Part shown: piece after piece, positions 1 to 48,235 of the stretch
How the letters are laid out: each line of letters opens with the position of its first letter
Numbering within the stretch: position 1 is the stretch's first letter
Assembly: GCA_902533655.1 (NCBI GenBank)
Contig: CACAMX010000005.1
Coordinates: 1 to 48,235, forward strand
Direction: 5' to 3'
Origin: an uncultured Bacteroidota bacterium
Lineage (GTDB): Bacteria; Bacteroidota; Bacteroidia; Flavobacteriales; BACL11
Length of the DNA: 48,235 bases
Program-made: the position numbers and the translations under genes
Notes under the pieces: generated by a model
The model's database searches: none
What the model was told of the DNA's origin: nothing
What the model saw: only the letters and a program-made list of their open reading frames with translations

Positions 1-23
1 TTTCAATTCTAAATAATTGTTAT

Positions 24-31
24 TAATTTTG
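24..31 (+). promoter_or_regulatory. Bacteroidota-type -7 element TAATTTTG upstream of crtD-like gene
   Basis: Matches the TAnnTTTG consensus, 31 nt upstream of the TTG start at 63. Confidence 0.4.
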
Positions 32-62
32 CATAACTTTTTATAAAAAAGATTATATAAAA

Positions 63-1556
63 TTGATTGGTTCAAAAAAAAACAAAACAAAAAATATCTC
101 AATCATAGGTTCAGGCATAGCTGGTATTTCTTGTGCTATTAGATTAAAAAATGAAGGATATAATGTCAAAATCTATGAAAAAAATAAATCTTTTGGAGGC
201 AAAATAGATGAGCTAAAAATGATGGGGTATAGATTTGATATTGGCCCCTCATTGTTAACGATGCCAGATCTAATTGAAGAAATTTTTGAATTAACTGGCA
301 AAAAAATTGATAACTATCTAAATTTCAAAAAGAAAAAATATATATGTAATTATTTTTATGAAGATGGTACGCGATTTAATGCACCCGCTGAAAAAAAAGA
401 GTTTGCAAAGAGAGCCTCTAAAACTTTTAATGTAAGTGAAAATGAATTAATAAATTATTTTGAACTAAATAAGAAAAAATATGATTTAACAAATGGTATT
501 TTTTTGAGAAAGTCATTGCACAAAATATCAAGTTACTTATCATTAGAAACTTTCAAAGCTATTTTAAATATTGGAAAGCTTGGGATTTTTAAAAACTTAT
601 CTGATTTTAATGATAACACATTTAGCGATAAAAGATTAGCTCAATTTTACAATAGATTTGCAACATACAATGGCTCATCACCATACAAAACTCCTGCAAT
701 AATGTCTATGATACCGCATTTAGAGCAACATTATGGAGTATATTTCCCAATAGGAGGAATGAGAATGATTTCAAAAAAACTTTTTGAACTTGCTGTAGAA
801 ATTGGAGTTGAGTTTAATTTTAAATCTGAGGTAAATGAAATAATAATCAAAAATAAAAAAGCAATTGGTTTAGTTGTAAATCAAAAGCAAATTATTTCTG
901 ATATTGTAATAAGTAATTCTGACATTGAACACACTTACGGCTTAATGTCAAAGAAAATTACACCAAGTAATGTTACAAAAAATGAAAAGAGTAGTTCAGC
1001 CATTATTTTCCTTTGGGGCGTCAAGAAAAAATTTAAAGAATTAGATCTCCACAATATTTTCTTTTCTGCTGATTACAAACAAGAATTTGATGATATTTTT
1101 CTAAATAAAAAAATCTCTAAAGATCCAACAATATATATTAATATAACCTCAAAAGAAAATATTGAAGATGCACCTGTAAACTGTGAAAACTGGTTTACAA
1201 TGATTAATGTGCCAAATAACTATGGACAAGACTGGAGTGATTTAATAAAATCTGCAAAAAAAAATATTATCAAAAAATTAAATAAGAATTTAAAAATTGA
1301 TTTAGAAAATTATATTGATTTTGAAAAAGTAATTAGTCCGTTAGATATTGAAAAAAAAACAAACTCATCAAATGGATCATTGTATGGAGCGTCAAGCAAT
1401 GATAAATTTTCTGCTTTGTTGAGACATTCTAATTTCTCTAACAAAATAAAAAATCTTTTCTTTTGCGGTGGAAGTGTACACCCTGGAGGAGGTATACCAT
1501 TATGCTTACTCTCTGCTAAAATTGTTACTGATTTAATTAAAGAACAAAAACACTAA
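63..1556 (+). CDS. crtD: Phytoene desaturase family protein, probably 1-hydroxycarotenoid 3,4-desaturase (CrtD-like)
   Basis: N-terminal FAD-binding GSGIAGISCAIRL, YRFDIGPSLLTMP, RFATYNGSSPYKTPA, C-terminal GGSVHPGGGIPLCLLSAKI; TTG start. Confidence 0.82.
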   Translation: MIGSKKNKTKNISIIGSGIAGISCAIRLKNEGYNVKIYEKNKSFGGKIDELKMMGYRFDIGPSLLTMPDLIEEIFELTGKKIDNYLNFKKKKYICNYFYEDGTRFNAPAEKKEFAKRASKTFNVSENELINYFELNKKKYDLTNGIFLRKSLHKISSYLSLETFKAILNIGKLGIFKNLSDFNDNTFSDKRLAQFYNRFATYNGSSPYKTPAIMSMIPHLEQHYGVYFPIGGMRMISKKLFELAVEIGVEFNFKSEVNEIIIKNKKAIGLVVNQKQIISDIVISNSDIEHTYGLMSKKITPSNVTKNEKSSSAIIFLWGVKKKFKELDLHNIFFSADYKQEFDDIFLNKKISKDPTIYINITSKENIEDAPVNCENWFTMINVPNNYGQDWSDLIKSAKKNIIKKLNKNLKIDLENYIDFEKVISPLDIEKKTNSSNGSLYGASSNDKFSALLRHSNFSNKIKNLFFCGGSVHPGGGIPLCLLSAKIVTDLIKEQKH

Positions 1557-1638
1557 ACTTAAAATTTATAGTTTATTAAAATGCTTTAATCAATCTTAAT
1601 GTTTAATAAATTACATTGGTTATTTAAGTTATTAAATC

Positions 1639-1806
1639 ATGAACAAAATTAAATTAGCTCTTGACTGGACACCAAATATTAATCACATCGGTTTTTTTGT
1701 TGCTAAAGAAAAAGGGTATTACAAAGAAAAAGATATTGATTTGAAAATTATCTCACCAGAAATGGATAATTATAAAGAAACTCCCGCAAAAAAAAAACCC
1801 AAGTAA
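1639..1806 (+). pseudogene. Truncated THI5/NMT1-like ABC transporter substrate-binding protein (N-terminal ~50 aa only)
   Basis: Own translation: [55 protein letters not shown]; typical THI5-like N-terminus, stops inside a terminator hairpin. Confidence 0.75.
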
Positions 1807-1828
1807 AAACTTGGGTCTATTTTTTTTA
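1797..1828. terminator. Rho-independent, probably bidirectional terminator
   Basis: ACCCAAGT-AAAA-ACTTGGGT perfect 8-bp stem flanked by A10 on the left and T8 on the right. Confidence 0.85.
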
Positions 1829-1840
1829 TAAAACAAATTC

Positions 1841-2344
1841 TTATTTACCCATTTCTTGATCTGGAGCTAGTGCCATTACCATACCAGTAGCATCGAAATA
1901 ATCTCCTGATGCAGTAATTTTACCATCCTTAACATAAAAATAGTGATAAGAATCAACTGCAAATTCTTTTCCTGAAGCGTTACTAGTTCCAGTCCAAGTT
2001 CCGTAAACCCTCACACTTCCATTGTTTTGATAATTTACAGTGTCAACACCAGGTAACCACTTGGCATTTTCAAACTTTACATTTGAAAATCCGTTCATAT
2101 AAAACTGTGCCTGCCCCATTACACCATCATAGTCTACAACTCCTTGACCATACATTGGTGATTGATGTTTAACGCTTTCGCAGATTAAAGTTTTAAAGGT
2201 CTCAAAATCTTGAGGTGTTTCATAACATGCCATTGCTTTTTTTACAATTTCAAGATTAGCATTGTATAATGTCATATCTGGGGTAGTGTTTGGTGATGTA
2301 CATGCAAATAACACAAAGAATAACGCATAAAATAAATTTTTCAT
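1841..2344 (-). CDS. Predicted lipoprotein with SnoaL/NTF2-like fold
   Basis: Lipobox LFACTS; NTF2-like pattern (Y-G-x-G-x-V-D-Y, VRVYGTWTG, YHYFYVKDGKI). Confidence 0.55.
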   Translation of the reverse strand: MKNLFYALFFVLFACTSPNTTPDMTLYNANLEIVKKAMACYETPQDFETFKTLICESVKHQSPMYGQGVVDYDGVMGQAQFYMNGFSNVKFENAKWLPGVDTVNYQNNGSVRVYGTWTGTSNASGKEFAVDSYHYFYVKDGKITASGDYFDATGMVMALAPDQEMGK

Positions 2345-2405
2345 TTTTTTTGTTTTAGTTAATAATTTGGTAAAAATAGTTTTTTAATTAGTTTCTAATA
2401 ATAAA

Positions 2406-2570
2406 CTAATTCAATTTTTGAATTTCCTTCAAAACATCATCTGCTTTTTTTTCAAGCTCATCACTTTTTTTTCTGTCAAACTTCGACAATTCAAATGCCT
2501 CTTTTTTTAACTTATTATATTGATTTTGAAGTTTCTCTTTTTTTGATTTTTTCTTAAATAATCCAAACAT
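2406..2570 (-). CDS. Small charged protein, Lacal_2735/DUF6435-like
   Basis: Not in ORF track; own translation MFGLFKKKSKKEKLQNQYNKLKKEAFELSKFDRKKSDELEKKADDVLKEIQKLN*. Confidence 0.7.
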   Translation of the reverse strand: MFGLFKKKSKKEKLQNQYNKLKKEAFELSKFDRKKSDELEKKADDVLKEIQKLN

Positions 2571-2601
2571 TTTTAAATATTAAATAAAAAGAAGTAACCT
2601 A

Positions 2602-3591
2602 TTAGTCAAGTAAATTAAAAAATTCATCAAGATTAGGTGATAGTATGATATCTATTCTTCTATTTGCACTTCTTCCCTCTACAGTTAAATTAGTCATTAT
2701 AGGTGAAAACTCACCCTTACCAGCGGCCATTAATTGAGATGATTTAATCTGCGAATTGTTAGTTAAAACCTTAACCACAGAGGTAGCTCTCAAAACACTT
2801 AAGTCCCAATTATCTTTTACTAAGCCTCTGCCACTCAAAGCTATACTATCTGTATGTCCCTCGACAATAATCTCTAACTCTTGGTGATTTGATAAAACTT
2901 CTGACAATTTATTTAGCGCACTTACGCCTTCATTGTTTACATCATATTTGCCTGAGGCAAAAAGTAAACTTTCCTCTAACGATAAATATACTTTTCCGTT
3001 TCTTTTTTCAATTGTTAAGCCATTTCCCTCTAGTCCAGACAGTGCACTTGAAATTCTTGCCTTTATAGCAGTAACCATAGAATCTTTCTTATTTATGATT
3101 GATTCAAGCTCTTTAACTCTCAAAGATCTGTAATCAAGTTCTTTATTTGCTTTTGTAAGCATATCTTTTTGAAACTGAATTGAATCAGAGAGTGATTGAA
3201 GTTCTTCTTTCTTGGAAATTAATTTCATTTGTGAATCATCTAACTTCTCAATAAGTCTTTTTGTTTCTTCAGCTTTTTCTGACATAAATCTTGAACTTTT
3301 TGATGACAACAAATCATATGCCTCACTAAGGTCTTGATACTTGCTATTCAAACTTTTATATGCTTGGCCATTATTTATTGAATCTTCTTTGATTTTTTTG
3401 AGATTTTCTTGTGCTAGCCTAACTGAATTATTTAATTCTATGATTTCATTTTGAAGTTTTAAGTTTTTTAAATCTTTTTCATTTGCTCTGTTCTTATTGT
3501 ACTCATTTTGCTTAACAAGATCGTTATGAATCGTAGGTGTTACACATGAAAACAAAAATATCGATGAGAATATTAATAATTTTTTCATCAT
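2602..3591 (-). CDS. OmpA-family lipoprotein with long coiled coil
   Basis: Lipobox LFSCVT; coiled-coil region; C-terminal OmpA signature IIVEGHTDS...LSVLRATSVVKVL...GKGEFSPI...NRRIDIIL. Confidence 0.85.
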   Translation of the reverse strand: MMKKLLIFSSIFLFSCVTPTIHNDLVKQNEYNKNRANEKDLKNLKLQNEIIELNNSVRLAQENLKKIKEDSINNGQAYKSLNSKYQDLSEAYDLLSSKSSRFMSEKAEETKRLIEKLDDSQMKLISKKEELQSLSDSIQFQKDMLTKANKELDYRSLRVKELESIINKKDSMVTAIKARISSALSGLEGNGLTIEKRNGKVYLSLEESLLFASGKYDVNNEGVSALNKLSEVLSNHQELEIIVEGHTDSIALSGRGLVKDNWDLSVLRATSVVKVLTNNSQIKSSQLMAAGKGEFSPIMTNLTVEGRSANRRIDIILSPNLDEFFNLLD

Positions 3592-3672
3592 TTGAATTTT
3601 TATAAATTTATTAATGAATTCACTTTGAAATATAAATGAGGCACTTATTTTTCAACAAATTCAATTGAACAA

Positions 3673-4887
3673 CTAGTTAACTACTAGTCTATGAACTGTC
3701 CTTTGATTATTTTCAATTAGATTTATAAAGTAGATACCAGCTGACAAGCTCCTGGTATTCATCTCAGAGTGATTTGAGAACCTATCTATTTGTAAACTGA
3801 CTTTTTTCCCATATAAATCAGTAATGTATAATTTTTGATTAATACTTGAATATATAATGGCATAATCTTTTGAAGGATTGGGGAATACTTTATGCTTTTT
3901 ACTTTGGTCAAAAATTAATGAGTTACTTGGCAGTGGGGTGATTTTAGATAGGCCCGTTGAAGTCCCAACCCAAACATTGTTGTTATAATCTACTTTTAAG
4001 CAAGTTACATTTGGACCAGCAACTCCATCAGAAATATCAAAATCTTGCCAAATCGATCCATTATAAAAAGCTACACCACCTTCGGCAAGATAGCCTACAT
4101 AAATTGCCACCCATATTCTGTTCCAGGAATCAATATCAATCTCTACTACTGGATTTAAAGTATCAGGAGGTGGAAGGGAATACATAATTGTATGGTTTTC
4201 AATAAAATTATTGTTGTTATCAAATACTGATAACCCACTATTTGTCCCTACCCATTTTCTATTATATTGATCAATTAGTATATCGGTAATTCCATTACTA
4301 ATCAGATTACTATTATTTGTATTAATATTTGAGAAATTATTATTCGCGCTATCTACTATTACTCCATCTAACAAACTTGCAAACCATGCATTCCCAAGAA
4401 CATCAAAATCACATGAAAGAATGAAATTACCTGGATTAATTACTGACCAACTGGCACCATCAAAGACACTAACTCCAGAGCTGAAGTTTGCATGGGAGCA
4501 CCAAACATCACCACCTTGATTAATATCTATATTTACAATTTTGTTATCTGATAGTCCTGAAAGTATATCATATGACAGCCAATTACTACCATTATAAACA
4601 CTTAACCCAAAATTTGTCCCAACATATACTTCATTATTTAAACCACATTTGATAGATAAAATATTGTTATCGATAATACCATCTGAAACATTATAATTAG
4701 TAAATGATGTCCCATCAAAATATGAAACTCCATTATTTGTACCAATCCATATATTACCACTATTATCTGTGTCGATGCATGTAATAAAATCACTAACTAA
4801 ACCATCAGTACTATAAAAATTTTCAATGTTTTGTGATTTTGTAAACAAAGAACAGCTAAGTAGTAAAAAAAACAGTAATAATCTCAC
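3673..4887 (-). CDS. Two-component-regulator-type beta-propeller protein with T9SS C-terminal sorting domain
   Basis: Repeats of the type GNIWIGTNNGVSYFDGTSFTNYNVSDG; C-term VFPNPSKDYAIIYSS...SAGIYFINLIENNQRTVHRLVVN; GTG start. Confidence 0.8.
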   Translation of the reverse strand: MRLLLFFLLLSCSLFTKSQNIENFYSTDGLVSDFITCIDTDNSGNIWIGTNNGVSYFDGTSFTNYNVSDGIIDNNILSIKCGLNNEVYVGTNFGLSVYNGSNWLSYDILSGLSDNKIVNIDINQGGDVWCSHANFSSGVSVFDGASWSVINPGNFILSCDFDVLGNAWFASLLDGVIVDSANNNFSNINTNNSNLISNGITDILIDQYNRKWVGTNSGLSVFDNNNNFIENHTIMYSLPPPDTLNPVVEIDIDSWNRIWVAIYVGYLAEGGVAFYNGSIWQDFDISDGVAGPNVTCLKVDYNNNVWVGTSTGLSKITPLPSNSLIFDQSKKHKVFPNPSKDYAIIYSSINQKLYITDLYGKKVSLQIDRFSNHSEMNTRSLSAGIYFINLIENNQRTVHRLVVN

Positions 4888-4893
4888 CTAGCG

Positions 4894-7146
4894 TTATATT
4901 TTAATCAATTTAACTATTTGATCAGTATCGCTGATGCGAATAAAATAAGTTCCTCTATTAAGTCTTTGAATTGAAATAAAATCAGAGTTTTCTCCATTCA
5001 TCACTTCTCTAAAAAACATATCGAAAATTGTAAAATTAGATTTCTGACTAAAATTCAAATACTTATTCGATGGATTAGGGAAAATTTGAATCTTTTCTTT
5101 AATTATTTCATTGTTGCTTGTCAATAAATTATTACTTCTGTTAAAGGTATGTGGTTGCAAAACAAATGAGCCAAAACCGTTTGGAGATCTTGCAAATGCT
5201 ATATCAGCAGGTTGAGGAGCAATTGTGATTGAATCAAATATTACACCACTTGAATTTGACAATGTAATTTTCTCTCCAAAGTTGAAAAGTCTAAAATTCG
5301 CATGATTAAAACCTTCTTGCTTTTGTTCATCAGCCCAAATTATATAGTAACCATACGGCTCAATTGCAATTGAAGGTAACTGCCATTTAAAAAGATTTGT
5401 TGATGTATCTGATAAAAATAAATCTTCAACATTAATATAAGAGTTAGTGGAGTTATATAACTCTATCCAATCATCTGTTTCACCTGCAGGATCTTCAACC
5501 GCACTAACATTATTTGACATCAGCTCGTTGATAACAATACTTGAAGCTGGAAGATTCACATTAACTGAGTAATACTCAAAAGCTGCTCTTGCAGGGGAAA
5601 ATTCTCCAGCAATATTATTTTCAGCATATACATAAAAATCAATCTTATTACAAGTATTTGAAATTTTTGCACCAAAAATACCATCATTTGGCAATCCATC
5701 ATTATTATTACCATCATCAAGCATATTAATACTTGTAAATTTCATATTATCACCAAACCTAAAATTTAGAAATACACTGTCAACATTAGAAACTGTTGCA
5801 TTAATAAAGATGTCATCTCCTAAATTATAATTTGTTGGACAATTAACATTAGTAATATCTGGACTTCCATTGTAGCCTGCATAATTAGATAAGTAATTTT
5901 CTCTACTGCTCATTAACTGAGTGATACCTGGACAATCTCCATTCACCAAACTTACAGAATTGTTAAGATTTGAAAGGAAATCAGAGTGTGTATAAAATTT
6001 ATTTGTATCGTTTTGGACATGAGTATCTATCAATGATCTCAGTTGATTAGCTCTATTTATGTAACTCTGATTAGTAAAGTTTTCACTAACAATAGTTCTA
6101 ATATGAGCAAGATACATTTTTCTATTTCTTTCACTAGCAAATAAATTTCTCATCAGTGGTCTAGGTGATAGTGACATATTATAATGATGAACAAATGGAT
6201 CCATATTTTGAGCTTGTGGAATTGAAAAGCCATTAAAATAAAGTGCAGATGCATCAGTCAATCTAAAACCTCCAAATGACATATTTAAATCCCAAATAAG
6301 AGGGCTAAATTGTTTTGTTAATTCTTGATACAAATAATAATTTTGTGAATAGCCAATATAGGAGTCGAAATTAACTAGAACATAATTGAATGCATGCATC
6401 CACAACGTTCTGTCAATGTTTAAGTTATCATCTAATGAGTTTGGGAAGTTATTTAGTGTATCAATTAGTCCGTATAATTGAGACCAACCATATGAAGATT
6501 CTAATCTGTAATAGTCATAATAATCAGCGCTATCACTACCATGTGAATCACTTAAATTTGAGTTTTCACCACTAATACTTATATCAAGATTGTTAGGCTC
6601 ACATTTAAAAAATGGATTGTGTCTTTCTCCAAAGCTTGCACTTACAAAATCTTTATTAATAGCCTCAACATTAGTATACAAACCCCACAATGTGTCGTTA
6701 ATAAATACATTAGCATAATTTGCTTTTGGAGCTGGCATGTACTTTCTGGCAATTTCATATGATAAAACCTCTCTCAAAAAACTGGGGTCATATATTATAT
6801 TTGCCAACTTTATTTTTTTGTAGCCGTCTAAATCTTGTTTTCCTTTAACATAATTTATTTTTATATTAAAAGGATTCTTTATAGTATTTACTGAAACAGA
6901 ACTAAACCCTTTATACCTAATTCCCACACTATCATATTGTTCTCCATCAATAATTAAATATGCTAATATTCTTTGATCATTACCAATAATATACAAACTA
7001 TCTAGAGTGGATTGCCAGTTTGGCTCATAAAAATAAATTCTTATCTCTTTTAGTGAATCAGTCTCATAAAAAGAAGATTGAGCCTTAGAAAGATTAGATA
7101 TAAAAATCAAAACGAAAGTTAAGTATATTATATTAATTTTTCTCAA
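4894..7146 (-). CDS. CotH kinase family protein with lamin-tail domain and T9SS sorting domain
   Basis: SVGIRYKGFSS, ANVFINDTLWGLYTNVEAINKDF, SPLIWDLNMSFGG; lamin-tail IVINELMSNN...DDWIELYNST; C-term IFPNPSNKYLNFS; TTG start overlapping upstream TGA stop. Confidence 0.82.
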   Translation of the reverse strand: MRKINIIYLTFVLIFISNLSKAQSSFYETDSLKEIRIYFYEPNWQSTLDSLYIIGNDQRILAYLIIDGEQYDSVGIRYKGFSSVSVNTIKNPFNIKINYVKGKQDLDGYKKIKLANIIYDPSFLREVLSYEIARKYMPAPKANYANVFINDTLWGLYTNVEAINKDFVSASFGERHNPFFKCEPNNLDISISGENSNLSDSHGSDSADYYDYYRLESSYGWSQLYGLIDTLNNFPNSLDDNLNIDRTLWMHAFNYVLVNFDSYIGYSQNYYLYQELTKQFSPLIWDLNMSFGGFRLTDASALYFNGFSIPQAQNMDPFVHHYNMSLSPRPLMRNLFASERNRKMYLAHIRTIVSENFTNQSYINRANQLRSLIDTHVQNDTNKFYTHSDFLSNLNNSVSLVNGDCPGITQLMSSRENYLSNYAGYNGSPDITNVNCPTNYNLGDDIFINATVSNVDSVFLNFRFGDNMKFTSINMLDDGNNNDGLPNDGIFGAKISNTCNKIDFYVYAENNIAGEFSPARAAFEYYSVNVNLPASSIVINELMSNNVSAVEDPAGETDDWIELYNSTNSYINVEDLFLSDTSTNLFKWQLPSIAIEPYGYYIIWADEQKQEGFNHANFRLFNFGEKITLSNSSGVIFDSITIAPQPADIAFARSPNGFGSFVLQPHTFNRSNNLLTSNNEIIKEKIQIFPNPSNKYLNFSQKSNFTIFDMFFREVMNGENSDFISIQRLNRGTYFIRISDTDQIVKLIKI

Positions 7147-8708
7147 ATTACTATCTTTTGTATGAATTGTCGGTTCCTAAGTTTATATTTGATATAGTAT
7201 AATCCTTTTCTTATAAATTTTGTGCTAATGTTAGATTTTAAATCTTTACTTTTATAAACTACTCTTCCATCTGATGAGAAAATCATAATTTCTTCAGCTA
7301 TTTCATTTATATTGTCATATTTTATTAAACTGTTGTGATGATAAAAAAGTATCGGATTATTTAGTTCCTCAATACTAGAAGCATTAAAACATGATGTACT
7401 ACTTGTGTTCATATAGTCTTTTAGAACTTGTATTCCTGGGTGATCACACTCATATCTGAAAGCTTTTTGAGATTGAGCATTGTATGGTCCCCAAATAATA
7501 TTGTTTAATGAGTCAACTTCATACATTACACCAGCACCACCTTGTCCTCCAGATGCATTAACAAAAATGTTACCATTGGACATTCTATCAGATGCTGATT
7601 GACCAGGTGCTGAATATTGACAAAAATATCTGAATGTGTAGCTACTTGGACCATAGGGTTGGCCAGAACTTCTAAAATAAGTATATCCATTTACTGGGGT
7701 CAGAATAGCATCAACAGTTGACTGATTATTACCTCCTCCAGAGTTATTAAAAATTTGTAAGTGCCCACCTAATGGTCTTCCATCGTCTTTGACCCATCTT
7801 ACATCGTGTACTGCATTAGGTATTAATCTTTGGCCTGTCATACCATAGTTAGCAGGATTTCCCCATCTGTAAAGGATATCTCCACCCATTCCAGAGTTAC
7901 CACCTGTTTGACTTGCAGCTTCTGCAGTTGTGGTACTGTGATCTATTATATATATCTCGCTTGAGAATCTCGAAGAAAAGGCTATTTGATCCAAATCAGG
8001 ATTATAATCTACTCCGTTAACATGAAACCAATCACCTCCACCTCCTCCAGGTCCTCCTCCACTATTTTGTATCATATTAATATCAATTAGCTCAGGGTGA
8101 TCTGAAATATCATTTACATAATTTGGCTTATTTGGATCTACATCTTGACATAAATGATCCCAAATATGCCACTCCCAAACAATTTGGGCTGTGCCTGTAT
8201 TTGGATTTCCCTCAATTTCAACAAAATGAGTTGGCCACTTTCCAAAGTTAGAAACATTTCCTGTAAAGCCTGCATTAATAAGTTCAGCTTGTGACTTAAC
8301 TTCCCAGGCAGTTAATAAAACATTATCTCCTATTAGGCATATATCATGGTGCGATAAAACACTCGAGCTTGAATAAATAAAATCCCAAACAACATTTCCA
8401 TTTGGATCAATTTCTTGTACTCTTCCTGCATCTGCAGCACCTCCTAAAGAATTATTTGTTCCTCCTGTCTGGATATTATTTTTTGTTCCTCTAACAATAT
8501 TTCCATTGTCTTTAAGAAGAACTGTGTAATTGCATTCTGTACTTAAATTCCAAGTATGAGCTATATTTTCATTCTCATCAATTAAATATGTTGTAGTGTT
8601 GCCTTGTCTGTTATATAGAGCAAAGCCGCTGAACTGAGCAAAAACTTCGTTGGTAAAAAAGATTAAGAGAACAATTATTTTTTTAATCCTCTTTGTTTTT
8701 AAATTCAT
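7143..8708 (-). CDS. Arylsulfotransferase (ASST)-family secreted protein
   Basis: NIAHTWNLS, GNVVWDF, SHHDICLIGDNVLLTAWE, IVWEWHIWDH, DWFHVNGVDYNPDLDQIAFSSR, ILYRWGNPANYG; ATG at 8708 gives a signal peptide (ORF track begins at a TTG at 8732). Confidence 0.75.
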   Translation of the reverse strand: MNLKTKRIKKIIVLLIFFTNEVFAQFSGFALYNRQGNTTTYLIDENENIAHTWNLSTECNYTVLLKDNGNIVRGTKNNIQTGGTNNSLGGAADAGRVQEIDPNGNVVWDFIYSSSSVLSHHDICLIGDNVLLTAWEVKSQAELINAGFTGNVSNFGKWPTHFVEIEGNPNTGTAQIVWEWHIWDHLCQDVDPNKPNYVNDISDHPELIDINMIQNSGGGPGGGGGDWFHVNGVDYNPDLDQIAFSSRFSSEIYIIDHSTTTAEAASQTGGNSGMGGDILYRWGNPANYGMTGQRLIPNAVHDVRWVKDDGRPLGGHLQIFNNSGGGNNQSTVDAILTPVNGYTYFRSSGQPYGPSSYTFRYFCQYSAPGQSASDRMSNGNIFVNASGGQGGAGVMYEVDSLNNIIWGPYNAQSQKAFRYECDHPGIQVLKDYMNTSSTSCFNASSIEELNNPILFYHHNSLIKYDNINEIAEEIMIFSSDGRVVYKSKDLKSNISTKFIRKGLYYIKYKLRNRQFIQKIVI

Positions 8709-8748
8709 TAAATAAATCTTTGATAAAATCAAAGATAGTTAATAAATT

Positions 8749-9174
8749 TTAGTAGGTCATCGGAACCCAACAGCCATCAACCCACAAAAAACCAGTTGGC
8801 ATGCTTTTCCAAAATCCTTTTTGCCATTTGTAACCTATCTTTTTTTTCTTCCATTTTCCTGAAATCCAAACATATTGCTGATAGAAAGGACTCCATTTCC
8901 AATGACCACCTACCCAAACATATCCTCTCTTTTTGTATTTTGGATTATTAATTTTTGCTTTTTTTCTGATAGGTTTTTTAATAACAACTCTATTTTTCTT
9001 TTTTCTTTTTTTCTTCTTGTGGTAAATATTTCCATTTTTATCAATGTATTTATTTTTCTCAGATTTAGTTATAATTTTCTCTGATTTATTTTTTTTTAAG
9101 TTAACTACTGTTTGAGAATATACATCATTGAAGAAGAAAAAGAATAATATTGCTATTGTTGTTAATTTGTTCAT
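8749..9174 (-). CDS. Secreted Lys-rich WxxGxW-repeat protein
   Basis: Signal peptide; Lys/Arg-rich middle; four repeats WVGGHW, WISGKW, WQKGFW, WVDGCW. Confidence 0.7.
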   Translation of the reverse strand: MNKLTTIAILFFFFFNDVYSQTVVNLKKNKSEKIITKSEKNKYIDKNGNIYHKKKKRKKKNRVVIKKPIRKKAKINNPKYKKRGYVWVGGHWKWSPFYQQYVWISGKWKKKKIGYKWQKGFWKSMPTGFLWVDGCWVPMTY

Positions 9175-9208
9175 GCTAAAAAGTTTAGATTTTATATTTT
9201 TATAACTT

Positions 9209-9216
9209 TAAATTTG
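9209..9216 (+). promoter_or_regulatory. TAAATTTG -7 element for the DUF502 gene
   Basis: TAnnTTTG consensus 12 nt before ATG at 9229; contains the TTG that the ORF track uses as start (9214), so that start is unlikely. Confidence 0.5.
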
Positions 9217-9228
9217 ATTATTTATTGT

Positions 9229-9798
9229 ATGATAAAAAAATTAATTTATTACTTTTTACAAGGTTTATTATATATAGTACCTATTGCAGTAACATCTTAT
9301 GTAGCGATTTGGGTCATCAGAAGTTTAGAAAATATTTTTGATTTCAAAGTGCCTGGTCTAGGCCTTATTGTTGTAATATTTTCAATCATCATTATTGGCT
9401 TCATTGGATCTATTGTTATAAAAAGTCCTATTAATGCTTTCTTTAAAAGAATTCTAAAGAAAGCTCCATTGCTTGAAACTATATACTCCTCTGTTAAGGA
9501 TTTAATGGGGGCATTTATTGGTAAAAAGAAAGGTTTTAAACAAGCAGTTTTTGTTAAAATTTTTGATAATTCAACAATTGAGAGAATTGGATTTATTACT
9601 AACGAGGATTTAGAAAAATTAAAAATAAATGAAGGAAGGGTCTTGGTATATATTCCTCACTCTTATAACTTTTCTGGAAATCTTTATGTAGTAGAAAAGA
9701 AATATATAACTCCAATAGATGCTTCATCAAGTGAAGTTATGAAGTTAATTGTTTCTGGTGGGGTTGCTGAATTTAATGAATCGGGAAAAAAAGAATAA
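9229..9798 (+). CDS. DUF502 family membrane protein
   Basis: GLLYIVPIAVTSYVAIW, IGFIGSIVIKSP, APLLETIYSSVKDLM; ATG at 9229 preferred. Confidence 0.82.
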   Translation: MIKKLIYYFLQGLLYIVPIAVTSYVAIWVIRSLENIFDFKVPGLGLIVVIFSIIIIGFIGSIVIKSPINAFFKRILKKAPLLETIYSSVKDLMGAFIGKKKGFKQAVFVKIFDNSTIERIGFITNEDLEKLKINEGRVLVYIPHSYNFSGNLYVVEKKYITPIDASSSEVMKLIVSGGVAEFNESGKKE

Positions 9799-9800
9799 TA

Positions 9801-12053
9801 ATGAAAAAAATATATCTATTACTGATAATGTTCTCTGTTACATTTGGTTTTGCTCAAAACCCTGGAGACACTATTGTTGTACAAACATTTGACTACAGCA
9901 TGACCTACGGACAGGCATGGGGCCCTCCAAGAGATACTATTGCTCATTTCCCTAACGATCCAAATTTAACTTTTGAGAAGATTATTATGTCTTATAGTAT
10001 GAGATGCAAGGATGGTCAGGTAAATCAGTCAGGAGGAAATAATGTAGCATGTGGAGAATGGGATTACAGCTGTCACACTTATATACATGACAGCACTAGA
10101 ACAGACTCAATTCTTAATAGAACAGCTAGTCATTCAATCACTAATTTTAATGGATCAAATTACCCTTACATCAATTATCCTATTTATAATTACATACAAA
10201 CGTTTGACTCTCTAGGAAACATCATTATTGATTCTGTACTCGCCAGTGCAGATACTATTTATGAAATGGGTATAATTTCCAATAGCAATAGTTTACTTCA
10301 TGATGTTATAGACACATTATCTGTTAATACTTATTGGCAACCTTACAGCTACACCACTGACAGCTCAGGAAATGTCATAAATATTGATACAATGGTTTCC
10401 ACAGGCGTAATTAATATTTCCCAAATTAACTATTACAAAAGATACCCCATGGCCTTTCAAATAATGTCTTTTGTAACACCATACGGAATTGGTTTAGATT
10501 TAGGTCCTGAAGGTAAAACTTGGTATTTTGATTTAACCGATTATGCTCCAATTTTTAAAGGAAATAAGAGAATCACTGTTAGTGGAGGTGGACAATGGCA
10601 AGAGGATATGGATATAAAGTTTTATTTCATTGTTGGAACTCCCCCCAGAGAAGTTCTTGAAATGCAGCAAATTTGGAGGCCTCAATCAAAAAGTTACACA
10701 AGTATCATGAATGATGACTGCTTTGAACCACGGTCTCATAAACTGCTTTCTAGTGCAAGTGCATTTAAAATTAACACTGTGGTCACTGGACATGGACAGC
10801 AAGGGGAATTTATTCCAAGAAATCATTACATTGATGTTGACAATAACCCTTCAAATAAAAACACATGGAGAGTATGGACTGAATGTGCTGAAAATCCTGT
10901 ATACCCACAAGGGGGTACTTGGATTTATGATAGAGCCGGATGGTGCCCTGGGCAAGCTTCTGATGTTAATGAATTTGACATAACAAGTCTCGTTACTCCA
11001 GGTCAACAACATACATTTGACTATGGACTAAACAACGCAACTGGCTCATCAAATTACTGGGTTAGCAGTCAGTTAATTAGCTATGGGACACCAAACTTTA
11101 ACTTGGATGCAAGAATTACAGACATATTATCTCCAACTAATAAAGTTATTAACTCAAGAAAAAACCCAATATGTTCAAAGCCTGAAGTTGTCATTCAAAA
11201 TACTGGATCAACAAATTTGACATCTCTGATCATTAACTATTGGGTTGAAGGATCACCAAACCAAGAAACATTCCAATGGAGTGGTAATCTATCGTTCATG
11301 CAAAAAGATACCGTTAAATTACCAGATCCTCAGAGTCTATGGAATCAATCTACTAATACTGTCTTCAATGTTACTATTACAAGTCCTAATGGTGGCTTTG
11401 ATGAGTATGTTTTAAACAACTCAATGAGCAGTCACTTTGAATATCCTCCAGAATACAATGATATTTTTACAATATGGGTTCAAACCAATAGTGGTGTAAT
11501 AAATTCTCTAACTCAATACTCAGAGACATCATGGGAAATCACTGATAATTCTGATAATATGATTTATAATTCTGGTATACTTATATCAAATACCCAGTAC
11601 AGAGACACTGTTCAATTTGCTCCGGGATGCTATACATTCAAAGTAATTGATGTAGATGATGACGGATTAGATTTCTGGGCTAACAGTGACGGTGCAGGTA
11701 TGATTAGATTCAGAGATATTGGAGCTTCCTGGTTCAAAATTTTTGATTGCGACTTTGGCTCCTTCATACATCATGAATTCAGAGTTGCAAACAATACAGC
11801 AGGAGTTGAAAATTTCAATACTCCAATAAGTATTTTCCCTAATCCAGCTAAAAATCAGATAACAATTAGCTCAAGTATATATAATCCTGTTAGTATATCA
11901 ATCATTGACAAAGTTGGTAGGATAATTGAAAAGAAAGATTGTATGAATTTGGTTAATGAAGTAATTGATATCAAGAACGTGAATAGTGGATCGTATTTTA
12001 TTGAAATTATTTCTGACGACAAGAAATATATTAAGAAGTTTGTCAAAAACTAA
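9801..12053 (+). CDS. Peptide-N-glycosidase F-related secreted protein with T9SS sorting domain
   Basis: Signal peptide; ACGEWDYSCHTYI; C-term IFPNPAKNQITISSS...SGSYFIEIISDDKKYIKKFVKN. Confidence 0.78.
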   Translation: MKKIYLLLIMFSVTFGFAQNPGDTIVVQTFDYSMTYGQAWGPPRDTIAHFPNDPNLTFEKIIMSYSMRCKDGQVNQSGGNNVACGEWDYSCHTYIHDSTRTDSILNRTASHSITNFNGSNYPYINYPIYNYIQTFDSLGNIIIDSVLASADTIYEMGIISNSNSLLHDVIDTLSVNTYWQPYSYTTDSSGNVINIDTMVSTGVINISQINYYKRYPMAFQIMSFVTPYGIGLDLGPEGKTWYFDLTDYAPIFKGNKRITVSGGGQWQEDMDIKFYFIVGTPPREVLEMQQIWRPQSKSYTSIMNDDCFEPRSHKLLSSASAFKINTVVTGHGQQGEFIPRNHYIDVDNNPSNKNTWRVWTECAENPVYPQGGTWIYDRAGWCPGQASDVNEFDITSLVTPGQQHTFDYGLNNATGSSNYWVSSQLISYGTPNFNLDARITDILSPTNKVINSRKNPICSKPEVVIQNTGSTNLTSLIINYWVEGSPNQETFQWSGNLSFMQKDTVKLPDPQSLWNQSTNTVFNVTITSPNGGFDEYVLNNSMSSHFEYPPEYNDIFTIWVQTNSGVINSLTQYSETSWEITDNSDNMIYNSGILISNTQYRDTVQFAPGCYTFKVIDVDDDGLDFWANSDGAGMIRFRDIGASWFKIFDCDFGSFIHHEFRVANNTAGVENFNTPISIFPNPAKNQITISSSIYNPVSISIIDKVGRIIEKKDCMNLVNEVIDIKNVNSGSYFIEIISDDKKYIKKFVKN

Positions 12054-13966
12054 TGTCACACTTTGAAAATCTTTCTAATTATACAAGGTTCAAAACCATT
12101 GAGGTAAAAGTTGGCCCAATAGCTATTGGTGGTAAAAACCCAATTCATATTCAATCGATGACAACTGCAAACACAATGAACACTTCTGCAACAGTTGATG
12201 AATCTATCAGAATGATAGATGCAGGATGTAAACTTGTTAGAATAACAGCTCCTAGTAAAAAAGATGCTGAAAATCTTTCCAATATAAAAAATGAGTTAAG
12301 ATTAAAGGGTTATAAAACTCCCTTAGTTGCAGATATTCATTACACTCCAAATGCAGCAGAGATAGCTGCAAAAATCGTTGAAAAAGTAAGGATTAATCCT
12401 GGCAACTATGCTGACAAAAAAAAGTTCGAAGAGATAGATTATACTGACGAAAGTTACAATAATGAATTACTAAGAATTGAAGAGAAATTTACACCACTTA
12501 TACAAATATGTAAGCAAAATAATACAAGTATGAGAATAGGAACTAACCACGGTTCTCTTTCAGATAGAATTTTAAGTAGATATGGCGACACACCAAAAGG
12601 AATGGTAGAGTCAGCTTTAGAGTTTATAAGAATATGTAGAAAACATGATTACCATAACATTGTCGTCTCAATGAAAGCATCAAATACTAGAGTTATGGTC
12701 TATGCATACAGATTGTTAGTAAATGAGATGATTAAAGAAGATATGAAATATCCTCTACATCTTGGAGTTACTGAAGCAGGAGAGGGTGAAGATGGAAGAA
12801 TTAAATCAGCAGTTGGAATAGGGACCCTTCTTAGTGAGGGTATTGGTGACACAATTAGAGTGTCATTAACTGAGGCTCCTGAGCAAGAAATGCCCGTTGC
12901 TCAAAAAATTCTAGATCATTTCAAAAACATACATAACCACAAAAAAATAGCTGAGACTAAACAACATCAAATTGATTATTTCCAGTATGAGAAAAGAAAA
13001 ACCTTTCAAATCGAAAATATTGGTAACAAAAATGTTCCAATAGTAATTTCAGATTTATCAAACAGAAAAAAAATTACTCAAGCTTCATTTTTTTCGCTAG
13101 GTTACAGGTACTCTGTTCCATTAGACAAATGGCATATTTCAGAAATGGCATCTGATTTTATTTATATTGGTGAGAACGAAATTAACTTTGAAATTCCAGG
13201 AACTCTAAGAATAATTTCAAACTATTCTTCTTGGATAGAGCACAAGAAAGGATTTCCAATTTTTAATCTTAAAGAGTACGAGAAAATTAAATACTTTAGT
13301 GAAACTTTGAATTTTTTAAAAATTTATGATCATGAGATTACACCTTCGCTAATTGATATTTTAAAAAACAACAAATCACTAGTAATTTTTCTAGAATCTG
13401 AGAATATTAATTGCATAGCTGCAATGAGAAAATTTTTCTTTGAACTGATAGAGAAAAAAATAAAAAATCCAATTATAATTTCAAGAAAATATGAATTTAA
13501 CGATGACGAGCAACTACAAATATCAGCATCGATTGATATTGGGTCACTTTTAATTGACGGTCTTGGAGATGGTATTTGTATTTCTTCAAATAATTGTTCA
13601 AATAAAATGCTTAACTCCATTTCCTTTGGTATTCTTCAAGCTAGTAGAACAAGGATTTCTAAAACAGAATATATTTCATGTCCAAGTTGCGGAAGGACTC
13701 TATTTGATTTGCAAGAAACAACAGCTAAAATCAGAAAAGTAACAGATCACTTAAAAGGAGTTAAGATTGGAATCATGGGATGTATTGTTAACGGTCCTGG
13801 TGAAATGGCTGATGCAGATTATGGATATGTTGGTACTGGCCCTGGAAAAATTACTCTTTATAAGGAAAAAACTGTTGTCAAGAAAAATGTTGCTGAAAGT
13901 GAAGCTGTTGATGCCTTGATTGACTTAATTAAAGAAAATGGTGATTGGGTAGATAAGTCTAACTAA
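12053..13966 (+). CDS. ispG: (E)-4-hydroxy-3-methylbut-2-enyl-diphosphate synthase, large form
   Basis: IQSMTTANTMNT, LVADIHYTPNAAE, VRINPGNYADKKKF, C-term SCPSCGRTLFDLQ, GIMGCIVNGPGEMADADYGYVG; insert between barrel and 4Fe4S domain. Confidence 0.97.
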   Translation: MSHFENLSNYTRFKTIEVKVGPIAIGGKNPIHIQSMTTANTMNTSATVDESIRMIDAGCKLVRITAPSKKDAENLSNIKNELRLKGYKTPLVADIHYTPNAAEIAAKIVEKVRINPGNYADKKKFEEIDYTDESYNNELLRIEEKFTPLIQICKQNNTSMRIGTNHGSLSDRILSRYGDTPKGMVESALEFIRICRKHDYHNIVVSMKASNTRVMVYAYRLLVNEMIKEDMKYPLHLGVTEAGEGEDGRIKSAVGIGTLLSEGIGDTIRVSLTEAPEQEMPVAQKILDHFKNIHNHKKIAETKQHQIDYFQYEKRKTFQIENIGNKNVPIVISDLSNRKKITQASFFSLGYRYSVPLDKWHISEMASDFIYIGENEINFEIPGTLRIISNYSSWIEHKKGFPIFNLKEYEKIKYFSETLNFLKIYDHEITPSLIDILKNNKSLVIFLESENINCIAAMRKFFFELIEKKIKNPIIISRKYEFNDDEQLQISASIDIGSLLIDGLGDGICISSNNCSNKMLNSISFGILQASRTRISKTEYISCPSCGRTLFDLQETTAKIRKVTDHLKGVKIGIMGCIVNGPGEMADADYGYVGTGPGKITLYKEKTVVKKNVAESEAVDALIDLIKENGDWVDKSN

Positions 13967-13969
13967 AAA

Positions 13970-15130
13970 TCAACTAAATTTTATTTGAGATGAAACTGCC
14001 TTAGCTTTGTCAATTAATTTTTCGACCGGCTCTGGTCCATAAGAAAGCGCAACTCCCATTCTTCTATTTACTCTTAAGCTCGGCTTTCCAAAAATTCTAA
14101 CATCGGTATTTGTAATTTGACTTACTTTTTCAAGACCAGTAAAAGTTGGAGTATCAATTGAGTTGATTTGTGATAAAATAACCGATGAAGCTCCATTTTG
14201 AATTAAAGATATTTCCTTAATAGGAAGTCCAAGAATAGCTCTAGCATGTAACTCGAACTCGGAAAAGTTTTGAGTACCCGCTAAAGTAACCATACCAGTA
14301 TCGTGAGGTCTGGGAGACAGCTCAGAAAAGAACACAACATCTTTTTTGACAAAGAATTCAATACCCCAAATTCCACATCCGCTTAATTTCTCAACAATTT
14401 TCTTTGATATTTCTTGTGCATCTTTTAAAACATTTTGATTCATTTTTGCTGGCTGCCAGCTTTGTTGATAATCTCCACTTTTTTGAATATGCCCAATTGG
14501 TGGACAAAAAAGTATATTATTATTTTTTTGTGTAACCGTTAAAAGAGTTATTTCATAATCAAATGAAATGAATTCTTCAATGATAACCTCATTTATATCC
14601 CCTCTTGATCCCTTAATTGAATAATTCCAGGCTTCTCTTACTTGAGATGGTTCTGAAATTGTAGATTGACCTTTTCCTGAACTACTCATTAGTGGTTTTA
14701 CAATACATGGAAATCCGATAATATTAACTGCTTCTGTTAGTTCTTCAAGAGTGCTGGCATATTCATAATTTGCTGTTTTAATATTTAATTCCTTTGCAGC
14801 AAGATCTCTGATTGATTTCCTGTTCATAGTAAAATTTACTGCTTTTGCTGATGGAATAACGCAAATACCATTCTTCTCAAAATCATACAACTTTTCTGTT
14901 CTTATACTTTCTACTTCAGAAACAATATAGTCAGGCATATGCTTTGAAACAATCTTTTCCAGATCATCAGCATTAAGCATATCAATTACTTCATAAGTAT
15001 CTGAAACTTGCATAGCTGGCGCGTTTTCATAATTATCAACAGCAATAACAGTTTGCCCTAATCTCTTTAGTGAAATCACTAGCTCTTTACCTAACTCACC
15101 TGAGCCCAATAACATTATTTTATTTGTCAT
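13970..15130 (-). CDS. purT: Formate-dependent phosphoribosylglycinamide formyltransferase
   Basis: [40 protein letters not shown]-grasp [47 protein letters not shown]. Confidence 0.96.
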
Positions 15131-15701
15131 TAACTAACTTTTTTATGTACTTACCAAGAATATCGAATTCAATATTAACATAATCATTAATTTTTAAATA
15201 TTTAAAATTTGTATGCTCATAGGTGTATGGAATAATACATACTGAAAATTCATTTTTTAATGAATCAACAACTGTAAGACTAACTCCATTTACAGTTATT
15301 GATCCTTTTTCTACCGTTATTGAGTCATCATCATATTGAAAAAAATATTTCCATGAACCTTCATTTATTTCAATTGAAGTACATTTAGCAGTAGTGTCAA
15401 CATGCCCTTGAACCATATGTCCATCTAAACGATCTCCAATCTTGAGAGATCTCTCTAGGTTTAAAAAATCTCCAGCTTTGACATATTTAAAATTTGTTCT
15501 TTGAATTGTTTCCTCTATTAAATCAACTTGATATGAATTATCATTTAATTTTGTCACTGTTAAGCATGCACCGTTGTGTGAAATACTTTGATCTACTCTT
15601 AGCTCATGTATATTTTCAAAATATATTTCCATTATCAAATTATTTTTTGAAGCAATGATACTTTTAACCTCAACCATTTTTTCTACAATACCAGTGAACA
15701 T
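15120..15701 (-). CDS. ribE: Riboflavin synthase, alpha subunit
   Basis: [51 protein letters not shown]. Confidence 0.96.
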
Positions 15702-15725
15702 AGCACAAAAGTTTAATTTAATAAC

Positions 15726-15733
15726 TAATTTTG
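15726..15733 (+). promoter_or_regulatory. TAATTTTG -7 element for the M17 aminopeptidase gene
   Basis: TAnnTTTG match 19 nt before ATG 15753. Confidence 0.45.
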
Positions 15734-15752
15734 TTTAAAATTAAACATTTAT

Positions 15753-17174
15753 ATGCAGATTTCAATCAAAAAAAAATCCATTCCTAACTCTGAAAATGAA
15801 ATTACAGTTCTTGTAAACTCAAATCATCTAAATGAAATAAATATCAGTCAAGAGGAAAAAAAATATTTCTTAAATAAGATAAAGTCAAGTAAAGAGACTA
15901 TTGTTTCTATCAACAGATTAAATCAAAATTTTGTTCTTGTAAACTGTGATAAAGAGATAAATAATTATAAAGATTCGGAGTTTTACAGAAATATTGGTCA
16001 CAAGCTCAATAAAGTATTAGATTCAAAATATACAATTAATGTTATTGACACAGTAAATAAATCATATATTTTAAACTGTATTTTAGAAGGATTAGCACTT
16101 ACGGGATACGAGTATGACAGATTTAAAAAGCAAAAAAAAGATTTAAAAATTATTGTAGATAGTGTTCAGGACCAAAATTTAAACTTTGATGAACTTATTT
16201 CTGTGATAGAATCAACATTTCTTTGCAGAGATTTAGTTAATGATCCCTTCTCTCATCTTAAAGCTAAAGATCTAGCAACAATCATTAAAAAATTAGGCAA
16301 AAAGAATAATTTTAAAACTAAGCATTTCTTCAAAAGTGATATTAAAAAAATGAAAATGGGTGGTTTATTAGCAGTAAATCAAGGGAGTTTAGATGAACCC
16401 AGTTTCAGTATTTTAGAGCATAAACCAAATAACGCAGTTAATAAACGACCTTTAATACTTGTTGGTAAAGGAATAGTATATGATACTGGTGGACTGAGTC
16501 TCAAACCTACAAAAGGTATGGATATAATGAAGGTGGATATGGGAGGTGCTGCTTGTGTTATATCCGCAATTAATGCAGTAGCAAAAAGTAATCTTCCTGT
16601 ATATGTAATTGGTCTGATACCAGCAACAGATAATAGACCTTCTGGTAATGCTTATGCACCAGGCGATGTTGTTGAGATGTACGATGGTACGAATGTTGAG
16701 GTTTTAAATACTGATGCTGAGGGAAGAATGATTCTAGCTGATGCTTTATCTTATGCAAAAAAATATAATCCTCAGTTAGTAATTGACATGGCAACTTTAA
16801 CTGGATCTGCAGCTAGAGCAATTGGACATTTTGGAATAGTATCAATGCATAATAAGGCTGAAAAACAACATCAGAAATTAAAAGAAGCTGGATTGGAGGT
16901 TTATGAAAGACTGGCAGAAATGCCCTTTTGGGATGAATATGATGAGCTTATGAAGTCAGATATAGCTGATATTAGAAACATAGGAAATGCTGATTTCGCT
17001 GGAGCAATAACTGCTGGTAAATTTTTAGTTCATTTCACAGATTACCCATGGATTCATCTTGACATTGCAGGTCCAACTTATGTAACCAGTGAATTTGGAT
17101 ACAGAGGCAAAGGAGCAACAGCCATAGGTGTCAGACTTATTTATAACTTCATTAAAAACTACACAAAAATTTAA
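15753..17174 (+). CDS. Leucyl aminopeptidase, M17 family
   Basis: GKGIVYDTGGLSLKP, MKVDMGGAA, NTDAEGRMILADALSYA. Confidence 0.93.
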   Translation: MQISIKKKSIPNSENEITVLVNSNHLNEINISQEEKKYFLNKIKSSKETIVSINRLNQNFVLVNCDKEINNYKDSEFYRNIGHKLNKVLDSKYTINVIDTVNKSYILNCILEGLALTGYEYDRFKKQKKDLKIIVDSVQDQNLNFDELISVIESTFLCRDLVNDPFSHLKAKDLATIIKKLGKKNNFKTKHFFKSDIKKMKMGGLLAVNQGSLDEPSFSILEHKPNNAVNKRPLILVGKGIVYDTGGLSLKPTKGMDIMKVDMGGAACVISAINAVAKSNLPVYVIGLIPATDNRPSGNAYAPGDVVEMYDGTNVEVLNTDAEGRMILADALSYAKKYNPQLVIDMATLTGSAARAIGHFGIVSMHNKAEKQHQKLKEAGLEVYERLAEMPFWDEYDELMKSDIADIRNIGNADFAGAITAGKFLVHFTDYPWIHLDIAGPTYVTSEFGYRGKGATAIGVRLIYNFIKNYTKI

Positions 17175-18175
17175 TGAAAAAAGTCAGGCTTGGTATTAGT
17201 GTTGGTGATATAAATGGAGTTGGGCTTGAGCTTATCATAAAAAGCTTCCAAGATTTAAGTTTATTTGAATACTGTAATCCAATATTATATTGCTGCAAAA
17301 ACTTAGTTTCTAAATATGCTGAGAAAGCTAAAATAAATCTAAAAAAAATAAATTTTATTCAGGAAGAAAATCAAGCAGAAGAAAACGTCGTTAATTGTAT
17401 GCACAATTTCAAATCTGATTATCTCTTAAATTTAGGAACTTCAACTAAAGAATCTGGCCTCATAGCTCTTCAATCTTTAAAACACGTTTCTAAAGCTGCA
17501 CTGGCTGGAAAGATTGATTGCCTGGTCACATGTCCAATTAATAAAGAAACTGTCAAATTACACAGTAAAGATTTTATTGGTCACACCGAGTACTTTGAAA
17601 ATCTGTTTCATGGATCATCTCTAATGTTAATGACTAGTGATCAAATGAAAATAGCCTTTTTAACTGGCCATATTGCATTAAATAAGGTCAGTAAAAGAAT
17701 AAATGTTAAAGCTATTTACTCTAAAGTTAAAACCTTACATAAAACTTTACAGAACGATTTTCTTATAAAACATCCCAAAATAGCCGTATTAGCTCTTAAT
17801 CCACATGCAGGAGAAAATGGGATTCTAGGTTTTGAAGAAACAGAGACAATTGTTCCAGCAATAAAAAGAATAAAAAATGAAAATATAATATGCGATGGTC
17901 CGTTTCCCGCTGATAGTTTTTTTAGCAAATCAAATCTGAAAAAGTATGATGCAATTTTATCAATGTATCATGATCAAGGATTAATTCCATTTAAGATGTG
18001 TTCATTCAGTTCTGGAGTTAATTTTACTTCTGGGCTAGAGATTGTTCGAACCTCACCAGTTCATGGTCCTGCATTTGATTTATCTGGTAAAAACATGGCT
18101 GAAATTGGTTCTTTCAAGCAATCTATAATTCAGGCGTGTTTGATTTACAAAAATAGAACGAGTCTTAATCTTTAA
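17174..18175 (+). CDS. pdxA: 4-hydroxythreonine-4-phosphate dehydrogenase
   Basis: VGDINGVGLELIIK, TCPINKETV, GHTEYFE, LNPHAGENGILGFEE, PADSFF, SMYHDQGLIPFK. Confidence 0.95.
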   Translation: MKKVRLGISVGDINGVGLELIIKSFQDLSLFEYCNPILYCCKNLVSKYAEKAKINLKKINFIQEENQAEENVVNCMHNFKSDYLLNLGTSTKESGLIALQSLKHVSKAALAGKIDCLVTCPINKETVKLHSKDFIGHTEYFENLFHGSSLMLMTSDQMKIAFLTGHIALNKVSKRINVKAIYSKVKTLHKTLQNDFLIKHPKIAVLALNPHAGENGILGFEETETIVPAIKRIKNENIICDGPFPADSFFSKSNLKKYDAILSMYHDQGLIPFKMCSFSSGVNFTSGLEIVRTSPVHGPAFDLSGKNMAEIGSFKQSIIQACLIYKNRTSLNL

Positions 18176-18192
18176 AAAAATCAATAAATTAT

Positions 18193-18200
18193 TATATTTG
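18193..18200 (+). promoter_or_regulatory. TATATTTG -7 element upstream of the YceD-rpmF genes
   Basis: TAnnTTTG match 18 nt before ATG 18219, downstream of the pdxA stop. Confidence 0.5.
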
Positions 18201-18218
18201 CAACCCTAATTTCAAGTT

Positions 18219-18722
18219 ATGTATAGCTTAAAGCTTAACAAAGAAAATTTTAATAAAAAAATAAAATTTGAAATTAGTGATGAGTTCTTTGAGACATACA
18301 CCTTTGACAGGTTTGAGAATGCTAAGCTTCAAATATCTCTTTTTCTCCAAAGAAATGGGGTTTCAAGCAATTATCTACTTAAATTCGAATTAGAAGGAAT
18401 TTTAATAGACATGGCATGCGACATATGTGGTGATAATTTAGATTTTAAAATAAAAAATGAAACAGAGTTCATAATTAAAGAATCAACTAAAATTAATAAT
18501 TCTGATGATGAGATTATTTTTATAAATCCAAAACAAAAAGTAATTGAATTAAATCAGTTTTTTTATGAGTTAATTTATACTTCTGTCCCACAAAGAATTA
18601 CTCACGAATCTAGCAAAAGTGAATGTAACATTGAAATGCTAAGATTAATAGAAAAGTATAAAGAAAATAAAAGAACAGATACATCCAATTGGGATAAACT
18701 CAAAGAATTAAAAATAGATTAA
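18219..18722 (+). CDS. DUF177 / YceD family protein
   Basis: Position directly before rpmF; Cys pair [10 protein letters not shown]; acidic [11 protein letters not shown] region. Confidence 0.88.
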
Positions 18723-18723
18723 C

Positions 18724-18900
18724 ATGGCACATCCAAAAAGAAAAATATCAAAGACAAGAAGAGATAAAAGAAGAACTCACTATAAAGCTTCAACTCAAAC
18801 AATTAAGCTATGTCCTAAAACTGGAGAATCACATTTATATCATCATGCATACGAACATGAAGGAAAAATTTACTATCGAGGTAAATTATTTTCAGAATAA
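18724..18900 (+). CDS. rpmF: 50S ribosomal protein L32
   Basis: Not in ORF track; own translation [58 protein letters not shown]. Confidence 0.95.
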
Positions 18901-18912
18901 ATGAACTCATTA

Positions 18913-18937
18913 AATTTTTAATTAACAATTAAAAATT
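18913..18937. terminator. Possible weak hairpin after rpmF
   Basis: AATTTTTAATT-AAC-AATTAAAAATT, perfect 11-bp stem but A/T only. Confidence 0.3.
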
Positions 18938-19016
18938 AATATCTAATCATACTTCATTCCTTTTAATTACATAATTTAATTAATTTTCTTGATTATTATT
19001 TCTAATACATAATTGT

Positions 19017-20012
19017 ATGAATAACATTAAAGCTGCAATAACTGCTATAGGGGGTTACGTTCCAGATTACATAATGACAAACCATGAACTTGAAAAAATG
19101 GTTGATACAAATGATGAATGGATTATGTCAAGAACCGGTATTAAAGAAAGAAGAATTTTAAAAGAAGAAGGAAAAGGGTCATCAGATTTGGCTGTAAATG
19201 CGATCAAAAATATCTTTAAAAAAACTCATCACAAAGCTGAGGAAATCGATATGATAATTTGTGCAACAGCTACTCCAGATATGATTTTCCCCTCAACAGC
19301 ATGTGTAATAGCTGATAAAATTGGTGCAGTAAACGCATTTTGTTACGATCTTATGGCAGCATGCTCTGGATTTCTGTATTCTCTAACTACTGCATCTAAG
19401 TATATAGAATCTGGAAGCCATAAAAAAATTTTAGTTGTTGGTACAGACAAGATGTCTTCAATAATCGACTACCAAGACAGAGCAACTTGTATAATTTTTG
19501 GAGACGGAGCTGGAGTTGCAATTTTAGAACCAAATAGTGAAGGTTTAGGAATTCAGGACAGTATTTTAAGATCTGACGGAAGTGGAAGGAATTTTTTACA
19601 TGTGAAAGCAGGTGGATCTGTTAAACCAATTACCAAAGATAACATTGAAAAAAGAGAACAGTTTGCTTATCAAGATGGACAAACAGTATTTAAAACAGCT
19701 GTTAAAAGTATGGCAGATGTATCTGCTGAAATTATGGAAAAAAACAATCTTAGTTCATCTGATATTTCTTGGCTAGTTCCTCATCAAGCTAATAAAAGAA
19801 TAATAGATGCAACAGCTAGAAGAATGGGAGTGGGAAATGATAAGGTTATGATTAACATTGAAAAGTATGGAAATACAACAAATGGAACCATTCCACTATG
19901 TCTTTGGGAATGGGAAAATCAATTGAGAAAAGGAGATAATATAATACTTGCAGCATTCGGTGGTGGATTTACTTGGGGATCAATTTATATGAAGTGGGCT
20001 TATGATTCATAG
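19017..20012 (+). CDS. fabH: Beta-ketoacyl-ACP synthase III
   Basis: DEWIMSRTGIKERRI, DLMAACSGFLYSL, VPHQANKRIIDA, YGNTTNGTIPL, LAAFGGGFTWG. Confidence 0.97.
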   Translation: MNNIKAAITAIGGYVPDYIMTNHELEKMVDTNDEWIMSRTGIKERRILKEEGKGSSDLAVNAIKNIFKKTHHKAEEIDMIICATATPDMIFPSTACVIADKIGAVNAFCYDLMAACSGFLYSLTTASKYIESGSHKKILVVGTDKMSSIIDYQDRATCIIFGDGAGVAILEPNSEGLGIQDSILRSDGSGRNFLHVKAGGSVKPITKDNIEKREQFAYQDGQTVFKTAVKSMADVSAEIMEKNNLSSSDISWLVPHQANKRIIDATARRMGVGNDKVMINIEKYGNTTNGTIPLCLWEWENQLRKGDNIILAAFGGGFTWGSIYMKWAYDS

Positions 20013-20037
20013 AAATAATTATTTTTGTTAAAAAAAT

Positions 20038-20583
20038 ATGGACTTAAAAGATATTCAAGAGTTAATTAAGTTTGTTGCAAAGTCTGGAGCAACAGAAGTG
20101 GAGCTTGAAATTGATAATGTCAAAATAAGCATAAAATCTCCTGCTAAAAAAAGAAGAGGTCAACCAGATGAAGGCACAAATAATGTTGTCCATCATATCA
20201 CTCAGCCGTCACATCAAGTTGAACAGATTATCAGCACACCAACACCACAGCCCCAAGTAATCGTTAATCAAGCTGAATTATCTCAAACTAATACACAAAA
20301 TAAAAATGAAGCTACTGATTCAGAAGCTCAAGAAAACAATAATTATGTAACAATCAAAGCAAGTATGATTGGAACATTTTATAGAAGTCCTTCACCTGAA
20401 GAACCCACCTTTGTTAATGTTGGTGATACTATTTCAAAAGGACAAACAATATGCATAATTGAAGCAATGAAGCTATTCAACGAAATAGAATCTGAAATCT
20501 CTGGAAAAGTGGTAAAAGTACTTGTTGATGATTCTCAGCCAGTTGAGTTCGACCAGCCATTGTTCATAGTAGACCCCTCATAA
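20038..20583 (+). CDS. accB: Acetyl-CoA carboxylase biotin carboxyl carrier protein
   Basis: Biotinylation motif [32 protein letters not shown]. Confidence 0.97.
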
Positions 20584-20593
20584 ATATTTATCA

Positions 20594-21931
20594 ATGTTTA
20601 AAAAAATACTAATCGCCAACAGAGGTGAAATCGCTTTAAGAGTAATAAGAACTTGTAAAGAAATGAATATAAAGACAGTAGCTGTCTACTCTTTGGCTGA
20701 TAAAGAAAGTTTACATGTTAGATTTGCAGATGAAGCTGTATGCATTGGGCCTGCTTCAAGCTCTGATTCTTATCTAAACATCCCAAATATCATCGCAGCT
20801 GCGGAAATTACAAATTCCGATGCAATACATCCAGGCTATGGGTTTCTTGCTGAAAACGCAAAATTTTCTAAAATATGTAAAGAAAATCATATAAAATTTA
20901 TTGGAGCATCAGCTGAGATGATAAACTCAATGGGAGATAAGGCAAAGGCTAAAGAAACAATGAAAAAAGCTGGAGTGCCAACTATTCCTGGATCAAAAGG
21001 AATCATTAAGGACTTCAATTCCCTAAAAAAAATAGCTCTTGAAATAGGCTATCCAGTAATGCTAAAAGCAACTGCTGGAGGTGGAGGAAAGGGAATGAGA
21101 TTAGTCTGGAAAGAAGAAGAATTAAAATCTAATTGGGAAAACGCAAAAAATGAGGCTAAGGCCTCATTTGGTGATGATGGGATGTACCTAGAAAAGTTCA
21201 TTGAAAAACCAAGACATATTGAGATTCAAATAATTAGTGATAAAAAAGGTAGAGCTGCTCACTTGTCAGAAAGAGATTGTTCAATACAGAGACGTCATCA
21301 AAAATTAGTTGAGGAAACACCATCTCCTTTTATGACCAAAAAATTGAGAGATGAAATGGGTAAAGCTGCAATAAAAGCGGCTGAAGCTGTGAAGTATGAG
21401 GGAGTTGGGACTGTTGAATTTTTAGTAGATAAAAATAGAAACTTCTATTTCATGGAAATGAACACCAGAATCCAAGTTGAACATCCTGTAACAGAAGAAG
21501 TGGTTGATTATGACTTGATAAGAGAGCAAATTAAAGTAGCTGCAGGTATTGAAATTTCAGGCAAAAATTATTTTCCACAACTGCATGCAATTGAATGTAG
21601 GATAAATGCTGAAGATCCATTCAATGACTTTCGTCCTTCGCCAGGTCTCATAACTAATTTTCATTCGCCGGGAGGGCATGGAATAAGAATAGATACTCAT
21701 GTATACGCTAATTATACTATTCCACCATTTTATGATTCTATGATTGCCAAGTTAATCACTGTTGCACAAACAAGAGAGGAGGCCATTGAAAAAATGAAAA
21801 GAGCTCTAGACGAATTTGTAATTGAAGGAGTTCATACCACAATTCCCTTTCATAAAAAATTAATGTGTGAAGAGGCCTTCATTAAAGGCGATTACACAAC
21901 AAACTTTATGGACAGTTTTGAAATTAGTTAA
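20594..21931 (+). CDS. accC: Acetyl-CoA carboxylase, biotin carboxylase subunit
   Basis: [64 protein letters not shown]. Confidence 0.98.
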
Positions 21932-24062
21932 TTACTATTTTTTTAAAAAACTCTGATTCATCTTTTAAAATTTTAACCAAATAGATTCCCTTCTTTTTAA
22001 TCTCAATGCTTGAACAAGAACTTGTCTCATATACCAACTCCCCTAAGTTATTATAAACCATAATTTTATCGATTAATTCATAATTTGAAAAGTAGAAGCG
22101 ACCATTGGTTGGATTTGGAAATATATCAATTCCAAGATTTTCAAGAGCTTTTAAGTTGGTTGATGACAACTCATTAAATCTTTGTGTGAATTCTTGCAAA
22201 TATATGTTTGCAATGGCTTGATCATGTATAATTAAAGTATTTTCATCAGAATTATTTTCCGCATTATTACTCCAATTATGAGAACCTGTTAATAATGTTG
22301 GATCAGAAGAAGCTACATTAGCATCAGTAATTAAATATTTATGATGTAGGGAGTTTGCAATACCAGCATGTGATTTAACATTTACATTGTTTGTATAGAG
22401 GTTTGAAAATTCACTGCCGGTAGTATTTTCATCCTCTATTATTCCTCTTGCAACCACGCCAAATTCAGAATCCTTATCTATTATATTATTTGCTAAATCA
22501 TCTCTTGTAAATGACAATAAAGCAAATTCAAGTGAGTAGTTAACATTATTTATAACTTCATTAATTTTTGAAGTAGTATTATCAGATGGAGAAAAATAGA
22601 GCTCAATTTCTACACCATTAACATTAAACTTATGAGGTGTATTATCAGCTTTATTAGAGCCAAAAACACCACTCCACATTTCATTAAATTCTAAAGTATA
22701 TGCCTTAGCAAGAGCCTGATCTTGAATAAAGATAAGATTATTATAATCATTAAAAAGATTAGAAGGATTTGTCCAGTTAGTAGATCCAGACATTATCCAT
22801 GAATTATTTTCAGAGTGAGCATCTATTATTACAAATTTGTTGTGCATAATTCCTTGTACTGAAGGATCTCTATATACTACAGGTATATTTGGATTCAAAG
22901 AACTCAACATAGAATTAACTACATCATCATCTGCTATGTATCTTACATTCACTCCTCTGTTGTATGCATCATTAATTGCTGTCGCAATAGTTGCGTCTGA
23001 GGCATTGTATACACAAATATCAATTGTACTATCTGCTCTATCCATGTAAGCTTTTATAGTATCGTTAAAATATGTTGTAATATTTTGAGCATCAACACCT
23101 AATGACACCGAATTATCTACACTATGATTAAAATAAGGTCTAATTTTTCCAGTTGAATTTGATGCAGTTGAGTAGTAACCCACATTTGAAAATGCAGTGT
23201 CTGTACCATTAACAGAAAAGCATTCAACAAAATAAAATGTAGCAGGCTGTAGTCCTGTTAGAGTTATTGTGTGTGCTTTTGTATATGAGTTTCCATTAAT
23301 ATGAGTGGTTAATGGTTGAATAACTGCATAGTTGGCTTCAGTAGTTGATGAGTCTGAAGTATTCCACGTGAGATCAAATCCTGTACTGGTTATATTTGAT
23401 TGAGTTACTGCAGAAGTAATTATTAGACCTGAAGGTATTATCAGATCATTTGTATCTCTGGGAAGTATTTGATACCCATCAATCGCTGGAACTGAAAAAG
23501 TATATTGAGAGGATATTCCAATTAATGAAATGGGACCAACTGGAATTGTTAATCCAATAAGCGGATGATTTGATCTAATATATATTTTACCTGACTGTCC
23601 ACCAGAGGTGAAATCATAGGTGCCTACGCTGAATAAACTTCCGCCTGAGACAAAGATGGCGTTGTCTATTTGTACTAACTCTGATTCAGTAGTTTCTCCA
23701 ATTTGAGCTGGTAGCATAATTTGTGGAGCAGGATAATTGTTATTAGATGAATGTATCGTTGGAAAGCCTGTAACATATACTTCTAGCAATCCATTAAAAT
23801 CAGCTAACTCTCCTGTAATTGTTAAACTATCTCCTCTATTTACATTTGCCAAATAATTATTGGCTGTGAGATCATAAAGAGCTATGCCTGCAGTTGAATC
23901 TTGCATATATCTTATTACTCCAAGCTCATATCCGTTTGTTACTACACCTGTTACGGTAACAGTAGAACCAAGTGGTTGTAATCTAGCACTTGAAATACTA
24001 GACTGAGCATAAGAAAGATTGGAAAAAAATATAATTAATATTAGTGATAAAAAGTTTTTCAT
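21924..24062 (-). CDS. Secreted phospholipase D-like protein: OB-fold + FN3 + two HKD motifs + T9SS sorting domain
   Basis: OB-like [34 protein letters not shown] motifs HNKFVIID and HHKYLITD, with GSTNWTNPS and [11 protein letters not shown]-term [14 protein letters not shown]. Confidence 0.85.
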
Positions 24063-24065
24063 AAT

Positions 24066-26870
24066 TTAAAAATTTAGTCGAGCAGACATCGTAAATCTAC
24101 GACCCAGCCCAAAAAATACACTAGCTGATTTAGCATCAAAATCTTGATATGAAACATCGTTGTATGGATCATTATTTTGAGCATCTGATATATAAATTTT
24201 ATCAAACAAATTTAAAATACTTAATCTCAGTGATAGTTTATTTTTTTGATTTAGTTTAAAGTTATACCCGCAATGCAAATCAATTAAATCATATGAAGGT
24301 ATCTGCCAACTATCTCTTCCCCCGTTTTCACCACCCAGAGAAATTGGATCAAAATCTGCAAAATAGTCATCAAAAAAAGTATATCTTAACTTTACATAGG
24401 ATACTGTGGTCGGTTCATATCTTAAACTAAATCCTAGTTGAGTTTGAGCAGCATCACCAACACGTACACCATCAGCATCAAAACTTACTTCTATGGTGTC
24501 ACCACTATTGGGATCTAAAGCAATACTATTATCGTCATCATAAAATCTTACGGTCTCAGTAGAAGTCCATCTCCAATCTCCAATTGACAATAAACCCTCT
24601 AAAGACAAATTAGATAATAATTTACAGGACAAATCAAGTTCGATTCCCTTGTGAAGTGCATCCATACCATTGATATTAGCTCGAAATGGTATATCATCTA
24701 TTGTTACTGTAATACCTCCGTTAGATGGTTTATTATTCCAAATAGTATAATACATATTTAAATTTGAGGAAAAAACACTTGATCGAAATGAATATCCAAG
24801 TTCTAAAGCACTGACGCTTTCATTTTTTATATCTCTGTATAGTCTATTAGAGTAGTCATAAACATTATTAAATCTTGGTGCTTTTGATAGATAACCTAGA
24901 TTGAGAAAAACATTGTTTTTATCATCTAAATTATAGTTGGCACCAGTCTTGATAGTAAATCCTGGTATATTCTTCCAATTAGTTTCAGCAAGTTTGGCCT
25001 CATCAGAGTTCATTGTATAAGCCACGCCATTGTGTACAATTGTATCTAAAACTTGTGTTTTGTTTGCGCCAACTAAATTACCTTGATCGTCAAAAATTAA
25101 ATTAGTTGTTACAGAAGTTCCTAGAGCTTCTCTATATGTTGTATCACTTAAAACAAGATCTCTTTTTTTAAAGTAATCTATTCTTTTGTACCCTGAGTTG
25201 GAAGCTGACAAATTAAAAAAAGCACTCAGCATTCCATTTGAGTATTCAATTTGAGAAAATGCTCCACCCCACCGAACTATACCATCATTGTGATATGAAA
25301 CTTTATCTCCAACTCTCTTTACAGAAGTTAATCTTTGCTCATTGCTTTCATCAATTACATAATCTGCACCAAGAAGATCGTATACTTCTCTGTAATGTTG
25401 ACCAGTGTAGTATCTAAAGTCTAATCCTCCACTTAAATTATAATAGCCATTGATTTCATAGTTCATAGTTGAAAGTAGTCCATACCAAAAATGATTATTG
25501 ATTGAACTGCTTAAATAAGTACTACCCTTATTTTGATTATCTGAATACAACAGATCAATATTATTTACATTCGCATCGTATGCTTCTTGAAGGTTATACT
25601 GACCAAAAGTGTCATAATTATTTGTGTTACCACTAATTCTTGTTCCTCCACCATTTCCAACAGATAAATAACTGACATTTGATAAGTAAAATTTTTCATT
25701 TACTCTCCAAAAATGTCTAAGAGAATACTGAGGTTTATGATAATAATTTTGCCTTGTATTCAGTCTTTCTCTATTATTTAACGTGTCTCCAGAGTTATTA
25801 ATCTGCCATCTGTTTAACTTCCCCCAGTGCTTATTATATGTGATGCCTTTGTTAGTGATTTGATTATCCCAATTACTTGTGTCACCAAGTTCTCTAGCTA
25901 TAGTAGTATCATAAGTAGCTATGTTGCTCTTGTAAGATCTTTGCCCATGCTTTTGAGGAGCACCCATAAGAGAAAGACTAATTAAATGATTGCCTATTTC
26001 TTTTTGCAACTTAGCATAATAAAAATATCCTTCTGTCCAAGTTTGATCAACAAAACCATTACCTTGTTTGTAAGAACCTGCAAGAGTAAACCCCCAACCA
26101 TTATTTAGTTTACCCGAATTATACCCAAGTGAACTTCTAATCTTTCCAAAAGAACCAATTTCTTGTTTAAATGAACCTCCAGCTTTATTTCCTGTTCCTC
26201 GAGTTATAATATTCATAGTACCTCCAACAGAGGGGATTGCAATCTTAGAAGCACCTAAACCTCTTTGGACTTGAATATTAGATGTTACAGCATCTAAACC
26301 AAACCAATTGCTCCAATAAACCCACCCATTCTCCATATCGTTTACTGGAATACCGTCAATCATAACAGCAACATTTCTTTGATTAAAACCTCTAATTGTT
26401 ATTCTAGCATCACCATCTCCTCCTCCAGTTTGGGTTGCGTACACTCCTGGAGTTGAATTTAATACCATTGGAATATCTTGTGAAGCAAGTTCTTCATTAA
26501 TTTTTTTCATTGGAATTGTAGAAAAAGCAACAGGTGTTTTTCTCTCTGTTGCTAAATCAGCAATTACTCTAACTTCATTTAACTTAATTGAACTTAAACG
26601 AAAATCAACACTAGTCAGCTTTGAATTCAATTCAATTTTCTTTTCTAATGATTCATAACCAACATAAGAAATTTTTAAGGTCAAGCTTTTTTTATCAGTA
26701 GAGAATCTAAAATTTCCATCAAAATCTGTGGTAGTTCCTTTATTACTTTCATAAATAACGCTTGCACCTATTAAGTATTCTCCAGATGTTAAATCGCTAA
26801 CATTACCAGTGACAATATTTTGTGAATAAGTGCTAAAAGGAAGTACAAAAATTAATAAAAATAATCTCAA
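24066..26870 (-). CDS. TonB-dependent receptor with carboxypeptidase-D-like N-terminal domain
   Basis: GNVSDLTSGEYLIGASVIYESNKGTTTDFDGNF; plug ITIRGFNQRNVAVMIDGIPVNDMENG...IQVQRGLGASK; beta-barrel tail ending F; TTG start. Confidence 0.92.
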   Translation of the reverse strand: MRLFLLIFVLPFSTYSQNIVTGNVSDLTSGEYLIGASVIYESNKGTTTDFDGNFRFSTDKKSLTLKISYVGYESLEKKIELNSKLTSVDFRLSSIKLNEVRVIADLATERKTPVAFSTIPMKKINEELASQDIPMVLNSTPGVYATQTGGGDGDARITIRGFNQRNVAVMIDGIPVNDMENGWVYWSNWFGLDAVTSNIQVQRGLGASKIAIPSVGGTMNIITRGTGNKAGGSFKQEIGSFGKIRSSLGYNSGKLNNGWGFTLAGSYKQGNGFVDQTWTEGYFYYAKLQKEIGNHLISLSLMGAPQKHGQRSYKSNIATYDTTIARELGDTSNWDNQITNKGITYNKHWGKLNRWQINNSGDTLNNRERLNTRQNYYHKPQYSLRHFWRVNEKFYLSNVSYLSVGNGGGTRISGNTNNYDTFGQYNLQEAYDANVNNIDLLYSDNQNKGSTYLSSSINNHFWYGLLSTMNYEINGYYNLSGGLDFRYYTGQHYREVYDLLGADYVIDESNEQRLTSVKRVGDKVSYHNDGIVRWGGAFSQIEYSNGMLSAFFNLSASNSGYKRIDYFKKRDLVLSDTTYREALGTSVTTNLIFDDQGNLVGANKTQVLDTIVHNGVAYTMNSDEAKLAETNWKNIPGFTIKTGANYNLDDKNNVFLNLGYLSKAPRFNNVYDYSNRLYRDIKNESVSALELGYSFRSSVFSSNLNMYYTIWNNKPSNGGITVTIDDIPFRANINGMDALHKGIELDLSCKLLSNLSLEGLLSIGDWRWTSTETVRFYDDDNSIALDPNSGDTIEVSFDADGVRVGDAAQTQLGFSLRYEPTTVSYVKLRYTFFDDYFADFDPISLGGENGGRDSWQIPSYDLIDLHCGYNFKLNQKNKLSLRLSILNLFDKIYISDAQNNDPYNDVSYQDFDAKSASVFFGLGRRFTMSARLNF

Positions 26871-26871
26871 A

Positions 26872-27777
26872 TTATTGTACTATTAATTTCTTCTGATTAA
26901 ATGATCCATCTCTGTGCTTCAGCTCAATATGATAAAACCCCGAACTTAATAGAGAGAAATTAATTTCATCACGCGAGCTAATTAAATTTCCTGTCATATC
27001 AAATAATCTTATTTCATAATTATTTTTTGATGAGATTATTTGAACTGATTCACCTTGTATCATTGGGTTTGGATAAATTGAAAAATCCAAGCCTGTCTTA
27101 TAATTCACCGAGGAAACAGCACAATCACATGAGTGAGATCCCATGCCAGAGTAGGTTGCATCCGGAAGTGAATCATATTCAGCAGTGGGGTTAAATAAAA
27201 TAGGGTTTTGAGTGACTCCCTTTTTAACACTTGACTTTCTGACTAAAGTCTGTCTCTTTGTCCACCATGTTCCACCATTTGCATCTGTAAATCCAGCAGT
27301 AACGTCATCGGTCCAAGCATTTCCTGGGTCTTCTCCTACTTTTCCAAAAATATCTACAATATCACCATTTATTTTTTCTAAAGTAATTGCATCATCACCA
27401 TTAAAATAAAATGGAGTAGGATAAATACCACTACATGAATAGTCACAAGCAGCTAAAAATGTTGGGTCAACTGGAAGCGACCAGTATGTGCTAACCCAGA
27501 CTGAATCAACCTGACCATTACCAATTGTAATTGCTTGACCTGATGCGATTGAACCACTTAGTGGCCAGCTGTCAGGTGACGTGGATGCTCCATTTCCATA
27601 CCTGTTGATAGAATATTCTGATAAATCAATAGTAGAACCTGTAGGGTTGTAAATTTCAATTGCATTATTATTTCCTGGTCCTTCAACGTATTCAGAAATA
27701 AAAAGTTCACTGCAGTCTTGAGCGCTAGCTGATGCAGCTAGTATTATTGAGCAAATTATAATGTAAATTTTTTTCAT
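26872..27777 (-). CDS. Lamin-tail-domain secreted protein with T9SS sorting domain
   Basis: ELFISEYVEGPGNNNAIEIYNPTGSTIDLSEYSINRYGNG; TLVRKSSVKKG; C-term IYPNPMIQGESVQIIS...SGFYHIELKHRDGSFNQKKLIVQ. Confidence 0.85.
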   Translation of the reverse strand: MKKIYIIICSIILAASASAQDCSELFISEYVEGPGNNNAIEIYNPTGSTIDLSEYSINRYGNGASTSPDSWPLSGSIASGQAITIGNGQVDSVWVSTYWSLPVDPTFLAACDYSCSGIYPTPFYFNGDDAITLEKINGDIVDIFGKVGEDPGNAWTDDVTAGFTDANGGTWWTKRQTLVRKSSVKKGVTQNPILFNPTAEYDSLPDATYSGMGSHSCDCAVSSVNYKTGLDFSIYPNPMIQGESVQIISSKNNYEIRLFDMTGNLISSRDEINFSLLSSGFYHIELKHRDGSFNQKKLIVQ

Positions 27778-27866
27778 TTATTTTTCTTGCTAATTTAAAA
27801 AATAGTGATAATTAATCTAAACATTAATAAATAAATAAATGTTAATTTTATTTAAAATTATTTCTG

Positions 27867-29753
27867 ATGATATCAAACTTTGATGATTATTTAAAAAAAT
27901 ACAAAGAAAGCGTTGAGTCTCCTGAGAAATTCTGGTCAAGTTATGCAGAGAACTTCAAATGGGAAAAAAAATGGGATGACATATTAAAATGGGATTTTAG
28001 AGTACCAAAAGTTGAATGGTTTCGAAACGCAAAACTCAACATCACAACCAATTGCCTTGACAGACATTTAAAAAAACATGGCAAAAAGATTGCTTATAAG
28101 TGGATTCCTAATGACCCAAAAGAAGATTCCATTTCTATAACTTATGAGCAACTTCATAGGGAAGTATGTAAGTTTTCAAATGTATTGACTAAAAATGGAG
28201 TAAAAAAAGGTGATCGAGTTTGTATTTATATGCCCATGCTCATTGAGTTGACCATAGCTGTTTTGGCTTGTGCAAGAGTTGGTGCAATACACTCTGTTGT
28301 TTTTGCTGGATTTTCTGCCCAAGCTCTTTCTGAAAGGATAAATGATGCTACATGTAAATTACTTATTACTTCAGATGGAAGTTACAGAGGAGAGAAAGAA
28401 ATAAAGCTTAAAGAAATATGTGATGAGGCACTAGAAAATACACCAACAATTAAGAGCTGTATAGTTTTTAAAAGAACTGGCTCTGAAGTAAAAATGAGAA
28501 ACGGCAGAGATAAGTGGTGGCATGAGGAAATGAAAGATGTATCCAATATTTTCGAGCCAATTATTGTAGATGCTGAGGACCCACTATTCATATTATATAC
28601 ATCTGGATCTACCGGTAAACCAAAAGGCATTCAACATTCAACAGCAGGTTACATGATCTATACCTCTTTTTCATTTAAAAATGTATTTCAATATGAAGAA
28701 GATGATATTTATTGGTGTACTGCAGATATCGGATGGATAACTGGTCATTCTTACATAATTTATGGTCCTTTATTAAATGGAGCGTCTTCAATTTTATTTG
28801 AAGGAATACCATCATATCCAGATTTTGGAAGATTTTGGAAGATAGTTGAGGAAAACAAAGTAAATATTTTTTACACTGCCCCGACTGCAATTAGAGCACT
28901 TGAAGCTAAGGGATTAAAATATGTTAAGCCATATAATTTAAGGTCTCTTAAAGTTCTTGGTACTGTTGGTGAACCTATAAACGAGGATGCTTGGAACTGG
29001 TATAATGAAAATATTGGGGAAAAAGATATTCCAATTGTTGACACATGGTGGCAAACTGAAACTGGTGGAATAATGATATCAAACCTTGCGGGTGTGACAC
29101 CATCAAAAGCTACATTTGCTACACTACCCTTACCTGGAATACAACCATGTATAATGGATAATGATGGAAACGAATTAAATAATTTAAATGTTGAAGGGAA
29201 ATTATGCATTAAATTCCCATGGCCCTCCATGGCAAGAACAATTTATGGAGACCATAAAAGATTTAAAGATACATACTTTAGCGCTTTCGCAAACATGTAC
29301 TTTACAGGTGATGGCTGTGTTCGAGATAACGTCGGTATGTATAGAATTACAGGCAGAGTTGATGATGTAATCATTGTTTCCGGTCACAATCTTGGAACAG
29401 CAGAGATTGAAAGTGCAATTGATGAACATCCAAATGTATGTGAAACAGCTATTGTTGGATATCCACACAAAATCAAAGGCAATGCTATATACGCCTTTGT
29501 CATAGCACAAGGAAATATTAAGAATGAAATAAATATAAGAGCTGAAATAAATAATTTAATTGTAAAAAATGTTGGGCCAATTGCGAAAGTTGAAAAAATC
29601 CAATTTGTAAAAGGTTTACCGAAAACAAGATCTGGAAAAATAATGAGAAGAATACTTCGAAAAATTGCTTCAAATGATTTTAGTAATTTTGGAGATACAA
29701 GTACTTTACTAGATCCTAAAGTAGTTGAAGAAATTATAAGAGAAAAAATTTAA
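27867..29753 (+). CDS. acs: Acetyl-CoA synthetase
   Basis: FILYTSGSTGKPKGIQHSTAGYM, DIGWITGHSYIIYGPL, VDTWWQTETGGIMIS, C-term LPKTRSGKIMRRILRKIA. Confidence 0.95.
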   Translation: MISNFDDYLKKYKESVESPEKFWSSYAENFKWEKKWDDILKWDFRVPKVEWFRNAKLNITTNCLDRHLKKHGKKIAYKWIPNDPKEDSISITYEQLHREVCKFSNVLTKNGVKKGDRVCIYMPMLIELTIAVLACARVGAIHSVVFAGFSAQALSERINDATCKLLITSDGSYRGEKEIKLKEICDEALENTPTIKSCIVFKRTGSEVKMRNGRDKWWHEEMKDVSNIFEPIIVDAEDPLFILYTSGSTGKPKGIQHSTAGYMIYTSFSFKNVFQYEEDDIYWCTADIGWITGHSYIIYGPLLNGASSILFEGIPSYPDFGRFWKIVEENKVNIFYTAPTAIRALEAKGLKYVKPYNLRSLKVLGTVGEPINEDAWNWYNENIGEKDIPIVDTWWQTETGGIMISNLAGVTPSKATFATLPLPGIQPCIMDNDGNELNNLNVEGKLCIKFPWPSMARTIYGDHKRFKDTYFSAFANMYFTGDGCVRDNVGMYRITGRVDDVIIVSGHNLGTAEIESAIDEHPNVCETAIVGYPHKIKGNAIYAFVIAQGNIKNEINIRAEINNLIVKNVGPIAKVEKIQFVKGLPKTRSGKIMRRILRKIASNDFSNFGDTSTLLDPKVVEEIIREKI

Positions 29754-29754
29754 T

Positions 29755-30486
29755 ATGTCTGATAGTTTAGTTATTATACCGACTTACAACGAGAAAGAAA
29801 ATATAGAAAAACTCGTCAGAACAATATTTTCGTTAAACAAGTTATTTCATATTTTAATTGTAGATGATGGTTCACCAGATGGAACTGCAGACATTGTGAA
29901 AGATTTGCAAAGTAAATTTCGAGACTCTCTTTTTATTGAAGAAAGAACAGGTAAATTAGGACTTGGCACAGCGTATATTCATGGATTTAAATGGGCCCTA
30001 GATAGAAATTATTCATATGTTTTTGAAATGGATGCAGATTTTTCACATAATCCTGCTGATCTTGTAAGACTTTACAATGCAAATGAAGAAAAAGGAGGTG
30101 ATTTATCTATTGGATCAAGATATGTAAAAGGTGTTAATATTATCAACTGGCCAATGTCTAGGCTTCTACTTTCTTTTTTCGCATCTAAGTACGTGAGCTT
30201 GATCACAGGAATGCCAATAAATGATTCTACTGCAGGCTTTAAATGCTATAGAAGAGAAGTGTTAGAAACAATAAATTTAGATAGCATACAATTTGTTGGC
30301 TATGCTTTCCAAATTGAAATGAAATTTAAGGCATGGAAGTATGGTTTCAATGTAATTGAAGTGCCAGTAATTTTTACTGACAGAAGTGAAGGAGAATCCA
30401 AAATGAGCGGAGGGATTTTTTATGAAGCCTTACTTGGAGTAATAAACATGAAAATTAGAAGTATTTTCAAAAATTGGAAAAGATAA
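29755..30486 (+). CDS. Polyprenol-phosphate mannosyltransferase-like GT2 glycosyltransferase
   Basis: VIIPTYNEKENIEKLV, ILIVDDGSPDGTADIV, VFEMDADFSHNPADL, GSRYVKG, FTDRSEGESKMS. Confidence 0.9.
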   Translation: MSDSLVIIPTYNEKENIEKLVRTIFSLNKLFHILIVDDGSPDGTADIVKDLQSKFRDSLFIEERTGKLGLGTAYIHGFKWALDRNYSYVFEMDADFSHNPADLVRLYNANEEKGGDLSIGSRYVKGVNIINWPMSRLLLSFFASKYVSLITGMPINDSTAGFKCYRREVLETINLDSIQFVGYAFQIEMKFKAWKYGFNVIEVPVIFTDRSEGESKMSGGIFYEALLGVINMKIRSIFKNWKR

Positions 30487-30490
30487 AAAT

Positions 30491-31822
30491 TTGAAAACTC
30501 TTTTAAAAAACAGTTTTGTTGTTGATAGTGGAACTTTACAAAAAAAGGATATTTTAATTTCTAATGATATTATCCAAAAAGTCTCTAGAAAAATTAATAT
30601 TGAGGCTGACAGGGTATTTGATTGTGCCGGACTACATATTATTCCTGGAGTAATTGATGATCAAGTTCACTTTCGCGAGCCAGGCTTGACTCATAAAGGA
30701 GATATTTACTCAGAAAGTAAATCAGCTGTAGCAGGAGGTATAACTTCTTTTATGGAGATGCCCAATACTTCGCCACAAACATTGACTCAAGATTTATTGA
30801 AAAAGAAATTTCTATTGGGCGAACAAAAATCTTTAGCAAATTTTTCTTTTTTTATGGGGGCATCTAATGACAATATAGAGGAAGTTCTTCTTTGTGACCC
30901 AAAAAAAGTTGGAGCTATAAAAATTTTCATGGGCTCATCAACAGGTAATATGCTAGTAAACAAGTTAGATACACTAAATGAATTATTTAAAAAATCTAAA
31001 ATTTTACTAGTTGTCCACTGTGAGGATGAAGACATAATAAATAAAAATCTCAATTTCTATAAAGAAAAGTATGGTGATAATATTCCAATAAATTATCATC
31101 CAAAGATAAGAACGGAAGAAGCATGTTTCAAGTCATCTTCTTTAGCTATTAAGCTAGCTAAAAAATACAAAACAAGACTTCATATATTTCATATTTCAAC
31201 AGCAAAGGAATTATCTCATTTTTCAAATAGTTTACCCATTGAAAAAAAGCAAATAACTTCTGAAGCATGTATACACCATTTGTGGTTTAGTGAAAAGGAT
31301 TATAATAAAAAAGGGGCTTTTATAAAATGGAACCCAGCAGTAAAAACAGAAAATGACAAAAAAAAGCTGATTGATGCAGTTAATAGTAATTTAATAGATG
31401 TTGTTGCTAGCGACCATGCTCCACACACAATAATTGAAAAAAATAATAACTATATAAAATGTCCATCAGGTGGACCTCTAGTTCAACATAGCCTAGTTGC
31501 AATGCTTGATTTATATCATGATGGTTTAATTTCTTTAGAAAAGATCGTTGAAAAAATGTGTCATAACCCAGCGAAACTATTTAGAATAAAAAAAAGAGGT
31601 TATATAAGAGAAGGATTTTATGCTGATCTCGCAATTTTAGATTTGAATAAGAGCTGGACTGTTTCCAAAGAAAACATTTTATACAAGTGTGGATGGTCGC
31701 CTTTTGATGGCCATACATTCAAAAGCAGTGTTCAAAGTTGCTTCGTTAATGGTAATTTAGTGTATAATTTAGGTGAGTTTGATGAAAGCTTTAGAGGACT
31801 TCCACTAGAGTTTGATATATAA
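30491..31822 (+). CDS. pyrC: Dihydroorotase, class I type
   Basis: DDQVHFREPGLTHKGDI, GGITSFMEMPNTSPQT, VVASDHAPHT; TTG start. Confidence 0.85.
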   Translation: MKTLLKNSFVVDSGTLQKKDILISNDIIQKVSRKINIEADRVFDCAGLHIIPGVIDDQVHFREPGLTHKGDIYSESKSAVAGGITSFMEMPNTSPQTLTQDLLKKKFLLGEQKSLANFSFFMGASNDNIEEVLLCDPKKVGAIKIFMGSSTGNMLVNKLDTLNELFKKSKILLVVHCEDEDIINKNLNFYKEKYGDNIPINYHPKIRTEEACFKSSSLAIKLAKKYKTRLHIFHISTAKELSHFSNSLPIEKKQITSEACIHHLWFSEKDYNKKGAFIKWNPAVKTENDKKKLIDAVNSNLIDVVASDHAPHTIIEKNNNYIKCPSGGPLVQHSLVAMLDLYHDGLISLEKIVEKMCHNPAKLFRIKKRGYIREGFYADLAILDLNKSWTVSKENILYKCGWSPFDGHTFKSSVQSCFVNGNLVYNLGEFDESFRGLPLEFDI

Positions 31823-31852
31823 AAAAAGGTGCTTACTAAAAGCACCTTTTTT
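31822..31852. terminator. Strong bidirectional rho-independent terminator
   Basis: AAAAAAGGTGCTT-ACTAA-AAGCACCTTTTTT, 13-bp perfect stem between convergent genes; pyrC stop codon lies at its edge. Confidence 0.92.
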
Positions 31853-31854
31853 AT

Positions 31855-32046
31855 TTACTCTCCTACTTCCTCAGTAGTTTCTTCTGTTTCTTCAGTTGCA
31901 GCTGAATCTGTTGAAGCTTCTTCAGTCGTTTCTACAACTGGCTCAACTACTGTTTCCTCAGTAGTGTTGCTTTCAGATGAACCACCAGAACAAGCTGTAA
32001 ATGCGAAGAACGAGATGATTGCAAAAAAATATAATAAATTTTTCAT
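31855..32046 (-). CDS. Small Thr/Glu-rich lipoprotein
   Basis: Lipobox AFTACSGG followed by acidic SSESNTTEETVVEPVVETTEEAS. Confidence 0.7.
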   Translation of the reverse strand: MKNLLYFFAIISFFAFTACSGGSSESNTTEETVVEPVVETTEEASTDSAATEETEETTEEVGE

Positions 32047-32140
32047 TTGATTAGTTTTTTGTTCATGTAAAGATAACTATTTTAAACTTTTAGAGTAAAT
32101 TAAATAAATAATTTTAAGCATATTTTAATAGTTTTGAAAA

Positions 32141-32473
32141 ATGGTAAGAGTCTTATTCATTTCACTAATTTTATTTACCAGCTGCAAATCAAATAAAAGT
32201 ACCGATCAATTTTTATCAAAAGATGTTATGAAAGAAATTCTTAAATCTGTTCAAATTATAGAGTCTAAATATCAACATCAAAAAGTAATTGATAGCGAAA
32301 TAGCATTATATAACTTAAAATCCAATTACGATTCAATATTTACACTACATAAAATAAATGACTCATTATTTATCGAAAACTTAGAGTTTTACTCTAATAA
32401 TCCAAAAATGCTTGAAGAAATTTATAAAAATGTCATTAATGAGTTACAAATTGAAAAGCAGAAACTACCTTAA
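32141..32473 (+). CDS. DUF4296-like lipoprotein
   Basis: Lipobox LFTSCKS; KDVMKEILKSVQIIESKY..., Y-x-SIFTLHKINDSLFIENLEFYSNNP-like pattern. Confidence 0.7.
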   Translation: MVRVLFISLILFTSCKSNKSTDQFLSKDVMKEILKSVQIIESKYQHQKVIDSEIALYNLKSNYDSIFTLHKINDSLFIENLEFYSNNPKMLEEIYKNVINELQIEKQKLP

Positions 32474-33472
32474 ACTATTTAAATACGCATTACAATAATT
32501 CTTGATTGTAATCTCTATATCTATGAATTTAAATTTTATTAAATCCACAATTTTTGAATTATCATAGCTTTTCACTGACATTGCACTATTAGCTGTTTCT
32601 TTTGAGATTTTAGGTGTTCTTCTAAAGAAAAAAAATAAAATAGCTTCAAGCCTCCATACCAGCTCAAGTAAGAATTTTGTGGCTTTGAATTTTGGTTCTT
32701 TAATATTAAAATTGTTTGCAACTAATTTAAAAATTTGTTTGTATGAGACGTTATGAGCATTTATAATAAATCTGCTTTTTTGACCTATTTTACAATTGAA
32801 TATTAAAATATTGATTATGTTACATAAATCAATTACATCAACAAATCCTGTTTTACCAACTGTGTAAAATTTCAACCCTTTATAAATTTGACTAAAAATT
32901 TTAGCACTACCTGAATTCCAATTTCCAACTCCAAGAATCACTGATGGATTAAGAATTGTAACATTCAATCCCTCAGCACTTGCCCTCCAAACATTTTGTT
33001 CAGCAAAATATTTAGTTTCGGCATAATAACTTTTATTGATTCCAAAATCATAAAAATCATCCTCAGTAATTAAATTACTATTTGAGTTACCAAGCGTAGC
33101 TATAGAACTGATATGGATAAGCTTCTCTATTTTGAGGGCAAGAGAAGCATTAACCATATTTTCTGTTCCAAATATATTTATTTCTTCAAGTTTTTTTTTA
33201 TCGAATTTATTGAACGATACAAATCCTGCAGCATGAACAACCTTATCGCAATTTTCCATCGCTTGAATTAGAGATGGATAGTCAGTAATATCTCCCTCAA
33301 CCCATTTAATGTTTTGTATTTTATTTTCAATACCATGAACTTTAAAAACATTTTTTACAATATTTAAGGTGCTTGATTTTCTTTTTAGTGCCTTATATTC
33401 AACATTATTTCTCTCAAATAATGCTATTAAATTAGCACCAACCATGCCAGTTGCTCCAGTTACAAAAATCAT
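32465..33472 (-). CDS. NAD-dependent epimerase/dehydratase (extended SDR)
   Basis: MIFVTGATGMVGANL, HAAGFVSF, YAETKYFAEQ, NPSVILGVG; ATG at 33472 preferred over the TTG at 33487. Confidence 0.88.
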   Translation of the reverse strand: MIFVTGATGMVGANLIALFERNNVEYKALKRKSSTLNIVKNVFKVHGIENKIQNIKWVEGDITDYPSLIQAMENCDKVVHAAGFVSFNKFDKKKLEEINIFGTENMVNASLALKIEKLIHISSIATLGNSNSNLITEDDFYDFGINKSYYAETKYFAEQNVWRASAEGLNVTILNPSVILGVGNWNSGSAKIFSQIYKGLKFYTVGKTGFVDVIDLCNIINILIFNCKIGQKSRFIINAHNVSYKQIFKLVANNFNIKEPKFKATKFLLELVWRLEAILFFFFRRTPKISKETANSAMSVKSYDNSKIVDLIKFKFIDIEITIKNYCNAYLNSLR

Positions 33473-33476
33473 ATTA

Positions 33477-33484
33477 CAAAAATA
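33477..33484 (-). promoter_or_regulatory. TATTTTTG -7 element for the epimerase gene
   Basis: TAnnTTTG match only 4 nt before ATG 33472, implying a leaderless or near-leaderless mRNA. Confidence 0.4.
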
Positions 33485-33514
33485 CAAATAACATGATTAT
33501 TTAAGTTATGATGT

Positions 33515-33522
33515 TATATTTG
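33515..33522 (+). promoter_or_regulatory. TATATTTG -7 element for tyrS
   Basis: TAnnTTTG match 12 nt before ATG 33535. Confidence 0.6.
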
Positions 33523-33534
33523 TAACAAGTTAAT

Positions 33535-34800
33535 ATGGATTTTATAAAAGAACTTAAATGGAGAGGTATGATACAAGATATTGTACCTGGAACACAGGAG
33601 CAGTTTCAAAAAGAAATTACAAGTGCTTACATTGGTTTTGATCCAACCTCTGATTCATTGCATATTGGTAGTTTGGTGCAAATAATGATTTTAAAACACT
33701 TACAAGATTGTGGTCATAAGCCTATCATATTAGTTGGCGGAGCAACAGGTATGGTTGGAGATCCGTCGGGAAAAAGTAAAGAAAGAAACTTATTAGATGA
33801 AGCTACTCTTGAAAGAAACTTAAGCTCTATTAGAAAGCAGCTAGAAAAATTTTTAAATTTTGATTGTGGATCAAACTCTGCAGAAATTGTAAATAACTTC
33901 GATTGGTTTAAAAACTATTCTTTTTTGGAGTTTATTAGAGACGTCGGTAAGCATATTTCAATTAATTATATGATTTCTAAAGACTCTGTTAAAAGTCGAT
34001 TAGAAACAGGCATGAGTTTTACAGAGTTTTCTTATCAACTTGTTCAAGGATATGATTTTTACAGACTATGGAAAGATAAAAATTGTTTAGTTCAACTTGG
34101 TGGATCTGATCAATGGGGGAACATAGTAACTGGTATTGAACTGATCAGGAGAAAAGAAAGCTCAGAGGCATTTGCGGTAACTTCACCTCTTTTAAAGAAA
34201 TCAGATGGCGGTAAGTTTGGGAAAACAGAAGAGGGAAATGTTTGGTTAGATAAAAATAAAACCACTGTTTACAAATTCTATCAATTTTGGATAAATTGCT
34301 CTGATGATGATGCAAAAAACTATATTAAAATTTTCTCAACCAAAACTCAAGAGGAAATTAACAAAATTATTAATGAGCACGATAAAAACCCTCATCTTAG
34401 AGAACTTCAGAAAAAACTTGCTAAAGAAGTTACAATTTTTGTACATAGCAAAGAAGAGCTTAATGAGGCAATAAAAGCATCCAATATTTTATTTGGAAAA
34501 TCTACAGCAAAAGACTTACAACAATTGAACGAAAAAACATTCTTAAATATTTTTGAAGGTGTACAACCCAGCTATATAATAAATGATGACTTAAATAAAA
34601 ATCTATTAGATTTTCTAGTAAGTCAAAACATTTTTAAAAGCAACGGAGAAGCTAAAAGAATGATCCAGTCAAATGCTGTTAGTATTAACAAAGAAAAAAT
34701 TAGTCTTAGTCATACTATATCCTCCAAAGACTTTATAAAGGAAAAATACTTGCTTGTTCAAAAGGGTAAAAAAAACTACTATATCATAGTTCTCAAGTAG
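33535..34800 (+). CDS. tyrS: Tyrosyl-tRNA synthetase
   Basis: YIGFDPTSDSLHIGSLVQI, GGATGMVGDPSGK, QLGGSDQWGNIVTGIELIRR, KKSDGGKFGKTE. Confidence 0.97.
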   Translation: MDFIKELKWRGMIQDIVPGTQEQFQKEITSAYIGFDPTSDSLHIGSLVQIMILKHLQDCGHKPIILVGGATGMVGDPSGKSKERNLLDEATLERNLSSIRKQLEKFLNFDCGSNSAEIVNNFDWFKNYSFLEFIRDVGKHISINYMISKDSVKSRLETGMSFTEFSYQLVQGYDFYRLWKDKNCLVQLGGSDQWGNIVTGIELIRRKESSEAFAVTSPLLKKSDGGKFGKTEEGNVWLDKNKTTVYKFYQFWINCSDDDAKNYIKIFSTKTQEEINKIINEHDKNPHLRELQKKLAKEVTIFVHSKEELNEAIKASNILFGKSTAKDLQQLNEKTFLNIFEGVQPSYIINDDLNKNLLDFLVSQNIFKSNGEAKRMIQSNAVSINKEKISLSHTISSKDFIKEKYLLVQKGKKNYYIIVLK

Positions 34801-35248
34801 CTCTTAAATAAAATTTTAAAATCTTTTCAAGCTCTTTATTTTTTTGTGAACCAAAAAGTAAGTTCTTACCACCCTTTAACTTAAGCATCACACCTTGATT
34901 ACCACTTGTAGTATATGATTTTGCTTTGAACCCAAACTTAATTCCCCAGCCTCCATAGTCTTTGATTGGTTTATAATCTATAGCTTCGACAGATTCTATT
35001 TCTTCAAAACTTATTTTGTGATATGAAAAGTGTATTGGAAAGAATTGATAAAAAAACCCTTGTTCATTTACTTCAGTTCTAAGTTGCAAAAAATAAAATA
35101 GGGATGGAATTAAAATTCCAATAAGTACATAGTAAAAATTTATTCCAGCACCATCATAATTCCCAAAAGACAAAATTGGAAAAATTAATAAAATGACCCA
35201 CAGCCACCATTGATTAAATTTTTGTAGTTCTTTAAAATTTCTCTGCAT
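34793..35248 (-). CDS. Conserved membrane protein of unknown function
   Basis: Two predicted TM segments then PH-like C-terminal region; convergent 8-nt overlap with tyrS. Confidence 0.6.
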   Translation of the reverse strand: MQRNFKELQKFNQWWLWVILLIFPILSFGNYDGAGINFYYVLIGILIPSLFYFLQLRTEVNEQGFFYQFFPIHFSYHKISFEEIESVEAIDYKPIKDYGGWGIKFGFKAKSYTTSGNQGVMLKLKGGKNLLFGSQKNKELEKILKFYLRAT

Positions 35249-36617
35249 AATTTTTAAAAAATAAAGTAATAGTTTCTATGCCCTTTAAATAATTAAAAAT
35301 ACCGTAATGCTCATTGGGAGAGTGAATTGCATCAGAATCTAAACCAAATCCTAACAAAATTGACTTTACACCAAGCTCTTTTTCAAATAATGCAACAATA
35401 GGAATACTTCCACCTCCTCTCACTGGAACAGGTTTTTTACCAAAAGTTTCTGCTATTGCTTCGGATGCAGATAAGTACTCAATAGTATCAGTTGGAGAAA
35501 CATATGGTGTTCCACCATGATGCGGTTTTACATTCACAGAAACTGAATCAGGAGCAATATTGCTAAAGTAATCAGTGAACTTTTTAGTAATCTCGTCATC
35601 AGTTTGATTGGGCACTAATCTCATGGATATTTTTGCAAATGCTTTTGATGGTATAACAGTCTTAGCACCTTCACCAGTATACCCCCCCCAAATTCCATTT
35701 ACGTCAAGAGTTGGTCTAATACCTGCTCGCTCCATTGTGGTATATCCCTCTTCACCATGAATATCTTTTAAATCCAATGCTTTTTTGTAGTCAATTTCCG
35801 AAAAAGGAGCACTATTTATTTCTGATCTTTCATTTTCAGAAAGAATATCTACATTATCATAAAAGCCAGGGATTGTAATTTGATTCTTATCATTCTTCAA
35901 TTTGGCAATCATTTCACATAAAATGTTTATCGGATTTGCAACTGCACCACCGTAAAGTCCTGAGTGTAAATCTCTATTAGGACCAGTTACTTCAACTTCT
36001 AAGTATGTTAATCCTCTCAGGCCTGTAGTAATTGATGGTATTTCGTTTGAGATTATACCAGTGTCTGAAATTAGTATAACATCACAGGAGAGTTTTTGCT
36101 TATTTTTGATTAAAAAATCAGAAAGATTTTCAGATCCTACCTCTTCTTCTCCCTCAATCATAAATTTTATATTACATGCTAAATTATCTGTTTTAAGCAT
36201 GTACTCAAATGCTTTAAGATGCATGTAAAACTGACCTTTATCATCACATGCGCCTCTTGCAAAGATCGCTCCATGAGGATGACTATCTGTTTTCTTTATA
36301 TAGGGTTCAAAAGGGGGGTTATCCCATAATTCAATCGGGTCAGGGGGCTGTACATCATAATGTCCATATACTAAAACAGTTGGTAAATTTTTATCTATAA
36401 TTTTATCTGCATATACTATTGGATAACCATCTGTCTGGCACAATTTAACATTCTCTGCTCCAGAAATTATAAGTTTATTTTTCACCAACTCAGCGCATTT
36501 TAAAACATCTTCTTTATATTTTGGATCAGCAGAAATTGAAGGTATTTTTAAAATTTCAAATAACTCATCAATAAATCTATCTCTATTTTCTTGTATGTAT
36601 TGTTTTAAATTTTTCAT
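35232..36617 (-). CDS. M20-family dipeptidase
   Basis: VLVYGHYDVQPPDPIELWDNPPFEP, FARGACDDKGQ, EGEEEVGSENL, RGGGSIPIV. Confidence 0.94.
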   Translation of the reverse strand: MKNLKQYIQENRDRFIDELFEILKIPSISADPKYKEDVLKCAELVKNKLIISGAENVKLCQTDGYPIVYADKIIDKNLPTVLVYGHYDVQPPDPIELWDNPPFEPYIKKTDSHPHGAIFARGACDDKGQFYMHLKAFEYMLKTDNLACNIKFMIEGEEEVGSENLSDFLIKNKQKLSCDVILISDTGIISNEIPSITTGLRGLTYLEVEVTGPNRDLHSGLYGGAVANPINILCEMIAKLKNDKNQITIPGFYDNVDILSENERSEINSAPFSEIDYKKALDLKDIHGEEGYTTMERAGIRPTLDVNGIWGGYTGEGAKTVIPSKAFAKISMRLVPNQTDDEITKKFTDYFSNIAPDSVSVNVKPHHGGTPYVSPTDTIEYLSASEAIAETFGKKPVPVRGGGSIPIVALFEKELGVKSILLGFGLDSDAIHSPNEHYGIFNYLKGIETITLFFKNYAEKF

Positions 36618-36618
36618 T

Positions 36619-38130
36619 TTATATTAAGCTCTTTCCAGTCATTTCTGACGGCTGTTTTATATTCATAATTTTTAAGATTGTTGGCGCAATATCAGCTAAA
36701 ATACCATCTTTCAAATTATTTGTTTCGTAATTAATTAAAAAACAAGGTACTTTATTCTTTGTGTGAGCTGTATTTGGAGAATGGTCATCATTTATAGCCA
36801 TTTCAGCATTGCCATGATCAGCAATTACTAAGACAGTATAATTATTTTTTTGTGCACAATTAACAATTTTTCCTGTGCAGATATCTACAGTTTCAACTGC
36901 CTTGATTATTGATTTAAAAACACCTGTATGTCCAACCATATCTGGGTTTGCAAGATTAACACAAATAAAATTTGATGTTTTCTTTTCAAGTTCAGTGATT
37001 GTTTTTTCACAAACCTCGAATGCACTCATCTCAGGTTTTAAATCATAAGTTTTAACCTTTGGTGATTGTACTAAAATTCTTTTCTCACCATCAAACTTCT
37101 CCTCTCTACCACCTGAAAAGAAAAAGGTTACATGTGGATATTTTTCCGTTTCAGCAATTCTGGTCTGAGTTAGATTATTTTTACTAATTATTTCTCCTAA
37201 AGTATTGTTTAAAACTTCTTTATCATATAAAACACTAACATTATTGAAACTTTCATCATATGTTGTCATAGTGTTATATTCAAGCTTCAGTTTCTTCATA
37301 CCTAAATCAACTTTATCTACTTGAGTGAGAACCTGCGTGATTTGCCTACAACGATCTGTTCGAAAATTAAAACATATAACAGCATCATCAGCTTTTATGT
37401 TGCATATCGGATTGTTATTTGAATCTACTTTTACTATTGGTTTGATAAATTCATCAGTTATGTTTTCTTCGTATGAATTTTTAATAGCTTCTATCAAGTT
37501 TTTAGATTTTGTTCCAACACCTTTAGTTAGTAAATCATATGCTAACTTAGTTCTTTCCCATCTTTGGTCTCTGTCCATAGCATAGTATCTACCACAAACG
37601 CTAGCAATATTTGAACCGTAACAATTTTTTTCTAAATCACTAATGTGTTTAATAGCACTTTTTGGATCAGTATCTCTTCCATCAGTAAAGGCGTGAATAA
37701 AAACATTTTTAACTTTTTTTTGAGCAGCAATTCTACATATCTCATAAAGATGTTTTTGGTGAGAATGAATCCCACCGTCAGAGACTAAACCAATCAGATG
37801 CAAACTCTTATCATTATTATTACAATAATTAATGCATTCAAGTAATTTCTTATTGCGCATTAGATTACCCTCTTCACAATCATTATTGATTCTTTGCAAA
37901 TCCTGTAATAGTACTCTTCCTGAACCAATATTTAAATGGCCGACCTCAGAATTACCCATTTGATTATCTGGCAATCCTACATATGCACCGTGAGTAAGAA
38001 GTGTAGAGCTAAGTTTTGTTTCACTCAGCTTATCAATGAAAGGAGTATTAGCAACATGAATAGCATTTCTTGAATCTTGTACACCGTAGCCCCATCCGTC
38101 TAAAATTAGAAGTAATAACTTTTGACTCAA
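36619..38130 (-). CDS. gpmI: 2,3-bisphosphoglycerate-independent phosphoglycerate mutase
   Basis: LLILDGWGYG, QMGNSEVGHLNIGSGRV, SDGGIHSH, HAFTDGRDTDP, ADHGNAEMA; TTG start directly after upstream TAA. Confidence 0.97.
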   Translation of the reverse strand: MSQKLLLLILDGWGYGVQDSRNAIHVANTPFIDKLSETKLSSTLLTHGAYVGLPDNQMGNSEVGHLNIGSGRVLLQDLQRINNDCEEGNLMRNKKLLECINYCNNNDKSLHLIGLVSDGGIHSHQKHLYEICRIAAQKKVKNVFIHAFTDGRDTDPKSAIKHISDLEKNCYGSNIASVCGRYYAMDRDQRWERTKLAYDLLTKGVGTKSKNLIEAIKNSYEENITDEFIKPIVKVDSNNNPICNIKADDAVICFNFRTDRCRQITQVLTQVDKVDLGMKKLKLEYNTMTTYDESFNNVSVLYDKEVLNNTLGEIISKNNLTQTRIAETEKYPHVTFFFSGGREEKFDGEKRILVQSPKVKTYDLKPEMSAFEVCEKTITELEKKTSNFICVNLANPDMVGHTGVFKSIIKAVETVDICTGKIVNCAQKNNYTVLVIADHGNAEMAINDDHSPNTAHTKNKVPCFLINYETNNLKDGILADIAPTILKIMNIKQPSEMTGKSLI

Positions 38131-38874
38131 TTATTTTTTATTTATTGCTTTAAAAAAATTATCTCTCATTGTGATACTAATACCATTGTTTCCGCCTAAT
38201 CTTTCTGGGTGAAACTGAACAGCAATCATAAATGGATGCAAGTTACTATCTAATACAATCGCTTCTGGCAACATGTCATTTGAACGAGCTAAAACAATGA
38301 CTCCCTTTGCTAAATCATTCAACCCTTGATGATGCCATGAGTTAACATTAAAAGATGATGTAGTGTCATTTTTTGGAAAGATTAAAGAATTATAGGTGTT
38401 CTGAGGATCTACCAAGTAAATGGAATGATTCACTTCTCCATTATTTCGATGAGTGACAGCATTACCTATTTGAGTGGGAATATCTGCGTATAATGATCCT
38501 CCAGCAGCAACATTAATCATTTGCATTCCTCTACAAATGCCTATAGTTGGAATTGAATTATTAAAGGCGTAGTCAAATATTAATTTTTCTAAAGTATCTC
38601 TGTAATGATTAATCGTTTCACACAAATCAAGATTAGTTGCATTATCATACAAAAGTGGGTTAATGTCTTCACCTCCTGTTAAAACAATACCATCAGTGAT
38701 ACTCAACAAAGAGTCTAAATTATTTGATTGATAAGCATTAAGGATATTATAGTTTTCATCTTCTAACCACTTTTCATAATTAAAGGATGCTTTAGATAAT
38801 AGTATGTTTTTCTTCTTATTTGGAGTACAAGAAAGAAGTATAATGATAAAAAATAAGTAGGATATTTTATTCAT
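38131..38874 (-). CDS. Lipoprotein-anchored C26-family (gamma-glutamyl hydrolase / class I amidotransferase-like) peptidase
   Basis: Signal/lipobox IILLSCTP; GIVLTGGEDINPLLY, TIGICRGMQMINVAAGGSLYAD, AVQFHPER. Confidence 0.85.
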   Translation of the reverse strand: MNKISYLFFIIILLSCTPNKKKNILLSKASFNYEKWLEDENYNILNAYQSNNLDSLLSITDGIVLTGGEDINPLLYDNATNLDLCETINHYRDTLEKLIFDYAFNNSIPTIGICRGMQMINVAAGGSLYADIPTQIGNAVTHRNNGEVNHSIYLVDPQNTYNSLIFPKNDTTSSFNVNSWHHQGLNDLAKGVIVLARSNDMLPEAIVLDSNLHPFMIAVQFHPERLGGNNGISITMRDNFFKAINKK

Positions 38875-39020
38875 GCTCGTTCAACAAGTAAAAATATAAA
38901 ATGAAAATCAAAAAAATATTTATTTATGCAACACAATTTTTATTTATTCATAATCTGTAAATAAAAATGAAAAATTTAATATCACTTTATGGCTTTAAAT
39001 TTTTAATTATTTTTATAGAG

Positions 39021-39380
39021 TTTTTTACATTTTTCATGCATTTTCATGCATTTTTTTGCATTTTCTTGCAATTTTTACACTTTATAAACATTTTATAATA
39101 TTTTATAATATTTTTTATAAAAGGAATAATTAAAAAAATCTAGTTTAAAATTATTTAAATAGGTTTTTTTAAGCTATTTTATTCAATTATTGGTACTTTT
39201 TTGTACTTTTTTGTACTTTTTTAACAATTTAGCTTAATTATATTAGTATAATAATGATTAATTTATAAATTATAAAGTATTTGATTCTTTTTTACATTTT
39301 TTTACACTATTTTACGTTTTTTTTACGTTTATTTAGTCTTAATTACAATTTTTTGTTCTTTTTTCCCCTTTTTTGACGTG
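39021..39380. repeat. Five short arrays of T-tracts phased at ~10 bp (different unit sequences)
   Basis: GCATTTT units 39021-39080; TTTTATAATA units 39091-39116; GTACTTTTTT x3 39193-39222; TTTAC at 39291, 39301, 39311, 39322; TTTT tracts at 39351, 39361, 39371. Confidence 0.8.
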
Positions 39381-39450
39381 TAATGTTATTTTTTAAATTT
39401 TAGAATTTTAAAAATATTATGCAGCACATAACATTTACTAATTGGGTTGA

Positions 39451-39458
39451 TAAATTTG
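39451..39458 (+). promoter_or_regulatory. TAAATTTG -7 element for the small membrane protein gene
   Basis: TAnnTTTG match only 4 nt before ATG 39463. Confidence 0.45.
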
Positions 39459-39462
39459 TAAA

Positions 39463-39816
39463 ATGAAAAAATTAATTATTTCCTTATTAGTATTGATAGC
39501 TAATTTATCATATGCGTCATTTCCAATTAATAGTCTGTCAATGGATACAACTATTAATAAAAAGAGTGAAACATTAGAACAGTATCAGAAAAGATTAATA
39601 AAACAGGGTTTTTATAACTCTGAAAATGATATATTAAATACACTTACAAAAAAGAATAAGAAATCTAAAAAGTCAAGATTTTTACCTAGTTGGAAATTAT
39701 GGCAAAAAGCATTATTAATTATTCTATGTATACCAATAATTATTATTATTTATTACATTATTTTTCCTCCATCAATATCTTTTTCCTTAGACGCTAATGA
39801 TTTCAATAGACACTAA
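39463..39816 (+). CDS. Small protein of unknown function with signal peptide and one C-terminal TM segment
   Basis: MKKLIISLLVLIANLSYASF signal; basic KKNKKSKKS; WQKALLIILCIPIIIIIYYIIFPP helix; no family recognised. Confidence 0.6.
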   Translation: MKKLIISLLVLIANLSYASFPINSLSMDTTINKKSETLEQYQKRLIKQGFYNSENDILNTLTKKNKKSKKSRFLPSWKLWQKALLIILCIPIIIIIYYIIFPPSISFSLDANDFNRH

Positions 39817-39841
39817 TGATTTTTTAAACTTTTGAAATTTC

Positions 39842-41170
39842 TCAGATTTCCTTTAAGATCATATCTATAACAAAATCATCATCCCATTTTTTCTCTATTT
39901 GAGGTAGTTTCATGATTTTTGCCATTATTTGCTCTTGTTTTTTACCAACTTCCCAAGCTGTTGAATACTTGATATTTGAAAAGCTAACCATACTATACAG
40001 GGGTAACCATTTTTCTGGGTGCAATTTTGAGACTTTTTGTTCAATTTTCTTTTGTAATAAAAAACTAGGATCCGCTGTTTTATCTCTCATGACTATAAAA
40101 TTGTGCAACGATAAATCTTGCACCCCATCACCCTCTGGCTTTCTATCAATTGAAAATTGATCAAAGCATTTTTCATAATTTTCTTTGTAGATGTCTAGCA
40201 TATCTGATAGTATTCTGCAATCTTCAAAGCCAGCATTCATACCCTGACCATAAAATGGCACGGTAGCATGAGCTGAATCACCAATAAGTAAAACATTTTT
40301 TTTGCTCCAGGGGAAGGTTTTAACTATTCCAAGCTCAGAAGTAGGATTGGCCTGCCATTGCTCATAAAGATTGGGAACTAGTTTAGCAAAGTCCGGAAAA
40401 TGCTTGTTGAAATAGTGAATTGTTTCTTTCTTAGTATTTAAATTTTCAAATGAATCTTTTCCGTGTTTGGCAGCAAATAATGTGCAGGTGAAGCTTCCAT
40501 CTAAATTAGCAAGAGCTATAACCATAAAATTTCCTCTTGGCCATATATGTAGAGCTTCTTTTTCAATTAAGTAAGAATTGTTTGGTCCTGAGGGTATCAG
40601 AAGTTCTTTATAGTTGTACTCTATTTTGTTGTAATTATACATGTGCCCTAGTTTTTCAACCATTTTAGCTCTTACATTTGAAAAAGTACCATCTGCACCA
40701 ACAATAAAATCAGCTCCATATATTTTTGCTTGATCTACCTGCAAAAATGTAGCTTTTGTATTATTAAAATCTACATCTACACATTTTGAATTGAAATGTA
40801 TTTCAGCTCCATACTTTTCTGCAAGATTTAGCATTAACAAATTAAGCTCTACTCTTGAAACAGAAAAAATTGCCTGATCAGATTCTCCATATTGTTGAAA
40901 TGTTAAATTTCCTTTACTATCATGCATAACTCTTCTATACATTGGTATGGCAATTTTTTTAACATACTCATGAATATCAGCTTGTTCCAGAGATGTCCAA
41001 CCTCTTTTAGATAAAGCAAGATTGATGGATTTTCCAGCAGTAATCTTTTGAGTTCTTAAGTCTTTTCTTCTCTCAAAAAGTTGAACTGAATATCCTTTTT
41101 TAATAAGATGAATAGCACACAATGAACCAACTAGGCCAGCACCAATTACTATTACTTTTTTTTCTTTCAT
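39842..41170 (-). CDS. kmo: Kynurenine 3-monooxygenase
   Basis: VIVIGAGLVGSLCAIHLIKKGY, GKSINLALSKRGW, GADGTFSNVR, LIGDSAHATVPFYGQGMNAGFEDC. Confidence 0.95.
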   Translation of the reverse strand: MKEKKVIVIGAGLVGSLCAIHLIKKGYSVQLFERRKDLRTQKITAGKSINLALSKRGWTSLEQADIHEYVKKIAIPMYRRVMHDSKGNLTFQQYGESDQAIFSVSRVELNLLMLNLAEKYGAEIHFNSKCVDVDFNNTKATFLQVDQAKIYGADFIVGADGTFSNVRAKMVEKLGHMYNYNKIEYNYKELLIPSGPNNSYLIEKEALHIWPRGNFMVIALANLDGSFTCTLFAAKHGKDSFENLNTKKETIHYFNKHFPDFAKLVPNLYEQWQANPTSELGIVKTFPWSKKNVLLIGDSAHATVPFYGQGMNAGFEDCRILSDMLDIYKENYEKCFDQFSIDRKPEGDGVQDLSLHNFIVMRDKTADPSFLLQKKIEQKVSKLHPEKWLPLYSMVSFSNIKYSTAWEVGKKQEQIMAKIMKLPQIEKKWDDDFVIDMILKEI

Positions 41171-42417
41171 AATAATTTTTTTAGCGTTTGATAAAAATTA
41201 AATGCATCAGTAAAAGTATTGTATAATGGAACAGGAGCTATTCTAATTACATCTGGCTCTCTCCAATCTGCTACGATACCATTTTCAGTCAAATTATTAA
41301 ATAATTTTTTATCATAATTTTTTACTCTTATGGACAATTGACACCCTCTCATTGGAACATCTATAATCTCAATGTTTTTATTATCAATGCTTTTAATTAA
41401 AAACTCTAAATAATTAGTTAATGCTTTTGATTTTTTTATTAAATCATCCATTCCTACTTTGTCAAAGATAGACAGTGACGCAAAGACTGGAGCTAGTGAA
41501 AAAATTGGTGGATTACTTAACTGCCATCCTTCAGCACTTTTGATTGGTTTAAATTTGTCATCCATTAAGAACCTTTCCTTTTTATTATGTCCCCACCAGC
41601 CAGTAAATCTTGGAAGTTCCACATTGTGAAACCTTTCATTTACGAAGGCTCCTGCAATAGCGCCAGGTCCAGAGTTTAGATACTTGTAAGAGCACCAAAC
41701 AGCAAAATCAACATTCCACTTGTTGAGTTCTAATTTTACATTTCCAATTGCATGAGCTAAGTCAAAGCCAACTACAATGCCATTCTCATGACCGACCTTT
41801 GTGATTTTTTGCATGTCAAATAACTGGCCAGTATAATAATTTACACCCCCGATTAAGATTAAAGCAATTTCATTAGAGTTTTCTTTAATAATTTTCTCAA
41901 TATCTTCCTGTCTAATAAAACACTCACCTTTTCTTGGCTCTAGTTTGATTAATGCCTCATCAGATTTAAATCCATGAAACTTAATCTGGGATTCAACTGC
42001 ATAAATATCAGAGGGAAAAGCGTCCTTTTCTATTAAAATTTTAAATTTATTTTTTTCAGGTTTATAAAAAGACACCATCATTAAATGAAGATTGACAGTT
42101 AAAGTGTTCATAGCAATCACTTCACTATTTTTTGCACCAATTAACTTACTGTAGCTTGTACTCAACATCTCATGATATGGAAGCCATGGGTTTTTTGCAT
42201 GAAAATGTCCCTCAACAGCATAAGTTTTCCAGTCATCAATTTCCTGAATTATATATTCTTTGGTTTTTTTTGGTTGTAGTCCAAGAGAATTACCGCAAAA
42301 ATATATTAACTCTTTCCCTTGTTTATTCTTGGGTATGAAAAATAAATCTTTATAGCTTTTTAGGCTATCTTTTTGATCAAGCTCTTCACAAAATGATTTA
42401 TCAGTACTATACTTCAT
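41167..42417 (-). CDS. kynU: Kynureninase
   Basis: YFCGNSLGLQPKKT, VIAMNTLTVNLHLMMVSFYKP, GFDLAHAIGNV, CSYKYLNSGPGAIAGAF, GWWGH, QLSNPPIF; ATG 42417 overlaps the upstream stop by 11 nt. Confidence 0.96.
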   Translation of the reverse strand: MKYSTDKSFCEELDQKDSLKSYKDLFFIPKNKQGKELIYFCGNSLGLQPKKTKEYIIQEIDDWKTYAVEGHFHAKNPWLPYHEMLSTSYSKLIGAKNSEVIAMNTLTVNLHLMMVSFYKPEKNKFKILIEKDAFPSDIYAVESQIKFHGFKSDEALIKLEPRKGECFIRQEDIEKIIKENSNEIALILIGGVNYYTGQLFDMQKITKVGHENGIVVGFDLAHAIGNVKLELNKWNVDFAVWCSYKYLNSGPGAIAGAFVNERFHNVELPRFTGWWGHNKKERFLMDDKFKPIKSAEGWQLSNPPIFSLAPVFASLSIFDKVGMDDLIKKSKALTNYLEFLIKSIDNKNIEIIDVPMRGCQLSIRVKNYDKKLFNNLTENGIVADWREPDVIRIAPVPLYNTFTDAFNFYQTLKKLL

Positions 42418-43207
42418 TAACTTCAAAAATTATTGGTTTACTAGGAGCTGCATCAGAAACAAATGAAGGAGTTTGTATATTTAAGAGATATTTTCCATCA
42501 ATAATATCGTTGGAGACAAATATCATTTCAGTGATAGTTTTTCCTCTTGCGCCTAAATTAAGTTTTTTATTATTTGTTTCCCAAAAAATATTATGACAAG
42601 TTAATTTACCATCATCAAGTAACCTATCAACAGAAGGAAAATCAACAAGTAAATGTTTTACACCTAACTCAACAATATAATTCATTGCTTCTATTGTAAA
42701 AAAGGGAGACTCATTAGCAGAATATTTTTTTTTCAACTTATTTTCATTATTAGGAACTGTTCTTATGATTAGACCATCTAAAAATGAAGTATCAATACTT
42801 GAAAGTTTACTTTCGATTTCTTTTTTTGTTACTACTAAATCATCATTGTTTAAGCATAGTGAATAAGTTTCATTTGTTGTACAGGGCGTCAAAGTAATTA
42901 AAGTTGCTGGTATAAACATGTCTATTAAAGAATCATTTATGCTAACACGTTCGTCTGTAATATGACCTATACACTCAGTATGTGTACCATTGCAGTGTGG
43001 GGTTAAAGTATAGGTTTCGAAATTACATGGACCTCCAAGCCTGGTATCTCCTACGAAATTGTTGTCTTTGTATGCAAAAGAACTAGCTTGATTAACGTTA
43101 TAGGTATTTGGTTGCTCACCGTTAAATTTTAAAGGAATAGATAAATCAGTAAATTTTTTAAAATTTATAAAATAAGATTTGGTACCAACTTTTATTTCAG
43201 CATTCAT
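42407..43207 (-). CDS. Cyclase-family protein, probable kynurenine formamidase
   Basis: LTPHCNGTHTECIGHI cyclase motif; context between kynU and ACMSD. Confidence 0.8.
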   Translation of the reverse strand: MNAEIKVGTKSYFINFKKFTDLSIPLKFNGEQPNTYNVNQASSFAYKDNNFVGDTRLGGPCNFETYTLTPHCNGTHTECIGHITDERVSINDSLIDMFIPATLITLTPCTTNETYSLCLNNDDLVVTKKEIESKLSSIDTSFLDGLIIRTVPNNENKLKKKYSANESPFFTIEAMNYIVELGVKHLLVDFPSVDRLLDDGKLTCHNIFWETNNKKLNLGARGKTITEMIFVSNDIIDGKYLLNIQTPSFVSDAAPSKPIIFEVNEV

Positions 43208-43222
43208 AATTATGATTTAATC

Positions 43223-44248
43223 TTATTTGTAATTTAACCAGTTTAAAACATTCTTATACCAGATGTCTTTGCCTTCTTGCTCCGTAAAGATGCCTGTTTC
43301 TATAGCATAATCGAGTACCCTGCCTGGATATGAGGTTCCTACACCCTCCATCTCTCCTAACGGAAATGGATCATCTAAACCCATCATTATTTGACTTACT
43401 CCTACTCGCTTTTTAAGTAAGTCTAATGTATATGAATCATGAACTAATGTGTCAAAAAATAAATTTTTATGCCCTAGCGACTTCCTTGGGTCATGTAATT
43501 TTTCAAAGATATCAGGACGACCATCATATCCTTGAATTCTTCTTCCGTAATTCGCAATACCTAACATCCCTCCATGAGCAAAACAAACTCTTATTTTCGG
43601 AAATCGATTAGGGAGATCTCTTAAGGTGTATATATGTAAAGTATCAGCGCATTGAGCCATCATCCATATTAAGTGAAACCTCCAATACTCATTTTTTAAA
43701 GCTATCATTTTTTCTCCATCATAAGGATGAATTTGAATTGCTAGCTTATGTTTATTGGCAAGTTCATATAAAGGATCCAAATGCTTATCTGCAGTAGATA
43801 ACCATTCACCTTTTTTGTTTAAAAAATGTGTTGGGAGACATAAAACTTTTAATTCTAGTTCATTAACACATCTGTCAATTTCTCTCAATGCATGTTGCAT
43901 GTGTAATGGCTGTACAACAAATCCACAGGTAAAAATTTCTGGAAAATTACTTTGAACTGAAGCATTAAAATCGTTTTGAAAAGTAATACCGTCTATACAA
44001 TCTTGTTTTTCCCAACCATTACAATAAAGCTGAGAAAGGCATAACATTACTGCATGATCAATATTGTTTTGTCTCATCCACTCAATCTTTTCATTTAAAA
44101 AAAAACTTGATCCAGTTATTGGTCTAGACCAATTTCTTTGCCTCATAAATTTTTTATCGTTGTCAATCCAAAACAATTTCTTGTCTTTCATGAACTTTGG
44201 AATCTGATTAGGTTCCGGAAGTATATGTCCATGTCCATTAATTCTCAT
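43223..44248 (-). CDS. Amidohydrolase, probable 2-amino-3-carboxymuconate-6-semialdehyde decarboxylase (ACMSD)
   Basis: MRINGHGHILPEP, IQIHPYDG, CFAHGGMLG, MMGLDDPFPLGE; operon context. Confidence 0.88.
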   Translation of the reverse strand: MRINGHGHILPEPNQIPKFMKDKKLFWIDNDKKFMRQRNWSRPITGSSFFLNEKIEWMRQNNIDHAVMLCLSQLYCNGWEKQDCIDGITFQNDFNASVQSNFPEIFTCGFVVQPLHMQHALREIDRCVNELELKVLCLPTHFLNKKGEWLSTADKHLDPLYELANKHKLAIQIHPYDGEKMIALKNEYWRFHLIWMMAQCADTLHIYTLRDLPNRFPKIRVCFAHGGMLGIANYGRRIQGYDGRPDIFEKLHDPRKSLGHKNLFFDTLVHDSYTLDLLKKRVGVSQIMMGLDDPFPLGEMEGVGTSYPGRVLDYAIETGIFTEQEGKDIWYKNVLNWLNYK

Positions 44249-44259
44249 ACAAAAGAATT

Positions 44260-44793
44260 TTATTCACTAACATACCTCTTGTCAGCTTCCATTACTTCAC
44301 CAGTTTTTGGGCACGTTCTCAATTTCTCACTTGAGTAAAATCTTTTAAAAACTGGCAAAAAGTCTTTTTCGATATTTGTTAAATGAAAGTACTCCTCGTA
44401 AAGTAACTCATTAGCTGAATCGGAGAACCACATCAACCCGTCCCTATCATTTTTCTTTCTTTTTCTTTCAATTACTAAACCTATTGAGCCTTCAGACCTA
44501 ACTGGTGAGTGAGGTACTTTTGGTGGTAGCAAAAACATTTCTCCCTCATTAATTGGAACTTCAACAAGTTTACCGTCTTGTTGAGTTTTAACAACAATAC
44601 TTCCTTCAATCTGATAAAAAAGCTCTTCTGTTTCATTATAATGATAATCTTTTCTTGCGTTTGGTCCTGCCACAATCATTACTATGTAATCTTCGGACTC
44701 AACATATAGATTTTTGTTTCCCACAGGTGGTTTTAAAAGGTGTCTATTTTCATCAATCCATTTTTGTAAGTTAAAAGGTTTTTTAATATTCAT
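44260..44793 (-). CDS. 3-hydroxyanthranilate 3,4-dioxygenase
   Basis: FNLQKWIDENRHLLKPPVGNKNLY, GPNARKDYHYNETEELFYQIEGS, GEMFLLPPKVPHSPVR, LVIERKR. Confidence 0.96.
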   Translation of the reverse strand: MNIKKPFNLQKWIDENRHLLKPPVGNKNLYVESEDYIVMIVAGPNARKDYHYNETEELFYQIEGSIVVKTQQDGKLVEVPINEGEMFLLPPKVPHSPVRSEGSIGLVIERKRKKNDRDGLMWFSDSANELLYEEYFHLTNIEKDFLPVFKRFYSSEKLRTCPKTGEVMEADKRYVSE

Positions 44794-44803
44794 AATAAAT
44801 GGT

Positions 44804-45220
44804 TTAAATTGTTGCTATTACTTTTAATTCTATTGCTATTGGTGTCGGTAACGACTTTATTTCTATTGTTGTTCTAGTAGGCTGATTATCTGAAAAATAA
44901 TCAGCATAAATTTTATTGTACTTTTTAAAGTCATCTTTCATGTTAGTCAGAAAAACCTGTACATCAATTATCTTCTCCCAACATGAGCCACAGTCCTCTA
45001 AAATAACTTTAATATTGTTAAAAACAGAGTGACACTGCTTTTCAATATCGTAATCTACTATTTTTCCTTCATTATTTAGAGTTACTCCAGGAATATCTTT
45101 ACTATCTAATGTTCGTGGTCCTACTCCAGATAAAAAAAGCAAGTCTCCAAACTTTCTTGCATGTGGATATAGCCCAACAGCCTGAGGTGCTCTACTAGAA
45201 TTTAATTTTTCTCCGTTCAT
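44804..45220 (-). CDS. RidA/YjgF-family protein, probable 2-aminomuconate deaminase
   Basis: APQAVGLYPHARKFGDLLFLSGVGPR, CGSCWEKIIDVQVFLTNMKDDFKKYNKIYADYF, PTRTTIEIKSLP; operon context. Confidence 0.82.
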   Translation of the reverse strand: MNGEKLNSSRAPQAVGLYPHARKFGDLLFLSGVGPRTLDSKDIPGVTLNNEGKIVDYDIEKQCHSVFNNIKVILEDCGSCWEKIIDVQVFLTNMKDDFKKYNKIYADYFSDNQPTRTTIEIKSLPTPIAIELKVIATI

Positions 45221-45223
45221 AAA

Positions 45224-46666
45224 TTAAATTTTTACACAAATATTTTTTGGTTCAGTAAAAAACTTAAGCGAGTTAAAACCTCCTTCTCTTCCTACACCAG
45301 AGTTTTTCATTCCTCCAAACGGGATTCTTAAATCTCTTAATAACCATGTATTAATCCAAATAACACCTGAATCAATTTTAGCAGCTACTCTATGTCCTCT
45401 ACTAATATCTTTTGTAAAAATAGATGCTGATAACCCAAACTCACTAGAGTTAGCCATCATTATTACATCATCTTCACTTTCAAAAGGGATTAATGTTACA
45501 ACAGGACCAAAAATTTCTTCATTATTAATTGAACAATCATATGTTAAATTTTCAAAAATTGTCGGCTGAATATAATAACCATTTTTAAGCTCCCCCTCCA
45601 ATATCAATCTTTCTCCTCCACAAAGTAAAATGCCTCCTAATTTTTTGGCTTCATTGATTTTTAATAAAATTTTGTTCATATGCTCCTCTGATACGATAGC
45701 ACCTAAATGGCTTTTAGAATTTTTTGGGTCACCAACAATGAGTTTTTTTGCTTTATCAACCAACGCAGATTTAAATTTTTCATAAATTTTATTTTGCACG
45801 AATACTCTTGAGCCACAAAGACAAATCTGACCTTGATTAGTAAATGCAGCTCTTGAAGCAGTACTTACTGCGTTGTCAAAGTCACAGTCATCGAAAATTA
45901 TATTTGGATTTTTACCACCAAGCTCTAGTGATAGTTTTTTAAAGTACGGTGCTGTTACTTTTGAGATGTGTTTTCCTGTGTCACTTCCTCCGGTAAAGGA
46001 AACAATTGGCACATCCTGATGAGTTGTTAGAGCATCACCAAGCTTTTCTCCTCTTCCATGTATTATATTAAGCACTCCTTTTGGAAAATTAATTTCTTTA
46101 CAGATCTTACTTAACAAATATGCAGTCATAGGTGTTATTTCAGAGGGCTTCGCAACAACTGTATTTCCTGTAGCTAAAGCAGGTGCAATTTTCCAAGTTA
46201 GTAGATATAATGGTAAATTCCAAGGAGAAATACACGCAGCAACTCCAACTGGAACTCTGAGTGTATAATTAATTGCTTCTCCATCCATCTCATGAACATC
46301 AGAGCTATCATGTAAAATAGCACCAGCAAAAAATCTTAAATTAGCCGAGGCTCTTGGTATATCAACTTTAGCCGATAAGCTTAAAGGTTTACCATTATCT
46401 CTACTTTCTGCAGCCACCAACATGTCAAAATTTTCTTCAATAGCATCAGCTAATTTGTTTAAAATATATGATCTTTCTTGCTTTGTGGTTTTACTCCAAA
46501 AAGAGTACGCAACCTTAGCAGATTTAACAGCTTCATTAACGTCATCAGCACAAGAGTCGGGAACTAAACTGTATGCTTTACCGCATGATGGATCTATGTT
46601 TTCAATATAGATTTTTGAGCTTGGTTCAATTAGTTCTCCGTTTATATAGTTTAAGATTTTTTCCAT
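45224..46666 (-). CDS. Aldehyde dehydrogenase, probable 2-aminomuconic-6-semialdehyde dehydrogenase
   Basis: ISPWNLPLYLLTWKIAPALATGNTVVAKPSE, FTGGSDTGKHI, LELGGKNPNII, NQGQICLCGSRVFV; operon context. Confidence 0.9.
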   Translation of the reverse strand: MEKILNYINGELIEPSSKIYIENIDPSCGKAYSLVPDSCADDVNEAVKSAKVAYSFWSKTTKQERSYILNKLADAIEENFDMLVAAESRDNGKPLSLSAKVDIPRASANLRFFAGAILHDSSDVHEMDGEAINYTLRVPVGVAACISPWNLPLYLLTWKIAPALATGNTVVAKPSEITPMTAYLLSKICKEINFPKGVLNIIHGRGEKLGDALTTHQDVPIVSFTGGSDTGKHISKVTAPYFKKLSLELGGKNPNIIFDDCDFDNAVSTASRAAFTNQGQICLCGSRVFVQNKIYEKFKSALVDKAKKLIVGDPKNSKSHLGAIVSEEHMNKILLKINEAKKLGGILLCGGERLILEGELKNGYYIQPTIFENLTYDCSINNEEIFGPVVTLIPFESEDDVIMMANSSEFGLSASIFTKDISRGHRVAAKIDSGVIWINTWLLRDLRIPFGGMKNSGVGREGGFNSLKFFTEPKNICVKI

Positions 46667-47445
46667 TATAGGCTAGTAGTTCTTCCACCGTCAACAGGCA
46701 AATTAATACCATTGATATAACTGGCTGATGGACTACATAAAAAAGCAATAGCATCCGCGACCTCAGCTGCTTCTCCAAATCTATTAACTGGTACGCTGGA
46801 AATCATATTTTTAGTAATTTCTTCAATACTCTTATTTAAGTTTTTAGATTTTTTATCAATTAAAGTTTTTAATCTATTTGTATTTGTAAATCCTGGTAAA
46901 ACGTTATTTACTGTGATTCCATATTCAGCCAACTCAAAAGAAAGAGTCTTCGCCCAATTTGCAACAGCAGCTCTAATTGTATTTGAAACACCCAAACCAG
47001 GAATAGGAGATTTAACAGATGTTGAAATAATATTTACAATTCTTCCAAACCCTTCTTTTTTCATACCTTCAAGAACATGCTGAACAAGAATATGATTGTT
47101 AATTAAATGCATTTCGAAAGCCTTATTGAATTCATTTAGATTTGCATCACTAAGCTTGCCTGAAGCGGGGCCACCGGTATTATTGATTAATATATGAATA
47201 GGGGATTTAATCTTTTTAATTTCTTGTTCGATCCTGCTAGAATTTTGAAAATCAACACATAAATAATTATGAAATTGACCCTTAGCATTATCTAAACGTT
47301 GTGATATTTGTTTAAGTTTTTTTTCGTTTCTGGCAAGCAAATAAATATTTGCACCAAGTTTAGCTAGCACTTCAGCAGTTGCCAAACCTATCCCTTGAGT
47401 AGATCCACAAACAACTGCATTCAAATTGGTTAATTCTAAATTCAT
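46666..47445 (-). CDS. SDR-fold protein with non-canonical catalytic residues, inside the kynurenine operon
   Basis: Rossmann GSTQGIGLATAEVLAKLG, INNTGGPASG, C-term INGINLPVDGGRTTSL; YxxxK position reads SNTIR. Confidence 0.85.
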   Translation of the reverse strand: MNLELTNLNAVVCGSTQGIGLATAEVLAKLGANIYLLARNEKKLKQISQRLDNAKGQFHNYLCVDFQNSSRIEQEIKKIKSPIHILINNTGGPASGKLSDANLNEFNKAFEMHLINNHILVQHVLEGMKKEGFGRIVNIISTSVKSPIPGLGVSNTIRAAVANWAKTLSFELAEYGITVNNVLPGFTNTNRLKTLIDKKSKNLNKSIEEITKNMISSVPVNRFGEAAEVADAIAFLCSPSASYINGINLPVDGGRTTSL

Positions 47446-47447
47446 GA

Positions 47448-48235
47448 TTAATTACTAAATCCTAGTTTGCTTTTAATTTTATCTGGTAATTCTGGCATAA
47501 AAGATCTTGAAAGTAGCAAAGTTGATATCTTTGAAATATCATTAAATATCCTATTATGATAAACAGTATTTTTGAGATAATCTGCTCCGTCACTACCTCC
47601 AGTTCCAATTTTTTTACCTAACATTTTGTCAACCATTTGAGCATGTCTAAATCTCCAATTAGAAATGATATGATCAATATCTAATAGATTTTTAAGGAAT
47701 CTATAAGGCATGTGAAGTATAGGTTGATCCTTGTATTGGAAAATAAGCAGTGCTGATATTAAAGCATTCTTTGAAAAAACGTTTGAGTTTTTTTCTTCAA
47801 TGCAAGCTTTTGATACTATATCTTGATAATATTCTTTTGAACCCTCCAACATTTTCATCCTAATGTTCTTTTCGTTGTTCGTGAGAATATCACTGGACTT
47901 AATACTATTCATTTCTTTACTCATCATATTTTCTATTGCTATAGAGTAATGTTCCATAAAATCAAAATCCTCATAATTGACAAAGGGATTTCTATTTAAC
48001 CATTTTTCAACCAAGTCAAAAATTGATCTCTCACCCTCTAGTGTCAAGATGTCTTTTTTCTCTTCTACCGAAAACTGATCATGATATGGGCAGTTTCCAA
48101 AAGAATGTCTTTGATTAATTTTCAATCCAAGGATTATTTCGATTTTTCTAAACTGATGACTTTGAAAGCCTGATGCAGGCGAAAGATATTCTCTAAAATC
48201 GAGAAAGTCGATTGAAGTCATTGTTTCTAACACAT
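47448..48235 (-). CDS. kynA: Tryptophan 2,3-dioxygenase (5' end beyond window)
   Basis: DFLDFREYLSPASGFQSHQFRKIE, WRFRHAQMVDKMLGKKIGTGGSDGADYL; the N-terminal part expected for the family is missing, so the ORF start at 48233 is an edge artefact. Confidence 0.93.
   Translation of the reverse strand, partial: VLETMTSIDFLDFREYLSPASGFQSHQFRKIEIILGLKINQRHSFGNCPYHDQFSVEEKKDILTLEGERSIFDLVEKWLNRNPFVNYEDFDFMEHYSIAIENMMSKEMNSIKSSDILTNNEKNIRMKMLEGSKEYYQDIVSKACIEEKNSNVFSKNALISALLIFQYKDQPILHMPYRFLKNLLDIDHIISNWRFRHAQMVDKMLGKKIGTGGSDGADYLKNTVYHNRIFNDISKISTLLLSRSFMPELPDKIKSKLGFSN

Follow-up and report, generated by a model that had tools for sequence, protein, structure and literature searches.

Helically phased T-tracts with replaceable repeat units beyond a kynurenine 3-monooxygenase-like gene in a family of Flavobacteriales: a possible curvature element

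The DNA analysed here, referred to below as the window, is a stretch of 48,235 nucleotides from a contig (CACAMX010000005.1) of an uncultured Bacteroidota bacterium. Its largest non-coding gap separates a peptidase C26 gene from a small orphan membrane protein gene, which is followed by a gene for a kynurenine 3-monooxygenase (KMO)-like enzyme (Table 1), so that the T-tract array in the gap sits beyond the KMO 3' end. A first-pass annotation, made from the sequence alone, had called this the largest gap of the window; this is borne out, since the seemingly larger interval 4186-4893 forms the 5' portion of a gene with a GTG start. The same annotation described five series of T-tracts, all of which were found where they had been placed when the sequence was read and runs of four or more were listed. 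By direct reading, the T-runs of array a at 39021, 39030, 39041, 39051, 39061, and 39072 are preceded by earlier members at 39000 and 39010, and the array contains an exact match to TTTT repeated five times at 10-bp steps (39001-39064). Tandem Repeats Finder (TRF) reported 3.0 copies of GTACTTTTTT at 100% for array c, and TTTTCATGCA is present in 4.4 tandem copies within the gap. Tandem copies of one unit therefore make up part of the gap, but the gap as a whole is not a single array.

Table 1. Features of the gap and its flanks in the window, and array units found after KMO, by genome
Feature	Coordinates	Strand	Remarks
Peptidase C26 / GATase-like lipoprotein gene	38131..38874	-	left neighbour of gap; syntenic in congeners
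Non-coding gap	38875..39462	.	588 bp, 16.5% G+C, T-tracts with a 10.3-bp period; lies between the divergent C26 and orphan genes
Array a	39000..39076	+	eight T-tracts about every 10 bp; unit TTTTCATGCA/TTTTTTTGCA
Array b	39091..39116	+	TTTTATAATA units; T-runs at 39091, 39101, 39111
Array c	39193..39222	+	GTACTTTTTT x3
Array d	39288..39335	+	TTTTTTACAT-like units; TTTAC at 39291, 39301, 39311, 39322
Array e and weaker T-tract tail	39349..39412	+	T6 runs at 39349, 39359, 39369
TATGCNNNGCATA-like box and spacer to orphan start codon	39415/39417..39462	+	box conserved but degenerate here; 15-codon frame overlaps
Orphan small membrane protein gene, 'ASFP' family	39463..39816	+	right neighbour of gap
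KMO-like FAD enzyme gene	39842..41170	-	last gene of kynurenine-pathway run
Array unit after KMO, G006			TTTTACGCAC x8
Array unit after KMO, G007			TTTTTTATGC and TTTTAGCACA
Array unit after KMO, G014			TTTTTACACA
Array unit after KMO, G016			TTTTTTTAGC
Array unit after KMO, G044			AAAAAGACAC x13
Array unit after KMO, G049			AAAACTGCAT
Array unit after KMO, G051			AAAAGTGTAT
Array unit after KMO, G052			TTTTTTGCAC

Several features near the orphan gene were considered apart from the array. Several orphan-related genes (loci L028, L029, L036, and L041) are preceded by a palindromic box, TATGCNNNGCATA, which is located ~45 nt before their starts (63 nt in L036) and is a possible operator or promoter of the orphan's gene family. 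A leader peptide was considered for the 15-codon frame that ends in ATGA before the orphan and is kept in four congeners, and was set aside because the box explains the conserved start equally well. In one congener (G004:C1:30344-30694, L024) the orphan carries an in-frame TAA at codon 17 while the remainder is ~95% identical, which reflects either a recent loss or an assembly error. A tie of the array to the orphan gene was likewise rejected, as orphan paralogs lack an array among those whose upstream DNA was read. Finally, an intrinsic terminator or a structured RNA fits the gap poorly, given that no terminator-like site was found in 38500-40000, that Rfam gave no match in the window, and that the T-tract strand is not conserved.

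Fourier analysis of the T-tracts in the gap gave a sharp peak at 10.3 bp. None of 1000 dinucleotide shuffles reached the observed power in the 9.5-11 bp band, and 1-5 per 1000 reached it at any period from 5 to 20, so that the excess over shuffled controls on which the periodicity claim depended is present and the A/T tracts follow the helical repeat beyond chance. The genome-wide search proposed at the same time places this locus first for A/T-tract phasing within 660 kb of its own genome: in a scan with 300-bp windows it scores 8.51 and the runner-up 4.06, and the gap ranks first by phasing among the 157 own-genome gaps of at least 90 bp. Second to it in phasing within the genome (power 4.82, peak 10.5) comes the gap immediately upstream of dnaA (G000:C7:21721-21943; L018:1721-1943).

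Curvature was predicted in two ways, from simple A-tract vectors and from a wedge model, with approximate parameter values. Under both models the gap is predicted to be the most curved place of the window, with an end-to-end ratio of 0.40 as compared to at least 0.70 outside the gap, and the predicted net bend exceeds the shuffled and genomic background; array d falls within the stretch predicted to be most curved. The counterpart gaps of genomes G001 and G014 likewise have the lowest predicted end-to-end ratios of their contigs (0.48 and 0.17). The suggestion that these phased tracts curve the DNA is thus supported at the level of prediction.

The gene order iPGM, C26, gap, orphan, KMO is kept in three other genomes of the genus, with gaps of 557-588 bp, and the global spectral peak lies at 9.9-10.3 bp in all four genomes. 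When the four gaps are aligned, the T-runs line up while the 3-base spacers vary (TGCA, TGTG, and TGTC); between species, T-runs of at least four match at ~0.87, T in shorter runs at ~0.73, and G/C, which marks the spacers, at ~0.43. The larger indels measure 10, 10, 10, and 13 bp, the others being 1-2 bp, and array c has one 10-bp unit more in the genome of the window than in the three congeners, so that copy number varies among relatives as it does in minisatellites. The conservation of T-runs may come in part from AT-biased mutation. The congeners lend support to constraint while falling short of proof, because inheritance alone could keep part of the signal at such divergence.

Outside the genus, KMO and C26 are often neighbours and C26 is near the array in most genera; the orphan was not seen at that place, and among the genomes examined it lies between array and KMO in this genus only. 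With a tract mask neutral to strand, the KMO-C26 gap peaks at 9.6-10.8 bp in 27 of 33 family genomes, whereas 34 of 331 background gaps from three genomes do so, with background gaps called from open reading frames instead of curated genes and the relatives being draft genomes. The binomial probability of this difference is 1e-21 if relatedness is ignored. Counted by genus, the peak is present in most members of 10 of 12 genera and in at least one member of all 12. The gap ranks 1 of 157, 1 of 63, and 1 of 111 in the three genomes surveyed, and in G014, which belongs to another genus and has a different unit, it scores 10.47, the runner-up in a 591-kb contig reaching 4.18. The repeat unit itself varies by lineage, including TTTTCATGCA, TTTTTACACA, AAAAAGACAC, and TTTTACGCAC (Table 1), the strand that carries T flips between genomes, and in some KMO gaps A4 and T6 alternate every 10 bp. 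Thus, in most related genera the same gap is phased with its letters replaced, which suggests that the bend rather than the sequence is kept. The earlier proposal that spacing, not sequence, is maintained is thereby strongly supported, both by the congeners, in which it was to be looked for, and by the other genera. The array is nevertheless dispensable at the KMO site, because 6 of the 33 gaps have no such peak and, in genera g2 and g6, KMO is not followed by a gap. In the genomes read from other families of the order, the array is absent after KMO; as arrays within the family also occur at other loci, KMO was rejected as a strict partner. Contigs often end at or just past the KMO 3' end, in or beside the array (G006:C13, G007:C2 and C6, G042:C13, G046:C28, and G055:C52). 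The arrays probably break short-read assemblies, and they may be longer in nature.

A narrow probe, three copies of TTTNNYGC, detected one unit class only and gave way to a probe independent of the unit, five TTTT tracts spaced exactly 10 bp apart, with the same motif at 13-bp steps as a control. Of the 53 family genomes, 26 contained matches to the 10-bp probe, most of them densely clustered, whereas the 13-bp probe gave nine isolated matches in eight genomes; outside the family, 10-bp matches are rarer, and many are isolated or homopolymeric. Unit length is therefore not free as it would be in an ordinary minisatellite: the comparison of the two probes, and of spacings from 8 to 16 tested locally, shows that helical spacing is favoured. 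The 10-bp clusters are confined to a few recurrent loci, the KMO-C26 gap in ~16 genomes, the gap between DUF502-like and arylsulfotransferase-like genes in six (genera g8 and g2), trxB-tgt in two, and uvrD-ribF in two, together with three single sites and two coding matches; the gene names at these side loci were read from the sequences and not from profile searches. The arrangement of genes around the arrays is tandem, divergent, or convergent, so that no single regulatory role fits.

Two of these side loci deserve separate description. In the window, the arylsulfotransferase-like/DUF502-like locus (7143-9798) has no array, its gap being filled by an extra gene of 141 amino acids. This locus is ~30 kb from the KMO locus in the window, and in G051 and G019 the two lie on the same contig, ~53-56 kb apart. 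Between convergent uvrD-like and ribF-like genes (L251 and L252, on G018:C43 and G054:C10), phased T arrays occur on both strands, and their units differ between the two congeners G018 and G054 (TTTTTTACTA vs TTTTTTACAA).

When the gap of the window was evolved neutrally in simulation at its own base composition, the peak was mostly lost by 0.5 substitutions per site, where it remained in the band in 14-17% of runs, and from 1.0 onwards it was near background. Because neutral decay erases the peak and KMO itself is only ~60% identical, the phase shared between genera must be either selected or repeatedly regenerated. The idea that the gap is a decay product is contradicted by this simulation, unless slippage keeps regenerating the array.

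Regeneration of this kind is the core of the main rival to a curvature element, which holds that these are functionless 10-bp minisatellites: T-rich gaps would repeatedly gain slippage repeats, mutation would favour a 10-bp unit, for example through misalignment by one helical turn, and KMO-C26 would be a long unconstrained gap. Slippage regeneration is real, as near-perfect units, copy differences, and contig ends within the array attest, and with near-perfect tandem units in several genomes it is certainly active and could alone create a 10-bp periodicity. Clear tandem units homogenised within species, the extra copy of GTACTTTTTT in the genome of the window, the breaking of several assemblies at the array, as expected of unstable repeats, and the arrays at a few other gaps all agree with it. 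However, slippage on its own leaves unexplained why arrays recur at a small set of orthologous gaps instead of at random AT-rich ones, and why the enrichment is for helical spacing only. Moreover, the phase runs on across neighbouring units that are not copies of each other or across strand changes, the series a-e of the window included, and the T-runs are more conserved than the spacers. We therefore consider slippage without function a serious but somewhat unlikely account of the array.

A promoter role, in which phased A-tracts upstream of C26, or of the orphan in this genus, aid RNA polymerase or a regulator, suits many array sites, though not every one. Where genes are tandem or divergent the array mostly precedes a gene start, it fills the ~120 bp before C26 in several g9, g10, and g12 genomes, and curvature at bacterial promoters is well documented (work cited in PMC4060949 and PMC4132750). 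Against this, the uvrD-ribF array lies between convergent genes, g8 genomes have other genes between array and C26, and the downstream gene changes while the array stays; as a general explanation it seems unlikely. The narrower suggestion that the array mainly serves as promoter of the orphan gene is not supported, as the array is present in genera without the orphan there and elsewhere between convergent genes. Helically spaced direct repeats, often at one major locus per genome, would also suit an array bound by a single sequence-specific protein, for instance a centromere-like site whose direct repeats are 10-11 bp long, but units that differ from genus to genus and, within one gap, even from sub-array to sub-array, two loci in some genomes, and the lack of any dedicated DNA-binding gene beside the array in the flanks examined make this very improbable. 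Least credible is an element of the replication origin or terminus with an AT-rich unwinding region, which had been among the roles first proposed. The locus is AT-rich, predicted to be bent, and often the one main site of its genome, and the G001 array is ~40 kb from the gidA region and the cumulative GC-skew minimum; however, the GC-skew check found no extremum at the locus in G001 or G014, dnaA is on other contigs in the four congeners tested, the canonical DnaA box TTATCCACA is absent from 334 kb of G001, and some genomes have no array while others have two. The combination of a skew extremum with DnaA boxes that marks an origin is thus missing at the site. In G001, gidA/mnmG (contig C1, ~250-255 kb) is close to the contig's cumulative GC-skew minimum, with dnaA on another contig, and this region is likely the origin region.

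The reading we prefer, with a probability of about one half, is that the gap holds a curvature element in which helical phase is what is retained and slippage renews the sequence. T/A tracts placed once per helical turn would let small bends sum to a strong static bend; individual units would be replaced over time through point mutation and slippage of 10 bp; and if mainly phase-keeping changes persist, the bend at the KMO-C26 boundary would survive while its sequence is lost. We infer that selection maintains the phase, and the curvature element is probably a wrapping or topological site. The bend may serve an architectural protein at a transcription-unit boundary, either as a site for wrapping or as a plectoneme tip, with gyrase and HU-type proteins as the obvious candidates. 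Gyrase is plausible in that role because the motif it binds in E. coli, 130 bp long with a G+C phasing of 10.75 bp, reflects a preference for DNA with phased G+C variation, and because gyrase sites are enriched downstream of operons (PMC6379681). Strong gyrase sites (Mu SGS, pSC101, and the 130-bp motif) share with the array a helically phased G+C variation suited to wrapping, and the array correspondingly lies beyond KMO. A strong gyrase site would carry its phased G+C variation in arms of ~47 bp; the gap shows phasing, but with a period of ~10.3 here vs 10.75 in the motif, and it is a candidate gyrase site by analogy.

Phased A-tract clusters and intergenic curvature are well known in bacteria (PMC3940949, PMC4132750, PMC4060949). 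The gap shares with the clusters described by Tolstorukov et al. 2005 and by Mrazek and co-workers (PMC3940949, PMC3431218) helically phased A/T runs, predicted intrinsic curvature, and a cluster length of ~100 bp or more. Those clusters, however, are scattered over coding and non-coding DNA, whereas in the present case a genome has, in essence, a single extreme cluster, located at a fixed orthologous gap and made of tandem units that are replaced with the phase intact. The curvature described at bacterial promoters and terminators (Kozobay-Avraham et al. 2006; Jauregui et al. 2003) is also intergenic and partly conserved between relatives; unlike it, the array has no fixed position with respect to gene starts or ends and occurs in tandem, divergent, and convergent contexts. 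With bacterial minisatellites (VNTRs) the array has in common short tandem units, copy-number change, and assembly breaks, but its unit length is fixed at the helical repeat and its unit sequence is replaced between genera at the same locus. A literature search, most subscription journals being outside its scope, returned no paper on a single locus that keeps phase while replacing sequence.

A stronger form of the preferred reading, which we put forward tentatively, is that selection on helical phase alone keeps one main chromosomal site of each genome strongly bent in at least 10 genera, with its sequence freely replaced, and that this site would constitute a dedicated curvature landmark, either a topological boundary or a loop-tip anchor, invisible to ordinary alignment. 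For decades, arguments about what phased A-tracts do in bacteria have rested on genome-wide statistics. One defined locus, whose phase persists past sequence saturation and whose variants are found in a dozen genera, makes selection on DNA shape testable at a single place, and the use of spectral phase instead of sequence offers a way to find conserved elements that alignment misses.
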